Shown here piece after piece: positions 1-64,000 of a DNA stretch of 64,000 nucleotides. The notes under the pieces were generated by a model. It ran no database searches and was not told the origin of the DNA. It saw only the letters and a list, made by a program, of their open reading frames with translations. The number at the start of each line of letters is the position of its first letter. Position 1 is the stretch's first letter. This DNA comes from Clostridiales bacterium (GTDB lineage Bacteria > Bacillota > Clostridia > Oscillospirales > Oscillospiraceae): NCBI GenBank assembly GCA_029265405.1, contig JAJUJI010000001.1, forward strand, positions 1 through 64,000, read 5' to 3'. A program made the translations under genes and the position numbers.

Positions 1-154
1 AATTTTCAAGTTGGTACCGTCTTTCCGGTACCGCCCTTTGGTGCGTTCGCTTTCGCATTGTTTAATTTACAAGGTACACTTCTTTTCGCTGTCCGCTCCG
101 CCGTGCGCTCCCTTTTTCTCTTTCGTTCGCGCCCTCAGCGGAGAGAGCTTTGTT
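1..154 (-). other. probable leader of an rRNA operon lying left of the window
   Basis: No convincing gene is visible here on either strand. Read leftward from the promoter at 155-183, the stretch is rich in GCGAAAGCGAACG-like runs and contains ACCTTGTAAATTAAAC followed by CAACTTGAAAATT. Such segments are common in pre-16S leaders of Clostridia. The rRNA itself is not in the window, so the assignment is an inference from the leader style and the strong promoter. Confidence 0.45.
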
Positions 155-183
155 AATATAGCATCTGGCGCCGCGAATGTCAA
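155..183 (-). promoter_or_regulatory. strong leftward promoter (rrn-like)
   Basis: On the minus strand there is a perfect -35 TTGACA (183-178), a 17-bp spacer and a TATATT -10 (160-155) preceded by TGC, an extended -10. Upstream of the -35 the minus strand is very A-rich (about 184-213), like an UP element. This combination is typical of rRNA promoters; the transcript would leave the window at its left edge. Confidence 0.7.
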
Positions 184-215
184 GCCTTATTTTCAATCTT
201 TTTTTAGTTTTTTAA

Positions 216-243
216 TTGCCAAATCTGCTCATCAGTGTATAAT
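216..243 (+). promoter_or_regulatory. promoter of the AAA ATPase gene
   Basis: TTGCCA (216-221), a 16-bp spacer and TATAAT (238-243). It sits about 45 bases ahead of the TTG start chosen for the AAA ATPase and diverges from the leftward promoter at 155-183. Confidence 0.6.
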
Positions 244-286
244 AAAAGTGTTGCGGATACGACCACAATATAAGGGGGCTGCTTTC

Positions 287-1687
287 TTGGCGTACCACTA
301 CGACCCCGCAGATAATCTTCATGGCTTCTATCTTGTTAAGACGGCCGCGCTATACAGGCAAATAGGACATATGGAGTTTGCCCAGCAGGTGGACGAATTC
401 GCCAGGCAGCTATGCCTGGGACTCTGGCATGGGCAGAGCGTTACAAACGACCATGTGCTTGCAATAAACAGCATCTATTCCAAGGACCAAAAGCCGCCCC
501 GATATTTGTACTGGGAGCTGGTTTCGGCGGTCGCCGACTTTCCCGGCCTGAAAATACCCGATTTTTTCAGGGTGCTTGTCATAACCAATAAAAAGGCGGC
601 GGAAATGCTTCTATCCCTGCTTCGCTCGCTTATGCTCCGACTGATAGACCCGAACATTTCAATCAGCTCCGAGACCGAATTCATATCCGAAGCTTCAAAA
701 AAGCTGGAGGCCGTATTGAACTCGGAGGATCCCCTCATGTTTTCCGAGCTGGCAGCCCCGAAAAGGGCATCCGTTCCGACGGCGGATTCCAAAAATTCAC
801 CGCAGGCGCAAAACCCGGAAAGGGACGACGGCAAGTCCGGGGCGTCAGACACGGAGCCTGCCGCGGAAAGTCTCGAGGATCTGCTGAAGGAGCTCGATTC
901 GCTGGTCGGCCTTGCTCAGATCAAAAAAGACGTGAGGAGCCTTATCAACCTGATAAAAGTACGCAAGCTGCGCGAGGAAAACGGTCTGGCCGTTCCCCCG
1001 CTTTCGCTCCACATGGTTTTTACCGGAAATCCCGGGACGGGCAAAACGACGGTGGCTAGACTCCTGTCCAGGCTGTACCGTTCCATGGGGATACTGTCCA
1101 AGGGAACCCTGCTTGAGGTGGACCGCTCCGGCCTCGTCGCGGGCTATGTGGGCCAGACCGCTCTCAAAACCAAGGAAGCCGTGGAAAAAGCAAAGGGCGG
1201 AATATTGTTTGTGGACGAGGCCTACCTGCTGGCTCCCGAGGGAGCCGCAAACGACTTCGGGCAGGAGGCCATAGGCATTATCCTCAAGAGCATGGAGGAT
1301 ATGAGAAGCGATCTGGTTGTCATCGCGGCAGGTTATCCGGAGCCGATGGAGCGCTTTATAGCCTCAAACCCCGGCCTCGAGTCGCGCTTTGGCAAGTATT
1401 TCGTGTTTGAGGACTACAATGCCTCCGAGCTGATGGAAATTTTTAAGTCGATGTGCGAAAAGAATCAATATAAGCCCGACGAGGAGGCTTTAAAATTCGC
1501 CGAGGAGCTTTTCGCCGACATGTATGCCAATCGCGACGAAAATTTTGGCAACGCCCGCGATGTCCGCAATATTTTTGAACGGGCGGTTGCTAATCATTCA
1601 AACCGTATCGCAGAGCTCGACAGCCTGACAAAGGACGATCTTATGACTTTCAAAAAAGAAGACATAGTCGGACAAAAAGAAAAATAA
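287..1687 (+). CDS. AAA+ ATPase of the SpoVK/CbxX (CfxQ) family
   Basis: A 466-residue protein with a poorly recognisable N-terminal half, an acidic low-complexity linker (about residues 160-195) and a C-terminal AAA+ module. Walker A GNPGTGKT is near residue 247, Walker B ILFVDEAY near 306, and an arginine-finger-like ESRFGKY near 364. SpoVK/CbxX ATPases are remodelling ATPases; in Bacilli SpoVK is a sporulation protein, while CbxX acts on Rubisco. The target here is unknown. The reading frame stays open back to base 11, but the TTG at 287 has an AAGGGGG ribosome site 7 bases upstream and lies downstream of the promoter at 216-243, so it is the preferred start. Confidence 0.8.
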   Translation: MAYHYDPADNLHGFYLVKTAALYRQIGHMEFAQQVDEFARQLCLGLWHGQSVTNDHVLAINSIYSKDQKPPRYLYWELVSAVADFPGLKIPDFFRVLVITNKKAAEMLLSLLRSLMLRLIDPNISISSETEFISEASKKLEAVLNSEDPLMFSELAAPKRASVPTADSKNSPQAQNPERDDGKSGASDTEPAAESLEDLLKELDSLVGLAQIKKDVRSLINLIKVRKLREENGLAVPPLSLHMVFTGNPGTGKTTVARLLSRLYRSMGILSKGTLLEVDRSGLVAGYVGQTALKTKEAVEKAKGGILFVDEAYLLAPEGAANDFGQEAIGIILKSMEDMRSDLVVIAAGYPEPMERFIASNPGLESRFGKYFVFEDYNASELMEIFKSMCEKNQYKPDEEALKFAEELFADMYANRDENFGNARDVRNIFERAVANHSNRIAELDSLTKDDLMTFKKEDIVGQKEK

Positions 1688-1741
1688 CAGTTTTCCGCAG
1701 TTTCATAGTTCCTGAATAAACGCAAAAAAGAGGTTGTCGCG

Positions 1742-2290
1742 ATGAACATTCACACTGAGAGACTGACAATACGCAACGTTAATAAAAACGATGAAACTGC
1801 GATATTCAAAGCCGCAAGCTGTCCGCAGATTGGATTTATGCACAGCAATGAGTTTACGGATGCTGACAAGGTGCGGCAATATATCGATGTTCTGGAGCGT
1901 GAATATTTAGCCGGCAAATACCGGACATTGGCTGTCACTGAAAAGAGCAGTGATATACTGATAGGTTTATTGACTATTGACAAAGATTATATATTTCCGA
2001 GGGCAGAAATAAGCTACTGGATTGATATTCCACACAGAAATATGGGTTATGCCACGGAAGCAGTGATGGCGGCAATCGGCTATGGCTTTGATTCTCTATT
2101 ACTTAACCGAATTCAAGCCATGTATTTTACTGACAATACAGCCTCTGGGCGCGTTCTTCAAAAAGCCGGTATGGTTTGTGAGGGAATACTCAGACAGTAT
2201 GTAGGCATGGGAACGACGTTCTTTGACTGTGTGATGTGCTCCATTTTAAGAATTGATTATGAAATAATGAAATCAAGGTATAGTCGGTAA
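1742..2290 (+). CDS. GNAT N-acetyltransferase, RimJ/RimL type
   Basis: A 182-residue single-domain acetyltransferase. The start MNIHTERLTIRNV and the later segment YWIDIPHRNMGYATEAV (about residues 91-107, with the acetyl-CoA-binding R/Q-x-x-G-x-A/G pattern as RNMGYA) match the RimJ/RimL branch, whose members acetylate protein N-termini, aminoglycosides or small amines. The C-terminal N-x-x-S-x-R-V-L-x-K-A-G-like segment (NTASGRVLQKAGM) is also typical. The substrate cannot be told. It follows the AAA ATPase by 54 bases and may be cotranscribed with it. Base composition is somewhat more AT-rich than neighbouring genes. Confidence 0.85.
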   Translation: MNIHTERLTIRNVNKNDETAIFKAASCPQIGFMHSNEFTDADKVRQYIDVLEREYLAGKYRTLAVTEKSSDILIGLLTIDKDYIFPRAEISYWIDIPHRNMGYATEAVMAAIGYGFDSLLLNRIQAMYFTDNTASGRVLQKAGMVCEGILRQYVGMGTTFFDCVMCSILRIDYEIMKSRYSR

Positions 2291-2324
2291 AGAGAGAAGC
2301 ATTTGCATATATTTTAAATCAAAA

Positions 2325-2346
2325 GGGGTACGGTTATCCGTACCCC
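2325..2346 (-). terminator. intrinsic terminator of the cytidylate kinase-like gene
   Basis: A perfect 9-bp inverted repeat GGGGTACGG / CCGTACCCC with a 4-base loop. On the minus strand the hairpin is followed by TTTTGATTT, placing it 22 bases after the stop of the leftward gene at 2369. The plus-strand tail is weaker, so any action on the convergent acetyltransferase transcript would be secondary. Confidence 0.75.
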
Positions 2347-2368
2347 TGAAATGTTGTTTTATAAAAAA

Positions 2369-2989
2369 TTACTTTCCGAATTTTTCTTCCGCGACGGCTT
2401 TTATGGCCATGACGGCTCCGTTTATGCCGGTAGCCGAAGTATTTATGCAAAGGTCGTAATTCTCCAGCGATTTCCACGGTGTGCCCGTATAGAATTTGTG
2501 GTAATTCGACCTGCCCTTATCGATTTTATTGAGCGTCGCTTCCGCGGTTTTGGGGTCCTGACCATATTCGTTTATGATGCGCTTGAGCCTGTCGGCCTTG
2601 TCGGCATATAAAAATACCCTTAAGAGCTTGGGATGGTCCTTGAGGACGAAATCCGCGCAGCGGCCCACGATTATGCTGTTTCCCGACTTGGCTATTTCCC
2701 TTATAACCTCGGACTGCACCATAAAGGCCCTGTCGTTAACCGGGATACTGTACTGCATGCCCATATCGGCGGATATGTAGGCCGCCGTGGCAAGGTTGTA
2801 AAGAAAGCTGTTGGAGGCCTTTTCCTCGGTGCGTTCGATAAATTCCTCGCTTAGGCCGCTTTTTTCAGCGGCCAGCTCTATCAGGGCGCGGTCGTAATAG
2901 CCGTACCCGAGAAGCCTGGCAAGTTCATTCCCGATCAAGCGGGCGCCCGTACCGAATTCTCTGCTTATGGTTATAATTGAATACTCCAT
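2369..2989 (-). CDS. cytidylate kinase-like family protein
   Basis: A 206-residue P-loop kinase of the cytidylate kinase-like family common in Clostridia. It opens with SIITISREFGTGARLIG; the usual GSGG-type loop appears as EFGTGARLIG, near residue 10. It continues with YGYYDRALI and a sensor-like VGRCADFVL near residue 113. Canonical Cmk makes CDP from CMP; this family is clearly related but its substrate is not established. The ATG at 2989 has GGAGG 8 bases upstream; an ATG 15 bases further upstream overlaps that ribosome site. It has its own promoter and terminator, so it is monocistronic. Confidence 0.75.
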   Translation of the reverse strand: MEYSIITISREFGTGARLIGNELARLLGYGYYDRALIELAAEKSGLSEEFIERTEEKASNSFLYNLATAAYISADMGMQYSIPVNDRAFMVQSEVIREIAKSGNSIIVGRCADFVLKDHPKLLRVFLYADKADRLKRIINEYGQDPKTAEATLNKIDKGRSNYHKFYTGTPWKSLENYDLCINTSATGINGAVMAIKAVAEEKFGK

Positions 2990-3021
2990 CGCCTTATCCT
3001 CCAATCCCAGATTGTACAGAC

Positions 3022-3050
3022 ATTATACATATCCTTATGTCGGTTGTAAA
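3022..3050 (-). promoter_or_regulatory. promoter of the cytidylate kinase-like gene
   Basis: Minus strand TTTACA (3050-3045), a 17-bp spacer and a perfect TATAAT (3027-3022). It overlaps the last codons of hemZ (stop at 3035), so the downstream gene can be transcribed independently of the recJ-hemZ operon. Confidence 0.65.
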
Positions 3051-4549
3051 TGTTTTTTTATGGCGAGGCAGCATTCACCGATATATTTTTTAGAGTCTAT
3101 CGCTTCCCGGCGGGACTCGATATATTCCCTGGGGTATTTTTTGTTGGCTATGCGCTCTATCCTGCCGGTTTCCCTGTCCACAAGCTTGGTGACCCCGCCC
3201 GCGCCCAGAGCGACGACATGGCAAAGCTCCTCCATCATGACTATATTGTAAACGCTGCTGTAGCTCTCCCTGCACCAGCCGACGTTCTCATAGCCGCCCG
3301 CCGAATTCTTCTGCCGATACAGGTAGTACGGCCCGTAGCCGGCCGCATTAAGAGCCGAAATTGAATAATCGAGCATTTCCGCGGCAAGATCCGCGCCCGC
3401 AGTCGCGCCGCCGGCAAAATCCAGGCTTGCTCCGCGCTTTCCTGCAAGGGTATGGACCGTTATGTTCTCCGGGCCCAATGCGATTACCGCGTTAAGCCCG
3501 GCTTTGAAGCTGTCCGGAGTGTCGGCGGGAAGCCCAGCTATCAGGTCCATATTTATGTCGCCGCCGAAGCGGCTTCGGGCAAGCCTGTAGCTGTCGATTA
3601 TATCTTTTGCGGTATGGCGCCGCCCTATGGCGGCCAGCGCCGCGTCGTTCAGGCTCTGCGGGTTTATGCTGATGCGCGTCGCGCCCCCGCGGCCTATGGC
3701 GGCAAGCTTTTCCGTGTCGATGGTGTCGGGCCGCCCGGCCTCGACCGTATACTCTACGCATCGGGAAAGGTCGAAGCTTTGGGATATGCGAGACATGAGC
3801 GCCTCGAGCTGCTCGGCGGAAAGCGAGGTAGGCGTTCCGCCCCCGACATAGACCGATATAACGCTCAGGCTCAGCTCCTTGATAAGCCTGCCCGCGGCCT
3901 CAATCTCCCCGAAAAGGGCCTCAAGATACGGCTCGACCAGATGTCCGCTCTTTTCGACCGATTGGCTTACAAAGGAGCAGTAGGCGCAGCGTGTCGGGCA
4001 AAATGGTATGCCCACGTACAGCGATATATCCTCGGGCCTCAGGCTCCGCTTTACCTTTAGCCCAGCCTCGGCCGCCTCCGCGCAAAGCCGGGCCCGCTCC
4101 GGCGAAACCATGTACTCGCTTTGAAGAAAAAAGGCGGCCTCCTTCTTGCCGCACTCGTTTTCTTCCATGTAGCGGGACGCAAGCTTTGCCGGATGGACTC
4201 CCGTAACAGCGCCCCAGGGAGGCTGCCTGTCCAAAAAGGGACGCGCCGCGTTAAAAATGGCAAGCCGGACGAGCTTTTGCCCCAGCCGTTCAAAAAGCAG
4301 GCCTTGCCCGCCGGGCCTTCCATCGTATTCATGCTCGGCCCTGCCCTCGGACATTTTGCCGCCGATAGACAAAACCGCGCGCGAGGCCAGCGTTCTGCCG
4401 CTTTCGTTTTCAATCAATTCCGAAACAAGATAATCCGAGCCGGCCGCAGGCTGGCCTTCAGGATAGCGGGGCCTTTCTCCGGGAAACAGGGTGAACAGCA
4501 TTTGCTCAACGGCGTATCCGTAGCCATGCCCAATCAAATAAATATCCAT
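3035..4549 (-). CDS. hemZ: coproporphyrinogen dehydrogenase HemZ (radical SAM)
   Basis: A 504-residue protein of the HemZ branch of oxygen-independent coproporphyrinogen III oxidases. The first ~170 residues form the HemZ-specific N-terminal region. The radical SAM core begins at about 176, with C184-x3-C188-x2-C191 inside PFCPTRCAYCSF, followed by the SAM-binding VYVGGGTPTSL. Classical HemN converts coproporphyrinogen III to protoporphyrinogen IX anaerobically. Many HemN-like proteins are instead heme chaperones (HemW), and HemZ biochemistry is less settled. No other heme gene is nearby. It is the last gene of the recJ-rel-dtd-MBL-hemZ operon, 3 bases after the MBL gene. Confidence 0.88.
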   Translation of the reverse strand: MDIYLIGHGYGYAVEQMLFTLFPGERPRYPEGQPAAGSDYLVSELIENESGRTLASRAVLSIGGKMSEGRAEHEYDGRPGGQGLLFERLGQKLVRLAIFNAARPFLDRQPPWGAVTGVHPAKLASRYMEENECGKKEAAFFLQSEYMVSPERARLCAEAAEAGLKVKRSLRPEDISLYVGIPFCPTRCAYCSFVSQSVEKSGHLVEPYLEALFGEIEAAGRLIKELSLSVISVYVGGGTPTSLSAEQLEALMSRISQSFDLSRCVEYTVEAGRPDTIDTEKLAAIGRGGATRISINPQSLNDAALAAIGRRHTAKDIIDSYRLARSRFGGDINMDLIAGLPADTPDSFKAGLNAVIALGPENITVHTLAGKRGASLDFAGGATAGADLAAEMLDYSISALNAAGYGPYYLYRQKNSAGGYENVGWCRESYSSVYNIVMMEELCHVVALGAGGVTKLVDRETGRIERIANKKYPREYIESRREAIDSKKYIGECCLAIKKHLQPT

Positions 4550-4552
4550 TGT

Positions 4553-5185
4553 TCAGGCTTCCATGGCTGCGTTCATGTAATAATTGAAGCGGCGCTCTCT
4601 GTCCAGAGTGGTGGTGTCGGCGTGGCCCGGATAGACCTCGTAGTCGCCCGGAAGCTGGTAAAGCCTTTTGAGGGACTTCATCAGCACGTCATAGCTTCCC
4701 CCTTCAAAGTCCGTACGCCCGCAGGAATCCTTAAAGAGAGTGTCGCCAGTAAAAAGGCAGTTCTGGCACAGCAGCGTAACGGAGCCCCTGCTGTGGCCCG
4801 GCGTCTCCATAACCTTGAATTCCAGGTTCCCGACCCTGATAGAGTCGCCTTCGGAATAGAAGGCCAATCCGCCCTCGGTCTCGCTTCCCGCCATGCCTCC
4901 GCAGCGCTTGAAGTCCTCGTCCACGCTTTTCTGGTTTGCGTCCTTGACATTGATGAAGACCCTCGCCCCGGTCGCTTCAAAAAGCGCCGGAACCCCCATG
5001 GTATGGTCGAAGTGGCCGTGGGTTATGAAAACGCATTTGAGCTTCAGCTTATTGTCCTCAATGTAATTCAGTATGCGCCCGGACTCGGCGCCTGGATCTA
5101 TTACGGCGCATTCCAGCGTGGCCTCGTCCGTCACGACATAGCAGTTGGTCTGAAGCTGGCCCACGACAAAGGTTTTAATAAGCAT
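4553..5185 (-). CDS. MBL-fold metallo-hydrolase, glyoxalase II-like
   Basis: A 210-residue metallo-beta-lactamase-fold hydrolase with the dinuclear metal motif HGHFDHTMG at residues 56-64, further ligands in ETPGHSRGS and TGDTLF, and a C-terminal VYPGHADTTTL. It resembles the short glyoxalase II-like hydrolases (YcbL-type) that lack the long C-terminal domain of GloB. In Firmicutes this gene often follows rel and dtd. The substrate is unknown; thioester hydrolysis is likely for the family. The ATG at 5185 has AAGGAG 7 bases upstream; the ATG at 5191 is too close to it. Confidence 0.85.
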   Translation of the reverse strand: MLIKTFVVGQLQTNCYVVTDEATLECAVIDPGAESGRILNYIEDNKLKLKCVFITHGHFDHTMGVPALFEATGARVFINVKDANQKSVDEDFKRCGGMAGSETEGGLAFYSEGDSIRVGNLEFKVMETPGHSRGSVTLLCQNCLFTGDTLFKDSCGRTDFEGGSYDVLMKSLKRLYQLPGDYEVYPGHADTTTLDRERRFNYYMNAAMEA

Positions 5186-5197
5186 AGTCATTCTCCT

Positions 5198-5644
5198 TCA
5201 TAAAGCTTCGGTATCCAGAATCAGCGTCACCGGCCCGTCGTTTACCGAATATACCTTCATATCCGCGCCGAATTCGCCGGTTTCAACATGAAAGCCCTTT
5301 TCCCTGCACAGGGAAATAAAATATTCATACAAAGGTACGGCGGAGGCGGGCTTGGCCGCAGCGAAAAAGTCCGGCCTGCGCCCATGCCTGCAATTTGCGT
5401 ACAGGGTAAACTGGGAAACAACAAGCAGCTCTCCGCCCGCTTCACGCAGAGGCAGGTTCATCTTCCCGTCAGCATCCTCAAAAATGCGCAGCTCGGTTAT
5501 TTTTCCCGCAAGCTTTCTCGCCTCAGCCTCCGTGTCGCCCGCCTTGACGCCCAGCAAAACAAGCAGTCCGGCGCCTATGCTCCCGACGGTTTTTCCCCCG
5601 ATGTCGACGGAAGCCTGCGAAACTCTGGCAACTACGGCCCTCAT
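5198..5644 (-). CDS. dtd: D-aminoacyl-tRNA deacylase
   Basis: A 148-residue DTD enzyme that removes D-amino acids (and glycine mischarged on tRNA-Ala) from tRNAs. It opens with the family signature [13 protein letters not shown]. The catalytic/selectivity motif SQFTLYAN (family SQFTL) is near residue 77, and the C-terminal cross-subunit G-x-P motif appears as NDGPVTL near residue 136. The length matches the family (about 145-150). It lies between rel and the MBL hydrolase, the usual Firmicute order. Confidence 0.95.
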
Positions 5645-5705
5645 CCCGCTCCCGCCCCCGGCGCCGGCCCGACGGCTTCGGCGAATATCAGCCTCAATTG
5701 AATCG

Positions 5706-7895
5706 TCAAACTCCGGGCCTCCTCACATCGGATACCGCAGGCAGCATAGACAGTCTGCTTATGGCGGTATTCAGCTCATTTAGGTCCTTTACATCCAAAG
5801 ATAAAAAAGCAACGGCCTTTCCGCCGGGCAGCTCTCGCACGGACACCGAGGTTATTTTCACCTTTGCCGCGCTCAAAGCCGTAGCTATCTCCATCACCAG
5901 ATTCTTGCGCTCGTCGGCGTTGACGGACAGGGAGGTGTGGTACAGCTCGTTTCCCGTTTCGCCCCAAGCCACGTCTATCCACCTGTGCGGGTCTTCCCCT
6001 TTCGCCTTGGAATTCAGATAATTCTGGCATTGGACGCGGTGCACCGATACTCCGTAGCCCTTTGTGATGAAGCCGACGACCTTATCGCCGGGCACCGGCG
6101 TGCAGCAGCGCGAAAACTTAATCAGGCAGTTGTCAAGCTCGTCCACCAGTATGCCGTTGACCGTATGGCCCTTTGGAGGCGCAGCCGGCTGCTGGGCAAG
6201 CTTTTCCGCCTGCTTGTCGGCCTTATCCTGCTTATGCGCCCTGATAAGCTCCTCGCGGAAACGGTTTACCGCGCGAAGCGCCGTCATGCCTCCGTAGCCT
6301 ATTGCGGCGTACATGTCGTCAATCGACGTGACCGCAAGCTTTTTCAGGACCACGGACATTATGTCGCCTTCGGCCAAGGCAGACACGGCGATATTGTTGC
6401 GCTTGAGCTCGGCCTCAAAGGAGGCCTTGCCATGCGCTATATTTTCCTCCCGCTTCTCTTTTTTAAACCATTGCTTTATCTTGCTCCTTGCCTCGGAGCT
6501 TTTGGCTATGCTTATCCAGTCACGGGCCGGGCCTTTGGAGGCGGCGGAGGTTGCGACCTCGACTATATCCCCGTTTTGCAGCACATGGTCGAAGGGGACA
6601 ATCCGGCCGTTGACCTTTGCGCCGGTCATATGGTTGCCGACCTCCGAGTGGATGCTGTAGGCAAAGTCTATGGGAGTGGCCCCGGCCGGCAGATTTATTA
6701 CGTCCCCCTTGGGCGTGAATACAAAAACCTCGTCGGCAAACATGTCTATTTTAAGCGCGTGGACAAATTCCTGTGCGTCGGTATCCTGCTGGCTTTCCAG
6801 CAGGCTGCGTATCCAGGCGAATTTTTCCTCGTTGGCGCTGCCCGTTATGCCCTGCTTGTATTTCCAGTGGGCGGCCACTCCGTATTCGGCGGTATGGTGC
6901 ATTTCCTTTGTTCTGATCTGAACCTCAAAGGGTATGCCCTCGGAGCCGATAACGGTGGTGTGTATGCTTTGGTACATGTTAGGCTTGGGGGTGCCGATAT
7001 AATCCTTGAATTTGCCCGGTATAGGCTTGAACAGGTCGTGTATTTGGCCCAAAACATTGTAGCAGTCGGATATGGTATCCACAATCACCCGAAAAGCGCA
7101 GAGGTCGAAAACCTCGCCCAGCTCCTTGTTCTGGCTGTACATCTTCCTGTAGATGCTGTAGATGTGCTTAAGACGCCCGGAAACCTCTCCGTTTATTCCC
7201 GACTCGGCAAGCCGCTCCTTGATCCGGTTTTTAATGGATTCCATAAAGCTTTCAAGGAGCTCCTTGCGCTCGTTGAGCTGCTCGGTTATCTCCTGGTATC
7301 CTATGGGATCCAGATAGAGCAGGGACAGGTCCTCAAGCTCCCATTTGACGCGCTGCATGCCGAGCCGGTGAGCTATGGGCGCGTAGATCTCCATGGTTTC
7401 CAGGGCCTTTTCGCGCCGCTTATTCTCCTCCTGAGCGTCCATGGTGCGCATGTTGTGCAGGCGGTCGGCAATCTTGATGAGTATCACGCGGATGTCCTTC
7501 GCCATAGCCATGAGCATCTTGCGCAGGTTCTCAACCTGCTCTTCTTCCTTGCTCGTGTAGACCACCCTGGTCAGCTTGGTGACGCCCTCCACCAGGTCTG
7601 CTACGGAAGCTCCGAAAAGCTTGGTAATTTCCTCGTGGGTCGCGGGGGTGTCCTCAATGCAGTCATGAAGCAGTGAGGCTATGACCGCGTCCTCGTCCAG
7701 GCCCATCTCGGCCGTAATGTACGCCGCCTTTATAGGGTGCATTATAAAAGGGGAACCGTCCTTTCGGAGCTGGTTCCCATGCGCTTTCCTGGCAAATTCG
7801 AACGCGGCTCTCAGCCGTTCCGTATTGAGATTCGGGTTGTATTCCTTTACCTTATCTTCAAGCTCGCCGTAGCTTTTCAGAACGGCATCCTCCAT
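5706..7895 (-). CDS. rel: bifunctional (p)ppGpp synthetase/hydrolase (Rel)
   Basis: A 729-residue long RSH protein. In order: HD hydrolase domain (HD at about 77-78, followed by CIEDT), ppGpp synthetase domain (about 240-350), TGS domain (about 385-450, [24 protein letters not shown] region), a conserved-cysteine helical region with [10 protein letters not shown] (about 575), and a C-terminal ACT domain (about 655-729). Hydrolase residues are intact, so it should both make and degrade the alarmone. The ATG at 7895 has AGGGAGGTG 6 bases upstream; a GTG start 9 bases further upstream overlaps that site. Second gene of the recJ operon. Confidence 0.95.
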
Positions 7896-7949
7896 GCCGC
7901 GCACCTCCCTTGTTCCGCGTTTCAGCCAAGCGCCATATCCGGCGGGCGC

Positions 7950-9992
7950 CTACCTCAGCCGCTCCAGTATTTTGGAATCGTTCAGATTGACCTTGATGTC
8001 GAGCCTCGGTATATGTATATCGAGAAGGTTGTCGGTCTCCTTAAGCTTTATAAGGCCCATCTCGTTGAAAACCTTGAGGCATATATAGACGCGCCCCATC
8101 GACATCGTCCCGGAGTGGAGCGCCATATCCGGCAGCAGCTCCTCGCATATGCCCTTGAAATGCCGGGATCTGTGGGTAATATGGTTCCACAGCTTTGCGC
8201 AGTCGTTCCTGTCCGGGAGCAAAACGGCCTTTTCCATAGGCTGCAGCGCTTCCCCCGACATGAATCTTTTCGCCATAAGATAGGTCGGGTCGTCGAAGCG
8301 GCGGGCGGCGCGCACGTCCTTGAGCAGCAGCTGCACCGAGCGCACGCCTCGGAAATCATTTATTCCCGGCTCAAAGGCTATATCCGCCCTCGTGCCCGTC
8401 TTCATGCCCAGATCCTTCAGCGTCATCATGAAAAATATGCCGTCCATGCTCTGGCCGTCTTTGCTGATTTTCAGCTTAAGGTGCCGGTCATTCCCTATGG
8501 GCATTATAGTATCTATTGAAACGTCGCGCAAGCACAGCGTCGGAGGCGGATTGAACATGCCCCAGGGCTCCATCCTCCTCAAAGACTCCACATCCTCCAG
8601 AGTAAGCTGCGACAGGCTGTCCACGCCAAAATCGACTTCAAGGCAAGGCTGGAGGCGCTGTCCCTCCGTTGATGTGTAGTAGTCGGTTATTTTTTCCCTG
8701 AAGCTGCTTATCATGTCGCTTTTCAGCGTAAGTCCTGCGGCAAACTCATGGCCGCCGAATGAGGTAAGCGTTTCGCGCGAGGTATCAAGCGCCTCAAACA
8801 CATTGAAGCCGCCGAAGCTTCGGCAGGATCCGCGCCCGTTTTCCCCGTCAAGGCATATTATTACCGCCGGAACCCCAAACCGGTCGGCAAGCCTTGAGGC
8901 CACTATGCCCGAAACGCCGTGATGCCAGTTTTCCGAGGCGAGAACTATGGGCGTTTCAATGCGTCGGGTATCGCCAAGCATTTCCACAGCCTCGCAAAAC
9001 ACCCTGTTTTCGACCCGCCTTCGCTCGATGTTCATCTCGCAAAGCTCCGAGGCCAGCCGCGAGGCTTCCTTTATATCCGTGGCCAGCAGCAGGTCGAAGG
9101 CGGTTTTGACACGGCCCATGCGCCCGGCGGCGTTGAGCTTGGGTATAAGGTTGAAGCTCACATCCGTGCCGCATATTTTCTTCTTGTCCAGCCCTATTTC
9201 CGCCATCAGCCTGTCCAGGCCCAAATTTCTGGTTTCCCTGAGCAAAGCCATTCCGTGGTGTATTATCGCCCGGTTTTCGCCGACTACCGGCATAATGTCC
9301 GCTATCGTCCCTATCGCGGCGAGCTCCGAATAGCTTTTTACGACTTCTTCAAGCTTATCCGGACCCTCTAGCGCGCAGACAAGCTTGAAGGCTACGCCCA
9401 CCCCGGCCAACCCCTTGAAGGGATAGGCGCAATCCTTGCGGTGCGGATTGACTACGGCCTCGGCCTCGGGCAGCTTGTCAAGGCACTCGTGATGGTCGGT
9501 TATTATTACGTCCATGCCCATTTCCCTGGCCATGGACACCTGCTCTATCGCTGTTACCCCGCAATCTACCGTGACTATCAGATCAACGTCCTTGCTCTTT
9601 ATGCATTTGAGCGCGTCCTCGCTTATGCCGTAGCCCTCGGTAAGCCGCTCGGGAATATATGTCTCGCAAATTAGGCCTTGCTTCCTGAACCAACCGGCCA
9701 TAAGGCTGGAGGCGGTCAGCCCGTCCACGTCATAATCGCCGTAGACGGCGACCTTTTCCCCCCGCGATAAGGCTTTTTTTATCCTGGCCACCGCCCTGTC
9801 CATATCCTTCAGCAATAACGGATCGTTCAGCAGCCCCAAATCGCAGCGCAGAAATTCATCGGCGCATTCCGGCTTTGAAAGCCCTCTGGCGCATAGCAGG
9901 GCGCTCAGCAGGCGGGAATAGCCGTGCTTTTGCAGCCGGGCTATGTCATCTTCCGAACACCCGCCAACCTTCCATTCGCCGAAAGGCTTCAT
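7950..9992 (-). CDS. recJ: single-stranded-DNA-specific exonuclease RecJ
   Basis: A 680-residue DHH-family 5'-3' exonuclease of recombination and repair. DYDVDG is at 86-91, VDCG near 142 and TDHHEC at 165-170. The DHHA1 region contains ASENWHHGVSGIVASRLADRF-like sequence (about residue 350) and a GGH motif in SFGGHEFAAG (near 415). The C-terminal ~120 residues extend past the core and may form a winged-helix-like module. ATG start with AAGGAGG 8 bases upstream. First gene of a five-gene operon with rel, as is common in Firmicutes. Confidence 0.93.
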   Translation of the reverse strand: MKPFGEWKVGGCSEDDIARLQKHGYSRLLSALLCARGLSKPECADEFLRCDLGLLNDPLLLKDMDRAVARIKKALSRGEKVAVYGDYDVDGLTASSLMAGWFRKQGLICETYIPERLTEGYGISEDALKCIKSKDVDLIVTVDCGVTAIEQVSMAREMGMDVIITDHHECLDKLPEAEAVVNPHRKDCAYPFKGLAGVGVAFKLVCALEGPDKLEEVVKSYSELAAIGTIADIMPVVGENRAIIHHGMALLRETRNLGLDRLMAEIGLDKKKICGTDVSFNLIPKLNAAGRMGRVKTAFDLLLATDIKEASRLASELCEMNIERRRVENRVFCEAVEMLGDTRRIETPIVLASENWHHGVSGIVASRLADRFGVPAVIICLDGENGRGSCRSFGGFNVFEALDTSRETLTSFGGHEFAAGLTLKSDMISSFREKITDYYTSTEGQRLQPCLEVDFGVDSLSQLTLEDVESLRRMEPWGMFNPPPTLCLRDVSIDTIMPIGNDRHLKLKISKDGQSMDGIFFMMTLKDLGMKTGTRADIAFEPGINDFRGVRSVQLLLKDVRAARRFDDPTYLMAKRFMSGEALQPMEKAVLLPDRNDCAKLWNHITHRSRHFKGICEELLPDMALHSGTMSMGRVYICLKVFNEMGLIKLKETDNLLDIHIPRLDIKVNLNDSKILERLR

Positions 9993-10036
9993 TGCCGCGC
10001 CTCCTTGTAAAGCTTATATTAATTATGTCAATAACT

Positions 10037-10065
10037 AATATAACAAATATTAAGGCGCCAGACAA
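10037..10065 (-). promoter_or_regulatory. promoter of the recJ-rel-dtd-MBL-hemZ operon
   Basis: Minus strand TTGTCT (10065-10060), 17-bp spacer, TATATT (10042-10037) preceded by TGT. It lies about 45 bases upstream of the recJ start in an AT-rich gap. Confidence 0.6.
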
Positions 10066-10071
10066 GCCTCA

Positions 10072-10416
10072 TCATAAAATTACTATGGTTATTCCATTGT
10101 TGTGCCTATCCAGATCGCCGTCCCTTCTCAGCTCCCCGCAATTCTTGAAGGCCTCTATGACGGCCGGATTGAAGATGGAAAAATCCTCGCCCGCGATCCA
10201 GTCCCTTATCAGCCCCTTTTGCTTTTGGCTCTCAAGGTAGGCACGCGCCCTTTGCCTGATTGTGCCGCCCTTTCCCGTGGAGCCGTAGCCGTGTATTATC
10301 TTTACAGCCGAAGCTCCCATAGCCTTTCCGTTTCTTATATTGTAGGTTATGCGCCTGACCGCCTCGTCGGCCGCAGGCAGGTCGGACTTTATGTTCACTT
10401 CCTTAAGGTAGCCCAT
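10072..10416 (-). CDS. Smr-domain protein
   Basis: A 114-residue protein whose core is a stand-alone Smr domain (small MutS-related): the N-terminal EVNIKSDLPAADEAVRRI strand-helix and the signature HGYGSTGKGGTIRQ near residues 45-58 match the HGxGxxxLR pattern of the family. Smr domains bind or nick branched DNA or cleave RNA; without MutS domains the role here is undefined. It ends the addB-Smr operon, and its start overlaps the end of the upstream small membrane-protein gene by 14 bases. Confidence 0.8.
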   Translation of the reverse strand: MGYLKEVNIKSDLPAADEAVRRITYNIRNGKAMGASAVKIIHGYGSTGKGGTIRQRARAYLESQKQKGLIRDWIAGEDFSIFNPAVIEAFKNCGELRRDGDLDRHNNGITIVIL

Positions 10417-10645
10417 TTCCGTCCTCCGTGCTTCTCTCGGACCAGGGAAAAACTATGTGGGCCCCGTCGGAATCATATACTGTCCAGCTTTTCAGCAAAA
10501 AAAACAGAAAGACGCATAATATGAGCAGGCCCAGGACAGTCCAAAACAGGACCCTGAGCGCCAGCTTAAGGGTCCCGCCTTTTTTATAGACGGCCGCGCG
10601 GCTCCGCGCCCTCTTTTCATTTGCTTTCATCTCGCGCCCAGCCAT
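10403..10645 (-). CDS. small single-pass membrane protein, unknown function
   Basis: An 80-residue protein not recognised as a named family. A basic N-terminus (MAGREMKANEKRARSRA) is followed by one hydrophobic segment (about 28-51, TLKLALRVLF to FFLLKS) and a short tail containing SDGAHIVFPW. The orientation is likely N-in, with the tail outside. It lies 5 bases after rpiB and overlaps the Smr gene, so translational coupling is likely. A small membrane protein is the only safe statement. Confidence 0.6.
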   Translation of the reverse strand: MAGREMKANEKRARSRAAVYKKGGTLKLALRVLFWTVLGLLILCVFLFFLLKSWTVYDSDGAHIVFPWSERSTEDGNGLP

Positions 10646-10650
10646 AGCGG

Positions 10651-11088
10651 TCAGCGGTTTTCAATATCCATGATAAGGCCGGCGCGCTTAGCGTGCCGCC
10701 CGCCCTCGCTGGGCGTTTCAAGAAAGATCTCTATTATTTTCAGGGCCAGGCCGACGCCTACCACCCTTGCTCCGACGGCCACCATATTGGCGTCGTTGTG
10801 CCGCCTCGCCATCTCGGCGGAATAGCAGTCCGAAACCGTGGCGCAGCGTATGCCCCTGACCTTGTTGGCGGCAATGCCTATGCCAACGCCGGTCCCGCAT
10901 ACGAGGATGCCCCTGTCGCACTCCCCCGAGGCCACAGCCCTTGCCGCCTTTTCCCCGTAAACGGGATAGTCGGCGCTTTCCGGGCCGTAGGTTCCGTAAT
11001 CCTTATATTTCAGGCCTTTTTCATCCAAATATTTCATTATTTCCCTTTTAAGCTCATATCCGGCGTGGTCGCTTCCCAGCGCTATCAT
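10651..11088 (-). CDS. rpiB: ribose-5-phosphate isomerase B
   Basis: About 145 residues of the RpiB/LacA/LacB family, which interconverts ribose 5-phosphate and ribulose 5-phosphate in the pentose phosphate pathway. The family start MIALGSDHAGYELK is present, as are the catalytic-loop VCGTGVGIGIAANK (near 66) and the substrate-binding RHNDANMVAVGAR (near 98). The ATG at 11088 gives the typical N-terminus. A GTG at 11097 overlapping the hisJ stop (GTGA) is the alternative and would signal translational coupling. Confidence 0.92.
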   Translation of the reverse strand: MIALGSDHAGYELKREIMKYLDEKGLKYKDYGTYGPESADYPVYGEKAARAVASGECDRGILVCGTGVGIGIAANKVRGIRCATVSDCYSAEMARRHNDANMVAVGARVVGVGLALKIIEIFLETPSEGGRHAKRAGLIMDIENR

Positions 11089-11093
11089 GCAAA

Positions 11094-11921
11094 TCACAGC
11101 TCCAATCTAATAAACTCAGGCTTTCTGTTCGAAAAAGCGCAGTAATATTTATAGCCCAGCTCCTTGAGCAAAATAAGGCCCTTCCTCACGTCCGCCCCGG
11201 CCTCCTCAGGACTGTGCGCGTCGGAGCCGACGGTAATTATCTCACCGCCCAGCTCGCGATAGACCTTCAACAGGAACGGCGCCGGCATAGGCTCGCCCAG
11301 CCCCCTTCTGTAGCCTGAGGTGTTCAGTTCTATCCCTTTTCCGTTTTCTATCGCGGTTTTGAGCAGTGCGGCAAGCGGCTCACGCAGAGGCTGAAGCGAA
11401 ATATCAACCCCCATTTTTTTCATATACCGCAGGGGGTACCCTATATGCCCCAGGACGTCTACCGCGCCCAGTCGCGCGACCTCCATATATTCCTCTATAT
11501 ATTTCGACAGGAGCTCATAGCAGGCCTCCTCCGAGGAATACATGGGAAGGCCCGCGGTGCCCATGAAAAAATCCGGCATGCCGCGAAGATTATGAACCGA
11601 GCCTATAATAAAATCAAGCCCGCTGCGGCCTATTTCCTCCGCCCTTTCGGGAAGGTGGTTTCCGCCGCCCAGCTCCGCCCCGAGGCGCAAAGCAATCCTG
11701 TCCCCCACCGCTTTTTTCGCTTCGGCAAAGCCCAAAAAAAGCCTGTCCGGCCGCCAGCAGTCCGGGTTTTCAAGCCCGGTGTCATAATGCTCCAGCTCGC
11801 AGTGGTCGGTAAAACAGACTCCGCTCATGCCCGCCTCCGCCTCGGCCAGAGCCATATCGGTCATGCTGCAAAAGGCGTCTTCCGAAAACTCGCTGTGTAC
11901 GTGCTGATCCCAGATTTGCAT
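11094..11921 (-). CDS. hisJ: histidinol-phosphatase, PHP family (HisJ type)
   Basis: A 275-residue PHP-domain phosphoesterase. Metal ligands are visible as DQHVHSEFSEDAF (about 4-16), FTDHCE (about 37-42), GSVH (near 106), the central HIGYPLR and the C-terminal GSDAHSPEEAG (about 236-246). HisJ removes phosphate from L-histidinol phosphate in histidine synthesis; no other his genes are nearby, so a related PHP phosphoesterase role remains possible. ATG start with AAGGAGG upstream. Member of the addB operon. Confidence 0.82.
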   Translation of the reverse strand: MQIWDQHVHSEFSEDAFCSMTDMALAEAEAGMSGVCFTDHCELEHYDTGLENPDCWRPDRLFLGFAEAKKAVGDRIALRLGAELGGGNHLPERAEEIGRSGLDFIIGSVHNLRGMPDFFMGTAGLPMYSSEEACYELLSKYIEEYMEVARLGAVDVLGHIGYPLRYMKKMGVDISLQPLREPLAALLKTAIENGKGIELNTSGYRRGLGEPMPAPFLLKVYRELGGEIITVGSDAHSPEEAGADVRKGLILLKELGYKYYCAFSNRKPEFIRLEL

Positions 11922-11944
11922 GCGTTCCTCCTTCTCTTAAGGCC

Positions 11945-13810
11945 CTAAAACGGCCATTGCCCGCCGAACCACCGCAGCAAAGTATTCGTATAAGCCCTGC
12001 TGAACCTTAAACCGGTCAGGACGGGATAAAATATAATGAACATCGCCGCGCACGCACCTGCGAAAGCCGGCGCCCGCCAGTCAAATCTCCTCCCGGAGTT
12101 CAGCCGGGCGTAGCGGCACATATCGCTGAACATGTAGGACAGCGCGGCGGCCATAAATACCGTGCAGGGGAAGTAATGATAAATAAAGGTGCAGCGCCGT
12201 ATAAAGACCCATGGCAGCAGGGTGGAAAGATAACCGATAAGTATGAAGCCCGCGTCCCTGTCGCCCCTCAGAGTTTTGACTAACATGCAGATCATGGCGC
12301 CAAGTCCCGTCCACCAGAAAAGCGGATTCCCGAAGGCTGCAAAGGCGGATTTTGTGCCGTCGTCAAAATACTCAAGATAATAGAGGATAGGCCGCAAGTC
12401 TATAAGCCACTTCCACCACCTGGACTCATACGGATGGGTAGCCGTAAGCTTGCTGTGGTAGCCGAACATGTATTTTTGATTTTCCCATATCAGCTTCAAA
12501 TAATCAATACTGAAAATCTTAATCCCCTTAGCCTCGGCATAGGGGAAATACGAAAGAGCATAAATCGCTGCCGGAATGACGATAAAAAACAGGACCGAGC
12601 AGGCAACGGTCGGCGGCAGATAGCGCAAAAAGGCCCTCCCCCGACCCTCCGTCCTCGGTCTTTTCAGGCCGTACCGGAGCCGCTGAGCCTGCCTGAGCAG
12701 CCACAGCAGGCCCAGCCCGGCGCCGCCGTACACCGCCGTCCATTTGCAGGCGGCGCCTATACCGAAAAACAGGCCGCTTAAAAAAAGCGGCGGCAAGGTT
12801 TTCTTTAAGGGCGCGTCATAGGGCTGAGTGTAGTACAGGTACATGAAATAATACATCGCCAGTATGAAGAATACCCCGTATGTGTCGATCGTGGCTATTC
12901 GCGTCTGCACGAAATGCATGAAATCAAAGGCGAAAACCGCGACGCCGCAGCACGATACCAGCGTGTCGCCGAAAAGGCGCTTGATAAGCGCGTACAGCGG
13001 CGGCAGCATAAGAACGCCGAACGCGGCGCCCATAAAGCGCCAGCCGAAGGGAGTCAGACCAAAGAGCCTTATCCCCAGCGATATTATCAGCTTGCCCAGC
13101 GGAGGGTGCGAAATCTCATACGGGTAGACGTTATTGATATTTTCCCATGCCGTGCGCACATGATATATCTCGTCGAAATATGTGCTGTTCATATAGCTTG
13201 GGGAAGCCGGAACAAGGCCCTGCTCGTCTGTCAGGGCGTTTTGCCCGTCAAAGGCCAGCAGGCCGCCGTTGCCGTCGAACAGGGCAAGCTCGCCAAGACT
13301 CAGACGCCCGTACAGTTTCTCGGCGGAAATCCGGACGTACCTTATTCCGGACGCAGGCTGCTCAAGCTTCAGCTCATGCCATTTAAGGACTTCGGCATAA
13401 TCTTGGTCCAGCTCCTCCTGAACAGTCCAGCCCGTCCCGTCGGCGGAAAGCCCGACGGAGTAAGCGCCGACATCCGCCCCGGTAAAATACAGAATCCTGC
13501 CCACGTCCGAAGGCCGGCTCAGCTCCAGCACAAGAGCCTCGCCGCGCCGGAATTCATAAAAGCTCTGAGGAGAGGCCGAGTTTCCGAGCCCGATAAATGC
13601 CGCCGCAGCGTAAGCCAGGCAGATCAGGCCCAAAGGCAAAACATCCGCGCGGGTCATAGCCGCGTGGTTAGGCAAAGGCAAAGCGGCGTCTTCGCCGCCG
13701 GCTCCGCCTTCCGCCGCCGGCCGGCGCGGCTTGGTATGAAAGCCCCATACCGTAAAGCCGACCGAGGCCGCCATGACGGCCACGGTAAAAAGATAGCTGA
13801 TTATGCTCAC
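11945..13810 (-). CDS. PMT (GT39)-type protein O-mannosyltransferase with extracytoplasmic insert
   Basis: A 621-residue polytopic membrane protein of the dolichyl-phosphate-mannose protein mannosyltransferase family; such enzymes transfer sugar from a polyprenyl phosphate to Ser/Thr of exported proteins. Two N-terminal membrane helices (about 3-22 and 56-74) flank a linker. A soluble block of about 140 residues (78-215) with beta-rich discoidin-like character precedes the family's catalytic acidic motif in FDEIYHVRTAW (near 226). About nine further helices follow. GTG start, with GGGTGG upstream. Acceptor and donor are unknown. Confidence 0.78.
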   Translation of the reverse strand: MSIISYLFTVAVMAASVGFTVWGFHTKPRRPAAEGGAGGEDAALPLPNHAAMTRADVLPLGLICLAYAAAAFIGLGNSASPQSFYEFRRGEALVLELSRPSDVGRILYFTGADVGAYSVGLSADGTGWTVQEELDQDYAEVLKWHELKLEQPASGIRYVRISAEKLYGRLSLGELALFDGNGGLLAFDGQNALTDEQGLVPASPSYMNSTYFDEIYHVRTAWENINNVYPYEISHPPLGKLIISLGIRLFGLTPFGWRFMGAAFGVLMLPPLYALIKRLFGDTLVSCCGVAVFAFDFMHFVQTRIATIDTYGVFFILAMYYFMYLYYTQPYDAPLKKTLPPLFLSGLFFGIGAACKWTAVYGGAGLGLLWLLRQAQRLRYGLKRPRTEGRGRAFLRYLPPTVACSVLFFIVIPAAIYALSYFPYAEAKGIKIFSIDYLKLIWENQKYMFGYHSKLTATHPYESRWWKWLIDLRPILYYLEYFDDGTKSAFAAFGNPLFWWTGLGAMICMLVKTLRGDRDAGFILIGYLSTLLPWVFIRRCTFIYHYFPCTVFMAAALSYMFSDMCRYARLNSGRRFDWRAPAFAGACAAMFIIFYPVLTGLRFSRAYTNTLLRWFGGQWPF

Positions 13811-13824
13811 CGGACCACCCCGCC

Positions 13825-14655
13825 CTATCGCCCCATCAATCTCGCCAATGCGGCAATATGGCCGGGCTCAGTACCGCAGCAGCCTCCGGCATAGTCTACG
13901 CCCAGTTCAAGCATCGGCAGCATCAGCTCGGCAAAATCGTCGGGGCCGAGCCGGTACAGGCCCGTTTTCGGATCCGGCATCCCCGCGTTGGGCTTTACGA
14001 TAACCGGCAGCGCCGACAGATCCCTTATTTGGCGCGCGATAGGCAGCGCCTCGCGCGGCCCAAGGGAGCAGTTCAGCCCCAGAGCGTCGGCCCCGGCCGC
14101 GGAAAGCTCGCGCACGACCTCGGCCGGCGTATTGCCCATCAGCGTGCGCCCTCCGGCCGCAAAGGTCATGGTTACAAAAACAGGCTTGTCTGAAACGCTT
14201 TTAACCGCCTCAAGCGCAATGAGGGCCTCTTTAAGATCCGAAATCGTCTCAATAACCGTCAGATCCGCCCCGGCCCCGGCCTCGGCCACCTCCCTGAACA
14301 GCGCCCCCGCCCGCTTGGCGTCAAGCTCGCCGTAAGGCTCCAGCAGCTCCCCGAGAGAGCCTATGTCCAGCGCGACCCTGGAGCCGGGCCTGGAAAGGCA
14401 GGCCGCGCGGGCGTTTTCAACCGCGGCGCTTACCGCCTGCGCAACCGTATACCCGCTCTTGGCGGCTTTGAGACCGTTTACGCCAAAGGTGCAGGCGTAT
14501 ATAATGCCGGAGCCGGCTTCCAAATATAGGCGGTGGACGTCCGTCACCTGATCCGGATGCGTCAGATTCACCTCCTCGGGAAAAGGTCCCTTATGGAGCC
14601 CCCGCCTATTCAGCATCGTCCCCATCGCGCCGTCCAGCAGCACTATGTTTTTCAT
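13825..14655 (-). CDS. homocysteine S-methyltransferase family protein
   Basis: A 276-residue protein corresponding to the homocysteine-binding barrel of MetH/BHMT. It opens with LLDGAMGTMLNRRG. Zinc-ligand cysteines appear as GLNCS (about 201-205) and the C-terminal GGCCGT (about 262-267). It lacks the folate, cobalamin and activation domains of MetH, so it either uses a small methyl donor or partners with a separate corrinoid protein elsewhere. The ATG at 14655 has AAGGAG 7 bases upstream. It lies downstream of addA with only a 14-base gap. Confidence 0.88.
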   Translation of the reverse strand: MKNIVLLDGAMGTMLNRRGLHKGPFPEEVNLTHPDQVTDVHRLYLEAGSGIIYACTFGVNGLKAAKSGYTVAQAVSAAVENARAACLSRPGSRVALDIGSLGELLEPYGELDAKRAGALFREVAEAGAGADLTVIETISDLKEALIALEAVKSVSDKPVFVTMTFAAGGRTLMGNTPAEVVRELSAAGADALGLNCSLGPREALPIARQIRDLSALPVIVKPNAGMPDPKTGLYRLGPDDFAELMLPMLELGVDYAGGCCGTEPGHIAALARLMGR

Positions 14656-14669
14656 TTCCTGTCTCCTTG

Positions 14670-17600
14670 TCATACGGCTATAGTTTCGCCCGTTGCGAAG
14701 AAATATATCAGCCTTTCGGCGACGGGGAGGCCCGTTATCTTCGTCAGGGCCTCCGCGTAGGCCTCAAGCTGGGGTGCGTAGGACCGCGCCCTGTCCCATT
14801 GCGTTTCGGCAGTCACCCTGTCGGTTTTAAAATCTATCACCGTCAGCGCGCCGCCCTCCTCTATGCAGCAGTCCACGACGCCCTGAAGAAGTATATCCCC
14901 GCAGCCTCCTTCGTAATATCTCGAGGCGGGAACCAGAACGGAAAACTTGAATTCCCTCAGCACCCTGTCGGCAGCGGATACGCGCCGCCCGGCTGCGGAG
15001 CTGAAAAAGGCCGCTATCCTCTCCGGCTCAGCCGCCGCGGCCTGTTCGGGTGTCAGCAGCCTTTTTTCCAGCAGGCGGCCGATTTCAGCCTTGATTTCCG
15101 TTATGCCGCCGCAGCGCCTGTAATCGATATGCTGCATGACAAGATGCAGCGCGACGCCGCGCTCCGCGGGATTCAAGCCGCCGGCTGCGGAGACGAAGCT
15201 CGGCCTCCTCAGAGAAGCCGAAAAAGAGCGTGGCGGCAGCTTTTCGGCGTTTTCAGCCGCCTCGGCGGCCGCGTGCCCTCCCTTCAGCTCCGTTGCGGTG
15301 AGCTTTGACGGTATGAGGGTGTCCGCCAGCCGCGGATAGCGCCAGCGGAGTCCGGCGCGTATCGCCTCTGCAAGCTCGCGGGGCGCCCGCTCCGCGGCGC
15401 AAACTCCTGCCGAACTGGGAACCGCCGGTTCGGCCAAGGCGGCTTCTTTTATCACCCTGATGCTCCAAAGCTTTTCCCCTTCCTTTGAAAGCGCGGCAAG
15501 CAGCAGCCATTCCGCCATCGAGCGGCAGTCCTCAAGGGCCTGCGGCTCCAAGGGCGCCGACGCGCTCAGGCGCAGCGCCTCCAGCGTTTTTTCCGGCTCC
15601 TTTGCCGAGCAGACGGCGTACAGCCTCATTTTTGCGCGGGTCATGGCCACATAGAGCACGCGCATTTCCTCCGAAAGGGTCTCGTTGTCTATCTTTGCCG
15701 CAGCGGCAAGGCGGGCCAGGGTGGGATATTCTATTCCGCGCGCCCTGTCGGCCAGCTTAGGACCCGCCCCAAGCCGGGGATGGATAAGCAGAGGCTTTTT
15801 GGAGTCCTTCAGATTGAAGCTTTTTGATAGATCGGCCAAAAAGACCACCGGATATTCCAGTCCCTTGGAGCTGTGGGCGCTCGTTATTATGACGCCCTTC
15901 CTGCCGGCGGCCCCGGCCTTCAGCGGGGCCGCGTCCTGGCGCAGTGCCTCCCTGACCTGATTGATAAACCCGAACAGGCCCCTGTAGCCCGCCTTTTCAT
16001 ACGTTCTGGCATAGTCCATAAGCAAGCCGAGATATTCCGAAGAGCCCGCCTCCCTCGCCTCTGCGATAAGGGGCAGGCGGGTTTTGTCAAAAACGTAGCC
16101 GATAAGCTTGTCGGCAGGCATGTCGGAAGCCAGCAGGCGGTAGCCCTCAAGCTCGGCAAGAAAAGCGGCGCACTTTTTGTTCTTCACAGCGGCCTTTTTA
16201 AGCGCCTCGTAAAAGAAAGCGTTTTTATCCTCGCAGCGGATATCCGCCAGCTCGTCGGGAGTAAAGCCCCAGACCGGGGAGCGCAGCGCGGCTATCAATG
16301 GTATGTCCTGAAGAGGATTGTCTATTGTCTCGAGCAGGCTCAGGGCCCAGACTATCTCGCGCCTTTCCAGAAGGCTGGCCGAGCTTTTCTGCGCGGCCGA
16401 GGCTATTCCCCTTTTTTTCAGCGCCGCGGCGTAGACCGAATCCCTGTCCTTTACCGACCTTAGCAGGATGGCGATGTCGCCGGCCTCAAGAGGGCGCTCG
16501 GCGCCGCCCTCCGTTACCTTCAAGCCGGAGCCCAGCAGGCTCTCTATCTCGGCGGCGATTGCGTCGGCCTCCGCCTCCAGCCTTTCCTCCTCGCCAGTTT
16601 CCACCAGCCAAAGCTGGAAGGCGTCTTCAGTATGCGAAGCGCCCGGGCGGGGAAGCAGCCTTTCGTTTTCCCCGTAATCCAGCTCTCCCAGCTCGCGCGT
16701 CATTATGCTGCCGAAAAGACCGTTCACCGCCTCCAGCAGGCGGGCGTCGGACCGGAAATTTACGTTCAGCGTTATTCTGCGCCCTGCGCCCTCCTCGGGC
16801 TCGTCCGAATAGGAGGCATATTTCTCCAAAAATATGCCTGGATCGGCAAGGCGGAAGCGGTAAATCGACTGCTTGACGTCCCCCACCATGGTAATGTTCC
16901 TCCCGCAGCGGGATACGGCCTCGAATATTTTGTCCTGCACCCTGTTTGCATCCTGATATTCGTCCACAAGTATCTCGGCATAGCGCTCGGATATTTCGGC
17001 AGCCTGCTCCGTGGGGAGCCCGGTATCGGGATCGACCAGGAGGCTCAAAGCCAGGTGCTCCAGGTCTCCGAAATCCAAAACGCCCCGCCTTCTTTTTTCG
17101 GCGGAGTAGGCGGAGGTAAAGTCAAGTACCAGCCGGAAAAGCTCGTCGGTGCAGGGCCGTATTTTCGCCGCGTCCTCCATATGCTCTGCGCTCAGCGCGT
17201 CAAAGCCGCCGGTAATGCGCTTCATTCGCTTCTTGCACAGCTCCCGGACCGCCTTAATTGCGTTTACGCGGCCGTCCTCCTTATAGCCCTTGAGCTTCCC
17301 CAAAGCGGGAAATTCTATTTCGCCGTAATCGCAGGCCTCGTCCCAGCCCGCGTCAAGGGCCCTGATGAAGCCTTCCAGAGAAGCGGCGGTACTCATGAAG
17401 GACGCACCGTAGGCCTTTTTCACATCGGGCAGGCCTTCCATTTCCGCAGCCGCCGCCTTCATTTTCCGCAGCCAATATTCGGCGCGGCTTTTAGCCCGCT
17501 TCAAAAGCAGGCCGCCCCAAACGGTGCCGGACGCGTCGCCGGAAGGCAGGGGGGCTTCGATTTGCTCCTTCAGCCATTTTTCGGGATAAGGATGGCTCTG

Positions 17601-18143
17601 GACGGCGGCGTAGGTTTCAAGGACGATTTCAAGCAGCGCGCCGTCGTCCCGCCCCGCTCCCATCGCGTCAACCAGGGCGGCAAAGCCTTCCGTCATCTCC
17701 GCATACCGCTTATCTACAAGCTCCCGAAGGACTTCGCCTTTAATTACCGCCTCCTCCGCCTCCTCAAGCTGGCGGAAGTCCGGGCGTATGCCGCAAAGAT
17801 GCGCGTTCTCACGCAAAACGGCGGAGCAGAAGCCGTGAATAGTGCTTATTTGAGCCCTGTAGACCAGAGAAAGCTGTCTTCGGAGCGCCCGGCTGGCTGG
17901 CTGGGCGGCCAGCCTTTCATAAAGCGCCTCAAGTATCCTTCCTCTAAGCTCCGCCGCTGCCGCCCGGGTATAGGTAATGACAAGGAAGGAATCTATATCG
18001 ATGCCTTCCGTCGCTACCCTGTCGAGCAGCCTCTCCACAAGGACGCGGGTCTTCCCGGAGCCGGCGCCGGCCGATATGAGCAGCGGCCCGCCCCTATGCC
18101 TCACGGCCGCCTGCTGCGCGCCGGTCATTTTCATCTCAGGCAT
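14670..18143 (-). CDS. addA: ATP-dependent helicase/nuclease subunit A
   Basis: A 1157-residue UvrD-like helicase fused to a RecB-type nuclease, the AddA subunit of the Gram-positive double-strand-break resection complex. Walker A AGAGSGKT is at 25-32; RAAAAELRGR, DEYQDANRVQ, GDVKQSIYRFR and the late VLYVAMTRAKMRLY cover the helicase motifs. The C-terminal nuclease carries VVDCC and VIDFKTDRV (about 1094-1110). Full length for the family. It pairs with addB directly upstream (61-base gap). Confidence 0.96.
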   Translation of the reverse strand: MPEMKMTGAQQAAVRHRGGPLLISAGAGSGKTRVLVERLLDRVATEGIDIDSFLVITYTRAAAAELRGRILEALYERLAAQPASRALRRQLSLVYRAQISTIHGFCSAVLRENAHLCGIRPDFRQLEEAEEAVIKGEVLRELVDKRYAEMTEGFAALVDAMGAGRDDGALLEIVLETYAAVQSHPYPEKWLKEQIEAPLPSGDASGTVWGGLLLKRAKSRAEYWLRKMKAAAAEMEGLPDVKKAYGASFMSTAASLEGFIRALDAGWDEACDYGEIEFPALGKLKGYKEDGRVNAIKAVRELCKKRMKRITGGFDALSAEHMEDAAKIRPCTDELFRLVLDFTSAYSAEKRRRGVLDFGDLEHLALSLLVDPDTGLPTEQAAEISERYAEILVDEYQDANRVQDKIFEAVSRCGRNITMVGDVKQSIYRFRLADPGIFLEKYASYSDEPEEGAGRRITLNVNFRSDARLLEAVNGLFGSIMTRELGELDYGENERLLPRPGASHTEDAFQLWLVETGEEERLEAEADAIAAEIESLLGSGLKVTEGGAERPLEAGDIAILLRSVKDRDSVYAAALKKRGIASAAQKSSASLLERREIVWALSLLETIDNPLQDIPLIAALRSPVWGFTPDELADIRCEDKNAFFYEALKKAAVKNKKCAAFLAELEGYRLLASDMPADKLIGYVFDKTRLPLIAEAREAGSSEYLGLLMDYARTYEKAGYRGLFGFINQVREALRQDAAPLKAGAAGRKGVIITSAHSSKGLEYPVVFLADLSKSFNLKDSKKPLLIHPRLGAGPKLADRARGIEYPTLARLAAAAKIDNETLSEEMRVLYVAMTRAKMRLYAVCSAKEPEKTLEALRLSASAPLEPQALEDCRSMAEWLLLAALSKEGEKLWSIRVIKEAALAEPAVPSSAGVCAAERAPRELAEAIRAGLRWRYPRLADTLIPSKLTATELKGGHAAAEAAENAEKLPPRSFSASLRRPSFVSAAGGLNPAERGVALHLVMQHIDYRRCGGITEIKAEIGRLLEKRLLTPEQAAAAEPERIAAFFSSAAGRRVSAADRVLREFKFSVLVPASRYYEGGCGDILLQGVVDCCIEEGGALTVIDFKTDRVTAETQWDRARSYAPQLEAYAEALTKITGLPVAERLIYFFATGETIAV

Positions 18144-18204
18144 GCTTCATACCTCCCCGTCTGGGAGCGGCTTTCCGTGCGCAATATGCCGCCGAATCGA
18201 AAAG

Positions 18205-21200
18205 TTACGCATCGGCCTTGCCTCCGTCATTCATTATGCCGCTCCAAAAGTCCTCGTCCTTTATGGCGCGCTGCCGTCTTGCCTCGTCCTTATCCGGGTC
18301 AAAGGCGCAGGCTGCGGTATAGGGGCAGTACAGGCAGGGGCCGCGGTCCTTGCCCTTTTCCAGAGGGTTTGCCTCTATGGAGCCGTTTTTGAGCGCATCC
18401 CCCATATCCTCAAGCAGCTTTTTAATATAACCGCCCAGCCTTCCCAGGCGCTCGGCGTCCGCAAGGCTGCCGGCCGGTACCCCGTCCTTGAATTTTACAG
18501 GGATAAACCTCGTATCCTTCCCATGCTCCATGGCCTCTATGACCGCCTCGTCCGAGAGCAGCAGCCCGCTCCGGCGCAGCGCTTCGGCGCGCTTTTTAGC
18601 TATTTCCTCGGCAGTCGAGCTGCGGGGAAGGGGCAGCAGGACGTCCCTGGCCGGGGTGTACAGCACTCCGGCGGGCGCGGTTTCATATCCATAGCGGTTC
18701 TTCCCCTGCTCGGCCAATACAAAAAGATAAATAAGCATCTGTATGCCTATCCCGTACCGGACGTCCGAAAGGCTGAAAGCCTTCCTGCCCGTCTTATAGT
18801 CTGCAACCCTGAGATAGAGCTTGCCGTCGCTCGGATTCAGCCAGCCGTCTACCCTGTCAACCGCGCCGCTGAGCCTTATGTCGCCGAACTCCGCCGGCGG
18901 AAGATCCCCGTCGTCGGCAAAGCGAAGCTCGAAATCAAGGGGCTCAAAATCCGATGAGGAGAGCTCCGAAGCCACGTCCAAAACGACGGCGTCGACAGCG
19001 GCCCTAAGGCGGTTGAACAGATACATGAAGCGGGGGTCTCCATGCTCCCTGCCGGTGAAAACTGTTTCGGCATATTTTGAGGCGTATTTGCCGGCCAGCC
19101 GGCGTACCCGGCTCTCGCTCAGCGCCCTAAAGCCGCCGCAAGCCTTTGCCTCCGCCGCCACGTTCTCCAGGACATAATGGACGAAGGTGCCCAGCTCAGG
19201 GGCCTCGAAGCCGGCCTTCCTGCGTTCCCCGGCGCGCAGGCCGTACTGCATGAAGTACATGAACCGGCAGGAATTGAAGGTTTCGGCGCGGCTTGCAGTA
19301 AGATTGAAGCGGCCGCCGTAAAGCCGGCGCACAGTTTCGGGGCTGAGGCGGCCTCTTTCCGCACGCGCAAGACCTCTGACTCTCTCAAGCTCGGCTCCGT
19401 CCACGCATTCAGCGGCGGCCAGGGCGGCGGCGCCGGCGCCGGAAAGGGCGAGGCCGAAGCAGGGATTGTAAGCCGCCGCCAGATGCATTCCGTTCAGTTC
19501 GCTTTCGTTTACCCGCCTGACGCCGAGGAGAGCCATGGCCCTGCTTATCAGCAGAGAAGGACGGCGGTTTTCACCGCCCGTATAGGCAATTATCAGCTTC
19601 CTGTCGGCCGAGCCGGCGCACTGATACAGGCCGTGCAGCTCGCGGCAAATATCTTCGTCCCTGTCCGGCCCGAGTTTAATGCCCAAATCATAAAGGCTGC
19701 GCCTCTCGTCGGGCGAGAACAGGCCGCCGCGGCTCTTGAACGAGGGGAGCGACGAATCGTCCGCCCCCAGGACGATGACGCAGGCGGCGCGGCTGCCTCT
19801 CAGTCTTTGCAGGCTTCCCACCGTCACGCAATCAAGCATGGCTGGGATGGAGCCGATATCCTTGGAAGCCAGGAGCAGCTCAAGCAGGCGTATAAACTCC
19901 TCGGCCTTCATTTCCAGGCCGCCCAAGGCCTCGTTGAACTGCTCCATGCAGTCAACGAGTATATCCCATAGGCGCGACTGCTCCTCAGCCTCGGCCGTCA
20001 TGCCGGCCTCCGCAAGCTTTACTGCCTTTTCCGCAAGCTTCTCGGAGAGAGAAGTAGAATCCATAAAGCGCCAAAGAGCCCATATAAAGTCCCCCGCCGT
20101 GACGCACGCTCCGATCCCGTCCGAAAGCTCCTTCAGCGGCCCTGACACCTGCCTGCGGAGCCTGTCTATCATCTCCAGCTTTTTATAGTCCTCGTCCGTT
20201 TTTTCGGCGGAATAGCCCCTTGGATTCATGTCCCAGGGCTCCCGTCTGGTCCATAAGGCCTCTCCCCTGATGTCCCAGGTCAATACATAGTTCTCAAGCA
20301 GATCCCTGTCGTCGGGAGCCACGCCGGCCAGTCCGGTTTTCAAATACCGGAAAACGTTTCGATAAAGCCAGCCGCCCGTCACTGTCTCAAGCGCCTCAAG
20401 CACAAAAGCTATCAGGCTCTTCTGGGCAAGCCCGCTCTTTTCGCCCGAAAAAATGGGAATTCCGTAGTCTCTGAATACGCCGTCGAGCGAGGCGGCGTAG
20501 GCCTCGTAATCGGAGGCCGCGACGATAAAATCGCAAAAGCGCAGGCTTTCATCGGCGCGCATCAGCTCGAGTATCCTTGACGCCGCAAGGCGGCACTCCC
20601 TCAAGGGCGAGTTCATCGCATACAATTCAACGCAGGAGGCGCCCGCCTCCACCGGTGCCGCGGTGTAATCAAAAAGCCCGTCGGCCAGGCGGGCAAGGGC
20701 AGGCTCGACATTGGCCTTTTCCCCGGAAAGGCTGATTGTCTCAACAGGAATGCCTCTGCGCGCGGCAAGCCTGGTCAGGCGATGCAAAGTCGTCTCCGTA
20801 AGCCTGAAGTGCTCGGCTCCCCCGGGCTTCCATGTAAGAGCGACAGTGACGTCGGTTCCCCGCCGCAGCATTTGGTCTATGACCTCATACTCCAGAGCGG
20901 TAAAATCCGTAAAGCCGTCTATGTAAAAACCTCCGTAGCCGACATCGCTCCCGCCTATGCCTTCGGCCAAGCGCTCAAGCCTGTCGCGGCTGTCGCCGAG
21001 GCGCCCGGCCAGCTCGGCCTTATAGGCCTCGTATATCAGAGCCATGTCATGCAGCTTGTCCGCCGTCGTGCCCCGTGCCCTTTCGGAGGCCTCCAGCAGC
21101 AGCTCCGGGCTTATCATGGCGCCGCCGAGCTCTTCGGCGGCCTCCAGCAGCAGAGAAAGAAATTCGGCGCGCCTGTTCCTTGAGCCGTAATAGCGCAGCT

Positions 21201-21504
21201 TCGGCGCCGCCGCGTCTAAGGCCAAATTCATAATAAGCAGCTTGGCGCCCTTGTCGGGCAAATAATCGGCAAGGCCTCCGACCTGCGCGGCAACCCGGTT
21301 GTACAGGCGAGTAAAGCTGAGGACCTCGGCATGCAGGCTCAGGGCAGGCCCGCAGACCGCAGCCAGCCTCCGCTCGGCTATATGCGACTGCTGCTCCGGG
21401 ACAAGCAGCACCATGCCCGAGTCCTTGCCCAGCCTGGACCTTATCTCGCCCAGCAGGAAGCTCGTCTTGCCGCTCCCGGCCCCGCCCAGTACAAACCTCA
21501 GCAA
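18205..21504 (-). CDS. addB: ATP-dependent helicase/deoxyribonuclease subunit B
   Basis: A 1099-residue AddB. An N-terminal P-loop LGGAGSGKTS (about 5-14) is followed by an inactivated helicase-like region and a C-terminal nuclease with DYKTGRKAF near 935. The iron-sulphur cluster cysteines are present: one in FNSCRFMYF (about 795) and three in CLYCPYTAACAF near the C-terminus. TTG at 21504 is the likely start: GGAGGTG is 6 bases upstream, while the TTG 15 bases earlier lies inside that site. First gene of the operon running to the Smr gene; upstream lies a 93-base AT-rich gap without a clear promoter. Confidence 0.95.
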   Translation of the reverse strand: MLRFVLGGAGSGKTSFLLGEIRSRLGKDSGMVLLVPEQQSHIAERRLAAVCGPALSLHAEVLSFTRLYNRVAAQVGGLADYLPDKGAKLLIMNLALDAAAPKLRYYGSRNRRAEFLSLLLEAAEELGGAMISPELLLEASERARGTTADKLHDMALIYEAYKAELAGRLGDSRDRLERLAEGIGGSDVGYGGFYIDGFTDFTALEYEVIDQMLRRGTDVTVALTWKPGGAEHFRLTETTLHRLTRLAARRGIPVETISLSGEKANVEPALARLADGLFDYTAAPVEAGASCVELYAMNSPLRECRLAASRILELMRADESLRFCDFIVAASDYEAYAASLDGVFRDYGIPIFSGEKSGLAQKSLIAFVLEALETVTGGWLYRNVFRYLKTGLAGVAPDDRDLLENYVLTWDIRGEALWTRREPWDMNPRGYSAEKTDEDYKKLEMIDRLRRQVSGPLKELSDGIGACVTAGDFIWALWRFMDSTSLSEKLAEKAVKLAEAGMTAEAEEQSRLWDILVDCMEQFNEALGGLEMKAEEFIRLLELLLASKDIGSIPAMLDCVTVGSLQRLRGSRAACVIVLGADDSSLPSFKSRGGLFSPDERRSLYDLGIKLGPDRDEDICRELHGLYQCAGSADRKLIIAYTGGENRRPSLLISRAMALLGVRRVNESELNGMHLAAAYNPCFGLALSGAGAAALAAAECVDGAELERVRGLARAERGRLSPETVRRLYGGRFNLTASRAETFNSCRFMYFMQYGLRAGERRKAGFEAPELGTFVHYVLENVAAEAKACGGFRALSESRVRRLAGKYASKYAETVFTGREHGDPRFMYLFNRLRAAVDAVVLDVASELSSSDFEPLDFELRFADDGDLPPAEFGDIRLSGAVDRVDGWLNPSDGKLYLRVADYKTGRKAFSLSDVRYGIGIQMLIYLFVLAEQGKNRYGYETAPAGVLYTPARDVLLPLPRSSTAEEIAKKRAEALRRSGLLLSDEAVIEAMEHGKDTRFIPVKFKDGVPAGSLADAERLGRLGGYIKKLLEDMGDALKNGSIEANPLEKGKDRGPCLYCPYTAACAFDPDKDEARRQRAIKDEDFWSGIMNDGGKADA

Positions 21505-21597
21505 CGTCCGCACCTCCAAATCTGCGTCTAACTATTAGAAATACATCTTCGGTATTTTATTAATATATATTTCATTTATTGGTTCTGATAGATAAGC

Positions 21598-22488
21598 CTA
21601 GCCCAGGCTTTCCAGCGCGTACAGCCCCGCCCCGAGAACGCCAGCGTAATCGTCCGCTGGCGGAAAAATCAGCTCCAGGCCCTCCGAGGGCTGGGGCTTC
21701 ATCGCGCGCCGCCTTATTTCGGCTTCTATTTCCTTCCCCGGAAAGCCCTTCATCGCAGCCACGCCGCCCCCGAGTACGACGGCCTCCGGGTCCGTCAAAT
21801 TGACCGCGCCGGCAATAAGCGCGCCCGCCGCCTCTATGAAGTCCCTAAGCTCCGCGCTGCCCGCCATGGCAAAAAACAGCTCGCCTATTGGGACGCCGGG
21901 GTATTTCAGCTCGCGAAGCTTTTGCAGATAGCGCCCGGACACATAGTTCTCCGCGCAGCCTATATTTCCGCAGGTGCAGATTTCGGTTTTTCCAAGCAGG
22001 GGAACATGTCCGATCTCGTTGACGCCGTTTTTTCCTTTAAGAGGCCTGCCGTTGTAAAACAAGGCCCCTCCAAGACCCGTCCCTATATATACGCCCAGCA
22101 AAAGCCCCTCGGCCTTCAGAGAAAGGCGGGCTATGTCGCCCGTAAGGAGCATAACTGTATCGTTCTCCAAAAAAACCGGCAATCCCAGCTCGTCGGCCAG
22201 CATTTCGGCGTAATTCAGCCCGCTGAGGCAGGGTATGTTGGGTACGTTGAGTATCCTGCGGCAGCTCCTGTCCAGCGTGCCGGGTATCCCTACTCCGGCG
22301 GCCGAAATCTTCTTTCCGCGACCGGAAGCGTATTTGGCGAGAAACCTGCCGAGAGCGGCCGGCTCCTCGCCGCCGAAGGCCTCGCCGCGGGATACCTTCA
22401 AGACCTCGCTCAGCGCTCCGTCGCGCGAAATAAGGCCAAGCCTCACATGAGTCCCGCCCACGTCCACACCAAGGGCAAATTCATCCAT
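21598..22488 (-). CDS. ROK family sugar kinase
   Basis: A 296-residue ROK kinase without a DNA-binding domain. The ATP-binding GVDVGGTHVRLGL is at about 7-19, the catalytic region is near FLENDTVML, and the zinc-binding signature CTCGNIGCAENY is at about 176-187. It probably phosphorylates glucose, fructose or an amino/allo sugar at the 6-position; specificity cannot be read. The gene overlaps the end of the preceding membrane-protein gene by 8 bases and so is coupled to the moxR-DUF58 operon, an unusual setting for a ROK kinase. Confidence 0.85.
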   Translation of the reverse strand: MDEFALGVDVGGTHVRLGLISRDGALSEVLKVSRGEAFGGEEPAALGRFLAKYASGRGKKISAAGVGIPGTLDRSCRRILNVPNIPCLSGLNYAEMLADELGLPVFLENDTVMLLTGDIARLSLKAEGLLLGVYIGTGLGGALFYNGRPLKGKNGVNEIGHVPLLGKTEICTCGNIGCAENYVSGRYLQKLRELKYPGVPIGELFFAMAGSAELRDFIEAAGALIAGAVNLTDPEAVVLGGGVAAMKGFPGKEIEAEIRRRAMKPQPSEGLELIFPPADDYAGVLGAGLYALESLG

Positions 22489-23806
22489 GTCTATAGCGTC
22501 CTTTCAAATCGGCAAGCGCTTTCCTGGCGCTTTGCGCCGCAACGTCGGAAACCTCGCTTATTTCATCGTATCTGGCGGCGCTGTAGCAAGCCGCCAATTC
22601 GCGCAGGCTTTCTGTTTTAAGAGCCGCGCCAACCTCGCCGGGCGTTGCCGAAGGGCTCCAGCCGGCGACGCGGCCGCTCCTTAAAAGCATTTTATACGCG
22701 AAGCGCACCTTTTTCCGGTTGTCCGGCATATCCTCAAAGCGCTCCGGCCTGACGGCTATCTTTTTAAAAAAGTTCAGGGTGCTCCTGCTCTTTTTTTTGA
22801 TAAGTCCCTTGAGGTCGTCCGTGCGCTCGACGCTGTCCTCATACTCGAGCGTCCGGCTCTTTTTCTTCAGCAGGCCACTTAAAAAGCCCGAAAGGCGGCC
22901 GAAGCCGCCGCCCCTGCGGCCGGCTCTGGATATGCCGAATATCAGAAAGCCCGCGAAAGCAGCTCCAAGGATCAGCAAAAGCGTTATATATACGGCCGCA
23001 AAAATCGGATCGCCGGCTTCACCCTCGGGAAGCTTGAGCTGCGTCTGCTCCTGAGCGGGAGTGGGCGAGGGCGGAGCGGCTTCTCCGCTTCCGCTCAGGC
23101 CGGAGAGGAAGAGCAGAAAGGTGGCTATCTCTCTAATAAGCCAATGCGATATGCCGGCCAGCAGCCTGTGCAGGAAGCCTAAATTGCCTATTAAAACGGC
23201 GGCGATAATAAACACGCTCAGCAGCGCCATATTCTTTCCCCGTACGCCCGCAGGCAGGGCCATGAACTCTCCGCCTTTGACGTTGTGAACGCCGCCCGAC
23301 AGCCCAGCCGAATTCTGGCTGTAAAGCGTGAGCAAAAAAGCCGCCAGCGCGCACCAGCTGACGGGCGCGTAGGTCTCCGCGGCGTAGTCATGCAGGCTGA
23401 AATAGAGCAGCGCCGCTATGTAGGTTATCGTTGAGGCTGCGGCCAGGCGAGGCGGAAAAGGCTCCGTGCCGCGCAGCCCGGCCGTAAAAAGGCCGGCGCC
23501 CAATACTGCCGCCGCAATAATGTACGCTATATCAAAGGGCGTACGCCAGGGAAAAATATAATATATCAAAGCCCCCGAGGCAAGACAGGATACGGGAAGG
23601 AGCAGCCTTGCGGCGGCTTTGCTGCCGCCGGCCGCCGTCCCAAGGATGAAGCAAAGCAATATCGGCCATGAGCGGAGGCTGCGGCTGTACCAGGCCCAGC
23701 CTCTATAGCCGAACTGTTCAAGAAAAATCAATATTGCAAAGGCAAAAAATGCGCACAGGCTGAAATTGATAAGCCAAAGCGCCGCTTTTTCCGGCTTCAG
23801 CTTCAT
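22481..23806 (-). CDS. polytopic membrane protein with DUF4129-like C-terminus
   Basis: A 441-residue protein with about seven N-terminal membrane segments (first at 10-30), a Pro/Thr/Glu linker, an eighth segment (about 292-312) and a basic cytosolic tail. The last ~90 residues (RFAYKMLLRSGRVAGW, then TPGEVGAAL) resemble the DUF4129 tail found on TgpA-like transglutaminase proteins. No transglutaminase Cys-His-Asp core is visible. ATG start in a 4-base ATGA overlap with the DUF58 gene; an upstream extension of the frame to 23923 lies inside that gene. Probably part of a cell-envelope MoxR/DUF58 system. Confidence 0.65.
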   Translation of the reverse strand: MKLKPEKAALWLINFSLCAFFAFAILIFLEQFGYRGWAWYSRSLRSWPILLCFILGTAAGGSKAAARLLLPVSCLASGALIYYIFPWRTPFDIAYIIAAAVLGAGLFTAGLRGTEPFPPRLAAASTITYIAALLYFSLHDYAAETYAPVSWCALAAFLLTLYSQNSAGLSGGVHNVKGGEFMALPAGVRGKNMALLSVFIIAAVLIGNLGFLHRLLAGISHWLIREIATFLLFLSGLSGSGEAAPPSPTPAQEQTQLKLPEGEAGDPIFAAVYITLLLILGAAFAGFLIFGISRAGRRGGGFGRLSGFLSGLLKKKSRTLEYEDSVERTDDLKGLIKKKSRSTLNFFKKIAVRPERFEDMPDNRKKVRFAYKMLLRSGRVAGWSPSATPGEVGAALKTESLRELAACYSAARYDEISEVSDVAAQSARKALADLKGRYRHG

Positions 23807-24915
23807 GCATGCGCCGTCCTTTCCTCGGTTTGCCGCTCCGGCATCCGCTTTATCGGCATGTAGGTTACGCTGTTGTTCATGCGCCTGAGCTGAGCCGCCC
23901 TCAGCTCCAGCGTCTGACTCCAATAGGCCGACACGATGACGATGTCCATGCCCGAAAGGCCGGCCTCAATCTGCCGGTCAAGAAGGGTATGCATGCCTAC
24001 CCGCATCTTAATTACCAGCAGGGCTAGCGCCTCCAGGATTTTTTCAAGCTGAGCCTCGGAGCAGCGGGGCTCAATGCTTATTTCTTCATTCTCCGCCAGC
24101 TTTGAAGCTCCGTTTGTCATAAAGCCCACGTCTATTCCGTTTTCTATGCACCAGGCGGCAAGCGAGGCGCATAGGCTGACCCCGTTTTCAATAAATTCCG
24201 CCTGAGACGGCTCCATCCATGAAAACAGCTTGTCGTCTATCTGACAATTCAAAGCCAGAAGCGTGCGCGGCGAAACGGTATAGTCTCTCATTTTTACCTG
24301 AAGCCGCCCGGTCCTCGCGGTGGCAAACCAGTGCACGTCCTTTTGGGGATCCCCGCTGCGATACTCCCTTATGCCGGAAACGAGTATGGGATCAGGCAAA
24401 ATCCAGCGGCGGACCGATACTTCCCCCTGCCACTTAAGCGCGGAATCCGGCAGCTCGTCGGGACGCAAAATGGCCGGATATACATAAAGCCTGGCCATGC
24501 AGGAAACATCCCTCCTGTCATGGGCCAGTCCCATAAGGTCTCCCGCCACCAGGGAAACAAGGCCGCAATCGTAATACCCCCTATGCAGGCAGGTTATTTC
24601 ATGCCGACGCGTTATCTTCATATAGCTTCCAAGATAAAAAAGGCTTTTGTGGAACCTGTCCATAGCTATGCCCAGGTTTTCCTGCCGCTTGAAGCGAAGG
24701 TGCGCGGAGATGCGCGACTCGACCCTGACCCAGGGGACAGGCAGCAGCTTATTGTTGGTTATAGTCTCCACAAGCTCCACTTTTTCGCCCGCAAAAACCC
24801 TTTCGCTCCCGAAGCTGCGGGTATAGACGACGTTTTTCAGACCCCGCCTGCCGTAATAAGCGGCCTGCGCTAAAATCAGGGCGCTTACAATTATGATAAT
24901 CCAAACAGCAGTCAT
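23803..24915 (-). CDS. DUF58 domain-containing protein
   Basis: A 370-residue protein with an N-terminal membrane segment (about 3-20) and the DUF58 signature REYRSGDPQKDVHWFATARTG near residues 206-226, followed by a von Willebrand A-like segment. DUF58 proteins are regularly encoded beside MoxR ATPases and are thought to be their clients or scaffolds in metalloprotein or envelope complex assembly. Here it follows moxR by 3 bases and overlaps the next membrane-protein gene by 4. Confidence 0.88.
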   Translation of the reverse strand: MTAVWIIIIVSALILAQAAYYGRRGLKNVVYTRSFGSERVFAGEKVELVETITNNKLLPVPWVRVESRISAHLRFKRQENLGIAMDRFHKSLFYLGSYMKITRRHEITCLHRGYYDCGLVSLVAGDLMGLAHDRRDVSCMARLYVYPAILRPDELPDSALKWQGEVSVRRWILPDPILVSGIREYRSGDPQKDVHWFATARTGRLQVKMRDYTVSPRTLLALNCQIDDKLFSWMEPSQAEFIENGVSLCASLAAWCIENGIDVGFMTNGASKLAENEEISIEPRCSEAQLEKILEALALLVIKMRVGMHTLLDRQIEAGLSGMDIVIVSAYWSQTLELRAAQLRRMNNSVTYMPIKRMPERQTEERTAHA

Positions 24916-24918
24916 ACA

Positions 24919-25887
24919 TCAATCCGCAAGCTTTTCGGCAGACGGGTCCTCGGAGGGAACAGCCACGGACTTAAGCAGCTCCCTTATTACCTCCTCGGCT
25001 CTTCCCGCCGCGGAATAGCCGGAGCGGGTTATTATCCTGTGCGCGAAAACCGGCGCCGCAAGGCGCTTTACATCGTCCGGCAGCACATAGGTCCTGCCGG
25101 AAATCGCGGCTAGCGCCTGAGAAGCGCGCAGCATCCAAAGCATGCCGCGCGGACTTACCCCGAGCAGCACATCGGAAGGGGTGCGGGTCGCCTCGGTAAG
25201 CGAAACTATGTACCGGCGGACGGGCGCGCTCACGTGCACGGCGGCGAAGCTCTTTTGCGCCTCGAGCACTTCCTGGGCCGACGCCACCGGCGACAGGGTT
25301 TCAAGCGGGTTATCGCATATGAACCTGTCGATTATAGCAAGCTCCCCCTCCATGCCGGGATATCCCGGATGGAGCCTCATCAAAAATCTGTCAAGCTGCG
25401 CCTCCGGAAGCGGGAAGGTGCCTGCGGTTTCGACCGGGTTTTGAGTGGCTATAACAAAAAATGGGGCCGACAGCGGCATGGTGACTCCGTCCGCCGTTAT
25501 TTGCCGCTCCTCCATGCATTCAAGAAGAGCCGACTGCGTTCTTGGCGTGGCGCGGTTTATTTCGTCGGCCAAGAGTATGTTCGTAAAGGCCGGCCCTTTT
25601 CTAAATTCAAATGCAGACTCCTTCTGGTTGAACACATTTGAGCCCGTTATATCCGAGGGAAGCAGGTCCGGAGTAAATTGTATGCGCTTGAAATCGCAGC
25701 CTATGGAGCGCGCGAGCGCCTTGGCCGTAACGGTTTTGCCTGTACCCGGCACGTCGTCAAGCAGCACATGGCCGCCGCAAACAAGCGCTGCCAGCAGCAG
25801 GTCAAGATTGCTTTCTCCCCCCACTATAACCTTTTTTATATTTGCTTTGATTCTCTCGGCCATCGAGGCTATTTCGGCCAGCTCCAT
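24919..25887 (-). CDS. MoxR-family AAA+ ATPase
   Basis: A 322-residue MoxR ATPase. Walker A DDVPGTGKTVTAKAL is near 40-54, Walker B NILLADEINRATPRTQSALLE near 106, sensor 1 FFVIATQNPVE near 146 and the C-terminal lid GVSPRGMLWMLRASQA near 244. MoxR proteins act as chaperone-like ATPases with DUF58/vWA partners. First gene of a four-gene operon (moxR, DUF58, membrane protein, ROK kinase). The ribosome site (GGGG about 13 bases upstream) is weak. Confidence 0.93.
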   Translation of the reverse strand: MELAEIASMAERIKANIKKVIVGGESNLDLLLAALVCGGHVLLDDVPGTGKTVTAKALARSIGCDFKRIQFTPDLLPSDITGSNVFNQKESAFEFRKGPAFTNILLADEINRATPRTQSALLECMEERQITADGVTMPLSAPFFVIATQNPVETAGTFPLPEAQLDRFLMRLHPGYPGMEGELAIIDRFICDNPLETLSPVASAQEVLEAQKSFAAVHVSAPVRRYIVSLTEATRTPSDVLLGVSPRGMLWMLRASQALAAISGRTYVLPDDVKRLAAPVFAHRIITRSGYSAAGRAEEVIRELLKSVAVPSEDPSAEKLAD

Positions 25888-25963
25888 ATGAACGCATATC
25901 CCCTTTGCGCGTATTTTCAGGCACTGCCCGCGCCCTCAGGCGGCAAATGCAAGCCTTATGCTT

Positions 25964-25992
25964 ATATTAAATAATTGTAGCCTTTTGAACAA
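25964..25992 (-). promoter_or_regulatory. promoter of the moxR operon
   Basis: Minus strand TTGTTC (25992-25987), 17-bp spacer, TAATAT (25969-25964). About 75 bases separate it from the moxR start. It is just downstream of the rsmG terminator. Confidence 0.5.
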
Positions 25993-26025
25993 ATAAAATC
26001 AAGCATCGGCAGCAAAAATATACAA

Positions 26026-26050
26026 AAACGCTCCGGAATGCGGAGCGTTT
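26026..26050 (-). terminator. intrinsic terminator after rsmG
   Basis: A perfect 10-bp stem AAACGCTCCG / CGGAGCGTTT with a 5-base loop. On the minus strand it is followed by TTTTGTATATTTTT. It ends the parA-rsmG operon 8 bases after the rsmG stop. Confidence 0.85.
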
Positions 26051-26057
26051 CAATTGC

Positions 26058-26765
26058 TCAAAGAGGGCTCTTTTGGATTTTGGAATAGCGGCGGGGATAG
26101 CCGGGCGGAGTATCCGATATTTTTCTTATTATTACAACGCTGCGCGGAACAGGGCCTGCGGAATACTCATAAACGCGCTCAACCTCTCCGCCAAGTATTT
26201 TTACGGCTTTTTCCGCTTCCTTAAGCTCGTCCAGGCAATCCCTCGCCTTCATGGCAAGCAAGGCCCCTCCCGTTTTTACCAGCGGCAGACAGAGCTCCGC
26301 CAGCACATTCATTCGAGCAAGCGCGCGGGACGCGCAATAGTCATACGCTCCGCGATATTCCTTCATAAGCGAGAGCTCTTCGGCACGCCCCTGGACGCAT
26401 TCCGCCTCGACTCCAAGCAAGGCGCAGAGCTCCTTTAAAAAAACTATTTTTTTCCCCGCGCTGTCCAATAGAGTCAGCCCGAGGGAGGGCTCGGCAAGCT
26501 TGAGCGGCAAGCCGGGAAACCCCGCTCCCGTTCCGACATCTATTATGCGGCGTCCCACCAGCTCCGCGCAGCCGAGCAGGGCGAGGCTGTCAAGAAAGTG
26601 CTTTTCGGCGCAGTCCCGTTCTCCCTCGATTGCGGTAAGGTTCATCAGCTCGTTTTTGAGGGCTAAAAAGCTGCGGTATTTTTCAAGCTGCTCCAGGAGC
26701 TCTGCGGAGACAATCAGCCCTATTTTTTCCGCTCCCTGAAGGATGGCGTCAGCAAATTCGCTCAT
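26058..26765 (-). CDS. rsmG: 16S rRNA (guanine527-N7)-methyltransferase
   Basis: A 235-residue RsmG (GidB), which methylates G527 of 16S rRNA using SAM. The SAM-binding DVGTGAGFPGLPL is at about 77-89, with NLTAI near 42 and HFLDSL near 56, all family hallmarks. The start ATG overlaps the stop of the preceding gene (ATGA). In Firmicutes rsmG usually sits between mnmG and the parAB region; here the parAB link is kept but mnmE/mnmG are absent from the window. Confidence 0.95.
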   Translation of the reverse strand: MSEFADAILQGAEKIGLIVSAELLEQLEKYRSFLALKNELMNLTAIEGERDCAEKHFLDSLALLGCAELVGRRIIDVGTGAGFPGLPLKLAEPSLGLTLLDSAGKKIVFLKELCALLGVEAECVQGRAEELSLMKEYRGAYDYCASRALARMNVLAELCLPLVKTGGALLAMKARDCLDELKEAEKAVKILGGEVERVYEYSAGPVPRSVVIIRKISDTPPGYPRRYSKIQKSPL

Positions 26766-27286
26766 TTCGGCATCAAATAAAACAGCTTCCAGTTTTCAAG
26801 CAGGTCGAAGTAGCCGTAATAGTCTGTCGTGCCCGGCTCCTTTTCATACAGGAAGCCCGCGCAGCCGCCGTCCTTATAATAAGTATAGAACAGCACCGCG
26901 TCCTCCTTGACTTCAATGTTCCAAACGGTTCCGCCGCTCTTATATTCGCCGAAAACGGCCTTAAGGCTCTTTTGCGCGGCTTCATCCTCAAGCTTAAGCT
27001 CGCCTGCGGCCTCCCCGTTCCGCGTCAGCATGGGCAGGCCGTCAGACGAGCGCATTACGCTGAACCCGGAGCCTTCCAGCAGCGCCGCCGTCAGCGTCTG
27101 TATATCGTCGGCCTTTTCGACGAACATATTCCTCGCCTCCAGCAGTTTGTCCTCAAACTGGGAGGAAGCGCCGCCTTCCGCCGAGGCGGCCACGGCAATA
27201 TAGGCATGCCTCACCAAAAACGCCGCCGCCACAGCGAGGACCGCGCTTAAAGCCGCTTTTAATGTAGCGCTTATTTTTACTTTCAT
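26762..27286 (-). CDS. predicted exported or membrane-anchored protein, unknown function
   Basis: A 174-residue protein I do not recognise. A basic start (MKVKISATLK) and a hydrophobic stretch (about 11-34) suggest a signal anchor or cleavable signal peptide; an A-x-A site near residue 32-34 is possible. The rest is a soluble, acidic domain with aromatic-rich segments (VLFYTYYKDGG, DYYGYFDLLENW). It overlaps mscL upstream and rsmG downstream by 4 bases each (ATGA), so it is tightly coupled in the parA-rsmG operon. Confidence 0.6.
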   Translation of the reverse strand: MKVKISATLKAALSAVLAVAAAFLVRHAYIAVAASAEGGASSQFEDKLLEARNMFVEKADDIQTLTAALLEGSGFSVMRSSDGLPMLTRNGEAAGELKLEDEAAQKSLKAVFGEYKSGGTVWNIEVKEDAVLFYTYYKDGGCAGFLYEKEPGTTDYYGYFDLLENWKLFYLMPK

Positions 27287-27744
27287 AACCCTCTCTTATT
27301 TTGGTCCCTGAGCAGGTCGCGTATCTCCTCCAGCAGCCTCTCCTCCCTGCTCGGAACAGGCTCGGCGGGAGTTTCGGAGGGCTTGGCTTCCTTTTTCCGT
27401 TCCGCCAGCGATCGCGCCTTGTTGAAGGCCTTGACGATGCAAAACACAATAAACGCAATTATAATAAAATCGATGACGGTATTTAAGAAGGTGCCAAAGC
27501 CAAGGACGGTAGCCTGCTCAACCACAGTCCCCGACGAGTCCACAACGGCCGGCTTCAGCGTCACGTTCAGAACAGTCGCGGCGTCTGTGCCGCCGAATAT
27601 CCAGCCTATAAAGGGCATAAGCAGGTCGTTTACCAGCGAGGCGGTAATTTTGCCGAACGCGGAAGCCACTATCACACCCACAGCCAGGTCAAGCACGTTG
27701 CCCCGCATTATGAAGGCCTTGAACTCGTTCAAAAATTTTTTCAA
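27283..27744 (-). CDS. mscL: large-conductance mechanosensitive channel
   Basis: About 153 residues of MscL, the homopentameric channel that releases solutes on hypo-osmotic shock. FIMRGNVLDLAVGVIVASAFGKI covers the N-terminal helix and start of TM1; the second membrane helix is near 75-97, followed by a charged helical tail. The tail is longer than in E. coli MscL (136 residues). TTG at 27744 (AGGAG 9 bases upstream) gives the usual MKKFLNEFKAF start; an ATG 9 bases earlier lies too close to the ribosome site but cannot be excluded. Confidence 0.93.
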   Translation of the reverse strand: MKKFLNEFKAFIMRGNVLDLAVGVIVASAFGKITASLVNDLLMPFIGWIFGGTDAATVLNVTLKPAVVDSSGTVVEQATVLGFGTFLNTVIDFIIIAFIVFCIVKAFNKARSLAERKKEAKPSETPAEPVPSREERLLEEIRDLLRDQNKRGL

Positions 27745-27756
27745 CCGTACCATCTC

Positions 27757-29058
27757 CTATACAGTTTTCTTGGTTATCAGCTCCAGCCCTCCCATATACT
27801 TGCGCAGCACCTCGGGTATGACGACGCTTCCGTCGGCCCGCTGATTCTGCTCGACTATAGCGGGCAAAATTCTGGAAGTGGCCAGTCCCGAGCCGTTAAG
27901 AGTGTGGACGTACTCTATCCTTCCCGCATTGGAGCCTTCGCGCCTGAAGCGGATAGAGCCTCGCCTCGCCTGAAAGTCGCGGGCGTTCGATACGGAGGAA
28001 ACCTCCTTATAGCCGTTCATGGACGGTATGTGTATTTCAATGTCGTATGTCCTTGCCATGGAGGCCGAGCAGTCGCCCGCCGCCAGCTTGACCGTGCGGA
28101 AATGGAAGCCCAGGCCCTTGACCAGCGCCTCCGCCTTCCCCACCAGCTCCTCAAAGGCCGCGTCGGAGCCCTCCGGCGTGGTGTACTGGACCATTTCCAC
28201 CTTGTTGAACTGATGTCCCCTCACCATGCCCCTTTCGTCGGCCCGATAGCTGCCCGCTTCGCGCCGGAAGCAAGGCGTGTAGGAAATATATTTTTTGGGA
28301 AGCTCCGATTCCTTCAATATTTCGTCCCTATGGAGGCTTACCAGGGCCGTTTCCGCAGTGGGAAGCATAAAGCGGCGCTGGCTTTCCTCGTCCGCTGCAA
28401 GCCAATATACGTCGCCCTCAAATTTGGGAAACTGTCCCGCCGTAAGCCCGGCCTCGTAGCCCAGCATATGCGGTACAAGCACAAGCTCGTACCCGTCGGC
28501 TATGTGAGTGTCTATAAAATAGTTCAGCAGGGCCCACTCAAGGCGGGCGCCAAGCCCCCTGTAGACCCAAAAGCCGTTGCCGGACAGCTTTGCCCCTCTC
28601 GGATAATCTATCAGCCCAAGCTCCGTACAGAGGTCCACATGATTTTTAGGCTCAAAATCAAAGCTGTGGGGGCTGCCGAAATAGCGTATCGGCTCGTTGT
28701 TTTCCTTGCCGCCGGGCCTCAGGTCCTCGTCCGGGAGGTTGTAAAGCGACAGCATAAGGCTGTCGTATTCCTCCTCCACAGCCTTGAGCTGAAGGTCCAT
28801 GCTCTTTATGCCGTCGGACAGGGCCTTCATCCGCGCCATTGTTTCCGCCGTATCCTGACCGGCTTTTTTCATGGCGGGTATCTGCTTGGACACCTTGTTC
28901 TGCTCCGCCTTAAGGTTTTCCGTGTTGTATATGAGCTCCCTGCGCTTTGCGTCCAGCTCAAGCAGCCTGTCTATTTCCTTGCCAAAATCGGCGCACTTGC
29001 AGCGGTAGCGCTCCTTTATCCTTTCGGGGTTCTCCCTTATCAGCTTGATGTCTATCAT
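27757..29058 (-). CDS. serS: serine--tRNA ligase
   Basis: A 433-residue class II synthetase. The N-terminal coiled-coil tRNA-binding arm spans about residues 30-105. Motif 2 appears as FRREAGSYRADERGMVRGHQF and motif 3 as GSGLATSRILPAIVEQNQ; the TAE serine-binding signature is FMLPTAETALV. Normal length. Start ATG with GGAGG. Located between parB and mscL, a common Clostridial position near the origin. Confidence 0.97.
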   Translation of the reverse strand: MIDIKLIRENPERIKERYRCKCADFGKEIDRLLELDAKRRELIYNTENLKAEQNKVSKQIPAMKKAGQDTAETMARMKALSDGIKSMDLQLKAVEEEYDSLMLSLYNLPDEDLRPGGKENNEPIRYFGSPHSFDFEPKNHVDLCTELGLIDYPRGAKLSGNGFWVYRGLGARLEWALLNYFIDTHIADGYELVLVPHMLGYEAGLTAGQFPKFEGDVYWLAADEESQRRFMLPTAETALVSLHRDEILKESELPKKYISYTPCFRREAGSYRADERGMVRGHQFNKVEMVQYTTPEGSDAAFEELVGKAEALVKGLGFHFRTVKLAAGDCSASMARTYDIEIHIPSMNGYKEVSSVSNARDFQARRGSIRFRREGSNAGRIEYVHTLNGSGLATSRILPAIVEQNQRADGSVVIPEVLRKYMGGLELITKKTV

Positions 29059-29073
29059 GTTCCATATCCTCCG

Positions 29074-29952
29074 TTATTCTGCGTTTTGCGCGGCCGCAAA
29101 AGAGCTGAGAGCTGTTATAAGCTTGTCCAGATCCTCGTTGCCATAATACTCTATCTCTATTTTGCCCTTTTTAGGGCCGTGATTTATCCTTACTTTTCTG
29201 CCGAGCAGCGATATAAGCCTTTCCTCCAGCTCGGCAACGTATATAGCCGCGGTATCGGAAGGCTTTGATATCGCCGAGCTTTTTTTTGCCGCAAGCTTTT
29301 TCTTTACCAGGAGCTCCGTCTGGCGCACCGAAAGGCCCTGCCGCTCGATTGTCTCGGCCAGGGCGCACATCAGGTCCGGATTGTCAAGCGCAAGCAGAGC
29401 ACGGGCGTGCCCCGAGGAAATGGAGCCTCGTTCAAGCATCGCCAGAACCTTATCCGGAAGCGACAGGAGGCGAAGCGCGTTTGCCACGGCGGGGCGGGAC
29501 TTCCCCACCCGCCTTGCAGCCATTTCCTGAGTAAAGCCGTAATCGTCTATCAGCGCCCTGTAGCCCTTGGCTTCCTCGACCGGATTCAGGTCCTCCCTCT
29601 GCAAATTTTCAACGAGCGCCAGCTCCATAGCGCTGCGGTCGTCCGCCTCTATAATGCGCGAGGGTATCTCGCTCAGGCCCGCCATGCGCGCCGCCCTCCA
29701 GCGGCGCTCGCCGGCTATTATCTGATAGCAGCCGGATGAAAGGCGCCTGACGGTTATCGGCTGCAGCACTCCATGCTGCGATATGGATTCTGACAGGGCC
29801 TGAAGGCTTTCCTCGTCAAAGCGCTCTCGAGGCTGAAGCTCAGACGACTCTACCCTGGATATGGGCAGCATGGTGCACTCCAAATTATCCGACGAAAGAA
29901 GCTCTTCCCCGAAGAGAGCGCCGAGGCCGCTGCCAAGGCCTTTCTTAGCCAT
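29074..29952 (-). CDS. parB: chromosome-partitioning protein ParB/Spo0J
   Basis: A 292-residue ParB. It has the N-terminal CTPase domain (LQPRERFDEESLQALSESI, then the GERRWRAAR motif near residue 80 and ENLQREDLNPVEEA near 112), the helix-turn-helix parS reader (about 135-195, GKSRPAVANALRLL) and a C-terminal dimerisation domain. It should load on the two parS sites at 30772 and 30811. The gene follows parA by 12 bases. Confidence 0.96.
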   Translation of the reverse strand: MAKKGLGSGLGALFGEELLSSDNLECTMLPISRVESSELQPRERFDEESLQALSESISQHGVLQPITVRRLSSGCYQIIAGERRWRAARMAGLSEIPSRIIEADDRSAMELALVENLQREDLNPVEEAKGYRALIDDYGFTQEMAARRVGKSRPAVANALRLLSLPDKVLAMLERGSISSGHARALLALDNPDLMCALAETIERQGLSVRQTELLVKKKLAAKKSSAISKPSDTAAIYVAELEERLISLLGRKVRINHGPKKGKIEIEYYGNEDLDKLITALSSFAAAQNAE

Positions 29953-29964
29953 AATTTGCCCTCC

Positions 29965-30723
29965 CTATGAATTTCTCTCGATTATTTCTTTGGCAAGGTC
30001 GACATAGGCCTGCGAGCCTCGGGATGTCCCGTCGTAGGCAAGCGCGGGCTTAAGGTGGCTCGGAGCTTCGCTCAGCCTAACGTTGCGAGGGATGACGGTT
30101 TTAAAAACTGCGCGCTTAAAGTACTTTTTCACCTCGTTGGCCACCTGGAGGGAAAGGTTCGTCCTCCCGTCGAACATCGTAAGCAGCACTCCCTCTATTT
30201 CAAGCTCCGGATTGTGCGTGCGCCTTATCATTCTAACCGAAGCCATCAGGTCGCTCAGCCCCTCAAGGGCCAAATATTCGCATTGGACGGGTATCAGAAT
30301 AGAATCGGCGGCGGCTAAGGCATTAAGGGTAAGCAGCTCCAAAAGCGCGGGACAATCAATAAAAATAAAATCGTATTTATCTTTAATTGGGGCCAAGGCG
30401 TTTTTTAAAACATATTCCCTGTTCTCAACGCCCGTCAAGAGTATTCCCGAGCCGAACAAGCCCTTATTGCAGGGAATAACGTCCGCATATTTGGTGCTAA
30501 CTACGGCTTTTTCCGCCGGAACTCCTTCTATGAGGACATTGTATGTACTGGGATAGACGTTGTTTTTATCTATCCCCATTCCGGACGTGCTGTGCCCCTG
30601 GGGATCCGTATCGACCAAAAGAACCCGCTTGCCCTGCTCTTTAAGAGCAAAGCAAAGGTTGACGCAGGTGGTTGTCTTCCCTACGCCGCCTTTTTGATTG
30701 AAGAGAGCTATCGTCTTTGCCAT
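29965..30723 (-). CDS. parA: chromosome-partitioning ATPase ParA/Soj
   Basis: A 252-residue deviant Walker ATPase: FNQKGGVGKTTT at 8-19, switch motif DTDPQGHSTSG near 39 and DCPALL near 120. It works with ParB in origin segregation and, in Bacilli, in control of DnaA and sporulation. The ATG at 30723 gives the normal family start MAKTIALFNQKGG. The -10 of its promoter ends only 10 bases upstream, so the mRNA would have almost no leader. An in-frame ATG at 30744 lies inside the promoter and lacks a ribosome site. Confidence 0.95.
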   Translation of the reverse strand: MAKTIALFNQKGGVGKTTTCVNLCFALKEQGKRVLLVDTDPQGHSTSGMGIDKNNVYPSTYNVLIEGVPAEKAVVSTKYADVIPCNKGLFGSGILLTGVENREYVLKNALAPIKDKYDFIFIDCPALLELLTLNALAAADSILIPVQCEYLALEGLSDLMASVRMIRRTHNPELEIEGVLLTMFDGRTNLSLQVANEVKKYFKRAVFKTVIPRNVRLSEAPSHLKPALAYDGTSRGSQAYVDLAKEIIERNS

Positions 30724-30732
30724 AGTGAGGGT

Positions 30733-30760
30733 ATTATACCACATTTCAGGGGCTTTTCAA
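30733..30760 (-). promoter_or_regulatory. promoter of the parA operon
   Basis: Minus strand TTGAAA (30760-30755), 16-bp spacer, perfect TATAAT (30738-30733) preceded by TGG. Transcription would begin about 3-4 bases before the parA ATG. It lies 11 bases from the first parS site. Confidence 0.7.
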
Positions 30761-30771
30761 CAGCAAAGAAA

Positions 30772-30787
30772 TGTTTCACGTGAAACA
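30772..30787. promoter_or_regulatory. parS site 1
   Basis: The 16-bp palindrome TGTTTCACGTGAAACA, a perfect match to the B. subtilis parS consensus. Binding and loading site for the ParB encoded at 29074-29952. Confidence 0.95.
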
Positions 30788-30810
30788 TTGGAGCTCGTCC
30801 GGGGCGCCCT

Positions 30811-30826
30811 TGTTTCACGTGAAACA
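30811..30826. promoter_or_regulatory. parS site 2
   Basis: A second identical palindrome TGTTTCACGTGAAACA, starting 39 bp after the first. It directly abuts the -35 hexamer of the rightward promoter at 30827. Confidence 0.95.
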
Positions 30827-30855
30827 TTGCGCGGGCCGCTAATTGATGCTAAAAT
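30827..30855 (+). promoter_or_regulatory. promoter of the nitroreductase gene
   Basis: TTGCGC (30827-30832), 17-bp spacer, TAAAAT (30850-30855) with a TGC extended -10. The -35 begins at the base right after parS site 2, so ParB bound there could affect it. Confidence 0.6.
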
Positions 30856-30889
30856 AGCTTTGCAGTTCATCACGGAAGGAGCAGCAATT

Positions 30890-31414
30890 ATGAATGAAGT
30901 AATGCGCGCGATTTACGGAAGGCGCAGCACAAGGAGTTATCTTCCCGAACAAATAAGCGACGAAAGTCTCTCTCTTATACTGGACGCCGGCCTTTGGGCG
31001 CCTACCGCCAGAAACATGCAGGAAATCAGGTTTGCCGTCGTTAGGAACGCCGATATTATGAATGAAATTAAGGCCGACTTTGCCGCCTGCGACGACAGGG
31101 GAGCCCTTGCCAGGGATTTCGACCATAACGCTCCCGTATTCATTTTTCTTTTTGGCCCGAAGGCGTGGCCCTATTCCGAAATAGACGCCGGGATCGCCGT
31201 CGAAAACATGGCGATAGCTGCCGAAGGCCTCGGCCTCGGCAGCGTTATCATAGGAGTCATAAGGGATTTCATGCGTTCCGCCGCGGGAGAAAAATGGCTC
31301 AAACGCTTCGGCCTGCCGGAGGATTATCATTTCGTCATCGGCCTTGCCCTCGGCAAAATAAAAAGCCCCACTCCGGTCCACCCCATAGCCGGGGACAGGA
31401 TAATCATGCTCTGA
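30890..31414 (+). CDS. nitroreductase family protein
   Basis: A 174-residue flavoprotein of the nitroreductase fold. The N-terminal RRSTRSYLPEQISDE binds FMN phosphate, APTARNMQ (about 43-50) is the second FMN contact, and a central glycine-rich EGLGLGSVIIG lies near 115. Such enzymes use NAD(P)H and FMN to reduce nitro groups, quinones or flavins; the natural substrate is unknown. The ATG at 30890 has GGAAGGAG 7 bases upstream; longer forms of the frame run through the parS region and were rejected. Confidence 0.88.
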   Translation: MNEVMRAIYGRRSTRSYLPEQISDESLSLILDAGLWAPTARNMQEIRFAVVRNADIMNEIKADFAACDDRGALARDFDHNAPVFIFLFGPKAWPYSEIDAGIAVENMAIAAEGLGLGSVIIGVIRDFMRSAAGEKWLKRFGLPEDYHFVIGLALGKIKSPTPVHPIAGDRIIML

Positions 31415-31419
31415 GCTGT

Positions 31420-32325
31420 TCAGCTCATAAATAATTCCACGTCGTCTATCGTAAGCCCTTCATGCAGGGCAAGGTTTATCCCGTAGCCCAGCAGTTTCGA
31501 TATGTCGTCTATATATTTGTCTATTTCTCTGGGCGTCACTATCATGCTCTGCCCGTATTCTCCAAAATCCTCGGGCTCATAGTTGCCTTTTTCTGCCATT
31601 TTTATTAGATCCGCAGCCAGTGTGGCCGCATCCACCACCGTCGGCACTCCTACTGCGACTACCGGTATCCCCAGGCTTTTTTTGCTTATCTCCGCCCTGC
31701 TGTTGCCCACGCCCGAGCCCGGCACTATTCCGGTATCCGATATCTGCACCGTACGGCAGATCCTTCCCAGCCTTCTGGAGGCCAGAGCGTCTACGGCAAT
31801 TATCGCGTCCGGGCGCAGCTTCTCCGCCATTGCGGATATCAGTTCGGCGCTCTCCACGCCCGTGGTGCCCATAACGCCCGTCCCCATTACAGAAACCCTG
31901 CGCAGGCTTCCGAAGTGCTCCGGCAGCTCGTCCACAAGATGCCGCGTGGCCATAGTATAGCTTGCCGTTTTGGGACCCAGCTCGTCGGGGGTTATCGCGC
32001 TGTTTCCAAGTCCCGCGACGAATACGCTGTCGCTTTTTTTCAGGTTCAATACCTGCCTCAGCCTGTCGGCTATCAGGCCGACGCCTCGCTTGAAGGCTCC
32101 CTCCTCCTTTTCAAGGAAGCCCTCCAGGTCTATCGTAAGATACGTTCCCACAGGCTTGCTGAGCGCCGACTCGCCCCTTGCGTCCAGTATTTTTAAGGTT
32201 TCAAGCCTGTAGCCGTTGGCGGTTTCCGAAACCGCTTCAACTCCCTCGAGTTTTGTCGTTTCTCCGGCGCTTTCGCGCCATAGATCTCTTGCCTCCTGAG
32301 CAAGATCGGTTCTTATGCTTCGCAT
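31420..32325 (-). CDS. gpr: GPR endopeptidase (germination protease)
   Basis: A 301-residue GPR, the aspartic-type protease that degrades small acid-soluble proteins when spores germinate; it is made in the forespore as a zymogen. The N-terminal RTDLAQEARDLW resembles the processed propeptide region. Conserved blocks include TIDLEG, GLGNSAITPDELGP (about 105-118), GTTGVES and IAVDALASR (about 176-184). It marks the organism as an endospore former. The convergent nitroreductase gene ends 5 bases away without a visible terminator. Confidence 0.95.
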   Translation of the reverse strand: MRSIRTDLAQEARDLWRESAGETTKLEGVEAVSETANGYRLETLKILDARGESALSKPVGTYLTIDLEGFLEKEEGAFKRGVGLIADRLRQVLNLKKSDSVFVAGLGNSAITPDELGPKTASYTMATRHLVDELPEHFGSLRRVSVMGTGVMGTTGVESAELISAMAEKLRPDAIIAVDALASRRLGRICRTVQISDTGIVPGSGVGNSRAEISKKSLGIPVVAVGVPTVVDAATLAADLIKMAEKGNYEPEDFGEYGQSMIVTPREIDKYIDDISKLLGYGINLALHEGLTIDDVELFMS

Positions 32326-32412
32326 TTCTTTTCTCTCCGGTCATTGCAATTCGCTACGATGCTTAGTTTGTTCAAGCTCCGCAGACATATTCGGAAATAT
32401 TTCTAAAATGTC

Positions 32413-32441
32413 TTGCATTTGGGCCAAAGAAGTGATATATT
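32413..32441 (+). promoter_or_regulatory. promoter of rpsT
   Basis: TTGCAT (32413-32418), 17-bp spacer, TATATT (32436-32441) preceded by TGA. Transcription would start near 32448, giving a leader of about 87 bases before the TTG start; the leader could host S20 feedback control but no defined structure was recognised. Confidence 0.7.
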
Positions 32442-32534
32442 GTTTATCCGCACGGATATTGAAAGCAACATGCATATCGGCGTGTTCTATTATTGCCAAT
32501 TAACGGACAGATTGGTATCGAGGAGGTGAGTTAT

Positions 32535-32798
32535 TTGCCCAACATAAAATCGGCAGCCAAGCGCGACCAGCTTTCCAAAGCCAGAAACGCCGTAAACAAG
32601 GCCAACAAAACCGCTCTTAAGTCCACCATAAAGAAGTTTGACGCGGCTGTGGCTGAAGGCAACAAGGCTGCGGCGGCCGAGGCCTACATCGTTGCCGTCA
32701 AGGCCGTTGACAAGGCGGTTACCAAAGGTATAGTTCATAAGAACAACGCAGCCCGCAAAAAGAGCAGGCTCACCAAATCGCTCAACGCTATGTCTTGA
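32535..32798 (+). CDS. rpsT: 30S ribosomal protein S20
   Basis: An 87-residue S20: MPNIKSAAKRDQLSKARN start, lysine/alanine-rich three-helix body and the C-terminal NNAARKKSRLTKSLN. It binds 16S rRNA early in 30S assembly. The start is TTG with AGGAGGTGAG 6 bases upstream; rare start codons are common for S20 and fit autoregulated translation. The divergent gpr-rpsT arrangement is conserved in Clostridia. Confidence 0.97.
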   Translation: MPNIKSAAKRDQLSKARNAVNKANKTALKSTIKKFDAAVAEGNKAAAAEAYIVAVKAVDKAVTKGIVHKNNAARKKSRLTKSLNAMS

Positions 32799-32810
32799 TT
32801 TCCGTATTCA

Positions 32811-32839
32811 AAAGCTCCGGCTTCATTGGCCGGAGCTTT
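32811..32839 (+). terminator. terminator of rpsT
   Basis: Perfect 11-bp stem AAAGCTCCGGC / GCCGGAGCTTT with a 7-base loop, 12 bases after the rpsT stop and just before the end of the convergent YgiQ gene. The T-tract is short (part of the stem), so it may act in both directions. Confidence 0.75.
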
Positions 32840-32841
32840 CG

Positions 32842-34731
32842 CTATTTCCGGGGCTTGCCCGGCTTTTCTTTTTTGCGCCCTCCGCCCGGGCGTACCGCAC
32901 CGCCCCTCTTCGACTCCGCCGGGCGCACAAGACAATTTTTACCGTAACCTATCAGATCCTCCCGGCCCGCTTTTTTCAGGGCCTCGATGACCAGGCCTTT
33001 CTTTTCCGGCCTGTACCATTGCAGGAGCGCCCTTTGCAGCTCCTTTTCATGATAGTCCTTGGGCACATAAACGGCCCTGCCGGTACGGGGGTCTATTCCG
33101 GTATGATACATGCAGGTTGAAATCGTTCCGGGTGTGGGGTAAAAATCCTGGACCTGCTCCGGCCGTATGCCGCGCTTTTTCAAATATTCCGCCAGCCTCA
33201 CCGCGTCGTGCAGCGTACAGCCGGGGTGCGAGGACATGAGGTAAGGGACAAGATATTGCTCTTTTCCGTATTCCCTGTTCAGCCGCGCGTATTTTTCGGA
33301 AAAGCGCTCGTATAATTCAGAGTGCGGCTTGCCCATGCAGTCCAGCACCGAGTCCACGCAGTGCTCCGGGGCCACCTTCAATTGGCCGCTTACATGATGC
33401 TTAACCAGCTCCGCGAAAAATTCGCCGCTTCCGTCGGCAAGCAGATAGTCGTAGCGTATGCCCGAGCGTACAAAAACCTTTTTGACGCCCTCCACCGCGC
33501 GAAGCTTCCTCAAAAGCGCAAGATAATCTTTATGGTCCGCGTCCAGGCTGGGGCAGGCGGACGGGGCCAGGCAGCTTTTATCGGGGCAAAGCCCGCGCTT
33601 GAGCTGCGCCTTGCAGGAGGGGTGCCGGAAATTGGCTGTGGGCCCGCCTACGTCGTGTATATATCCCTTGAATAGAGGATGCTTCGTAAGCTCCCTTGCC
33701 TCTCTGAGCACCGACTCATGGCTTCTTGAGGTTACCATGCGGCCCTGATGGAAGGCCAGGGCGCAAAAATTGCAGCCGCCGAAGCAGCCGCGATTGTGTA
33801 TTATCGAAAATCTTACTTCCTCAAGCGCCGGCACTCCCCCTGCCTCGTCATACATCGGGTGGGCTTCCCTTGTGAAAGGGAGCGCCGCCACAAAGTCAAG
33901 CTCGGCCGTATTCAAGGGCATGGCCGGCGGGTTGACTGCCAGGTATTTTTCGCCGTGCTTTTGCAGCACCGCTCTGCCCCTTATCGGGTCATGCTCGGCG
34001 TATTGGATGCGGCATGCCTCGGCGCAGGCCCTTTTGTCGGACTTTACCTCCTCAAAAGACGGACACGTCACGGACTCGTATTCGGCAGCCGGCTCGTCGG
34101 CTATATAGGCGGTACCCCTGACGTTGCGTATCGAGCCTATTTTTTCTCCCGCCTTCAGCCTGCGCGCTATTTCGCGGCTCGCCCGCTCGCCCATTCCGTA
34201 AACCAGCAGGTCTGCGCCGGAATCAAACAGGACGGAGCGGCGAACCTCGTCGTCCCAGTAATCGTAGTGGGCGAAGCGGCGGAGCGAGGCCTCCAAGCCG
34301 CCTATGATTACGGGAAGTCCCGGAAAGGCCTCCCTTACCCTTTGGGCGTATACTATCGCCGCCCTGTCCGGGCGAAGCCCCGCCTTTTTTCCGGGGCTGT
34401 AGTAGTCCTCGCTCCGCCGGCGCTTGGCGGCCGTATAATGGGCCACCATTGAGTCCAGGTTCCCGGCCGATATCATCGCCGCGTACCTCGGCCGCCCCAT
34501 TTCGGCAAACGCGCCGGCGCTTTTCCAGTCCGGCTGGGCCAGTATCGCCACGCGGAAGCCCTCCGCTTCAAGGACCCTGCCTATCACAGGCGTGCCGAAG
34601 GAGGGATGGTCCACATAAGCGTCGCCCGTTATAAGCAGGAAATCGTAATAATACAGCCCCCGCCTGAGCATATCCTCCCGGCTGACCGGCAAAAACAGCC
34701 CCTCTATGTTATCCTTTTTTCCATCACGCAT
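32842..34731 (-). CDS. YgiQ family radical SAM protein
   Basis: A 629-residue protein of the YgiQ/UPF0313 family. An N-terminal cobalamin-binding-like region contains the hallmark GDAYVDHPSFGTPVIGR (about 36-52) and a GGLEASLRRFAHYDYWD segment (about 140-156). The radical SAM core holds CFGGCNFC (about 304-311), and a basic C-terminal tail ends the protein. The function of the family is unknown. The listed ATG overlaps the upstream gene by 28 bases; a TTG at 34692 with GAGGGG 6 bases upstream is an attractive alternative start. Confidence 0.9.
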   Translation of the reverse strand: MRDGKKDNIEGLFLPVSREDMLRRGLYYYDFLLITGDAYVDHPSFGTPVIGRVLEAEGFRVAILAQPDWKSAGAFAEMGRPRYAAMISAGNLDSMVAHYTAAKRRRSEDYYSPGKKAGLRPDRAAIVYAQRVREAFPGLPVIIGGLEASLRRFAHYDYWDDEVRRSVLFDSGADLLVYGMGERASREIARRLKAGEKIGSIRNVRGTAYIADEPAAEYESVTCPSFEEVKSDKRACAEACRIQYAEHDPIRGRAVLQKHGEKYLAVNPPAMPLNTAELDFVAALPFTREAHPMYDEAGGVPALEEVRFSIIHNRGCFGGCNFCALAFHQGRMVTSRSHESVLREARELTKHPLFKGYIHDVGGPTANFRHPSCKAQLKRGLCPDKSCLAPSACPSLDADHKDYLALLRKLRAVEGVKKVFVRSGIRYDYLLADGSGEFFAELVKHHVSGQLKVAPEHCVDSVLDCMGKPHSELYERFSEKYARLNREYGKEQYLVPYLMSSHPGCTLHDAVRLAEYLKKRGIRPEQVQDFYPTPGTISTCMYHTGIDPRTGRAVYVPKDYHEKELQRALLQWYRPEKKGLVIEALKKAGREDLIGYGKNCLVRPAESKRGGAVRPGGGRKKEKPGKPRK

Positions 34732-35843
34732 ATATCGCCGAACTGACCCCGCTCGCGTTCGATTGTTTTGAAGCCGTATTTAGCGTAAAATTTCAGTGCC
34801 GGCAGATTCGTGTCCGCCACACGAAGCCTTAGCCTGCTCCTTCCCAGCTTGGCGTAAAAAGAATGCGCCTGGCCCACAAGCTGTATGGCAAGCCCCTTGC
34901 CTCTGTACGCCTCCTCCAGATACAAAAAGGCTATATGCCCCGCTCCGCTGTGCGAGCCCGAATCGGCCGCCAGCTCCAGCATCCCGCAGGGAACGCCCTC
35001 AAGATAGGCCTCCATTACCGTATTCGGATTCTCTCCGGAGCGCTTCCTTGCCCAGTCCAGATAGACCGCGGAAAAGCCCCCGTCGTGGCCGTGCGACTGT
35101 ATCCATGCGTCTCTGTAGCGTCTGAGATACAGCTCGCCGTTTTTCCAGACATCCATAGGCAGGAAATACATGTCCCTGCCGTCCTTGGCGTCCTCGGAAG
35201 CCCACCAGGTATCCCTGTGGAAGGCGCTTATCTCATTATGCAAATGCGAATTGTCGTTGTAATACTCGATTCCGATGGCGCCCGAGTCCACCCTCAGCAG
35301 GGCGACGGCGGTATTGTCGCAATACAGAACCCTGTTGATCTCCGATGGAGGATAGCCCAGAGTCGCGGCGAGGAGTATTCTTATTATGCTGCCGTGGCTT
35401 ACGACCGCAACCGTCTTTCCTTCGTTTTCTTCGGCTATAGCCAGTATGGCCCCCCTAATGCGGCGCAGGGAATCATAATAGCCTTCGCAGCCCTCTACAT
35501 GCCACTTTTCCGGAGAAAAGCTGAGATAGCGCGCTTGCTCAGGCTCGAAATGCTCAACCTCTCCCCAGCACCTGTCCTCCCAGACCCCCATGCGCACCTC
35601 TCGGAGCTCCTTCATCTGCCTGAGAGGGAGCCCTTTGGGGATATGAATGGCCGAAGCGGTTGCAACCGTACGCTTCATGTCGCTTGAGTAAACCGCGTCT
35701 ATCGGTACGTTTTCAAAGCGCCGCTCCAGGGCCCGGATCTGCTTCAGGCCCATTTCCGTGACGTTTCCGTCGGTCCAGCCGTGGATGCGCCTGTAAAGGT
35801 TGCCCTCGGACTCGGCGTGCCGTATAAGATAGATCTCGGTCAT
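34704..35843 (-). CDS. histidine phosphatase fused to a GNAT acetyltransferase
   Basis: A 379-residue two-domain protein. Residues 1-190 form a phosphoglycerate-mutase-like histidine phosphatase: catalytic LIRHAESEGN at 6-15 and the second histidine in VVSHGSIIRI near 147. Residues ~235-379 form a GNAT domain with acetyl-CoA loop EEAYRGKGLAIQLVGQA near 310 and NLPALKFYAKYGF near 352. The fusion suggests paired removal of a phosphate and acetylation of one metabolite, but the substrates are unknown. It overlaps the DUF4330-like gene by 4 bases (ATGA). Confidence 0.85.
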   Translation of the reverse strand: MTEIYLIRHAESEGNLYRRIHGWTDGNVTEMGLKQIRALERRFENVPIDAVYSSDMKRTVATASAIHIPKGLPLRQMKELREVRMGVWEDRCWGEVEHFEPEQARYLSFSPEKWHVEGCEGYYDSLRRIRGAILAIAEENEGKTVAVVSHGSIIRILLAATLGYPPSEINRVLYCDNTAVALLRVDSGAIGIEYYNDNSHLHNEISAFHRDTWWASEDAKDGRDMYFLPMDVWKNGELYLRRYRDAWIQSHGHDGGFSAVYLDWARKRSGENPNTVMEAYLEGVPCGMLELAADSGSHSGAGHIAFLYLEEAYRGKGLAIQLVGQAHSFYAKLGRSRLRLRVADTNLPALKFYAKYGFKTIERERGQFGDICVMEKRIT

Positions 35844-36349
35844 TTTCCGTTCTTTTTGAGAGAAACGACCGTGCCGACGACCTCGAAGTCCACGCCCTTT
35901 ACATAGTAGGAGCGCCCGAGCCGGATCTCCTGCGTGCCGACCATGTTCAGAAGGTCGTTCAGGTCCACGCTGGCCGAGCAGGTGAAATATGCGTTGACAT
36001 ATTCCTTGTCCTCGGGCACCCTGGCATAGCCCTTCATGGCATAGTTGACCGGGCTGGAGATCTCCTCATATTCCAGCTCGCAGGGCTCGCTGCTGACCCC
36101 GGTTATGTTTCCGTCTATGAACTTGCCGCTGTTTGCCATTTGGCAGGGAACGCAGGCCGCAATTTCGTCGTAAAGCGCCTTGTCCATGCCCGAAACCTTG
36201 ACGACATAGGTAATCGTGCCCATGCTGCGGTTTGCCGAAGCCCGCTGAACGCCAATTATTTTATAGCCCACAAAAGCTATTATGGCTATAATAAGAACGA
36301 TTATAGCTATATCGACTATATTGAATTTCCATATGAGCTTCTTTTTCAT
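35840..36349 (-). CDS. DUF4330-like membrane-anchored protein
   Basis: A 169-residue protein with one N-terminal membrane helix (about 11-31, VDIAIIVLIIAIIAFVGY) and an extracytoplasmic beta-rich domain containing YYVKGVDFEVVGTVVSL at the end. It resembles the DUF4330 family found in Clostridia near polysaccharide genes, and here it diverges from a glycosyltransferase::CsaB gene across a shared symmetric promoter. The function is unknown. First gene of the leftward group DUF4330, phosphatase::GNAT, YgiQ. Confidence 0.65.
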   Translation of the reverse strand: MKKKLIWKFNIVDIAIIVLIIAIIAFVGYKIIGVQRASANRSMGTITYVVKVSGMDKALYDEIAACVPCQMANSGKFIDGNITGVSSEPCELEYEEISSPVNYAMKGYARVPEDKEYVNAYFTCSASVDLNDLLNMVGTQEIRLGRSYYVKGVDFEVVGTVVSLKKNGK

Positions 36350-36372
36350 CTGTCGGCTTACCTCGATTCCGC

Positions 36373-36437
36373 TTTACCTCACGGCAAAGCCGTAGTATAC
36401 TTCTTGCAAGTATACTACAATATCATTCCTGAAACAA
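36373..36437. promoter_or_regulatory. overlapping divergent promoters built on a palindrome
   Basis: The palindrome GTAGTATACTT (36392-36402) / AAGTATACTAC (36408-36418) contains a TATACT -10 in each arm, one per strand. Rightward: TTTACC (36373-36378), 17-bp spacer, TATACT (36396-36401). Leftward: TTGTTT (36437-36432), 17-bp spacer, TATACT (36414-36409). The two promoters overlap, so only one polymerase could bind at a time. The palindrome may also be an operator. Confidence 0.6.
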
Positions 36438-36517
36438 GCGCCTTTATCATTTCATATGAGGCCCCGCTCCGCGGCGGGGCTGGCGGCATGCCGCTGGCGC
36501 CGGAAAAGGAGTCCGTC

Positions 36518-38734
36518 TTGAAAATACTAACCCTGATAAGCGGCGGCGACAAGGGCGGCGCTAAAACCGCCGTGCTCAGCCTTCTGCACGAGGTCGTAAA
36601 AAGCGCCGAGGTCCTCATGGTCTGCTTCATGGAGAGCGAGTTTACACGCGATGCCAGAGAAATGGGCATCAATACGCTTGTTATCGAAAGCGGAGTCGTG
36701 AAGGCTCTTGCGGAGATAAGGCGCATAATAGAAAGTGAAAAAATCGATATCATCCACAGCCACGGCTCCAGGGGCAACTTCATGGCCTGGCTCCTGAAGC
36801 GCCATACAGAGCTTCCCCTGGTAAGCACCGTCCACAGCGACTACAGGCTTGACTACATGGGAAGGCCTCTGGCGGGCCTGGTCTACGGTACTCTCAACCG
36901 GCTGGCCCTGAGGCGCATGGATTACCTAATAGGCGTTTCCGATTCAATGACCGAGCTTTTGATTTCCAGGGGAATACAGCCCGACAGGCTCTATACTATA
37001 TACAACGGCATCGACCTTGAAGCGGAAAGCACGCCGCTTTGCAGGGAGGAGTTTTTTAAGCGGCACGGCATCGAGGCGGAGGAGGGTTGCGTTTATGTCG
37101 GCATAGCCGCCCGTTTTGACCCCGTCAAGGATCTTTCCACGCTCATACGGGGCTTCGCGCTCGCCGCCGGCAAGCAGCCAAAGCTCCGTCTTCTAATAGC
37201 CGGGCAGGGGCAGGAGGAGGCGGCGCTGAAGGCTCTGGCCGCGGAGCTCGGCGTCTCCGACAAAATCGCATTTTTAGGCTGGATAGACGATACGGACAGC
37301 TTCTACAACGCGCTTGACATCAATACCCTAACCTCTCTGTCGGAAACCTTTCCTTACGCGCTGACCGAGGGCGTACGCTTCAGGCTGGCAACCGTAAGCT
37401 CAAGGGTGGGCGGCGTTCCGACGCTGATAGACCACGGGGTAAACGGGCTGCTTTTTGAAGCGCGCGACGCCGAAGGCCTGGCCCGGCACCTGCTTGCGCT
37501 GGCCGAAAGCAGGGAGCTGCGGCTTGCCATGGCCGACAAGCTCTATGAAAAAACAAAAAGGCTGTTTTCTCTGAAGGCCACGGCAAGGACCCAGATGGAA
37601 ATATACGAATCCATCCTGAAAAGGCATAAGCGCGCGGCTGAGCCCCGCCACGCGGTCGCCGTCTGCGGCTCCTACGGCCTGGGAAACTCCGGCGACGAGG
37701 CTATTTTGACGGCAATTTTAAGCGAGATCAGGGAAGCGGCGCCGGACATGCCCGTTTACGTCATATCAAGGGATCCTAAGAACACAAGGATGCTTCATAG
37801 AGTCAGGGCGGTTCACACCTTCAACATATTGTCCTTTGCCCGCGTAGCCAGAAAAATCTGCCTCTATATCAACGGCGGAGGCAGCCTTATACAGGATGTG
37901 ACTAGCCGCCGCTCGCTTTGGTTCTATCTCTATACGATATGGGCGGCCAAAAAAAGCGGCGCAAAGGTGCTCATGTATGGCTGCGGCATAGGCCCGGTCA
38001 AATACAAGGGCGACAGGCGGCTGGCCGGGCGCATAATAAGCAAATACGCCGACGTGATCACCCTTCGCGAGGACAGCTCCTTCGCCGAGCTGGAGGAGCT
38101 TGGCGTGAAGGGCCCCGAAATAAGGCTTGCGGCGGATCCCGCGCTTTCTTTGGAGCCCGACGACAGGGACAAGATAGACGGGATATTGTTCTCCTCCGGC
38201 ATAGACCCCGCCGGCAAATACGCTTGCTTTGCTCTCAGGCCCTGGAAGGGCTTTGAGGAAAAAGCCTCGGCCATCGCAGAGGCTGCGGAGGAGCTGTACC
38301 GCAGGGAGGGGCTTGTGCCCGTCTTCCTCTCCATAGACAGTTCAAAGGATGCCGCCGCCGCGGCTCTCGTGACAAGCAGGCTCGGCATTCCTTATCACAG
38401 GCTTGACGGCCCCTTTCAGCCCGGCGCCGTCATCGGCATAATGTCCAGAATGAAGGCCGTCATATCCATGCGCCTGCACGCCCTGATTTTTTCTGCGGGC
38501 CACGGGGTGCCGCTGGTTGGCATAGTATATGATCCAAAGGTCAGCGCGTTTTTAAGATATATCGGGCAAGAATACTATACGGAGCTTGAGGATGTCAGCG
38601 CCAGGGGTCTCTCGGAGCTGGTAGAGCGCTCAATGGCGCGCCATTCCTCCCAGGCTCAGAGGGCTGCCGTTGAAAGGCTGCGCAACATGGAAAGGGTCAA
38701 CCGCGAGGCCTTGAGGCGGATGCTTGAAAGCTAA
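36518..38734 (+). CDS. csaB: glycosyltransferase family 4 :: polysaccharide pyruvyltransferase CsaB fusion
   Basis: A 738-residue bifunctional protein. Residues ~1-372 are a GT-B family 4 glycosyltransferase (GGDKGGAKTAVL at 9-20; IYNGID near 165; donor-site LSETFPYALTEGV near 275). Residues ~376-738 are CsaB (VCGSYGLGNSGDEAIL near 380; INGGGSLIQD near 450; RLHALIFSAGHGVPL near 653). CsaB pyruvylates the secondary cell-wall polymer that anchors SLH-domain proteins, and the glycosyltransferase may make the acceptor sugar linkage. The TTG at 36518 has AAAAGGAG 6 bases upstream. The longer open frame (back to 36140) runs through the opposite gene and the promoter. Confidence 0.85.
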   Translation: MKILTLISGGDKGGAKTAVLSLLHEVVKSAEVLMVCFMESEFTRDAREMGINTLVIESGVVKALAEIRRIIESEKIDIIHSHGSRGNFMAWLLKRHTELPLVSTVHSDYRLDYMGRPLAGLVYGTLNRLALRRMDYLIGVSDSMTELLISRGIQPDRLYTIYNGIDLEAESTPLCREEFFKRHGIEAEEGCVYVGIAARFDPVKDLSTLIRGFALAAGKQPKLRLLIAGQGQEEAALKALAAELGVSDKIAFLGWIDDTDSFYNALDINTLTSLSETFPYALTEGVRFRLATVSSRVGGVPTLIDHGVNGLLFEARDAEGLARHLLALAESRELRLAMADKLYEKTKRLFSLKATARTQMEIYESILKRHKRAAEPRHAVAVCGSYGLGNSGDEAILTAILSEIREAAPDMPVYVISRDPKNTRMLHRVRAVHTFNILSFARVARKICLYINGGGSLIQDVTSRRSLWFYLYTIWAAKKSGAKVLMYGCGIGPVKYKGDRRLAGRIISKYADVITLREDSSFAELEELGVKGPEIRLAADPALSLEPDDRDKIDGILFSSGIDPAGKYACFALRPWKGFEEKASAIAEAAEELYRREGLVPVFLSIDSSKDAAAAALVTSRLGIPYHRLDGPFQPGAVIGIMSRMKAVISMRLHALIFSAGHGVPLVGIVYDPKVSAFLRYIGQEYYTELEDVSARGLSELVERSMARHSSQAQRAAVERLRNMERVNREALRRMLES

Positions 38735-38752
38735 CGAAAGATATGTTATCAT
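38724..38752 (+). promoter_or_regulatory. promoter of holB-ricT
   Basis: TTGAAA (38724-38729), 17-bp spacer, TATCAT (38747-38752) with TGT before it. It overlaps the last codons of csaB and uncouples holB from it. The predicted transcript start near 38759 supports the holB start at 38783 over the ATG at 38759. Confidence 0.6.
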
Positions 38753-38782
38753 TAAGCAATGCATTTTGAAAGCGGAGATAGA

Positions 38783-39571
38783 ATGCGCGGTAAAACGAAT
38801 TTTTTTGAGCGCATCAGGGAGCTTGCAGGGCGGGGCGGCCTTTCCCATGCGTGGCTGCTTTCGGGCCCGGACGCCGTTGAAACGGATAAAGCGGCGCTTT
38901 TCCTGGCCTCCGCGCTGCTTTGCGACGGCAGGGCTTCCGTCCCGCCCTGCGGCGGCTGCATCCACTGCCGCAAGGCCGCCAGGGGAACGCATCCCGACCT
39001 ATTGAAGGTGGAGCGGCTGCCCGAAAAAAGGGAGCTTCGTGTGGACCAGATTCGGGACATGATCGCAGAGGCTTATATACTGCCAAATGAGGCCGAGCGC
39101 AAGGTCTTTATAATAGAAGAAGCCGAGCTGCTGAATACAAGCGCCCAAAACGCCATGCTCAAGCTGCTGGAGGAGCCTCCTTCGTACGCGGCCTTTATTC
39201 TTAAGGCCTCAAATCCCGGAGCTCTTTTGCCCACCGTCCGTTCCCGCTGCGCGGAGCTTTACGTCGCCTCTGAAATAGAAACCCGGGAGCATTCGGAGCT
39301 TTCCTATGAGCTGGCAAGCGCGCTTGCAGCCGGGGACGGGGTCCGGCTCGTCAGGGCCTGCGCAAGCGCCGAAAAGCTCGACAAGGAAGCCTTTGATAAG
39401 CTTATAGACGAATTGTATGCCGTATCGGGAGAAATGGCGAAGCAAGCCTCGTCGCCCGAAATTATGGCGCGCTTTATCGAATTGTCGGCGCTTGCCGAAA
39501 GGCTGCGCGAAATGCGCGGCTTCAACGTAAGCGCGGGACACTGTCTCGGCCTGATAATGAGCTGCTTATAG
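38783..39571 (+). CDS. holB: DNA polymerase III subunit delta'
   Basis: A 262-residue clamp-loader delta' subunit. The zinc-binding cysteines appear as LLCDG and CGGCIHCRK (about 52-70), the DnaX-like core has QIRDMIAEAYILPNEAERKVFIIEEAE, and the sensor-like NAMLKLLEEPP lies near 122. As usual for delta', the P-loop is degenerate (LLSGPDAVETDKA). ATG with GGAG 5 bases upstream. In Clostridia holB is normally followed by ricT, as here (13-base gap). Confidence 0.93.
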   Translation: MRGKTNFFERIRELAGRGGLSHAWLLSGPDAVETDKAALFLASALLCDGRASVPPCGGCIHCRKAARGTHPDLLKVERLPEKRELRVDQIRDMIAEAYILPNEAERKVFIIEEAELLNTSAQNAMLKLLEEPPSYAAFILKASNPGALLPTVRSRCAELYVASEIETREHSELSYELASALAAGDGVRLVRACASAEKLDKEAFDKLIDELYAVSGEMAKQASSPEIMARFIELSALAERLREMRGFNVSAGHCLGLIMSCL

Positions 39572-39584
39572 CACGGAGGATATA

Positions 39585-40715
39585 ATGCCGGAGGTAATAA
39601 ACGTACGCTTCAGAAACCGCGGGAAGGTCTACTTTTTTGACCCGGCCGGTTTCGATCCTAAGCCTGGCGAGCAGGTCGTGGTCGAAACGGCAAAGGGGCT
39701 GGAAATAGGCGATTGCGTGCAGTCAGTCCACGAGGTGGACGAAAGCGCCATAGTCGCCCCGCTGCGGCCGGTAGTGCGCATCGCGACCGAGGAGGACAAA
39801 AAAACAGCGGAGGAAAACCGCGAAAAGGAAAAGCTTGCTTTTGACATATGCCAGGAGAAAATAGCCAATCACGGGCTCGACATGAAGCTTGTGGATGTGG
39901 AATACAGCTTTGAGGGCGGTAAAATTCTTTTCTTCTTCACCTCGGACGGCAGGGTGGATTTCCGCGAGCTTGTAAAGGACCTGGCTTCCGTTTTCAGGAC
40001 CAGAATTGAGCTGCGCCAGATAGGGGTAAGGGACGGGGCCAAAATGCTGGGAGGGCTCGGGATTTGCGGCAGAGGCCTCTGCTGCGCCACTTTTCTTGAC
40101 GACTTCCAGCCCGTTTCGATAAAAATGGCCAAAACGCAGTCCCTGTCCCTGAACCCCGCCAAGATTTCGGGCGTATGCGGAAGGCTCATGTGCTGCCTGA
40201 AATATGAGCAGGACGCTTACGAGCATCTAATAAAAACCGTTCCCAAGGTGGATTCCTCCGTCGACACTCCTCAGGGCAAGGGCACGGTCACGGATGTAAA
40301 CCTGCTCAGGAGGACCGTGAAGGTCAAGCTTGACGAAGGCGACCTTCTCCCGCAAACATACCATGTGGATTGTTTGGGCTACTTTATCGGAAACGAGTAT
40401 AAGGAGCCTAAGCCGGAGGCCCCGGAGCCGCCCTGCGCACGGGCGGGCTGCCTGAAAATTGAAAACGGCATTGCAAAAAACGGCTTCCAAAAAGCGGCTT
40501 CAAGCAAGCAGGAGCCGAAGCCGGAATTCAGAGCGGTACAGCTCCGGCCTCAGCCTGAAGAAGCCGAGGACCTGGAAGCGGAAGATGCGGACGACGAGGC
40601 GGCGGCTGCCGCGCAAAGTGCGCGGGGCAATCACAGCCCGCGCAAGCATCCCTACAAAAAACGCAAAAGAGGCAAAAAGCCTCAGGACAAATTCAAAAAC
40701 AAGCCGCAGCCATAA
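39585..40715 (+). CDS. ricT: PSP1 domain protein RicT (YaaT)
   Basis: A 376-residue PSP1-domain protein. The conserved cysteine blocks GICGRGLCCATFL (about 159-171) and CGRLMCCLKYEQDAY (about 199-213) match RicT, which with RicA and RicF forms an Fe-S complex that acts with RNase Y in mRNA maturation and affects Spo0A signalling in Bacillus. The C-terminal ~100 residues are a low-complexity tail, first Pro/Glu, then Lys/Arg-rich (HPYKKRKRGKKPQ), possibly RNA-binding. The stop codon lies inside its terminator. Confidence 0.93.
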   Translation: MPEVINVRFRNRGKVYFFDPAGFDPKPGEQVVVETAKGLEIGDCVQSVHEVDESAIVAPLRPVVRIATEEDKKTAEENREKEKLAFDICQEKIANHGLDMKLVDVEYSFEGGKILFFFTSDGRVDFRELVKDLASVFRTRIELRQIGVRDGAKMLGGLGICGRGLCCATFLDDFQPVSIKMAKTQSLSLNPAKISGVCGRLMCCLKYEQDAYEHLIKTVPKVDSSVDTPQGKGTVTDVNLLRRTVKVKLDEGDLLPQTYHVDCLGYFIGNEYKEPKPEAPEPPCARAGCLKIENGIAKNGFQKAASSKQEPKPEFRAVQLRPQPEEAEDLEAEDADDEAAAAAQSARGNHSPRKHPYKKRKRGKKPQDKFKNKPQP

Positions 40716-40736
40716 AGCCTGCGGCTTGTTTTTTTA
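40698..40736 (+). terminator. intrinsic terminator of ricT
   Basis: A 12-bp stem AACAAGCCGCAG / CTGCGGCTTGTT, 9-base loop, then a run of T (through 40735). The stem overlaps the final codons and stop of ricT. Confidence 0.9.
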
Positions 40737-40754
40737 GAATATGACGTTTGCGCG

Positions 40755-41897
40755 CTATATGGTGCCGTTTTTTACTCTCGCCTGGAATGTCGGGATATCC
40801 CGCTCGTAAAGCTTCTGCTTTTCCTTGTCATAGCCTGTCGCCATAGGATGTCCCTTGCTTTTCAATAAATTTATGGCCGCCTGCACGGCCGCCGACTCGC
40901 CGAGGCGGACTCCGAGCTCCCTCCCGTCCCGCGTTTTCAGGACGAGATACCAGTCGAGCCTTCCGCCCTCAAGCCTCCTGCTTCTTGGATAGGCCCAAAT
41001 TACGCCGTCTATATCCTCGATCTGCGTAATCAGGCCTTTGAACCACCATATATGGCTGCCGCCGATGCGAAGCGCCCCGGTGAAATCCACGCCCCCCTTG
41101 TAGTCCTCCAGCAGCTCTCTCCTGCCGGCCCGCTTCAGGCATCTGCGGAGCGGCTTCTCCCAGAGCCCTAAAACAAGGCTGATCAAAAGCCCCAGCGCGG
41201 CTGCCAGCAGCAGCAGCGCAAGTATAGTAAGCATAATAGTCTTGGCTTTCGGCATCGCACCGTAATAGCCCGCCTGAAGCTGGAGAGGTATTATCGCCTC
41301 CTTGAAGTAGGAGGAATAATCCTCATTGGAGTCGCTGCTTCCATCATTAGACGCCCCGGATATTCCGAAGCTTGATAAAACCGCGTTCCTTGCCGCGTCG
41401 CCGCCCTTATCGGCAAGATAATTGTCCTTTATCCAAGTGCAGAGCAGGTCGTAGACCTTGGAGTCCAGGCCGGCGGTTATCGTTCCCTTAAGAGTGCCGG
41501 CTTTATACTCCTTCATGCTGCCGAGACTGCCCGAAGCAACCATTTCTTTTGCGTTGTCATAATCGCTGAGCAGCTTAAGCTCCTTTCCGGTAACGCGAAC
41601 GGTAAGGAACTTGTCTCCTACGGGGTAGACGCAATAGCGCTCGATGACGACCTTTTCGCCGTCCTCTCCCGTATAGCCGTAATACGAAAAAGTATCCCCT
41701 AGCTCGTCCACCCCGACCGAAACATAGCTGCCCTCAAGCTCTTCCTCGGTTAGGGAGGAGAGCTCAACGGGATCCTTAAAGGCGTAAAGCGCGCCCAGCC
41801 CGGTGGCCCATAGCAGGGCCGCCGCGCCCGCAAGCAAAACCAGCGCCAGCGGCACAACAAGCCTCAAGTAATTGCGTCTTATTCTATAGATCATCAA
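40755..41897 (-). CDS. membrane protein of unknown function, two or three TM segments
   Basis: A 380-residue protein, possibly of the DUF6709 type, though I cannot confirm that. One membrane helix near 12-36, an extracytoplasmic domain of about 170 residues (SLTEEELEGSYVSVGVDEL onward), a second helical segment near 225-250 and a cytosolic C-terminal domain with PLRRCLKRAGRR and IDGVIWAYPRSRR. The C-terminal domain looks PH-like (GGSHIWWFKGL; LVLKTRDGRELGV). Start ATG with GGAGG 6 bases upstream. It lies downstream of the small CxxC protein gene across a hairpin-rich gap. Confidence 0.6.
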   Translation of the reverse strand: MMIYRIRRNYLRLVVPLALVLLAGAAALLWATGLGALYAFKDPVELSSLTEEELEGSYVSVGVDELGDTFSYYGYTGEDGEKVVIERYCVYPVGDKFLTVRVTGKELKLLSDYDNAKEMVASGSLGSMKEYKAGTLKGTITAGLDSKVYDLLCTWIKDNYLADKGGDAARNAVLSSFGISGASNDGSSDSNEDYSSYFKEAIIPLQLQAGYYGAMPKAKTIMLTILALLLLAAALGLLISLVLGLWEKPLRRCLKRAGRRELLEDYKGGVDFTGALRIGGSHIWWFKGLITQIEDIDGVIWAYPRSRRLEGGRLDWYLVLKTRDGRELGVRLGESAAVQAAINLLKSKGHPMATGYDKEKQKLYERDIPTFQARVKNGTI

Positions 41898-41949
41898 AAG
41901 CCTCCGGAGCCAAAGCTATAATACTGCCTAGAAGGAAGAAAGCGCCTTC

Positions 41950-42061
41950 TTAAGCGTAAGTCCGCCCATGCCAATCTGAGCCTTACGCCAAGCCTTAGGC
42001 CGGCTTAACCGATGCGCAGCCATAAGCGTCCCGGCAAAAGATCCGGGAATTATGGCTGCGC
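41950..42061 (-). other. hairpin-rich intergenic segment
   Basis: Between two leftward genes. It holds a perfect 12-bp stem GCGCAGCCATAA / TTATGGCTGCGC (42014-42025 / 42050-42061) with an inner TCCCGG / CCGGGA stem (42029-42034 / 42043-42048), and a second GCGTAAG / CTTACGC stem (about 41950-41990). No T-tract follows in the leftward direction. It may be a factor-dependent end for the small gene at 42075 or a structured leader for the gene at 41897. Confidence 0.45.
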
Positions 42062-42074
42062 CGCCCTCAAGCTT

Positions 42075-42251
42075 TCAAATGTCGTCAAAGTCGCTTTCCT
42101 CGCGGCAATAGGGGCAGGCCTTTGCGCACTTATTTTTTACGCTTATTATAAACTTTTTGATCTCGTCCCTGAAATAGACGACGGTAAAAATAAGCCCGCA
42201 TATGCAGGCGGCAAGGGCCGCTATTTTCAAAACCGATTTGAACGTCTTCAT
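42075..42251 (-). CDS. 58-residue membrane protein with a cysteine-rich tail
   Basis: A short gene: ATG at 42251 with AGGAGG 8 bases upstream and its own promoter at 42280-42308. The protein has one hydrophobic helix (about 9-26, IAALAACICGLIFTVVYF), a basic amphipathic stretch and a cytosol-facing tail with CAKACPYC, that is C42-x3-C46-x2-C49 by position in the chain, followed by acidic residues ending DFDDI. The CxxC could bind a metal or be redox active. No family recognised; the strong ribosome site and promoter argue that it is real. Confidence 0.7.
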   Translation of the reverse strand: MKTFKSVLKIAALAACICGLIFTVVYFRDEIKKFIISVKNKCAKACPYCREESDFDDI

Positions 42252-42279
42252 ATCAATACCTCCTGTGGCTATATGCTAC

Positions 42280-42308
42280 ATCTTACATTATGCCCCGAAA
42301 AAAGACAA
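42280..42308 (-). promoter_or_regulatory. promoter of the 58-residue membrane protein gene
   Basis: Minus strand TTGTCT (42308-42303), 17-bp spacer, TAAGAT (42285-42280), about 30 bases before the start codon. Confidence 0.5.
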
Positions 42309-42406
42309 GGATTATATTCCCAAACTCAAAAACGAAAAAAAGGATACAATAGAAACGGAAGGTTATCCGCAAGCTACATTAAGGATAACGGAGGAGGTCG
42401 TCAGGC

Positions 42407-42571
42407 ATGTACAGCAGCAGCTTTTTTAAAGGGATGGGAGCGGGACTCGCCGTCGGAATGGCCATAGGGCTCGCCTTTTCGCCGAGGAAAAAAAACAGGA
42501 GCGCTTCCGGCAAGTTCATAAAGGCTGTGGGAGACATCGTAGACAACGTAAGCGAATTTATGGCCCACTGA
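42407..42571 (+). CDS. 54-residue YtxH-like small membrane protein
   Basis: ATG at 42407 with GGAGGAGG about 9 bases upstream. The protein starts MYSSSFFKGMGAGLAVGMAIGLAFSP (a glycine-zipper membrane helix, residues 8-25 or so), then a basic stretch RKKNRS and an amphipathic helix IKAVGDIVDNVSEFM. This layout is typical of YtxH-domain and similar small stress-related proteins in Firmicutes. It is followed by a strong terminator, so it is monocistronic. Confidence 0.75.
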   Translation: MYSSSFFKGMGAGLAVGMAIGLAFSPRKKNRSASGKFIKAVGDIVDNVSEFMAH

Positions 42572-42577
42572 CACGGA

Positions 42578-42612
42578 GGGCGGGGTTAATAAATATCCTG
42601 ATAACCCCGCCC
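42578..42612 (+). terminator. terminator of the YtxH-like gene
   Basis: Perfect 11-bp stem GGGCGGGGTTA / TAACCCCGCCC, 13-base loop, then TTTGTATTGT. It starts 6 bases after the stop codon. Confidence 0.85.
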
Positions 42613-42618
42613 TTTGTA

Positions 42619-42647
42619 TTGTCAAAATCTGCGCTCCGTGCTAATAT
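42619..42647 (+). promoter_or_regulatory. promoter of the HD-domain gene
   Basis: TTGTCA (42619-42624), 17-bp spacer, TAATAT (42642-42647) with TGC before it. It directly follows the upstream terminator's tail. Confidence 0.6.
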
Positions 42648-42695
42648 TAGCCTGTTCAGCCGCAGGCTTATGCTTGATAAGGAGTCCGAGCGCCG

Positions 42696-43262
42696 ATGGA
42701 GCTTAAAACCTTTGAAGAATGCCGGTCGCTTTTGCAGGCTGCGGGGCTTCCGCAAAAGGTGCGGGAGCACAGCGAGGCGGTAGCCTCCCTTGCCGCCGAG
42801 CTGGCGGAAGCGCTGAACGCAAGCGGCTGCTCCCTGGATGCGGAGCTTTGCTGGCGGGCGGGCCTTCTGCACGATATCTGCCGCACCCAGGACAGGCACG
42901 ACGAACGAGGCAAATCCTTCCTTGAAGAGCGCGGCTTTACCATGGAAGCCGAAATAGCGGGCGCCCATCTCGGCAAGGGCATAGATTTTGACGAGGCGTC
43001 CGCATCAATTACCGAAAAAGAGGTAGTCTATCTGGCGGACAAGCTCGTTATGGGCTCCGAAAGGGCGCCGCTGGAGCGGCGCTTCAAATGCGCCATGGAA
43101 AGGTACGGGGGCGAACCCGAGGCGGCGGAAAGCATCAGGAATAAATTTGCTCAAGCCTTAATTATAGAAAAGAAAGTCGAGCGGATTCTCAACCGAAGGA
43201 TAAGCGGCGTGGAACCGGTCCGCGGCGCTGAGGAATATCGAAAATTAACAATCGATTCATAG
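42696..43262 (+). CDS. HD-domain metal-dependent phosphohydrolase
   Basis: A 188-residue HD protein. Metal ligands are visible as VREHSEAV (H near 24), LLHDICRTQ (HD near 55-56), AGAHLGKGI (H near 93) and YLADKLV (D near 114), the pattern of HDIG phosphohydrolases. The YLADKLVMGSERAPLERRF segment matches HD domains that are often fused to or encoded with MocA-type molybdopterin cytidylyltransferases. A role in nucleotide or cofactor metabolism is therefore possible, but no such gene adjoins it. Confidence 0.8.
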   Translation: MELKTFEECRSLLQAAGLPQKVREHSEAVASLAAELAEALNASGCSLDAELCWRAGLLHDICRTQDRHDERGKSFLEERGFTMEAEIAGAHLGKGIDFDEASASITEKEVVYLADKLVMGSERAPLERRFKCAMERYGGEPEAAESIRNKFAQALIIEKKVERILNRRISGVEPVRGAEEYRKLTIDS

Positions 43263-43323
43263 ATTTATCCGAGCAAAGCTGCTAACATACCTGTCGCAGC
43301 ATTATGAAAGGGAGTGTCGATGC

Positions 43324-44070
43324 ATGGCAAAAATATGCCCCGCCTGCGGCGGCGAAAGCCCCGACAACGCAAACTTTTGCATCATATGCGGAACAAGGCA
43401 CGAGCAGATCCTGCAGCCGGAGGAAGCCGAAGCCGGCGCGGACGCCGCTTTGCGCGAAATGCGCAAGGACGCCGCGGAGGAAATGAACGCGCCCGCCGGG
43501 CCGCCCGTAACGCAGGCTAAGGAGGAAGCCGGACTTGCTCCGCCGCCGGCTGAGGCCGAAAGCGAAAAAAACGAGGAAGCTTCCTCCAGCAAATCAGGCC
43601 CAAGCTTAAATGACAAAGCTGAAAATAAAACGGAGCCAAACCTGAATGGCGAAGCCGCCGGCGAGGGCGCGCCTGTTCTCCCGGCTCAGCCCGCATTTTC
43701 GGAATCAGCTCAGGAGCAGCGCAGCCCGGCCGAAGCCACAATAGCCTTGATAAAGGAAGCCGACAGCGGCTGCGATGAGCCGGCGCCGCCGAAAAAGAGC
43801 AAATACGCCCCCATGTCCTCAATCGGGACGGCCTTGTCGCTTGTCGCCATGGGCATACCGGTGATCGGTTTTATAATCACCGTCGTATGGGCCTGCGGTG
43901 CATGCAGAAAAATAGGCAGGAGAAATCTTGCCAGGGCCATGCTTATACTTATGGCGCTCGGGATAATATTATGGATAATCGCCGCGCTGCTGATACGGTA
44001 CGTTTACGCCGACGACATAACAAGGGCCTTCGAGAGCCTGTTTCCCGGCTACACGATAAACTGGGGCTAG
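43324..44070 (+). CDS. zinc-ribbon membrane protein, unknown function
   Basis: A 248-residue protein. An N-terminal zinc ribbon (CPACGGESPDNANFCIICG, residues 5-23) is followed by a ~130-residue acidic Glu/Ala/Pro low-complexity linker, then two membrane helices (about 163-190 and 200-225) with a basic loop CRKIGRRNLARA between them. The layout (zinc ribbon, linker, TM) is common in Clostridia; the role is unknown. The ATG at 43324 follows AAAGGGAG; an out-of-frame ATG lies 5 bases upstream. Confidence 0.75.
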   Translation: MAKICPACGGESPDNANFCIICGTRHEQILQPEEAEAGADAALREMRKDAAEEMNAPAGPPVTQAKEEAGLAPPPAEAESEKNEEASSSKSGPSLNDKAENKTEPNLNGEAAGEGAPVLPAQPAFSESAQEQRSPAEATIALIKEADSGCDEPAPPKKSKYAPMSSIGTALSLVAMGIPVIGFIITVVWACGACRKIGRRNLARAMLILMALGIILWIIAALLIRYVYADDITRAFESLFPGYTINWG

Positions 44071-44092
44071 GCTGCTGCAGCCCCAGCCAACA

Positions 44093-44124
44093 GCCTCCGG
44101 GCAGGGCATCGCCCGGAGGCCTTT
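44093..44124 (+). terminator. terminator of the zinc-ribbon gene
   Basis: Perfect 10-bp stem GCCTCCGGGC / GCCCGGAGGC with an 8-base loop followed by CTTTTC. It lies between convergent genes. Confidence 0.75.
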
Positions 44125-44745
44125 TCATCGCCCGCCGAGAGCCGACTCCAGATCCTCAAGCGACCTGTAGCCGTATGCCGCGGCGGTATTCTTCAATATT
44201 GCGAGCGTCAAATTTTCGCCCCGCTCATTTGCTTTTTTCGTATCGCGCAGGCAAAGCTCCAGCGTCCTTTCGGAATATGTAAGAAGCTCGCCCCGCAGAT
44301 AGCTGTCAATTGACGCCCATCCGCTGCCTTTTTCCGCCTCCCGCGATACGGGCCGCCCTCTCGCGGCAAGCCTGGGGTATCTCAAGCGGGCCTCTATAGT
44401 CCATCCGCCGTGGATTGCGCATATCTCCTCGACCAGAGAAAGCTTCAACGCAGAGGGCTCGGGCAGCATGCTCTTGATCCGCTCGTATTCCTCCGGATAG
44501 GTGCGCTCCATCATATAGGCGTATTTGTACGCAATCAGGTTTTCTCCCCGCTCAGCTGCCTGCTCAAGATCGCGCAAATAGCTCTCCAGGGTATCGTCCG
44601 CCCAAATTTGTGCCTGAGAAACGCGCATTATCTCGAAGGTATTCCAATCGTCCTGGCAATCGGCCCTGCCGCCGGCGTTTTGCGTTTTCTGAAACATGGC
44701 CCACTCCAGGGCTACGATCCCGCTTATCAGCGCTTCCCTTTCCAT
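44125..44745 (-). CDS. DUF4125 family protein
   Basis: A 206-residue protein matching DUF4125: EWAMFQKTQNAGGRADCQDDWNTF (about 14-37) and the YAYMMERTYPEEY region are characteristic. The family's biochemistry is unknown. It follows a DUF4037 gene by one base; the two families are usually adjacent or fused, which suggests joint action. Strong GGGGGGAG ribosome site. Confidence 0.8.
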   Translation of the reverse strand: MEREALISGIVALEWAMFQKTQNAGGRADCQDDWNTFEIMRVSQAQIWADDTLESYLRDLEQAAERGENLIAYKYAYMMERTYPEEYERIKSMLPEPSALKLSLVEEICAIHGGWTIEARLRYPRLAARGRPVSREAEKGSGWASIDSYLRGELLTYSERTLELCLRDTKKANERGENLTLAILKNTAAAYGYRSLEDLESALGGR

Positions 44746-44746
44746 A

Positions 44747-45706
44747 CTACTCCCCCCATAAGGGCAAATTTCTCAAAAGTTCGCCGCTTATTCTTTTTTG
44801 AACTTCCGGCCCGTGGTCAAGCAGAAAATCGGAATCCGAGCCGGTCAGCCCCTGTCTATGAAGCTCCGCAATAATCAGCCCGCTTATCTCCTCTATGGCT
44901 TCGATTCCCTCGCTGAAGCCGCGCGCCGAGGCGAGCCGTACATACGGCTCATAGCATTCCACTCCAAGCAAGGGAAGCTCAAGAAGGCCTCTGTGCATCC
45001 ATTTGTAAAAAGGCCTGTATCTGTTATTAAGCAGATATATCAGGGAGATCGAGCTGCTTATGAATTCCGAGGCCGCCATATGAGCCGCGACTATGTCGCC
45101 CCTTCGGGCGCTGCGCGGGTAGTTGTACTGGCCGGACTGCGCCGCGGACATGCATCTGGCCGCTATCTTTTTAAGCCTGAGCTCATAGGGGTAGCCCGAC
45201 AGCAGCCTTGCACGGAAGGCGGTGAATTCGCCCGGCCCGTCATAAAAAACCGCGCCGTTTGTGGCAATGGACAGGTTGACCTCCGGTATCGAGCGCCACT
45301 GCTCCAAAGTCTCGGGCGGCCTGTCGAGCCCGATAAAGCGCCTGTAAAAGCCGCCTATGGGAAAAACGCCCTCTCTGCCGTCTCCGTAGAGGCTTTTGTT
45401 CACTCCCTTATACCCGAGAAAATCCCTGGATAACCCGTCGAGCGCTTTTTGCAGCTCGTTCCCGAAGGCTCCGTAATCATCTTTGCAGAGCCATATCATT
45501 ACGCGGGGCCCGAAATCATGGTCCTGCGAATACTCGTCGTCAAAGCCGTAGCATTCGGAGCCGTCTCCCACAAGCCCGGCCGCCAGGCGGCCTAGCCTAT
45601 CCGGGAAACGGCCTTTTATTGCGGGCAGGCATACTTCCTCCCAGTACCTGCGCGACAGCTCCAAGCCCTTCATTTCTGCATCATCCGCCAAATTCCATAA
45701 ATTCAT
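44747..45706 (-). CDS. DUF4037 domain protein, nucleotidyltransferase-like
   Basis: A 319-residue protein. The early segment [25 protein letters not shown] (about 46-70) is the nucleotidyltransferase-like GS...D-x-D pattern of DUF4037 proteins, and the C-terminal part is all-helical. Such proteins resemble antibiotic or small-molecule nucleotidyltransferases, but no substrate is known. Cotranscribed with the DUF4125 gene. Between it and rplA lies only a terminator. Confidence 0.8.
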
Positions 45707-45753
45707 GACAGCGCAAGCGGCCGGCTACGCCAAAGCTCAAACGGCGCGCTTGA

Positions 45754-45787
45754 GGAAAAAAACCCGCCTCCGAGGAAGGCGGGTTTT
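45754..45787 (-). terminator. terminator of the rpmG-rplA operon
   Basis: AAAAAACCCGCCT / AGGCGGGTTTTTT stem with a short loop and T-tracts on both strands, 6 bases after the rplA stop. It separates the ribosomal operon from the downstream DUF4037 gene. Confidence 0.9.
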
Positions 45788-45792
45788 TTATT

Positions 45793-46485
45793 TCACATCT
45801 GCTTTGCCGCGTTGATTTTTATGCCGGGACCCATCGTTGAGGCGGTAACGCAGCTCTTGATATACTGGCCCTTGGCAGCCGCGGGCTTGGCTTTGATTAT
45901 GGCGCCGAGAAGGGCCGAGAAGTTGTCATACAGCTTGTCGGCGCCGAAGGAAACCTTTCCTATGGGGCAGTGGATGATGTTCGTCTTATCCAAGCGGTAT
46001 TCCACCTTGCCCGCCTTTATTTCCGAAACGGCCTTGGCTATGTCGGGCGAAACGGTTCCGGACTTGGGGCTGGGCATCAGGCCCTTGGGGCCGAGCACGC
46101 GGCCCAGCCTGCCGACGACGCCCATCATGTCGGGCGTGGCTACGACTACGTCGTAGTCAAACCAGTTTTCAGCCTGGATCTTCTGGACCAGCTCCTGCCC
46201 GCCAGCATAGTCGGCGCCGGCGGCAAGCGCCTCCTGTATGCGCTCCTCCTTGCAGAAAACAAGCACTCTCTTGGTTTTGCCGGTTCCGTGGGGAAGGACT
46301 ATCGCGCCGCGAACCTGCTGGTCCGCGTGGCGTGAATCCACGCCCAGCCGCACATGCAGCTCCACCGTTTCGTCAAACTTGGCTTTCGATGCCTTTATTA
46401 CAAGGTCGAAAGCCTCCCTCGCGTCGTAGAGTACGGATCTGTCTATAAGCTTTGCGCTTTCCTTATAATTTTTGCTTCTAAACAC
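45793..46485 (-). CDS. rplA: 50S ribosomal protein L1
   Basis: A 230-residue L1 with the usual two-domain sequence: [20 protein letters not shown] near 42, [11 protein letters not shown] near 67 and the domain [22 protein letters not shown] near 122. It binds 23S rRNA at the L1 stalk. GTG start with AAGGGGG upstream. It follows rplK directly but is followed by a terminator instead of rplJ-rplL. Confidence 0.98.
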
Positions 46486-46498
46486 AGCCTGTACCCCC

Positions 46499-46924
46499 TT
46501 AACCTTCGATGACTATGCCCATGCTGCGGGCGGTGCCGGCTATCATGCTGTACGCGGCTTCGATGGAGCCGGCGTTCAGGTCAGGCATCTTCTGCTCGGC
46601 TATTTTACGAACCTCAGCGGCGGATATCTTCGCAACCTTGTCCTTTTGCGGAACGCCGGAGCCCTTTTCGATGCCGCAGGCCTTCTTCAAAAGCACGGCG
46701 GCCGGGGGTGTCTTGCATATGAAGGTGAAGCTGCGGTCCGAATAAACCGTTATGAGAACGGGAATGGTAAGGCCCATGTCGCCCTTTGTGCGCTCGTTGA
46801 ATTCCTTTGTAAAGGCGGCTATATTGACGCCGTGCTGGCCTAAGGCCGGGCCAACTGGGGGGGCGGGCGTAGCCTTGCCCGCGGGAATCTGCAATTTTAC
46901 GATTCCTACTACTTTTGCTGCCAC
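46499..46924 (-). CDS. rplK: 50S ribosomal protein L11
   Basis: A 141-residue L11, the exact family length: [31 protein letters not shown] start, [15 protein letters not shown] near 67 and the C-terminal [12 protein letters not shown]. The GTG at 46924 has AGGAGGT 9 bases upstream; the frame is open further upstream but without a ribosome site. Confidence 0.98.
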
Positions 46925-47023
46925 TTTATGTGTACCTCCTAATAATATGTGGTGCCGCTTCGACGCGCGTCGGAGCGGGTCCGGCGGAAGGCCTCGCCTT
47001 CCTCCCACTTTTTACCGGAATTG

Positions 47024-47545
47024 CTATTTCATTGCTTCGACCTGATCCAGCTCCAGGTCAACCGGCGTCTCCCTGCCGAACATAGACACAGTGACGCGAA
47101 CGCGCCCCTTTTCCGGGTCAAGCTCGTCAACCGTGCCGATAAAGCCGTCCAGCGGCCCGTCCACGACGCGCACGCTGTCTCCTACGGAGAAGCCGACTGT
47201 GATTTCGCGTTTTTCAACTCCAAGATCAAGGATTTCCTTTTCGGTCAGCGGGATCGCCTTTCCTGCGGAGCCAACAAAGCCCGTAACGCCTCTGACGTTG
47301 CGCACAAGATGCCAGCTTTCGTCGGTCATTATCATTTTTATAAGGACATAGCCGGGAAAAATCTTATGCTCCTTAGTAACGGCCTTTGAGTCGACAATTT
47401 CGGTCACGGTCTCCATGGGAATTTTGACCTCAAGTATGAGATCCTCCATGTGGCGGTTTTCCCTTGCCTTCTCAATGGACGCGGCGACGGTGTTTTCATA
47501 TCCCGAGTATGTGTGAAGAACATACCATTCTGCGTTGTCAGGCAT
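47024..47545 (-). CDS. nusG: transcription termination/antitermination protein NusG
   Basis: A 173-residue NusG: N-terminal NGN domain (EWYVLHTYSGYENTVAASIEKA, about 6-27) with FPGYVLIKM near 64, and a C-terminal KOW domain (GDSVRVVDGPLDGFIGTV, about 121-138). It contacts RNA polymerase and couples transcription with translation or termination. Located between secE and rplK as in most bacteria. Confidence 0.98.
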   Translation of the reverse strand: MPDNAEWYVLHTYSGYENTVAASIEKARENRHMEDLILEVKIPMETVTEIVDSKAVTKEHKIFPGYVLIKMIMTDESWHLVRNVRGVTGFVGSAGKAIPLTEKEILDLGVEKREITVGFSVGDSVRVVDGPLDGFIGTVDELDPEKGRVRVTVSMFGRETPVDLELDQVEAMK

Positions 47546-47592
47546 TATGATTCTTTCCTTTCGCTCTACATGGCCCGCTCCGGCTCATCCAT

Positions 47593-47856
47593 TTAGCCTC
47601 CGATGGAAATCAGCGCCTGCACGATGAACATGGCTACCTGGTCGAAAGCCCAGAGGACGCAGCCGGCCACTATCATGACTACGGAAGCCACAATGGTTTT
47701 GTTTACGGTAACCTGCCTGGTCGGCCAAACGACTTTTTTCAGCTCGCTGCGCATCTCGCGGAACCATTTCGACAGCCCGGCGGCGGCGCGCCTGAAGAAG
47801 TTCGGCTTGCCCTTCTTTTCGGGCTTCGCTTCCGAGCCCTTGTTTTCCTTAGCCAT
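47593..47856 (-). CDS. secE: preprotein translocase subunit SecE
   Basis: An 87-residue SecE. A charged N-terminal tail is followed by the conserved FREMRSELKKVVWPTRQ amphipathic segment (about 35-51) and one membrane helix (about 58-84). Part of the SecYEG channel. The ATG at 47856 fits; an upstream TTG adds one residue only. Confidence 0.96.
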   Translation of the reverse strand: MAKENKGSEAKPEKKGKPNFFRRAAAGLSKWFREMRSELKKVVWPTRQVTVNKTIVASVVMIVAGCVLWAFDQVAMFIVQALISIGG

Positions 47857-47873
47857 CAATATACCCCCGACCC

Positions 47874-48023
47874 TTACTTTGTCTCGCTATGGACGGTGTG
47901 CTTTCGGCAGAAACGGCAATACTTGTTCATTTCCAAACGTTCAGGAGTGTTTTTCTTGTTTTTGACGGTATTGTAATTGCGCTGATGGCATTCGCTGCAT
48001 CTGAGAGTAACCTTTACTCGCAC
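47874..48023 (-). CDS. rpmG: 50S ribosomal protein L33
   Basis: A 49-residue L33 with the zinc-binding form: C9-x2-C12 in [12 protein letters not shown] and CRFCRKHT (C36-x2-C39) near the end. The start is GTG with AGGAGGTG upstream. First gene of the secE-nusG-rplK-rplA operon, its usual place in Firmicutes. It is below 60 codons but unmistakable. Confidence 0.96.
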
Positions 48024-48131
48024 TGTTTCGGCACCTCCTTTTAGATTTGCTTCGGAATATACCCGAAGCGGCTTGCCTCCCTGCCGGCCCTGGGCATAGC
48101 TGGATAAGCCTCTCAGGCGACAGGTAAATGT

Positions 48132-48160
48132 ACTATATCACAAGCTTGAGGCAAGGTCAA
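48132..48160 (-). promoter_or_regulatory. promoter of the rpmG-secE-nusG-rplK-rplA operon
   Basis: Minus strand TTGACC (48160-48155), 17-bp spacer, TATAGT (48137-48132) preceded by TGA. Leader of about 100 bases before rpmG. The rest of the 228-base gap to coaX shows no gene. Confidence 0.8.
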
Positions 48161-48251
48161 GCCATTTTGCATATTTACTAAAAAAGGAACGGCCCGGCTT
48201 GCCGCGCCGCCCCAGGCCAAACAGGCGCGCGGTTAAATAGCTCCCAAATAG

Positions 48252-49037
48252 CTATTCTCCGCTTCTGGCGCCCCTTTTGTTTTTATCATAGATAATCTTT
48301 AGTCCTTCAAGCAGGAGGTTCTCGTCGCATATTATTTTGCGGCCGCAATGCGGCACAATCTTTGATGAAAGCCCCCCGGTGGCTATAACCGACGCGGGCA
48401 TGCCTATCTCGGTCTCGACTCTGTCGATAAGCCCGTCTATCATGGCGGCGTTGCCGTATATAAGGCCGCTTTGCATGCTTTCAATGCTGTTTGTGCCTAT
48501 CACCTGCTTAGGCTCGTCAAAGGAAAAGCGAGGAAGCTGAGCGGTCCTAGCCGTCAGCGCGTCAAAGGACACCATGACTCCCGGAAAGATCACGACGCCC
48601 CGGAAATTTCCCTTTTCGTCGAGAACCGAAAGGGTGGTGGCCGTCCCCATATCCAGTATGATTATGGGCTTCGGATATTTGCGCAGGGCGGCAACCGCGG
48701 CCACAACGAGATCCGCGCCCAGCTCGCTGGGATCGCCTACGGCTATGTTGAGTCCCGTCTTCGTTCCCGGGCCGACTATGAGAGGCTTTTTGCCGGTCAG
48801 CAGCAGCATAGCGTCCCTTATGATGTTCACAAGGGGAGGGACTACCGAGGCCACAACCGAGCCTTCGATTTTTGAAACCGCAAAGCCGAAAAGCGCGACG
48901 ATATCCCTGATAAGAACGGCATACTCGGCCTCCGTTTTTTCAAGGCTGGTCGAGAGGCGGGAGCGGAACGCAATTTCGTCCCCCTCGAAGCCACCCAGCG
49001 TTATGTTCGTGTTTCCTACGTCAAAGGCAAGGATCAT
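48252..49037 (-). CDS. coaX: type III pantothenate kinase
   Basis: A 261-residue CoaX, which phosphorylates pantothenate in the first step of coenzyme A synthesis and needs a monovalent cation. The ASKHA-fold phosphate motifs are FDVGNTNITLGGF (4-16), a central GADLVVAAVAA (near 106, catalytic Asp) and ILDMGTATTLSVL (about 126-138). The VIATGGLSSKI segment is near 218. It follows an ECF S component, suggesting coupled pantothenate uptake and use. Confidence 0.95.
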   Translation of the reverse strand: MILAFDVGNTNITLGGFEGDEIAFRSRLSTSLEKTEAEYAVLIRDIVALFGFAVSKIEGSVVASVVPPLVNIIRDAMLLLTGKKPLIVGPGTKTGLNIAVGDPSELGADLVVAAVAALRKYPKPIIILDMGTATTLSVLDEKGNFRGVVIFPGVMVSFDALTARTAQLPRFSFDEPKQVIGTNSIESMQSGLIYGNAAMIDGLIDRVETEIGMPASVIATGGLSSKIVPHCGRKIICDENLLLEGLKIIYDKNKRGARSGE

Positions 49038-49065
49038 GCTCTCAACCCGTTTTCCCTAAACTGAC

Positions 49066-49104
49066 GTCAAAGGTATAGCGCGCTCGGCACGCTATACCTT
49101 TGAC
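49066..49104. repeat. 15-bp perfect inverted repeat between the ECF gene and coaX
   Basis: GTCAAAGGTATAGCG (49066-49080) and CGCTATACCTTTGAC (49090-49104) with a 9-base loop. It lies 11 bases after the ECF stop and 28 bases before the coaX start. There is no T-tract, so it is not a standard terminator; it could be an mRNA-stabilising stem, an attenuator or an operator. Confidence 0.8.
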
Positions 49105-49115
49105 AGGCAAATATG

Positions 49116-49706
49116 CTACATATTTTTTCCGATTTTTATTATTCGCGCTACCGTCGGGCATAGGACGATATTTATCAAGAGCTCAAGCAGAAAATTGATG
49201 CCCACAAGCCCGATGAACATGAAGTAGGCAAGAGACGCTCCGCCGGCCCAAGATACAAGCGTGTCATAGAAGCAGAAGTACATGCCCAGCAGGAAAATCC
49301 CGGTATTTACGACAGGGCACACTATCGCCGCTAGAATAACGCCGAGGTAAGTACGCTTCTTGGAAACAGCCGAATAGACCGCCCCAGCCGCAAGGCCCGC
49401 CGCCGCCCCCTTCAGGATGCACAGCAAGGCCGTATAGAAGGGATTTACGTTCCATAGGATGCTGCCGCCGGCGTCCCAGCCGAAAATGCAGGTCAATAGG
49501 ACAAAGAAGCCGAATACTCCGCCGAAATACGCGCCCGCCCTCATGCCGTATACGGCCGCCCCAACGACGATGGGGATGAGAACGAGCGAAACGGGGAAAG
49601 CGCCGATTTTTACGAAAGTGCCGATGAGCTGCAGCACAAGAATTATTCCCGTGAACAGCGCCATTCCGACCATTCGCTTTGTTGCTGCCGTGGTTGTTTT
49701 TTCCAT
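49116..49706 (-). CDS. ECF transporter S component, probably for pantothenate
   Basis: A 196-residue integral membrane protein with about six helices, in the S-component fold of energy-coupling factor transporters (VLIPIVVGAAVYGMRAGAYFGGVFG near 40 is characteristic). S components bind the vitamin and share a common energising module encoded elsewhere. Specificity for pantothenate (PanT-like) is inferred from the adjoining coaX gene, not from a specific residue pattern. ATG with AGGAGG upstream. Confidence 0.8.
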   Translation of the reverse strand: MEKTTTAATKRMVGMALFTGIILVLQLIGTFVKIGAFPVSLVLIPIVVGAAVYGMRAGAYFGGVFGFFVLLTCIFGWDAGGSILWNVNPFYTALLCILKGAAAGLAAGAVYSAVSKKRTYLGVILAAIVCPVVNTGIFLLGMYFCFYDTLVSWAGGASLAYFMFIGLVGINFLLELLINIVLCPTVARIIKIGKNM

Positions 49707-49766
49707 ATTAAATTACCTCCTGCTGCCGCTCCCTTAGTTGCGGGATGCGACGCATATTGCAAGCGT

Positions 49767-49795
49767 ATTATACATATGGGGCGCCTGGTTGTAAA
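49767..49795 (-). promoter_or_regulatory. promoter of the ECF S component-coaX pair
   Basis: Minus strand TTTACA (49795-49790), 17-bp spacer, perfect TATAAT (49772-49767). Leader of about 54 bases. Confidence 0.75.
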
Positions 49796-49836
49796 TAGTC
49801 AAAAATATGAAAATAGCGAATTCCATAACTCTTATA

Positions 49837-49865
49837 TTGACAAACGCGTCTTTCTTTGTTATCAT
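49837..49865 (+). promoter_or_regulatory. promoter of the tRNA-Thr/tRNA-Tyr unit
   Basis: Perfect TTGACA (49837-49842), 17-bp spacer, TATCAT (49860-49865) with TGT before it. Transcription starts about 25 bases before tRNA-Thr. Confidence 0.8.
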
Positions 49866-49896
49866 TCCTCTTGCTGGTGTTGCGGCATCTTGATAT

Positions 49897-49972
49897 GCTG
49901 GTGTAGCTCAGTCGGTAGAGCAGCTGATTTGTAATCAGCAGGTCGGGGGTTCGAGTCCGTCCACCAGCTCCA
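49897..49972 (+). tRNA. tRNA-Thr (UGU)
   Basis: A 76-base tRNA including an encoded CCA. The acceptor stem is GCTGGTG / CACCAGC, the D-loop AGCTCAGTCGGTAGAGCA is canonical, the anticodon loop TTTGTAA gives anticodon TGT, and the T-arm has GGTTCGAGTCC. Confidence 0.97.
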
Positions 49973-49984
49973 ACAATGAAATAT

Positions 49985-50069
49985 GGGGGAATTCCCGAGT
50001 GGCCAAAGGGGACAGACTGTAAATCTGCTGGCAGTGCCTACGGTGGTTCGAATCCACCTTCCCCCACCA
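49985..50069 (+). tRNA. tRNA-Tyr (GUA)
   Basis: An 85-base class II tRNA with encoded CCA and a long variable arm. The acceptor stem is GGGGGAA / TTCCCCC, the anticodon loop CTGTAAA gives GTA, and the T-arm has GGTTCGAATCC. It lies 12 bases after tRNA-Thr and is cotranscribed. Confidence 0.97.
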
Positions 50070-50112
50070 AAATATTTAAGCATGCAAGCATATTTGCATG
50101 CTTAAATATTTT
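50069..50112. repeat. 19-bp perfect inverted repeat at the tRNA-Tyr 3' end
   Basis: AAAATATTTAAGCATGCAA (50069-50087) and its exact complement (50094-50112) with a 6-base loop. It starts at the last base of the tRNA and ends in TATTTT, so it likely terminates the tRNA transcript, although the stem is unusually long and AT-rich. Confidence 0.75.
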
Positions 50113-50179
50113 GCGCGGTTTTGAGCCCTTTCATGCAGGCGCGCGCTTTTCCGCCGCCTGACGGAAGGGCTCATATGCT

Positions 50180-50827
50180 TTATTTCACGGCAAACTCCGT
50201 TTCCAGGCTCTTGCCTCCGCCGCTGACTATTATCCTGTATTCCCCGTCCTTCGTCTTGCCGCCGACCCTCCACGACCAGGAGACATAGCCTTCGCCGTCG
50301 GAATATTTGCTCTCAAGCCCCGCTGCCGAGCTTGGGCCCGAGGAATAGTAGACCGTTATGGCATACTCCGTATTTGGTTCGCCCTTGATTTCAAGAGTCG
50401 CCGTATTATTGCGCGATACGGGCGAGGTAATTGATATAAGCCTTATGTCTTCGGCTGCGGCCGGCGCTGCCGGCGGGGCGGTTTCGGCCGCGGCCCCTGA
50501 CGGTTCCTCCGCCGCAAGCCCGGGCTGCTCGGAGGCGGGCGCGGAGGCTTGCTCAACTGCGGGAGATGGTTCCCCGGAGGGCGCAGGCTCTATTGAGGGC
50601 CGCATATTTGCGGAGGGTTCCGCCGCAGGCTCCGAGGGCGCCGCCTCCTCCGGCATAATGGGGGAAGGCTCGCTGCTCGCGATTAAAAACGACTCTGCCG
50701 TATGAGTTCCGGCCGCATCCGAGGCAAGCTCGTCCTTTCCGCCGACAGCTCCGATTACGCCCGAGGCGGCCAAAATGACGATAAGCCAAAACCACCGTTT
50801 TCCGAGGATGGACTTTACGTTTTTCAC
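50180..50827 (-). CDS. predicted exported protein with Ig-like C-terminal domain
   Basis: A 215-residue protein. Residues ~11-28 (WFWLIVILAASGVIGAVG) form a signal anchor. Residues ~40-125 are a Pro/Glu/Ala/Ser-rich linker, and residues ~130-215 form a beta-sandwich-like domain (ISITSPVSRNNTATLEIKG to GGKTKDGEYRIIVSGG) of bacterial Ig type. Probably a cell-surface protein. GTG start with GGAG upstream; it has its own promoter at 50882-50910. Function unknown. Confidence 0.7.
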   Translation of the reverse strand: MKNVKSILGKRWFWLIVILAASGVIGAVGGKDELASDAAGTHTAESFLIASSEPSPIMPEEAAPSEPAAEPSANMRPSIEPAPSGEPSPAVEQASAPASEQPGLAAEEPSGAAAETAPPAAPAAAEDIRLISITSPVSRNNTATLEIKGEPNTEYAITVYYSSGPSSAAGLESKYSDGEGYVSWSWRVGGKTKDGEYRIIVSGGGKSLETEFAVK

Positions 50828-50881
50828 AGTCGTTCACTCCGCCTTTATATTGAGCGCAGCATGGCTTCCGCTTCCATTTAT

Positions 50882-50910
50882 ATTATATGCCGCCAAATTC
50901 CATTATTCAA
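50882..50910 (-). promoter_or_regulatory. promoter of the Ig-like exported protein gene
   Basis: Minus strand TTGAAT (50910-50905), 17-bp spacer, perfect TATAAT (50887-50882). Confidence 0.75.
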
Positions 50911-50957
50911 CAATTCGCTCCACATATTCCCGTTTTTTGCGTCTTTGATCATATGGC

Positions 50958-51005
50958 AAAGGGAAGAAGCAAAAGGCGTTCTGTCGCCTTTTGCTTCTTC
51001 CCTTT
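50958..51005 (-). terminator. hairpin terminator after the arsenic operon
   Basis: A perfect 21-bp inverted repeat (50958-50978 / 50985-51005; core GAAGAAGCAAAAGGCG) with a 6-base loop. It starts 33 bases after the arsC stop in the leftward direction. The stem ends in CCCTTT; no longer T-run follows, so termination strength is uncertain, but the position fits the end of the eight-gene operon. Confidence 0.7.
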
Positions 51006-51038
51006 TCCGGCTTCCTCCACGCCGCGCGGGCGGAAACC

Positions 51039-51449
51039 CTACGCCGGCCCCATCTCGGCCAGACGGGCGCGCAGCTCTTTTATTTTGCTTTCAATCAGCG
51101 CTATCGTGCGCCGGAGCTCGTCTTCGCCTTTTCCAGTGGGATCCTCCAGACCCCAATCCTCGCGCATTTTGCAGGGCAGATACGGACATTCCACGTTGCA
51201 GCCCATAGTCACCGCCACGTCTATCGGCGGCAGCTCCTTAATCAGCTTCGGACGCTGGCTAAGCTCCATGTCCAGTCCGTAAAGCTCCTTCATAAGCCGG
51301 ACGGCGCCGGGCTCTATGCGCTCCTTCAGCTCGGTTCCGGCTGAAAAGCTTTCAAAGACATCTGAGGCAAGGAGCTTGCCCAGCGCCTCGGCAATCTGGC
51401 TCCGGCAGGAGTTGTGCACGCAGATGAAGGCCACCTTCGGTTTATCCAT
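51039..51449 (-). CDS. arsC: arsenate reductase, thioredoxin-coupled (LMW-PTP fold)
   Basis: A 136-residue ArsC of the low-molecular-weight phosphatase fold. The nucleophile loop CVHNSCR (C10-R16, CX5R) binds arsenate. The downstream relay cysteines lie in GCNVECPYLPC (about 84-93), where the thioredoxin-coupled enzymes form the shuttle disulfide. It reduces arsenate to arsenite for export by Acr3, with which it overlaps by 8 bases. The thioredoxins encoded upstream in the same operon are natural electron donors. Last gene of the operon. Confidence 0.93.
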   Translation of the reverse strand: MDKPKVAFICVHNSCRSQIAEALGKLLASDVFESFSAGTELKERIEPGAVRLMKELYGLDMELSQRPKLIKELPPIDVAVTMGCNVECPYLPCKMREDWGLEDPTGKGEDELRRTIALIESKIKELRARLAEMGPA

Positions 51450-52491
51450 CTCTGAACCATCCCTTCGTATTGTTTGCGATCCTGACAAGGATAAGCATTA
51501 TCGGCACCTCGGTCAGCACCCCGACTATGGTCGCCAGCGCCGCCGGCGACTTGGTTCCGAAAAGCGATATCGCCACCGCGACGGCCAGCTCGAAGAAGTT
51601 GGAAGCGCCTATCATGCCGGCGGGGGCGGCTATACTGTGAGGAAGCCTCAGGGCCCTGCTCGCCAGGTACGCTATGAAAAATATCAGAAAGGTTTGAATG
51701 GTCAGCGGAATCGCAATAAGGACGATGTGCAGGGGATTTTCTATTATAACCCGCCCCTGGAAGGAGAAAATGATCACCAAGGTCAGCAGCAGGCCCGCAA
51801 TTGTCGCGTTGCCGAACTTCGGTATAAATGTTTTTTCAAAGTATTCCAGCCCGTGCTTTTTTACAACCGCGCTTCTTGTGAGCACCCCTCCGGCCAGGGG
51901 GATGACAACAAACAGCGCCACCGACAGCAGCAGCGTATCCCACGGTATGGAGACTCCGCCGACGCCGAGCAAAAAAGCCACGATGGGCGTAAAAGCCACA
52001 AGGATTATCAGGTCGTTGGTGGCCACCTGTACAACCGTATAGGCCGGGTTTCCGTTGGTCAGATGGCTCCACACGAAAACCATGGCGGTGCAGGGGGCGG
52101 CGCCAAGCAATATCGCTCCGGCAAGGTAGTCCTTTGCCAATCCGGCGGGAATCCAGGCCTTGAAAATCACATTGAAAAATAGCCAGGCTATGCCGAACAT
52201 CGTAAAAGGCTTAATCAGCCAGTTGGCTACCCATGTAACAAAAAGCCCCTTGGGATTTTTCCCTACGTTCTTCACGCTCTGAAAATCCACCTTCAGCATC
52301 ATGGGGTATATCATTAGCCAGATAAGTATCGCTATCGGTATGGAAACGTTGGCGTATTCAAAGCGTCCCAGAAAGCTGGGCACGCCCGGCAAATACCTGC
52401 CTATCAATATTCCCGCCGCCATGCACAGGATGACCCATACCGTAAGATATTTCTCAAAAAAACCTATTCCGTTTTTTTTACCCTTTTCCAT
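51442..52491 (-). CDS. acr3: ACR3-family arsenite efflux transporter
   Basis: A 349-residue polytopic membrane protein with about ten helices. The conserved transport cysteine region LLGAAPCTAMVFVWSHLTNGN (mid-protein, about 140-160) and NDLIILVAFTPIVAFLLG are Acr3 hallmarks. It expels arsenite from the cytosol. The ATG at 52491 has GGAGTG upstream. A 113-base gap with a long hairpin separates it from the upstream thioredoxin gene. Confidence 0.95.
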   Translation of the reverse strand: MEKGKKNGIGFFEKYLTVWVILCMAAGILIGRYLPGVPSFLGRFEYANVSIPIAILIWLMIYPMMLKVDFQSVKNVGKNPKGLFVTWVANWLIKPFTMFGIAWLFFNVIFKAWIPAGLAKDYLAGAILLGAAPCTAMVFVWSHLTNGNPAYTVVQVATNDLIILVAFTPIVAFLLGVGGVSIPWDTLLLSVALFVVIPLAGGVLTRSAVVKKHGLEYFEKTFIPKFGNATIAGLLLTLVIIFSFQGRVIIENPLHIVLIAIPLTIQTFLIFFIAYLASRALRLPHSIAAPAGMIGASNFFELAVAVAISLFGTKSPAALATIVGVLTEVPIMLILVRIANNTKGWFRDG

Positions 52492-52552
52492 TGCACGCAC
52501 TCCGTTTATCAAACAAATTTGGCACGCCAAAGCTTAAGCTTCCCATACTTGG

Positions 52553-52595
52553 CAAGGAGTCCCGGCGCATAACGCGGCCGCGCCGGGTCTCCTTG
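52553..52595 (-). repeat. long hairpin between the second thioredoxin gene and acr3
   Basis: CAAGGAG-T-CCCGGCGC (52553-52568) pairs with GCGCCGGG-T-CTCCTTG (52580-52595) with a single internal mismatch and an 11-base loop. No T-tract follows leftward. It sits between two genes of one operon, so an RNA-processing or expression-balancing role is plausible. Confidence 0.75.
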
Positions 52596-52604
52596 TCTCC
52601 AGAT

Positions 52605-52952
52605 TTATCTGACTTTTTGCAAAATTTTGACAACTTCCTCTGTTTTGAGTACCTTGCCGTAGGAAACCACCTTGCCGTCTACGACAAGAGCGGGCGTTGT
52701 CATAACTCCGTAGGCGGCTATCTGCGCAAAATCCGTGACATGGTCGATGCTGTCGTCCATGCCGAGCTGCCTAAGCGCGGCTTTAGCGGCTTCTTCAAGC
52801 TGGTTGCACTTGGCGCAGCCGCTGCCGAGGATCTTTACCGACGCGCCGCCGGCCTTAGCCTTTTCCGCCTCGGCCATGCTCTCTGCGTCGCAAGAGCCGC
52901 AGCAGCAAGCCTCCTTGCTCTCATTTTTATTCTTTTTCCCGAATAAAGCCAT
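52605..52952 (-). CDS. small thioredoxin-like redox-active disulfide protein
   Basis: A 115-residue cytosolic protein. A cysteine-rich N-terminus (C16, C17, C18, C21 in EACCCGSCDAES) precedes a thioredoxin-like fold with active site GCAKC (C46-x2-C49) and the cis-proline TTPALVVDGKVV. It belongs to the redox-active disulfide protein 2 family often found in arsenic and CcdA operons. It could reduce ArsC or feed electrons to CcdA. The N-terminal cysteine cluster might also bind arsenite (inference). Confidence 0.85.
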   Translation of the reverse strand: MALFGKKNKNESKEACCCGSCDAESMAEAEKAKAGGASVKILGSGCAKCNQLEEAAKAALRQLGMDDSIDHVTDFAQIAAYGVMTTPALVVDGKVVSYGKVLKTEEVVKILQKVR

Positions 52953-52970
52953 AATCCTGTCCTTCCTTTC

Positions 52971-53660
52971 TTAAAATCCTTGATACAGCATATAAAAGCC
53001 CAGCAGCAGTATGAGCGCTCCCAATACTATCTTTATTATGCCGCTTGCCCTGCCGTACTTTTCGCTCGACGACAGCTTTTGCGCAAATCCGACGGAGGTT
53101 CCGGCTGCAACGGCAAGCAGCCCGTGGCCCAGCGAATAAAGCAGCAGCAGAAGCGCGCCCCACAGAACGCTTCCCCTGCCGGCGACCATGGCAAGCAGCG
53201 CAATCAGAACCGGCGTCGAGCAGGGCGAGGAGAAGACCCCTCCCAGTACGCCCGCTATAAAGGCTCCTATATATCCCCTTTTTTTGTTCCTGGAAACAAG
53301 GTAGCTGGAGGGTATTATTTCAAGCACGCCCCAGGTTTGCAGGGCCATCAGCACCATCAACCCCCCCAGCGCTATATACCACCAGGAGGCCGCTCCGCCT
53401 ATCAGCCTGCCAACTAGAGAGGCGGCCAAGCCCAGAGCGGTATAGGTGGCGGCGGCTCCCAGCGCAAAAACGACCGACAGCCGGAAGGCGGTTTTGGTTT
53501 CATAACGGCCAGCTCCTCCTACACAGGCAATTACCAGAGGTATGCCGGAAAGCGAGCAGGGGGTAAAGGAGGTCAAAATCCCGGCCGCCAGCGCCAGCAG
53601 CGGAGCAAGCCAGGCGCTGCTTTTTATCAGTTCCGATAGCCTCTCCAACAGTGCGTTCAC
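52971..53660 (-). CDS. ccdA: CcdA/DsbD-type transmembrane thiol electron carrier
   Basis: A 229-residue six-helix membrane protein. The two family cysteines are present: C35 in TSFTPCSLSG and C147 in FSSPCSTPV, each after a proline. CcdA passes reducing equivalents from a cytosolic thioredoxin to an extracytoplasmic thiol protein. Here both partners are encoded next to it. GTG start in a GTGA overlap with the upstream membrane-anchored thioredoxin gene. Confidence 0.92.
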   Translation of the reverse strand: MNALLERLSELIKSSAWLAPLLALAAGILTSFTPCSLSGIPLVIACVGGAGRYETKTAFRLSVVFALGAAATYTALGLAASLVGRLIGGAASWWYIALGGLMVLMALQTWGVLEIIPSSYLVSRNKKRGYIGAFIAGVLGGVFSSPCSTPVLIALLAMVAGRGSVLWGALLLLLYSLGHGLLAVAAGTSVGFAQKLSSSEKYGRASGIIKIVLGALILLLGFYMLYQGF

Positions 53661-54157
53661 TCGGCAACCCCCATGTCGGCCAAAATAGCGTCCATCTGGG
53701 AGTCCGTCAGGGCGCCCTGGTGCATTGTGAAGAGATGTTCTCCGGTAGTTTTGCTGCCGTACCTTATAAACTCAATGCCAAGCTCCTTACTAAATTCTTC
53801 GCTTGGAGAATAAGGAGTCCCGTCGGCATTTATGAAAAGCTGCGTCGGTATAAGCTGCAGCGGAAAGCCTTCGGCCGCCTCGGGATGCTTCCATACGTCA
53901 ACGAACCTGATTATAGCCTTTCCCTTCGTTTCCTTGTAGGCTCTTTCAAGCACAGGAGCCATTTTTTTGCACGGAACGCAGGAATCGGAGCCGAAGTCTA
54001 TTACTATCGGCAGGCCGCTGGCTTTCAGCTTCTCCAGATCGACGGACTCAGCTTCAAGCCCAGATCCGCCGCCGTTGTTCTTGATGGCCCATATCCCAAT
54101 GCCGGCTATGGCGACGCACAACAAGATAAATATTTTTAATAATCCCTTATTGCTCAT
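53657..54157 (-). CDS. membrane-anchored extracytoplasmic thioredoxin
   Basis: A 166-residue protein with an N-terminal membrane anchor (about 5-24) and a thioredoxin domain with active site GSDSCVPCKKM (C60-x2-C63) and cis-proline IPTQLF. It lies outside the membrane by topology and would receive electrons from CcdA. The start overlaps the ferredoxin-fusion gene by 4 bases (ATGA). Confidence 0.88.
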   Translation of the reverse strand: MSNKGLLKIFILLCVAIAGIGIWAIKNNGGGSGLEAESVDLEKLKASGLPIVIDFGSDSCVPCKKMAPVLERAYKETKGKAIIRFVDVWKHPEAAEGFPLQLIPTQLFINADGTPYSPSEEFSKELGIEFIRYGSKTTGEHLFTMHQGALTDSQMDAILADMGVAE

Positions 54158-54936
54158 CCGCAGCAGCTTCCCTCTCCGCAGCGGCCCGGCTTAGCGTTTT
54201 GGCCTTCAAAAAACCGTTTCAAATTATCCGGCAGGACAAAGCCGCATGCGCAAACCTCTTCCTTATCGCCGAAAACGGCCCGCAGCAGCCCCTCCGCAAG
54301 AAGCTCCTTCGGCGGCGACTCATAGCTTTCGCCCTCATGCTCAAACACGCGGCAATTCACCTCGGCTCCGCTTATTTCGCTGCAGCAGCCGCATGTGCTC
54401 TCCCTCACCTGACCGCAAATGTCGCGGCCGTTGACCCGAACGGTCGGGGAGGAGAATAACCTGTACTTTTCCGCAAGCTCAGGAGAGTCTATTTTAATCT
54501 TTTTGTATTCAACCTCAAAGCCGGCCATTTCAAGCGCCGGAGAGACGACCGACATAACCTCGTCAAGCGCGGCGGCGGTTTCGATACAGCGCTGGCAGGC
54601 TTCCAAATCAAGATAAAGATATTCCACAAGAGCCCGTTTTGACGGCGGTTTGTCTTCTCCGCAGTCGGCTCCGCAGCCGCAGGAGCAGACGGCATCCGCC
54701 GCTTCAGGCCTTCCGTTGGGCGGCGTCCAGCCCGTGTCCTCTCCCACATAGGTTATCGCTCCCACGGGACAGCGGTTCCCGCAGCCGTGGCAGTGGTCCA
54801 CGCACTTTTCTGGCTTGATTACCACCGGGGTCGGGGCCTTGGCGGTATCGTACACCCCGTGCGGGCACTTGGCGACGCAAGTTCCGCATTCCACGCAAAT
54901 TGAATAGTCTACAACCGGATACCAGGTTTTTGCCAT
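54154..54936 (-). CDS. 2[4Fe-4S] ferredoxin fused to a DUF2703 domain
   Basis: A 260-residue fusion. The ferredoxin part has two cluster motifs: C14-x2-C17-x2-C20-x3-C24-P and C45-x3-C49-x2-C52-x3-C56-P. A cysteine-rich bridge (CSCGCGADCG, about 84-93) leads to the DUF2703 domain: LDLEACQRCIETAAAL with CxxC, SSPTVRVNGRDIC and a later STCGCCSE, a thioredoxin-like arrangement. The tail ends GRCGEGSCCG. It may carry electrons from ferredoxin to thiols or metalloid substrates; the function is not known for this family. Located between the permease and thioredoxin genes. Confidence 0.85.
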   Translation of the reverse strand: MAKTWYPVVDYSICVECGTCVAKCPHGVYDTAKAPTPVVIKPEKCVDHCHGCGNRCPVGAITYVGEDTGWTPPNGRPEAADAVCSCGCGADCGEDKPPSKRALVEYLYLDLEACQRCIETAAALDEVMSVVSPALEMAGFEVEYKKIKIDSPELAEKYRLFSSPTVRVNGRDICGQVRESTCGCCSEISGAEVNCRVFEHEGESYESPPKELLAEGLLRAVFGDKEEVCACGFVLPDNLKRFFEGQNAKPGRCGEGSCCG

Positions 54937-54948
54937 GTCAATATCCTC

Positions 54949-55953
54949 CTATATTATCAAAGGCTGAATCGCGTTAAACAGATAGCCTATGGCTATTATT
55001 CCTATTGCGCATATGGCTACGAACAGGGCCAGCAGCTTGGGTTTTATAGCCTTTCGCAGCATTATCATGGACGGCAGCGACAGCGTCGTAACGGCCATCA
55101 TGAAGGATAGTATTACGCCGAGCTGCGCACCCTTGTACCACAGGGCCTCCGCAACGGGGATCGTACCGAATATATCGGCGTACATGGGAATCCCTACTAC
55201 TGTGGCTATAATCACGCCGAAAGGATTCCTCTCGCCCAGAGCCTTCATTACCCAGTCCTTCGGTATCGCGTTGTGGATAACGGCCCCTATGCCCACGCCT
55301 ATGAGAATATACGGAAACACCTTTTTAAATGTCGTCCTCATCTGCTCGTAAGCATAAGCAAGCCTGTCTCTTACCGCCAGTTCCGGCGCATCAATATCTG
55401 CCCCGGCGGCATTCAGTATAAAGCTTTCCACATATCTTCCCATGCGCAGCTTTTCAATCAGCGTCCCTCCTATTACGGCAATTATAAGCCCCACCGCGAC
55501 GTAAATCAGGGCAACCTTAGCGCCGAATATGCTCATCAGAAGTATAAGGGAGCCAAGGTCAACCATAGGCGACGAGATCAAAAATGAAAAGGTGACTCCC
55601 ACAGGCAGGCCGGCCGACGTAAAGCCTATAAACAGAGGTATCGACGAGCAGGAGCAAAAGGGCGTCACCGTGCCCAGCAGCGCCGCGACGCAATTGGCTC
55701 CGAGGCCGTGAAAGCGGCCCAGTATTTTTTTGCTGCGTTCCGGAGGAAAGTAGCTCTGGATATATGAAATGATAAAGATTAAAAAGCACAGCAGTATAGT
55801 TATTTTTATTACGTCGTAAACAAAAAAGTGTACGCCCCCCCAAATTCTTGTCGTTACGTCAAGCCCCAAGGCGCCCAGAGCTGCGCCGATCAGCTCGCTC
55901 AGCCACTTCATTCCCAATATTTGATATTGTATAAAATCCCATACTATTGACAC
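54949..55953 (-). CDS. UPF0718/ArsP-like permease
   Basis: A 334-residue membrane protein with about eight helices, of the DUF318/UPF0718 permease family that includes ArsP, the exporter of trivalent organoarsenicals. The conserved TPFCSCSSIPLFIGF (about 90-104) and SFLISSPMVDLGSLILL follow. GTG at 55953 is the likely start (AAAGGA about 10 bases upstream), overlapping the arsR stop by 10 bases. The substrate is inferred from the arsR/acr3 context. Confidence 0.85.
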   Translation of the reverse strand: MSIVWDFIQYQILGMKWLSELIGAALGALGLDVTTRIWGGVHFFVYDVIKITILLCFLIFIISYIQSYFPPERSKKILGRFHGLGANCVAALLGTVTPFCSCSSIPLFIGFTSAGLPVGVTFSFLISSPMVDLGSLILLMSIFGAKVALIYVAVGLIIAVIGGTLIEKLRMGRYVESFILNAAGADIDAPELAVRDRLAYAYEQMRTTFKKVFPYILIGVGIGAVIHNAIPKDWVMKALGERNPFGVIIATVVGIPMYADIFGTIPVAEALWYKGAQLGVILSFMMAVTTLSLPSMIMLRKAIKPKLLALFVAICAIGIIAIGYLFNAIQPLII

Positions 55954-56240
55954 AAGCCTACGTCCTTTCCGCAGCATTCAAGACCGCTTATAAAATTAAT
56001 AAACGCAGCCAGAGTATCGCAATTGAGGGTATAGTGATTCCACTTGCCCTCCTTGCGCACTTCAACAAGGCCGCACTCGCATAGTATCCGCATGTGGTGC
56101 GACAGCGTCGGCTGCGTAATGACAAATTTCTCCAGCAGCTTGCAGGCGCATTTTTCGCCTTCGGAAAGCATTTGAACGATTTGCAGCCTGTTGGAGTCGC
56201 CCATCGCCCGGCATATAAGGGCGACATCAATCGAATTCAT
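55944..56240 (-). CDS. arsR: ArsR-family metalloregulatory repressor
   Basis: A 98-residue winged-helix repressor. Cysteines C31 and C33 in EKCACKLL occupy the alpha-3 arsenite site of classic ArsR; a second possible site is formed by C89, C90 and C97 in the tail (ECCGKDVGLC). The recognition helix segment is ITQPTLSHHMRIL. It should repress the operon until arsenite or a related thiophile binds. First gene of the operon; the operator candidates are at 56257-56315. Confidence 0.93.
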   Translation of the reverse strand: MNSIDVALICRAMGDSNRLQIVQMLSEGEKCACKLLEKFVITQPTLSHHMRILCECGLVEVRKEGKWNHYTLNCDTLAAFINFISGLECCGKDVGLCQ

Positions 56241-56256
56241 TTAAACACTCCCCGCA

Positions 56257-56315
56257 ACATATAGATTATTGTCTATGTGTAAACTATAACGGACGAATAG
56301 ATAATTGTCAATATG
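56257..56315. promoter_or_regulatory. tandem ArsR operator candidates
   Basis: Two direct copies, ATAGATTATTGTCTATGTG (56261-56279) and ATAGATAATTGTCAATATG (56297-56315), match at 16 of 19 positions and are 36 bp apart. The first also forms an inverted repeat ACATATAGA / TCTATGTGT (56257-56265 / 56272-56280). One copy covers the -35, the other the transcript start of the ars promoter. Confidence 0.7.
56283..56311 (-). promoter_or_regulatory. promoter of the arsenic operon
   Basis: Minus strand perfect TTGACA (56311-56306), 17-bp spacer, TATAGT (56288-56283). It is flanked and overlapped by the operator candidates. Confidence 0.85.
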
Positions 56316-56334
56316 TCATTTTGAGAGTTTTATG

Positions 56335-56363
56335 TTGCGGCTGCCGTTTGGTTTTGTTAAAAT
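56335..56363 (+). promoter_or_regulatory. promoter of the moaD-thiF-aor operon
   Basis: TTGCGG (56335-56340), 17-bp spacer, TAAAAT (56358-56363) with TGT before it. Its -35 is 23 bp from the ars -35 on the other strand, so ArsR binding might touch it. Confidence 0.6.
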
Positions 56364-56404
56364 AGACTAGTATAGTATTTGTTGATGGGATGGTTTATAA
56401 CAGC

Positions 56405-56653
56405 ATGAATATTACTGTCAAATACGGTGTGAGCGAGCTTATCAGGGGCCTGCGCGACGGGGACTGCGAGCTTCCGGACGGCTCCACGGTCGGGGAACTG
56501 ATAGAAAAATCCGCCTCCGACAGCGGAACGGAGCTGAGCGAGAGCGTGAAAAACAGCATCGTATTCCTTGTAAACGGCAAACCGGCGAAATGGGAAACCG
56601 TTTTGAGCGAGGGCGACAGCGTCCGGGTGCTGTACAAGATCATAGGCGGCTGA
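56405..56653 (+). CDS. MoaD/ThiS-like sulphur-carrier protein
   Basis: An 82-residue ubiquitin-fold protein ending in the diagnostic GG (YKIIGG), the site adenylated and thiocarboxylated by an E1-like enzyme. NITVKYGVSE start, DGSTVGELIEK near 24 and VFLVNGKPAKWETVLSEGD near 53 fit the MoaD family. Two in-frame ATGs exist (56390, 56405); the second gives the usual N-terminus. With the ThiF-like protein 3 bases downstream and an aldehyde oxidoreductase gene next, it probably supplies sulphur for the tungsten/molybdenum pterin. Confidence 0.85.
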   Translation: MNITVKYGVSELIRGLRDGDCELPDGSTVGELIEKSASDSGTELSESVKNSIVFLVNGKPAKWETVLSEGDSVRVLYKIIGG

Positions 56654-56656
56654 GCG

Positions 56657-57331
56657 ATGGATGCGCGCTATGAAAGAAACCACCCGGCCATAAGCCGCAG
56701 GGAGCAGGAAATTTTAGCCTCCAGCCGCGTCCTGGTCGCGGGCTGCGGAGGCTTAGGCTGCTATATTTTGGAATATCTCGGCCGCGTAGGAGTCGGCCAT
56801 CTTACTGCGGCCGACGGCGACGTTTTTACGGAATCAAACCTTAACCGGCAGCTTTATTCCAGCTCCGAAACTCTGGGGAAGCCGAAGCCTCTTGCCGCAG
56901 CCGAGCGGATGAAGCTGGTCAATCCGCTGGTGGCGGTACAGCCCGTCTGCGAATATATAACCGAGGCCAGCGCGGAAAGGCTGATTAGCGGGCACGATGT
57001 CGTCGTAGACGCTTTGGACAGCGGTTCGGCGCGCCTGATTCTGGCCGGGGCTGCGGGCGCCAGCGGCATCCCGGTCGTCAGCGGCGCCATATCCGGCTGG
57101 CGGGGCCGCGTATTCGTCCTTATGCCCGGGGAGAGCGCCGAGGCCCTGTGGGACGGCGGCGCGGGCCCCTCTGCCGGCAATCTTTGCTTTGCCGCTTCCG
57201 CCGCCGCGTCGGTTCAGGCCGCCGAAACGGTCAAGCTGCTGCTGAACAGGGGCGGCGTTTTGTCGGGGAGGATGCTGGAATTTGACCTGCTCAGCGGGCT
57301 CTGGGAAGAGCTTCCTCTCATACTGCAATAG
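56657..57331 (+). CDS. compact ThiF/MoeB/HesA E1-like adenylyltransferase
   Basis: A 224-residue E1-like enzyme. Nucleotide loop AGCGGLGCYI (28-37), DGDVFTESNLNRQ (53-65, with the conserved Asn and Arg/Gln) and the lysine in GKPKPL are intact; DVVVDALDS is near 114. The CxxC zinc pairs of MoeB/ThiF are missing and only four cysteines exist (30, 35, 98, 177), so it is shorter than canonical members (~245-270). It should activate the preceding MoaD-like protein. Confidence 0.88.
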   Translation: MDARYERNHPAISRREQEILASSRVLVAGCGGLGCYILEYLGRVGVGHLTAADGDVFTESNLNRQLYSSSETLGKPKPLAAAERMKLVNPLVAVQPVCEYITEASAERLISGHDVVVDALDSGSARLILAGAAGASGIPVVSGAISGWRGRVFVLMPGESAEALWDGGAGPSAGNLCFAASAAASVQAAETVKLLLNRGGVLSGRMLEFDLLSGLWEELPLILQ

Positions 57332-57365
57332 TGCAATCACATTACAACAACGAAAGGATGCTGCT

Positions 57366-59219
57366 ATGTTCGGGTACACAGGAAAGCTGCTTTTCGTCGA
57401 CCTGACGACTGGCAAGACCGAAATAAGAGAGCTGGACGAGGCCGCCGCGAAAAGCTTCATCGGCGGACCCTCCCTGGGAGCAAAAATACTGTATGAGGAA
57501 ATGCCGGCGCATGCCCACGCGTTCTCCGAAGAGAGCGTTATCGGCTTCGTGTCCGGCCCCACCAACGGAACCGGAGCCCTGATGGGAGGGCGGTATACCG
57601 TCGTATGCAAGTCGCCCGTTACCGGCGGCTGGAACGACGCAAACTCCGGCGGCAATTTTGGCCCCCAGATGAGAAGGGCCGGCTTCGACGGCATCTTCGT
57701 CAGGGGCATAAGCAAGAAGCCTGTCTATATCTTTGCCGACAGCGGCAAGGCCGAAATACGCGACGCCTCTAGGCTGTGGGGCAAAACCGTGTCCGAGGCC
57801 GAGCGGCTCATCAGAGAGGAGCTCAAGGACGACAGGGTTGGCATCGCGCTCATTGGCCCGGCGGGAGAAAACCTATCCAATATGGCCGCGGTGATGAACG
57901 ACACCCACAGGGCGGCCGCCAGAGGCGGACCCGGAGCGGTCATGGGCTCTAAAAGGCTCAAGGCCATAGCCGTTCGCGGAGACTTGAGAATAGAGCTCAA
58001 GGATAAGGACGGCCTTTTGGCTCTGAATAAGCAGGCGGTGGAGTGGGAAAAGGGTCCCGCTTCCATGTTCGTGAATATGTTTTCGGAGCTGGGAACGGGC
58101 GGCTTTTACGAATCCAGCGTGATGACCGGAGACGCTTCCATAAAAAATTGGGCCGGCGCTCCGCACGAGCTTACGGAGGAGCAGATAAAGCTCCTTACCT
58201 CGGCCGAAATGGACAAGCTGTATAAAAGAAAAAAGTTTGCATGCAGCGCCTGTCCCCTGGGCTGCGGAGCAATCTATGAAATAAAGAGCGGCAGGTGGCC
58301 CATAGGCGAAGGCTCAAGACCCGAGTACGAAACGCTTGGAGCCTTCGGCAGCATGCTGCTCAACGGCGACGCGGAGTCGGTCAACCGCTGCAACCAGCTA
58401 TGCAACGAATACGGCTTCGACAGCATATCCCTGGGCGCCACAGTGGCCTGGGCAATGGAGAACTACAACAACGGCGTCCTGACTAAGGCCGAGCTCGACG
58501 GCATTGAGCTGACCTGGGGCAACGCCGAGGCCATAGTGCGCCTTACCGAGCTCATATGCAAAAACGAGGGTATAGGCAAAATACTGAGCAGGGGCAGCCA
58601 AGGGGCCGCAAAAGCCCTGAATAAGGGCTATGAGGCTCTCGTTACAGCCGACGGCATAGAGATACCGCAACACGACCCGAGGTACGGTCCCGGACTTGCC
58701 CGGACCTATCAATACGACCCGACGCCCGGCCGCCACGTAAAGGGCGGGCTAGGCATTACGCACGGCAGCCAGCCGCCGGAAGCAAAGTATAATTATTCGG
58801 GGACGGGCGATAAGGATGTGGCCGGAGTGATTAACCAGGAGCTTATAAACGCCGCTGGCTACTGCTCCTTCGCCGAAATAGGCCTCCAGCCGCAGAGCAT
58901 GATAAAGTTCATCAACGCGATTACAGGCTTCGAGTACAGCGAGGAGGAATTCAAAAACGCCGGCCTGCGCTCCTTTGCCATACGCTGCGCCTTCAATATC
59001 CGCGAGGGCTTCCGGCGCGGGGCTCACAAGCTTTCAGACAGGATAGTAGGCAGGCCGCCTCTTAAGGACGGCCCTCTTGCGGGAATAACCGTCGACAACG
59101 AAAGGCTTGGAGACAATTTCTTCGAGGCGCTGGGATGGGACAAGGTCGAGGGCATCCCGACAGGGGAATGGCTTGAAAAAATAGGCGGTCTTGAAATGGT
59201 TATTAAGGATCTTGCGTAA
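57366..59219 (+). CDS. aor: aldehyde:ferredoxin oxidoreductase
   Basis: A 617-residue AOR-family enzyme, which oxidises aldehydes to acids (or reduces acids) using a bis-pterin tungsten site and ferredoxin. FGYTGKLLFVDLTTGKTE start; the bis-pterin motifs are in GGRYTVVCKSPVTGGWNDANSGG (about 77-99). The [4Fe-4S] ligands are in CSACPLGC (about 292-299), and a further Cys is in AAGYCSFAE (near 500). Normal length for tungsten AOR. ATG at 57366 with GAAAGG upstream, last gene of the MoaD-ThiF-AOR operon. Confidence 0.95.
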   Translation: MFGYTGKLLFVDLTTGKTEIRELDEAAAKSFIGGPSLGAKILYEEMPAHAHAFSEESVIGFVSGPTNGTGALMGGRYTVVCKSPVTGGWNDANSGGNFGPQMRRAGFDGIFVRGISKKPVYIFADSGKAEIRDASRLWGKTVSEAERLIREELKDDRVGIALIGPAGENLSNMAAVMNDTHRAAARGGPGAVMGSKRLKAIAVRGDLRIELKDKDGLLALNKQAVEWEKGPASMFVNMFSELGTGGFYESSVMTGDASIKNWAGAPHELTEEQIKLLTSAEMDKLYKRKKFACSACPLGCGAIYEIKSGRWPIGEGSRPEYETLGAFGSMLLNGDAESVNRCNQLCNEYGFDSISLGATVAWAMENYNNGVLTKAELDGIELTWGNAEAIVRLTELICKNEGIGKILSRGSQGAAKALNKGYEALVTADGIEIPQHDPRYGPGLARTYQYDPTPGRHVKGGLGITHGSQPPEAKYNYSGTGDKDVAGVINQELINAAGYCSFAEIGLQPQSMIKFINAITGFEYSEEEFKNAGLRSFAIRCAFNIREGFRRGAHKLSDRIVGRPPLKDGPLAGITVDNERLGDNFFEALGWDKVEGIPTGEWLEKIGGLEMVIKDLA

Positions 59220-59269
59220 CGCCGCGTCTTTATGCATTGCGGCCAAGCTTCAGTAAAAACAGTATAAGC

Positions 59270-59312
59270 ATGAAAGGCGCTGTGCCCTGGTTTCCGGCAC
59301 AGCGCCTTTCAT
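59270..59312. terminator. hairpin between convergent aor and ABC permease genes
   Basis: A perfect 17-bp inverted repeat (59270-59286 / 59296-59312; core AAAGGCGCTGTGCC) with a 9-base loop, placed between two convergent stops. T-tracts are weak on both sides, so it is called a terminator mainly for its position. Confidence 0.6.
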
Positions 59313-59337
59313 ATCCAGCTGATTCATCAACGACGGC

Positions 59338-60882
59338 TTAACTGAGCGCTCTAAACCTCTTCACGCCTGCGCGCATAAGCCAAAGCCCAAGCCCGACCCC
59401 GGCCAGTGCGGCGGCCGCTGACGCGGAGGGGACAACTATCGCGGGATCGGAGGCAAAGCACAGCGCCATAGGAATCCCCGCCGCCGCCATGCCCCCGAAT
59501 ACCGCCACCATCACGGAGGCGCTCTGCTTTACAACCTGCGCTTCCGTAGCCCATTCAAGCTTCGGCAGCAGAAGGTTTACGGCTAATCCGAAGGGAGCGA
59601 CAAACAAGCTGTATGCAAGAGGCGCAAGGAACAGATATATCCCCGTCGCAAGCCCCGGCCGGAGGCCGACGCAAAGCAGCGCCGCGGCTATCACACAGGC
59701 CGGAGCGGTAAGCAGAAAATTGACGGCCATTTTGCTCAGCAGCACTGTCTTTTCCGATACGGGCAGGCTTTTTATCAGCCACAGCCTGCCGTCCTCCATG
59801 GATATCGAGCAGCAGGAAACATTGCTCATGCTTACGACCAAGCAGACAAGCAGCGGCAGCACGGGCATGATGTAGCCCCTGACCGGGCCCAGCTTTGCAA
59901 GATAGTCCTCGCCTACAAATAAGGATGCGGCGGCGACACCCAGCAGGATTATTATGCCAAAGGCGGAGTTGAATACCCACAGGACGGAGCCGAAATACGC
60001 CTTAAGCTCCTTTAAGACAAGCGCCTTGAACGCTCCGCGGGCTTTAAGGCCCCTTATTCTGTAGCTTCCCTTCGTGTAAACTGCGGTCACGGCGGCATTT
60101 ATTTTTCCGTACCAGCGCGACGCAAGGAATACGAACAGGATGAAAACCGCGGCGGACAGGGCTATAAAGGCCGCAAGAGCGGAAAGGCTCCCTTCAAGGG
60201 CCGCACCGTATATCGCAGCCGGCGGCCAGCGGCGGCTTACGGCGCCGTAAACCGCGCTGACCGCGGCGGCCGAAACGCCGTTCCCGGATGACCAATTCAG
60301 CCACATTATGCCCAGGCTGAGAGCCATAAGAAAGATTATTTGAATTACACCGCTGCCGCGAAAGCGCGAGGCCGCCGCCCCGGCAAGCACACCCAAGACG
60401 CTCCCTATGGCCAGGGGCATCAGCGGAACGAAAAACAAGGCAAGGATAAACGAAATATAAAACGCCGGGCCGGCGTCTTTGAACCAGGCGTAAACGGCGG
60501 CTGCGGGAACCAGCAGCCCTGCCGTCAGCAGGAATTCATAGACGTACAGGATGATAAATCTTGAGGCCACAAGCTGCGAATGCCTGAGCGGCAGCGAGGC
60601 CTGCAAGTCGTAATCCTTAAAGCCGAACAAAACGCTCTTTGCCGAAAACAGCGCCGAAAACAGCGTCACCAGGGACGCCCCCGACATAAAAAGAGGCAAA
60701 ATCATGCCCGGCAGGCCGGCCGAGGCTATGGCATACGCGTATTGCCCCGCTGCAAAAAGACAGCATGCCGCCGCAAAGAGCATCAGCGCCGCAAAACCCC
60801 ACATCTTAGCTTTCTTTTTTCCAATTCTGAAATAGTTAAGCTTAAGAGAGTTGATAAAAAAAATTTTTACAAGTTTAAGCAT
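59338..60882 (-). CDS. ABC-2-type exporter permease
   Basis: A 514-residue membrane protein with about 12 helices, matching the putative ABC exporter permeases of Clostridia that carry two duplicated six-helix halves. It overlaps the ATPase gene by 8 bases. Cytosolic segments are basic; the region KSLPVSEKTVLLSKM in the middle is typical of the family. The substrate is unknown; lipid, peptide or drug export are possible. Confidence 0.75.
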   Translation of the reverse strand: MLKLVKIFFINSLKLNYFRIGKKKAKMWGFAALMLFAAACCLFAAGQYAYAIASAGLPGMILPLFMSGASLVTLFSALFSAKSVLFGFKDYDLQASLPLRHSQLVASRFIILYVYEFLLTAGLLVPAAAVYAWFKDAGPAFYISFILALFFVPLMPLAIGSVLGVLAGAAASRFRGSGVIQIIFLMALSLGIMWLNWSSGNGVSAAAVSAVYGAVSRRWPPAAIYGAALEGSLSALAAFIALSAAVFILFVFLASRWYGKINAAVTAVYTKGSYRIRGLKARGAFKALVLKELKAYFGSVLWVFNSAFGIIILLGVAAASLFVGEDYLAKLGPVRGYIMPVLPLLVCLVVSMSNVSCCSISMEDGRLWLIKSLPVSEKTVLLSKMAVNFLLTAPACVIAAALLCVGLRPGLATGIYLFLAPLAYSLFVAPFGLAVNLLLPKLEWATEAQVVKQSASVMVAVFGGMAAAGIPMALCFASDPAIVVPSASAAAALAGVGLGLWLMRAGVKRFRALS

Positions 60883-61588
60883 TGTCCGTCAGCTCCAAAA
60901 ATACCTGCTCAAGGCTCTCATTTCCCTTGACCTCTTCCATCGGGCCTTCGGCCACAAGCCTTCCGCCGCGTATGATAGCCACCCTGTCGCAAAGCTTTTC
61001 CGCCGTTTCAAGGACGTGAGTGGAGAAAAACAGAGACCCGCCGCCCTCGCAAAGCTCCCTCATAAACAGCCTCAGCGTATAGGCGGCCTTTGGATCCAGC
61101 CCCACAAAGGGCTCGTCGAGTATCATGAGCTTAGGCTGATGCAGGAAGGCGCCTATCAGCGCCAGCTTCTGCTTCATGCCGTGAGAATACGAGCCGATGA
61201 GATCCCCCAAATATTTTGTCAGCTCAAAGGCTTCCCCGTATTTTTCAAGACGCTCGGTCCGCGTTTGCCTGTCCACGCCGTATATGTCCGATATGAAGCT
61301 CAGATATTGTATCCCAGTAAGGTTGTCATACAGCCTCGGCTCGTCGGGTATATAAGCCATGATCCGCTTGCAGGCGACCGGGTCCTTTTTCACGGATATG
61401 CCGCCAATAAGTATATCCCCTTCTTCAAACTCGAGGATGCCGGCGGCAGACCTGAGAGTCGTGGTTTTGCCCGCGCCGTTATGGCCTATAAAGCCGTATA
61501 TCTCCCCGGCGCCGACCCTCAGGTTGAGTCCGTCTACGGCCCGTTTGCCCTTTGTATAGATTTTTGTATAATTTTTAAACTCAAGCAT
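60875..61588 (-). CDS. ABC transporter ATP-binding protein
   Basis: A 237-residue ABC ATPase: Walker A GHNGAGKTT (35-43), signature SYSHGMKQKLAL (near 134, in the degenerate SHGMKQ form common in ABC-2 exporters), Walker B LMILDEPFVGLDP (near 152) and the switch His in FFSTHVLE. It pairs with the downstream permease. The divergent XRE regulator gene next door is a plausible controller. Confidence 0.93.
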   Translation of the reverse strand: MLEFKNYTKIYTKGKRAVDGLNLRVGAGEIYGFIGHNGAGKTTTLRSAAGILEFEEGDILIGGISVKKDPVACKRIMAYIPDEPRLYDNLTGIQYLSFISDIYGVDRQTRTERLEKYGEAFELTKYLGDLIGSYSHGMKQKLALIGAFLHQPKLMILDEPFVGLDPKAAYTLRLFMRELCEGGGSLFFSTHVLETAEKLCDRVAIIRGGRLVAEGPMEEVKGNESLEQVFLELTDNA

Positions 61589-61663
61589 ACGTCAATTACA
61601 CACCCCATTCATAAATAAGGCAACAATTCAACAGCGGCTATTTCCGTCTCCCGTATAATTATG

Positions 61664-61692
61664 TTGCGTTTTTAAAATTGCTATGATATATT
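61664..61692 (+). promoter_or_regulatory. promoter of the XRE regulator gene
   Basis: TTGCGT (61664-61669), 17-bp spacer, TATATT (61687-61692) preceded by TGA. Confidence 0.6.
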
Positions 61693-61719
61693 CAAAATAA
61701 AAAAGCCGGAGGTTTATAA

Positions 61720-62094
61720 ATGCTCAAATTAAGCGCCGACGAAAAGGAGAATATTTGCGTCGAGTTTACCGCCCACATGCCAAAGCTCCGGAAGCTGCTC
61801 AACCTTACGCAGGAGGAGCTGGGCGGCATGAGCGGCCTGTCGAGAGTAACCATTTCTCAAATAGAGAGCGGAAAGGTTAAGCTGACCTGGCTCCACCTGA
61901 ACGCAATACTTTTCATATGCTTTTCAAATCTCAGAACCAAGGAATACATCTACGCAAACAAGCTCCTCGGGCCGTTGTATCTGCGCTACATGCAGGGCCT
62001 GGACAGGAAGGACCTTCCGGATTTGAATGCGGATATTAGTTCTTCAAAGCTTGTGAGGTACCAGAGCGATATGTTTTCCAAAAGCCGAAAGTGA
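61720..62094 (+). CDS. XRE-family helix-turn-helix regulator
   Basis: A 124-residue regulator with an HTH_3-type domain at about 20-75 (LRKLLNLTQEELGGMSGLSRVTISQIESGK) and a C-terminal tail without a recognised sensor domain. ATG with GGAGG 7 bases upstream. It diverges from the ABC exporter operon, which it may regulate; an imperfect palindrome right after its stop is a possible binding site. Confidence 0.88.
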   Translation: MLKLSADEKENICVEFTAHMPKLRKLLNLTQEELGGMSGLSRVTISQIESGKVKLTWLHLNAILFICFSNLRTKEYIYANKLLGPLYLRYMQGLDRKDLPDLNADISSSKLVRYQSDMFSKSRK

Positions 62095-62096
62095 AT

Positions 62097-62139
62097 GTGA
62101 TATCCTAATGACATTAATATAATATCATTAAGATATCAC
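62097..62139. repeat. imperfect 15-bp palindrome after the XRE gene
   Basis: GTGATATCCTAATGA (62097-62111) pairs with TCATTAAGATATCAC (62125-62139) at 14 of 15 positions around a 13-base AT-rich centre. It could be a terminator stem or a regulator-binding site. Confidence 0.65.
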
Positions 62140-62208
62140 GTGTCAAGAAAAATAAAACATTTTTTGCACATTTTTCTAATGTGGCTATTAAAAATCATTG
62201 TCGATAAT

Positions 62209-62727
62209 CTACAAAAGCCTCTTATACAGTGACGTGTACGTCAACACGCCCCGCAACCTTTCCGATTTCATCAGGCAAATTTCCGAAGCCCTGATTTCCA
62301 GCTGAGGTGCGGGGATATGACGGATTGAGTCAAAGCCGGAGATGTTTCGCCCTATGGTGAGATGGGGCTTGAAGCTTCTGCCGTCGAGCCGGAAGCCCGC
62401 TTTTTTCAGCCCCTCTGAAACGGAGCAGGCAAGCTTAAACAATTCGCCCATGTCCTCTACGCCGATGAAGACGGTATCTCCGCCGGGGCCGCTTTTAAAT
62501 CGGCCTAAGGACGACAGACGGTAAACAAAGGCCTCGGCTTCAGCGGCATCCATGACCCTTTCTATATCCCTTTGCCTTTCGGTTTCTCCGATAAAGGCAA
62601 GAGTCACATGCAGGTTTTCTCTCCGGCTGAAATTGCCGGAGGCGCCTGCTTTTTTCAATTTCAGCATATATTGCTCAATAACGTCCTTTTCGTTTTCGCC
62701 AGGATTCAAGGAAACAAAAAGCCTCAT
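62209..62727 (-). CDS. thpR: RNA 2',3'-cyclic phosphodiesterase
   Basis: A 172-residue 2H phosphoesterase (LigT/ThpR). The two catalytic H-x-T/S-x motifs are HVTLAFIG (about 41-48) and HLTIGRNI (about 122-129). The family opens RNA 2',3'-cyclic phosphates and can ligate tRNA halves in vitro. Start MRLFVSLNPGENEKD. Length normal. It diverges from the dnaA region. Confidence 0.92.
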   Translation of the reverse strand: MRLFVSLNPGENEKDVIEQYMLKLKKAGASGNFSRRENLHVTLAFIGETERQRDIERVMDAAEAEAFVYRLSSLGRFKSGPGGDTVFIGVEDMGELFKLACSVSEGLKKAGFRLDGRSFKPHLTIGRNISGFDSIRHIPAPQLEIRASEICLMKSERLRGVLTYTSLYKRLL

Positions 62728-63150
62728 TTATTAAGCCCTTCCCCTTCCATTTTTGAAACATATTAGCACAAAGCAGGCCCCATAACCATACATCAGCCCC
62801 GATGTCGCTAGAATTTTACATAAAAGCGGATAAAATATTGATAATACCCTCCGTTTTTGATATAATTAGTTGGTTTAATATACATTATTATAATAATAAA
62901 GAATGGCGGAATGGCGCCCGGCATTCTATCTATTGAAGAAGCAAGCCGGCTTAACTGCAAGCACAAATTCCCATTATATTTAAGAGATAAAGCAAATATA
63001 AGCGGCGGCTTATTTTCAGGATCGCGCGGCGATACAGGTTGAAGAACGATAATCGCGCTTGATTATTTATCGTCATATTTGTGTCGTTCCGCTCTCATGC
63101 GTTTAGCGCTTTCAATAAACTTTATGATTACCGAAAGGAATGACATACCG
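62728..63150. other. intergenic region upstream of dnaA; possible oriC part
   Basis: A 423-base gap with no convincing gene. The stretch ~62820-62905 is very AT-rich (ATATAATTAGTTGG then TTTAATATACATTATTATA), which would suit a DNA-unwinding element or the dnaA promoter. No good DnaA box (TTATCCACA or close variants) was found by eye. It therefore remains open whether oriC lies here, downstream of dnaA, or elsewhere. Confidence 0.4.
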
Positions 63151-64000
63151 GTGAATTCGACAAGCGAGGTTTGGCGCGGAGTGCTTGACATGCTTGAAAA
63201 AGAGCTTACGCCTACCGCCATAAAAACATGGTTTGGCAACTGCCAGGTTGTCGAATTGAAAGACGATACTATTGTACTCCATACGCCTTCCGAATTCAGC
63301 CGGGACATAATAGCCTCCCGCTATACAGGAAGCATCAAGAATGCTTTAAAAGAAATATTTTCCACCGATTTTAAAGTTGCCGTCATATCGGATGCCGAGC
63401 TTGCGGCATATATGGACAAGAGCCGCGCTGCCGTTTCAAACCCCTTCGACGGCTCCCAATTCACCTTCGACAAATTCGTGGTCGGCGCCTCTAACCGCTT
63501 CGCTTATGCGGCCGCCGTGGCGGTCTCACAAAACCCCGCCGTAAAATACAATCCTCTTTTCATATACGGCGATTCAGGCCTTGGGAAAACCCATCTGCTA
63601 TACTCCATCGGCCACGCCATGAAAAATACTTTTCCGAATTTCTGCATAGTCTATGTTAAGGGAGACGACTTTATCAACGAGCTTGTCAACGCAATAGGCA
63701 ACAAAACAAATACTGAATTCAGGGAAAAGTACCGTATGGCCGACCTGCTTCTTGTGGACGACATACAGTTCATCGCGGGCAAGGAGCAGACCCAGGAGGA
63801 ATTTTTCCACACCTTCAACGCTTTGTACGAGTCGGGAAAACAGATCGTGCTTACCTCCGACAGGCCTCCGAAGGAAATGCTCCGCCTTGAGGACAGGCTG
63901 AAATCCCGCTTCGAGTGGGGCCTGCTGGCAGACATACAGCCTCCGGATTATGAAACCCGAGTCGCCATAATCAAAAACAAGGCCCAGAGGCTTGGAGTTC
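63151..64000 (+). CDS. dnaA: chromosomal replication initiator DnaA (5' part, cut by window edge)
   Basis: The first 283 codons of DnaA, running off the right edge. Domain I (about 1-75, EVWRGVLDMLEKELTPTAIKTWF), a short linker, then the AAA+ domain opening with FTFDKFVVGASNRFAYAAA (about 105). Walker A GDSGLGKTHLL is near 140 and Walker B LLLVDDIQFI near 199, with the sensor region TSDRPPKEM. The GTG at 63151 follows AAAGGA 11 bases upstream and gives the usual N-terminus; an in-frame ATG at 63124 has no ribosome site. The DNA-binding domain IV lies outside the window. Confidence 0.96.
   Translation, partial: MNSTSEVWRGVLDMLEKELTPTAIKTWFGNCQVVELKDDTIVLHTPSEFSRDIIASRYTGSIKNALKEIFSTDFKVAVISDAELAAYMDKSRAAVSNPFDGSQFTFDKFVVGASNRFAYAAAVAVSQNPAVKYNPLFIYGDSGLGKTHLLYSIGHAMKNTFPNFCIVYVKGDDFINELVNAIGNKTNTEFREKYRMADLLLVDDIQFIAGKEQTQEEFFHTFNALYESGKQIVLTSDRPPKEMLRLEDRLKSRFEWGLLADIQPPDYETRVAIIKNKAQRLGV

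Follow-up and report, generated by a model that had tools for sequence, protein, structure and literature searches.

Eight genes on the minus strand occupy positions 51039-56240 of the window, i.e. the stretch of 64,000 nucleotides from contig JAJUJI010000001.1 (Clostridiales bacterium) analysed here. They are arsR, an ArsP_1 permease gene (arsP), a gene fusing a ferredoxin to a DUF2703 domain, TrxA, ccdA, RDP2, acr3 and arsC (Table 1). All eight of the arsenic and redox genes originally predicted to run leftward at this locus are present, each matching the expected family. What had been called a second thioredoxin is thioredoxin-like, more exactly a protein of the MTH895/ArsE type. A foreign origin of the operon, judged by GC content, was rejected as there is no shift at this place.

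Table 1. Features of the ars/redox locus (positions in the window)
Feature	Coordinates	Strand	Evidence
arsC, arsenate reductase-like, LMW-PTP fold	51039..51449	-	PF01451 (LMWPc) 53 bits
acr3, arsenite efflux permease	51442..52491	-	TIGR00832 389.2 bits, cut-off 282.8
Strong hairpin, 16 pairs, no T run	52553..52595	-	in the 113-nt RDP2-acr3 gap
RDP2, MTH895/ArsE-family thioredoxin-like, Cys-rich N-terminal tail	52605..52952	-	TIGR00412 97.2 bits, cut-off 62
ccdA (DsbD_TM), C35 and C147	52971..53660	-	profile match 86 bits
TrxA, membrane-anchored thioredoxin (CVPC), predicted outward-facing	53657..54157	-	PF00085 42 bits; anchor by inspection
Ferredoxin::DUF2703 fusion; ferredoxin with 8 Cys (two 4Fe-4S type), DUF2703 with CxxC and Cys tail	54154..54936	-	profiles, alignment, model
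ArsP_1 permease, CSC motif (C108, C110), start codon uncertain	54949..55977	-	PF03773 206 bits, cut-off 32.3
arsR, ArsR/SmtB repressor, CxC (C31, C33)	55944..56240	-	PF01022 (HTH_5) 59 bits
Operator candidate, inverted repeat ATAGA-N6-TCTAT	56261..56276	-	read from sequence, just 3' of the -10
Sigma-70-like promoter TTGACA-17-TATAGT, 11/12	56283..56311	-	sequence scan

The tight packing proposed for these genes holds for most junctions in the ORF list. arsP and the ferredoxin::DUF2703 gene are 12 nt apart, the latter overlaps TrxA by 4 nt, TrxA overlaps ccdA by 4 nt, ccdA and RDP2 are spaced by 18 nt, and acr3 and arsC overlap by 8 nt if arsC is taken from ATG 51449. The arsR/arsP junction varies with the choice of the arsP start, which is uncertain. 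Packing is loose between RDP2 and acr3, where 113 nt (acr3 start at ATG 52491) contain the hairpin; the entire gap folds at -43.8 kcal/mol (z -2.3). Therefore, acr3-arsC is set off from the tightly packed upstream genes.

As proposed, a single promoter lies ahead of the whole gene set, before arsR. The scan returned 14 promoter-like sites over 8.5 kb compared to 6.5 expected. A promoter-like site (at least 10/12) precedes arsR in 66 of 68 relatives (shuffled sequences 8%), whereas a separate promoter for the thioredoxin/ccdA part, named beforehand as evidence to the contrary, was found before TrxA in none of 18 relatives. CATATCAAAT/TTTTGATATG-like repeats occupy the position of the putative operator in several relatives. 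ArsR itself reached 86.6 bits with NF033788 (cut-off 55), and its C31 and C33 are kept in 71/71 relatives.

The two cysteines of the CSC motif of the permease are invariant (75/75 relatives). The protein scores below every substrate-specific cut-off of the curated models; the SaoE and SO_0444 Cu/Zn models both match it, each below its cut-off, and a comparison with solved structures gave no match. In the same genome, selenocysteine in a split ArsP_1 pair was considered and rejected (TGA reported within the match; 179-residue open frame without CxC). Acr3 carries a cysteine, C134, present in 38/38 relatives. ArsC remained under the cut-offs for the pI258-type, thioredoxin-dependent reductases (PRK13530 70 of 215 bits, TIGR02691 59.5 of 174 bits), and three catalytic-type cysteines are kept among its relatives.

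The DUF2703 domain was assigned by PF10865 (108 bits, cut-off 23.6) next to a 4Fe-4S dicluster match. In the initial model the ferredoxin part was poor; a 50-row alignment gave a model with pLDDT 82 and pTM 0.60, in which the placement of the ferredoxin relative to DUF2703 is unreliable. The DUF2703 part is well predicted and adopts a thioredoxin fold in the model, with thioredoxins as top fold matches (Z 7-8, middling by the tool's own note). ArsD was not among the fold matches listed, which excludes nothing. RDP2 also matches Thioredoxin_3 and the MtH895 structure 1ilo (7e-13). Both proteins have conserved cysteine tails (CCCGGNC and CSCGGNCC for DUF2703/RDP2), and a tail with at least three cysteines was found in 69 of 70 RDP2 relatives. 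None of the eight other genomes of the host's order in the class sample has the ferredoxin::DUF2703 fusion. One of the eight, G546, contains a tailed RDP2 relative.

TrxA retains its CxxC in 23/23 relatives and CcdA one cysteine per half, C35 and C147, in 24/24. CcdA resembles the solved structure 5vkv (E 2e-4) and is the sole DsbD_TM match found in its genome. An outward thiol relay is plausible because TrxA appears N-terminally anchored, as judged by inspection, and CcdA retains both cysteines; orientation, topology and direction of electron flow are assigned from family knowledge. In this respect the pair resembles ResA/StoA-CcdA and DsbD, the known thiol export systems in which CcdA feeds an anchored outer thioredoxin. 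Here the corresponding pair lies within an ars operon, and the genome yielded no Cytochrom_C_asm match, so that cytochrome c maturation, considered as a role for CcdA, does not account for it.

To assess conservation, 80 named loci were recruited by the ferredoxin::DUF2703 profile. The ArsP_1 permease and the ferredoxin are the constant members of this set, with the permease immediately upstream of ferredoxin::DUF2703 in 74 loci, and the two domains are fused in 70. TrxA-ccdA occupies an identical slot in all 24 loci carrying it, and dozens of genomes among the named loci and in the class sample share this arrangement of genes. The adjacency of the redox genes is hence not random. Gene fusions link parts of the system and count in favour of the explanation we prefer; besides the ferredoxin::DUF2703 fusion these are DUF2703::RDP2 (L071), RDP2::Acr3 (L181; a single case, from a metagenome bin) and Fd::C_GCAxxG_C_C (L072). 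The long RDP2 ORFs of L148 and L167 were discarded as fusions, since on inspection they look like stop-to-stop artefacts. A plasmid collection yielded two distant DUF2703 matches, one distant ccdA match and no close copy.

TrxA-ccdA is missing from 41 of the 80 loci, all of which retain the permease-ferredoxin-RDP2 core, and has shrunk to a cysteine-less stub in seven. Its state, readable in 72 loci (absent or decayed in 48), changes at least 13 times. An outward transfer of thiol electrons is plausible, but the complete transmembrane relay originally predicted is thus not supported as an obligatory chain. In the tree, 27 of 30 ars-located CcdAs share one clade of 28 and three lie outside it. 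The conserved order, the promoter before arsR only and the location of most ars-located CcdAs in one clade support the view that the redox genes belong to the operon.

The class sample (245 genomes) contained 21 close CcdA homologues. Eight are located next to acr3, arsC or a full-length arsP and one more next to RDP2, compared to one of the 21 distant CcdAs looked at (p 0.02 with eight close cases, 0.009 with nine). Eleven have no searched ars gene in the stretch fetched, some stretches ending at contig ends, and the twelfth adjoins half-permeases only. Ars-adjacent CcdAs also occur beyond the close group, one distant (G473, L080) and one from the wider phylum (L096); the ars link therefore extends beyond the close CcdAs. 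No common theme was seen among the examined neighbours of the non-ars close CcdA genes, and TrxA-ccdA may therefore have a general role.

At sequence level, the gene content, the conserved order, the cysteines, the promoter and the optional nature of TrxA-ccdA are established. We consider it fairly probable that the operon combines ArsR-controlled export of arsenicals with ferredoxin-linked cytoplasmic thiol proteins and an accessory, outward-directed TrxA-CcdA cassette. Repression by ArsR would be relieved by arsenicals. ArsC would produce As(III) for export by Acr3, and the ArsP_1 permease would export a second species, probably trivalent and thiol-reactive. In the cytoplasm, ferredoxin::DUF2703 and RDP2 would hold thiols reduced using low-potential electrons, and their cysteine tails probably bind a trivalent metalloid. 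CcdA, if present, would be supplied with electrons by a cytoplasmic thioredoxin-like protein and hand them on to the anchored TrxA outside, which would restore reduced thiols in membrane proteins and exported proteins under stress from exported arsenic. Probably, TrxA-CcdA serves as an accessory cassette keeping outer thiols reduced and is no necessary link of a chain.

A more far-reaching version, tentative and rather doubtful, is a combined electron and metalloid relay replacing ArsD-ArsA. Ferredoxin would reduce DUF2703 and RDP2, which share the thioredoxin clan with ArsD, the tails would catch trivalent arsenicals and pass them directly to the CSC site of the permease and to Acr3, and CcdA-TrxA would keep the release side reduced. 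It is unlikely that pentavalent organoarsenicals are converted by the outer TrxA (via CcdA) or by the ferredoxin/DUF2703 chain into trivalent forms that the permease then exports. Reduction outside the cell would generate the more toxic form there. The constancy of the permease and the ferredoxin would fit such a function, as would the assignment of RDP2 to the NCBIfam family MTH895/ArsE, ArsEFG being cited for detoxification of roxarsone and nitarsone in the available text on Chen et al. 2019; this family name is the common point with that system. On the other hand, the eight genes contain no domain specific for organoarsenical reduction, the core persists without TrxA-ccdA, and no ArsP cysteine covaries with TrxA-ccdA. 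With the permease under all substrate-specific cut-offs, the outside reduction originally suggested is not supported.

CcdA, thioredoxin and RDP2, as well as ArsP homologues, were already reported in ars operons by Castillo and Saier (2010), the former mostly with arsC (7/8 such operons), and the parts of that survey available judge transmembrane electron flow less likely. The co-occurrence of ccdA, thioredoxin and RDP2 with ars genes is shared by the present operon; its ferredoxin, DUF2703 and fixed gene order do not appear in those parts, and the name DUF2703 is absent from the survey's text. Their view that the three proteins form a reductase system for cytoplasmic ArsC is very unlikely to apply here, as TrxA is anchored and predicted outside, and arsC lies downstream with similar frequency in loci with and without TrxA-ccdA (9/18 vs 16/31, p = 1.0). 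Service of the redox pair to ArsC is accordingly not supported. RDP2 could still serve ArsC. We also regard it as quite improbable that TrxA-ccdA is a general housekeeping pair merely carried along: the eleven close CcdA genes lacking a searched ars gene in their vicinity and the repeated gain and loss of the cassette point in this direction, but the constant slot, the clade of almost wholly ars-located CcdAs and the lack of another DsbD_TM match in the genome argue against it.

In the searchable literature we found no description of the ferredoxin::DUF2703 fusion, the cysteine tails or the cassette behaviour. In Rhodococcus aetherivorans BCP1 a CxxC-bearing DUF2703 protein adjoins arsR-acr3-arsC, with induction by As(V); it is stand-alone, on its own transcript with arsO, and the accessible text describes no ferredoxin or CcdA (PMC6514093). 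Unlike here, no fusion, CcdA or permease order is described for the arsC-1 region of Fusibacter sp. 3D3 in the available text (PMC9751042), and the name ccdA does not occur in that paper's text. DUF2703 was placed in the thioredoxin-like clan, DUF2703-ArsD fusions were reported, and MtH895 (RDP2 family) was the top structural match for ArsD and DUF2703 in a study that, as far as its available text goes, considers ArsD/DUF2703 without operon, ferredoxin or CcdA (PMC3091736). ArsD has a three-cysteine As(III) site (Cys12/13/18), and the present tails resemble the pairs described in PMC4562236, which is a likeness only. The Sec-assisted organometallic (SAO) system likewise combines an ArsP_1-type efflux protein, SaoE, with thioredoxin-like and Cys/Sec-rich partners, according to the available parts of PMC13188914; our permease reached 99.7 bits with the SaoE equivalog NF040736 (cut-off 325), and neither an ABC transporter nor a MerB-like lyase nor a selenoprotein is encoded by the eight genes.

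If the preferred reading is true, arsenic resistance of strict anaerobes would be tied directly to the ferredoxin pool and the outer thiol state. Sister operons with, without and with decayed TrxA-ccdA offer a natural comparison for what the outer thioredoxin does. When 751 neighbouring ORFs from the 80 loci were clustered, no dedicated TrxA-CcdA partner emerged, no family occurring in more than four of the 24 cassette loci. An NAD(P)/FAD oxidoreductase-like family was present in 4/24 cassette loci and 0/48 others; an AraC-like family showed the opposite distribution (0/24 vs 10/48). The four loci with the oxidoreductase-like family (L142, L156, L175 and L176) group together on the CcdA tree.

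The eight genes lie on contig C8 of the source genome (2.48 Mb, 98.8% complete; Table). Upstream of arsR we found a putative promoter, TTGACA-17-TATAGT, followed by an ATAGA-N6-TCTAT repeat. According to the ORF list, 4-nt overlaps join the gene of the ferredoxin (Fd)::DUF2703 fusion to that of the anchored thioredoxin TrxA and the latter to ccdA, acr3 and arsC overlap by 8 nt, and only 12 nt and 18 nt separate arsP from Fd and ccdA from the gene of the thioredoxin-like protein RDP2, respectively. The eight-gene operon described in the original prediction thereby stands with regard to genes and layout, but not at the RDP2-acr3 junction, a gap of 113 nt with a hairpin. In 28 of the 33 relatives having these two genes adjacent the gap is at most 42 nt, the exceptions being loci L108 (65 nt), L161 (91 nt, with its own strong hairpin), L167 (216 nt), L142 (472 nt) and L181, where both genes are fused. 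The window's strong hairpin resembles the one between arsC and arsD in Bacillus CDB3, which reduces full-operon expression according to the accessible part of PMC4562236. The two tRNA genes, about 1 kb past the operon end, are a possible insertion spot for mobile DNA.

Genes of the ars operon in the window and features in and around it
Feature	Position	Strand	Assignment
Operon	51039-56240	minus	eight genes
arsR		minus	ArsR, PF01022 (family search)
arsP		minus	ArsP_1 permease, PF03773, 206 bits
Fd::DUF2703		minus	two-cluster ferredoxin domain + DUF2703 (PF10865, 108 bits)
TrxA		minus	thioredoxin, PF00085, 42 bits; predicted outside
ccdA		minus	DsbD_TM/CcdA, PF02683, 86 bits
RDP2		minus	MTH895/ArsE family, TIGR00412, 97 bits (cut-off 62)
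acr3		minus	Acr3, TIGR00832, 389 bits (cut-off 283)
arsC		minus	LMW-phosphatase fold; ArsC models match below cut-offs
RDP2-acr3 hairpin	52553-52595	minus	16 pairs, no T run
Divergent stretch beside arsR	56390-59219	plus	small MoaD/ThiS-like protein, ThiF/MoeB-like protein, ORF resembling tungsten-type aldehyde:ferredoxin oxidoreductase (sequence reading only)
tRNA genes	49897-50069	plus	tRNA-Thr, tRNA-Tyr

Named genomes were scanned with alignment A1, which comprises nine Fd::DUF2703 fusions. Pattern matches numbered 148 and relatives 116, and the best 80 of the latter were all inspected; operon chains were followed on the same strand across gaps below 700 nt. The order arsR - arsP - Fd(::DUF2703) - [TrxA - ccdA] - RDP2 - [two half-permeases] - [acr3 - arsC] recurs across these loci. 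Among the best 80 of 116, a permease is located immediately upstream of Fd in 74, Fd and DUF2703 are fused in 70, RDP2 belongs to the chain in 69, and the full eight-gene set is found in seven (L104, L108, L119, L126, L127, L129, L137), some with additional genes interspersed. The carriers are mainly Clostridia, e.g. Marasmitruncus, Caproiciproducens, Oscillibacter ruminantium, Papillibacter, Sedimentibacter and Parasporobacterium, besides a handful of bins that carry the labels Spirochaetales, Treponema, Fervidobacterium and Alphaproteobacteria. The operon is thus real, widespread and conserved, a ferredoxin-linked variant of an already known kind of ars operon.

DUF2703 was matched in 66 of the 329 sampled genomes of the phylum, and nine of the 245 of the window's class, its own included, encode the full-length fusion; a loose ferredoxin-motif check revealed no second fusion among the matching ORFs of 30 fetched phylum loci (L002-L031). 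Since the fusion is absent from all eight other sampled genomes of the order, horizontal gain is suggested, though the GC content is unremarkable. In the open-access literature searched we found no account of the fusion or the gene order; DUF2703 is named there only in PMC6514093 and PMC3091736, the accessible text of neither mentioning ferredoxin. The former, in its accessible part, reports a Rhodococcus DUF2703 gene induced by arsenate.

Two adjacent ArsP_1-like membrane proteins, each of half the usual length (about 165 and 195 aa), occur in or near the operon in L119, L129, L165, L166, L169 and L192, and such a pair is also present elsewhere in the window's genome (contig C6, about 67.3-68.2 kb). 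Besides the arsP of the operon, this genome encodes a second full ArsP_1 permease (L224, contig C5, 108785-109642), which has a CACS motif and by inspection adjoins a MarR-like regulator.

TrxA and ccdA are both present in 24 of the best 80 of 116 loci, every time immediately after Fd or DUF2703. Across the 245 genomes of the class, CcdA matches fall into 21 close ones (>160 bits, the window's included) and a remainder below 78 bits. Eight of the 21 (window, L066, L069, L070, L074, L187, L189, L198) adjoin acr3, arsC or a full ArsP_1, L202 lies by RDP2 only, L192 by half-permeases only and 11 by none, several of the surrounding stretches ending early at contig ends. By the same measure none of 20 fetched distant CcdAs, mostly from the upper list, adjoins these genes; half-permeases lie in the vicinity of L204, and L214 has an ArsP_1 piece about 7 kb off on the opposite strand. 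The top-scoring distant CcdA (L080, genome G473), added for a contrast of 21, belongs to an ars locus that contains arsP, arsR, Fd and RDP2. Adjacency to ars genes is thus found for 8 (or 9) of 21 close versus 1 of 21 distant CcdAs (p 0.02 or 0.009). A distant ccdA of another class (L096) likewise adjoins ars genes.

On a tree of 46 CcdA sequences the ars label requires 5 changes versus 13.6 after shuffling, and 0 of 500 shuffles reached so low a value. One clade (support 98) unites 27 ars rows, including the window, with one other (L188), and three ars rows (L074, L198, L202) fall outside; because many ars rows were found via an ars marker, only the class rows are blind. A promoter-like site (at least 10 of 12 matches) precedes arsR in 66 of 68 operons (7.8% in shuffled sequences) and TrxA in 0 of 18. 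At sequence level, the CcdA contrast, the ordered slot and clade, and the promoter counts therefore argue against a random adjacency of the redox genes and against a separate promoter for them. TrxA-ccdA pairs outside ars loci had no shared neighbour theme among 20 proteins searched (one from L072), F420 ligase excepted; their neighbours include F420 ligase, MatE, LysR, methyltransferase and kinase genes. The F420 ligase-like gene was seen near such a pair in three genomes (L188, L193, L195).

One complete relay, as originally claimed, is not what these operons maintain. Among the best 80 of 116 loci, 41 possess RDP2 and lack TrxA-ccdA, seven (L131, L132, L134, L135, L136, L138, L141) retain a ccdA stub without TrxA, and eight are unreadable due to contig ends or missing RDP2. 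The stubs are 3' pieces of 72-87 aa, with both CcdA cysteines missing in the three read of the seven; six of the seven loci are near-identical and represent about one event. As the stubs precede an intact RDP2, the pair was lost while the rest of the operon continued. TrxA-ccdA presence was mapped on a tree of 75 operons built from joined arsP, Fd and RDP2, after removal of 6 of 81 rows that lacked a full arsP. It switches at least 13 times over the 72 rows whose state is known, a quarter to a third of the branches being weakly supported. Where 5.5 kb or more of downstream sequence was available, neither arsC (9/18 with the pair, 16/31 without; p = 1.0) nor acr3 (12/18 and 15/31; p = 0.25) was significantly associated with it, and no ArsP cysteine covaried with it (lowest p 0.20). 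The transmembrane part, although genuine, is an optional cassette.

An ORF of up to 552 aa resembling NAD(P)/FAD disulfide oxidoreductases was observed about 3.5 kb after Fd in L142, L156, L175 and L176, i.e. in 4 of the 24 TrxA-ccdA loci versus 0 of 48 lacking the pair (best 80 of 116). This ORF may provide electrons by another route and is perhaps comparable to pno in the Fusibacter sp. 3D3 arsC-1 region (accessible part of PMC9751042). The near-identical stub operons (L131, L132, L134, L135, L136, L138) occur in differing organisms (Oscillibacter, C. sporosphaeroides, Faecalispora, bins), and by inspection some of their common neighbours resemble conjugative-element genes.

As is known of these protein families, arsenicals cause derepression of ArsR-controlled genes, Acr3 exports As(III) and CcdA transfers thiol electrons outward. 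We propose as the most likely mechanism that the ferredoxin domain would supply low-potential electrons to DUF2703 and RDP2, and that the cysteine tails of these proteins probably bind trivalent arsenicals. Electrons would pass from a cytoplasmic thioredoxin-like protein via CcdA to TrxA outside, which would protect release-side thiols. The cytoplasmic partners could be supplied by two thioredoxin-reductase-like proteins of the window's genome, whose scores (329 and 291 bits) stay under the curated 343; neither Cytochrom_C_asm nor a second DsbD_TM was matched in this genome. Alternatively, it is possible that pentavalent organoarsenicals are reduced, as the family name ArsE would fit, but nothing here favours extracellular reduction.

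The cysteines concerned are highly conserved: ArsP C108 and C110 (75/75), the eight of Fd (79-80 of the best 80 of 116), DUF2703 C114, C117, C182, C185 and C195 (69/69), the CxxC of RDP2 (71/71) and TrxA (23/23), CcdA C35 and C147 (24/24), ArsR C31 and C33 (71/71), Acr3 C134 (38/38) and ArsC C84 and C88 (36/36). Others vary, e.g. ArsP C64, C96 and C323 and ArsC C93. An N-terminal RDP2 tail with at least three cysteines, often CCCGGNCDAESM, is present in 69 of 70 of these operons, and for most of the more distant RDP2s of the class the alignment begins only near residue 30. The DUF2703 C-terminal tail resembles it, with at least three cysteines in the final 18 residues in 61 of 70, often CSCGGNCC. 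A metallochaperone site at Cys12/13/18 and C-terminal vicinal pairs are described for E. coli ArsD (accessible part of PMC4562236). As far as the available portion of PMC3091736 goes, ArsD and DUF2703 belong to the thioredoxin-like clan, MtH895, a structure of the RDP2 family, is the top structural match of both, and DUF2703-ArsD fusions are on record. This kinship makes it slightly likelier that the cysteine tails act as arsenical chaperones.

In the structural model the DUF2703 part (pLDDT >90) matches thioredoxins at a middling Z of 7-8. Besides Fd::DUF2703, fusions join DUF2703 to RDP2 (L071), RDP2 to Acr3 (one case, a single 500-residue frame in the Treponema bin L181) and Fd to C_GCAxxG_C_C (L072). 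Selenocysteine forms are described, in the accessible part of PMC13188914, for SO_0444-type permeases (at a UxC motif), PF13192, PF09719 and NF049942; the window's DUF2703 domain is related to the last, with a match below cut-off. In L072 and L173 the operon ferredoxin is joined to a C_GCAxxG_C_C redox protein in place of DUF2703, the L072 protein, which was searched, matching PF09719 with 108 bits.
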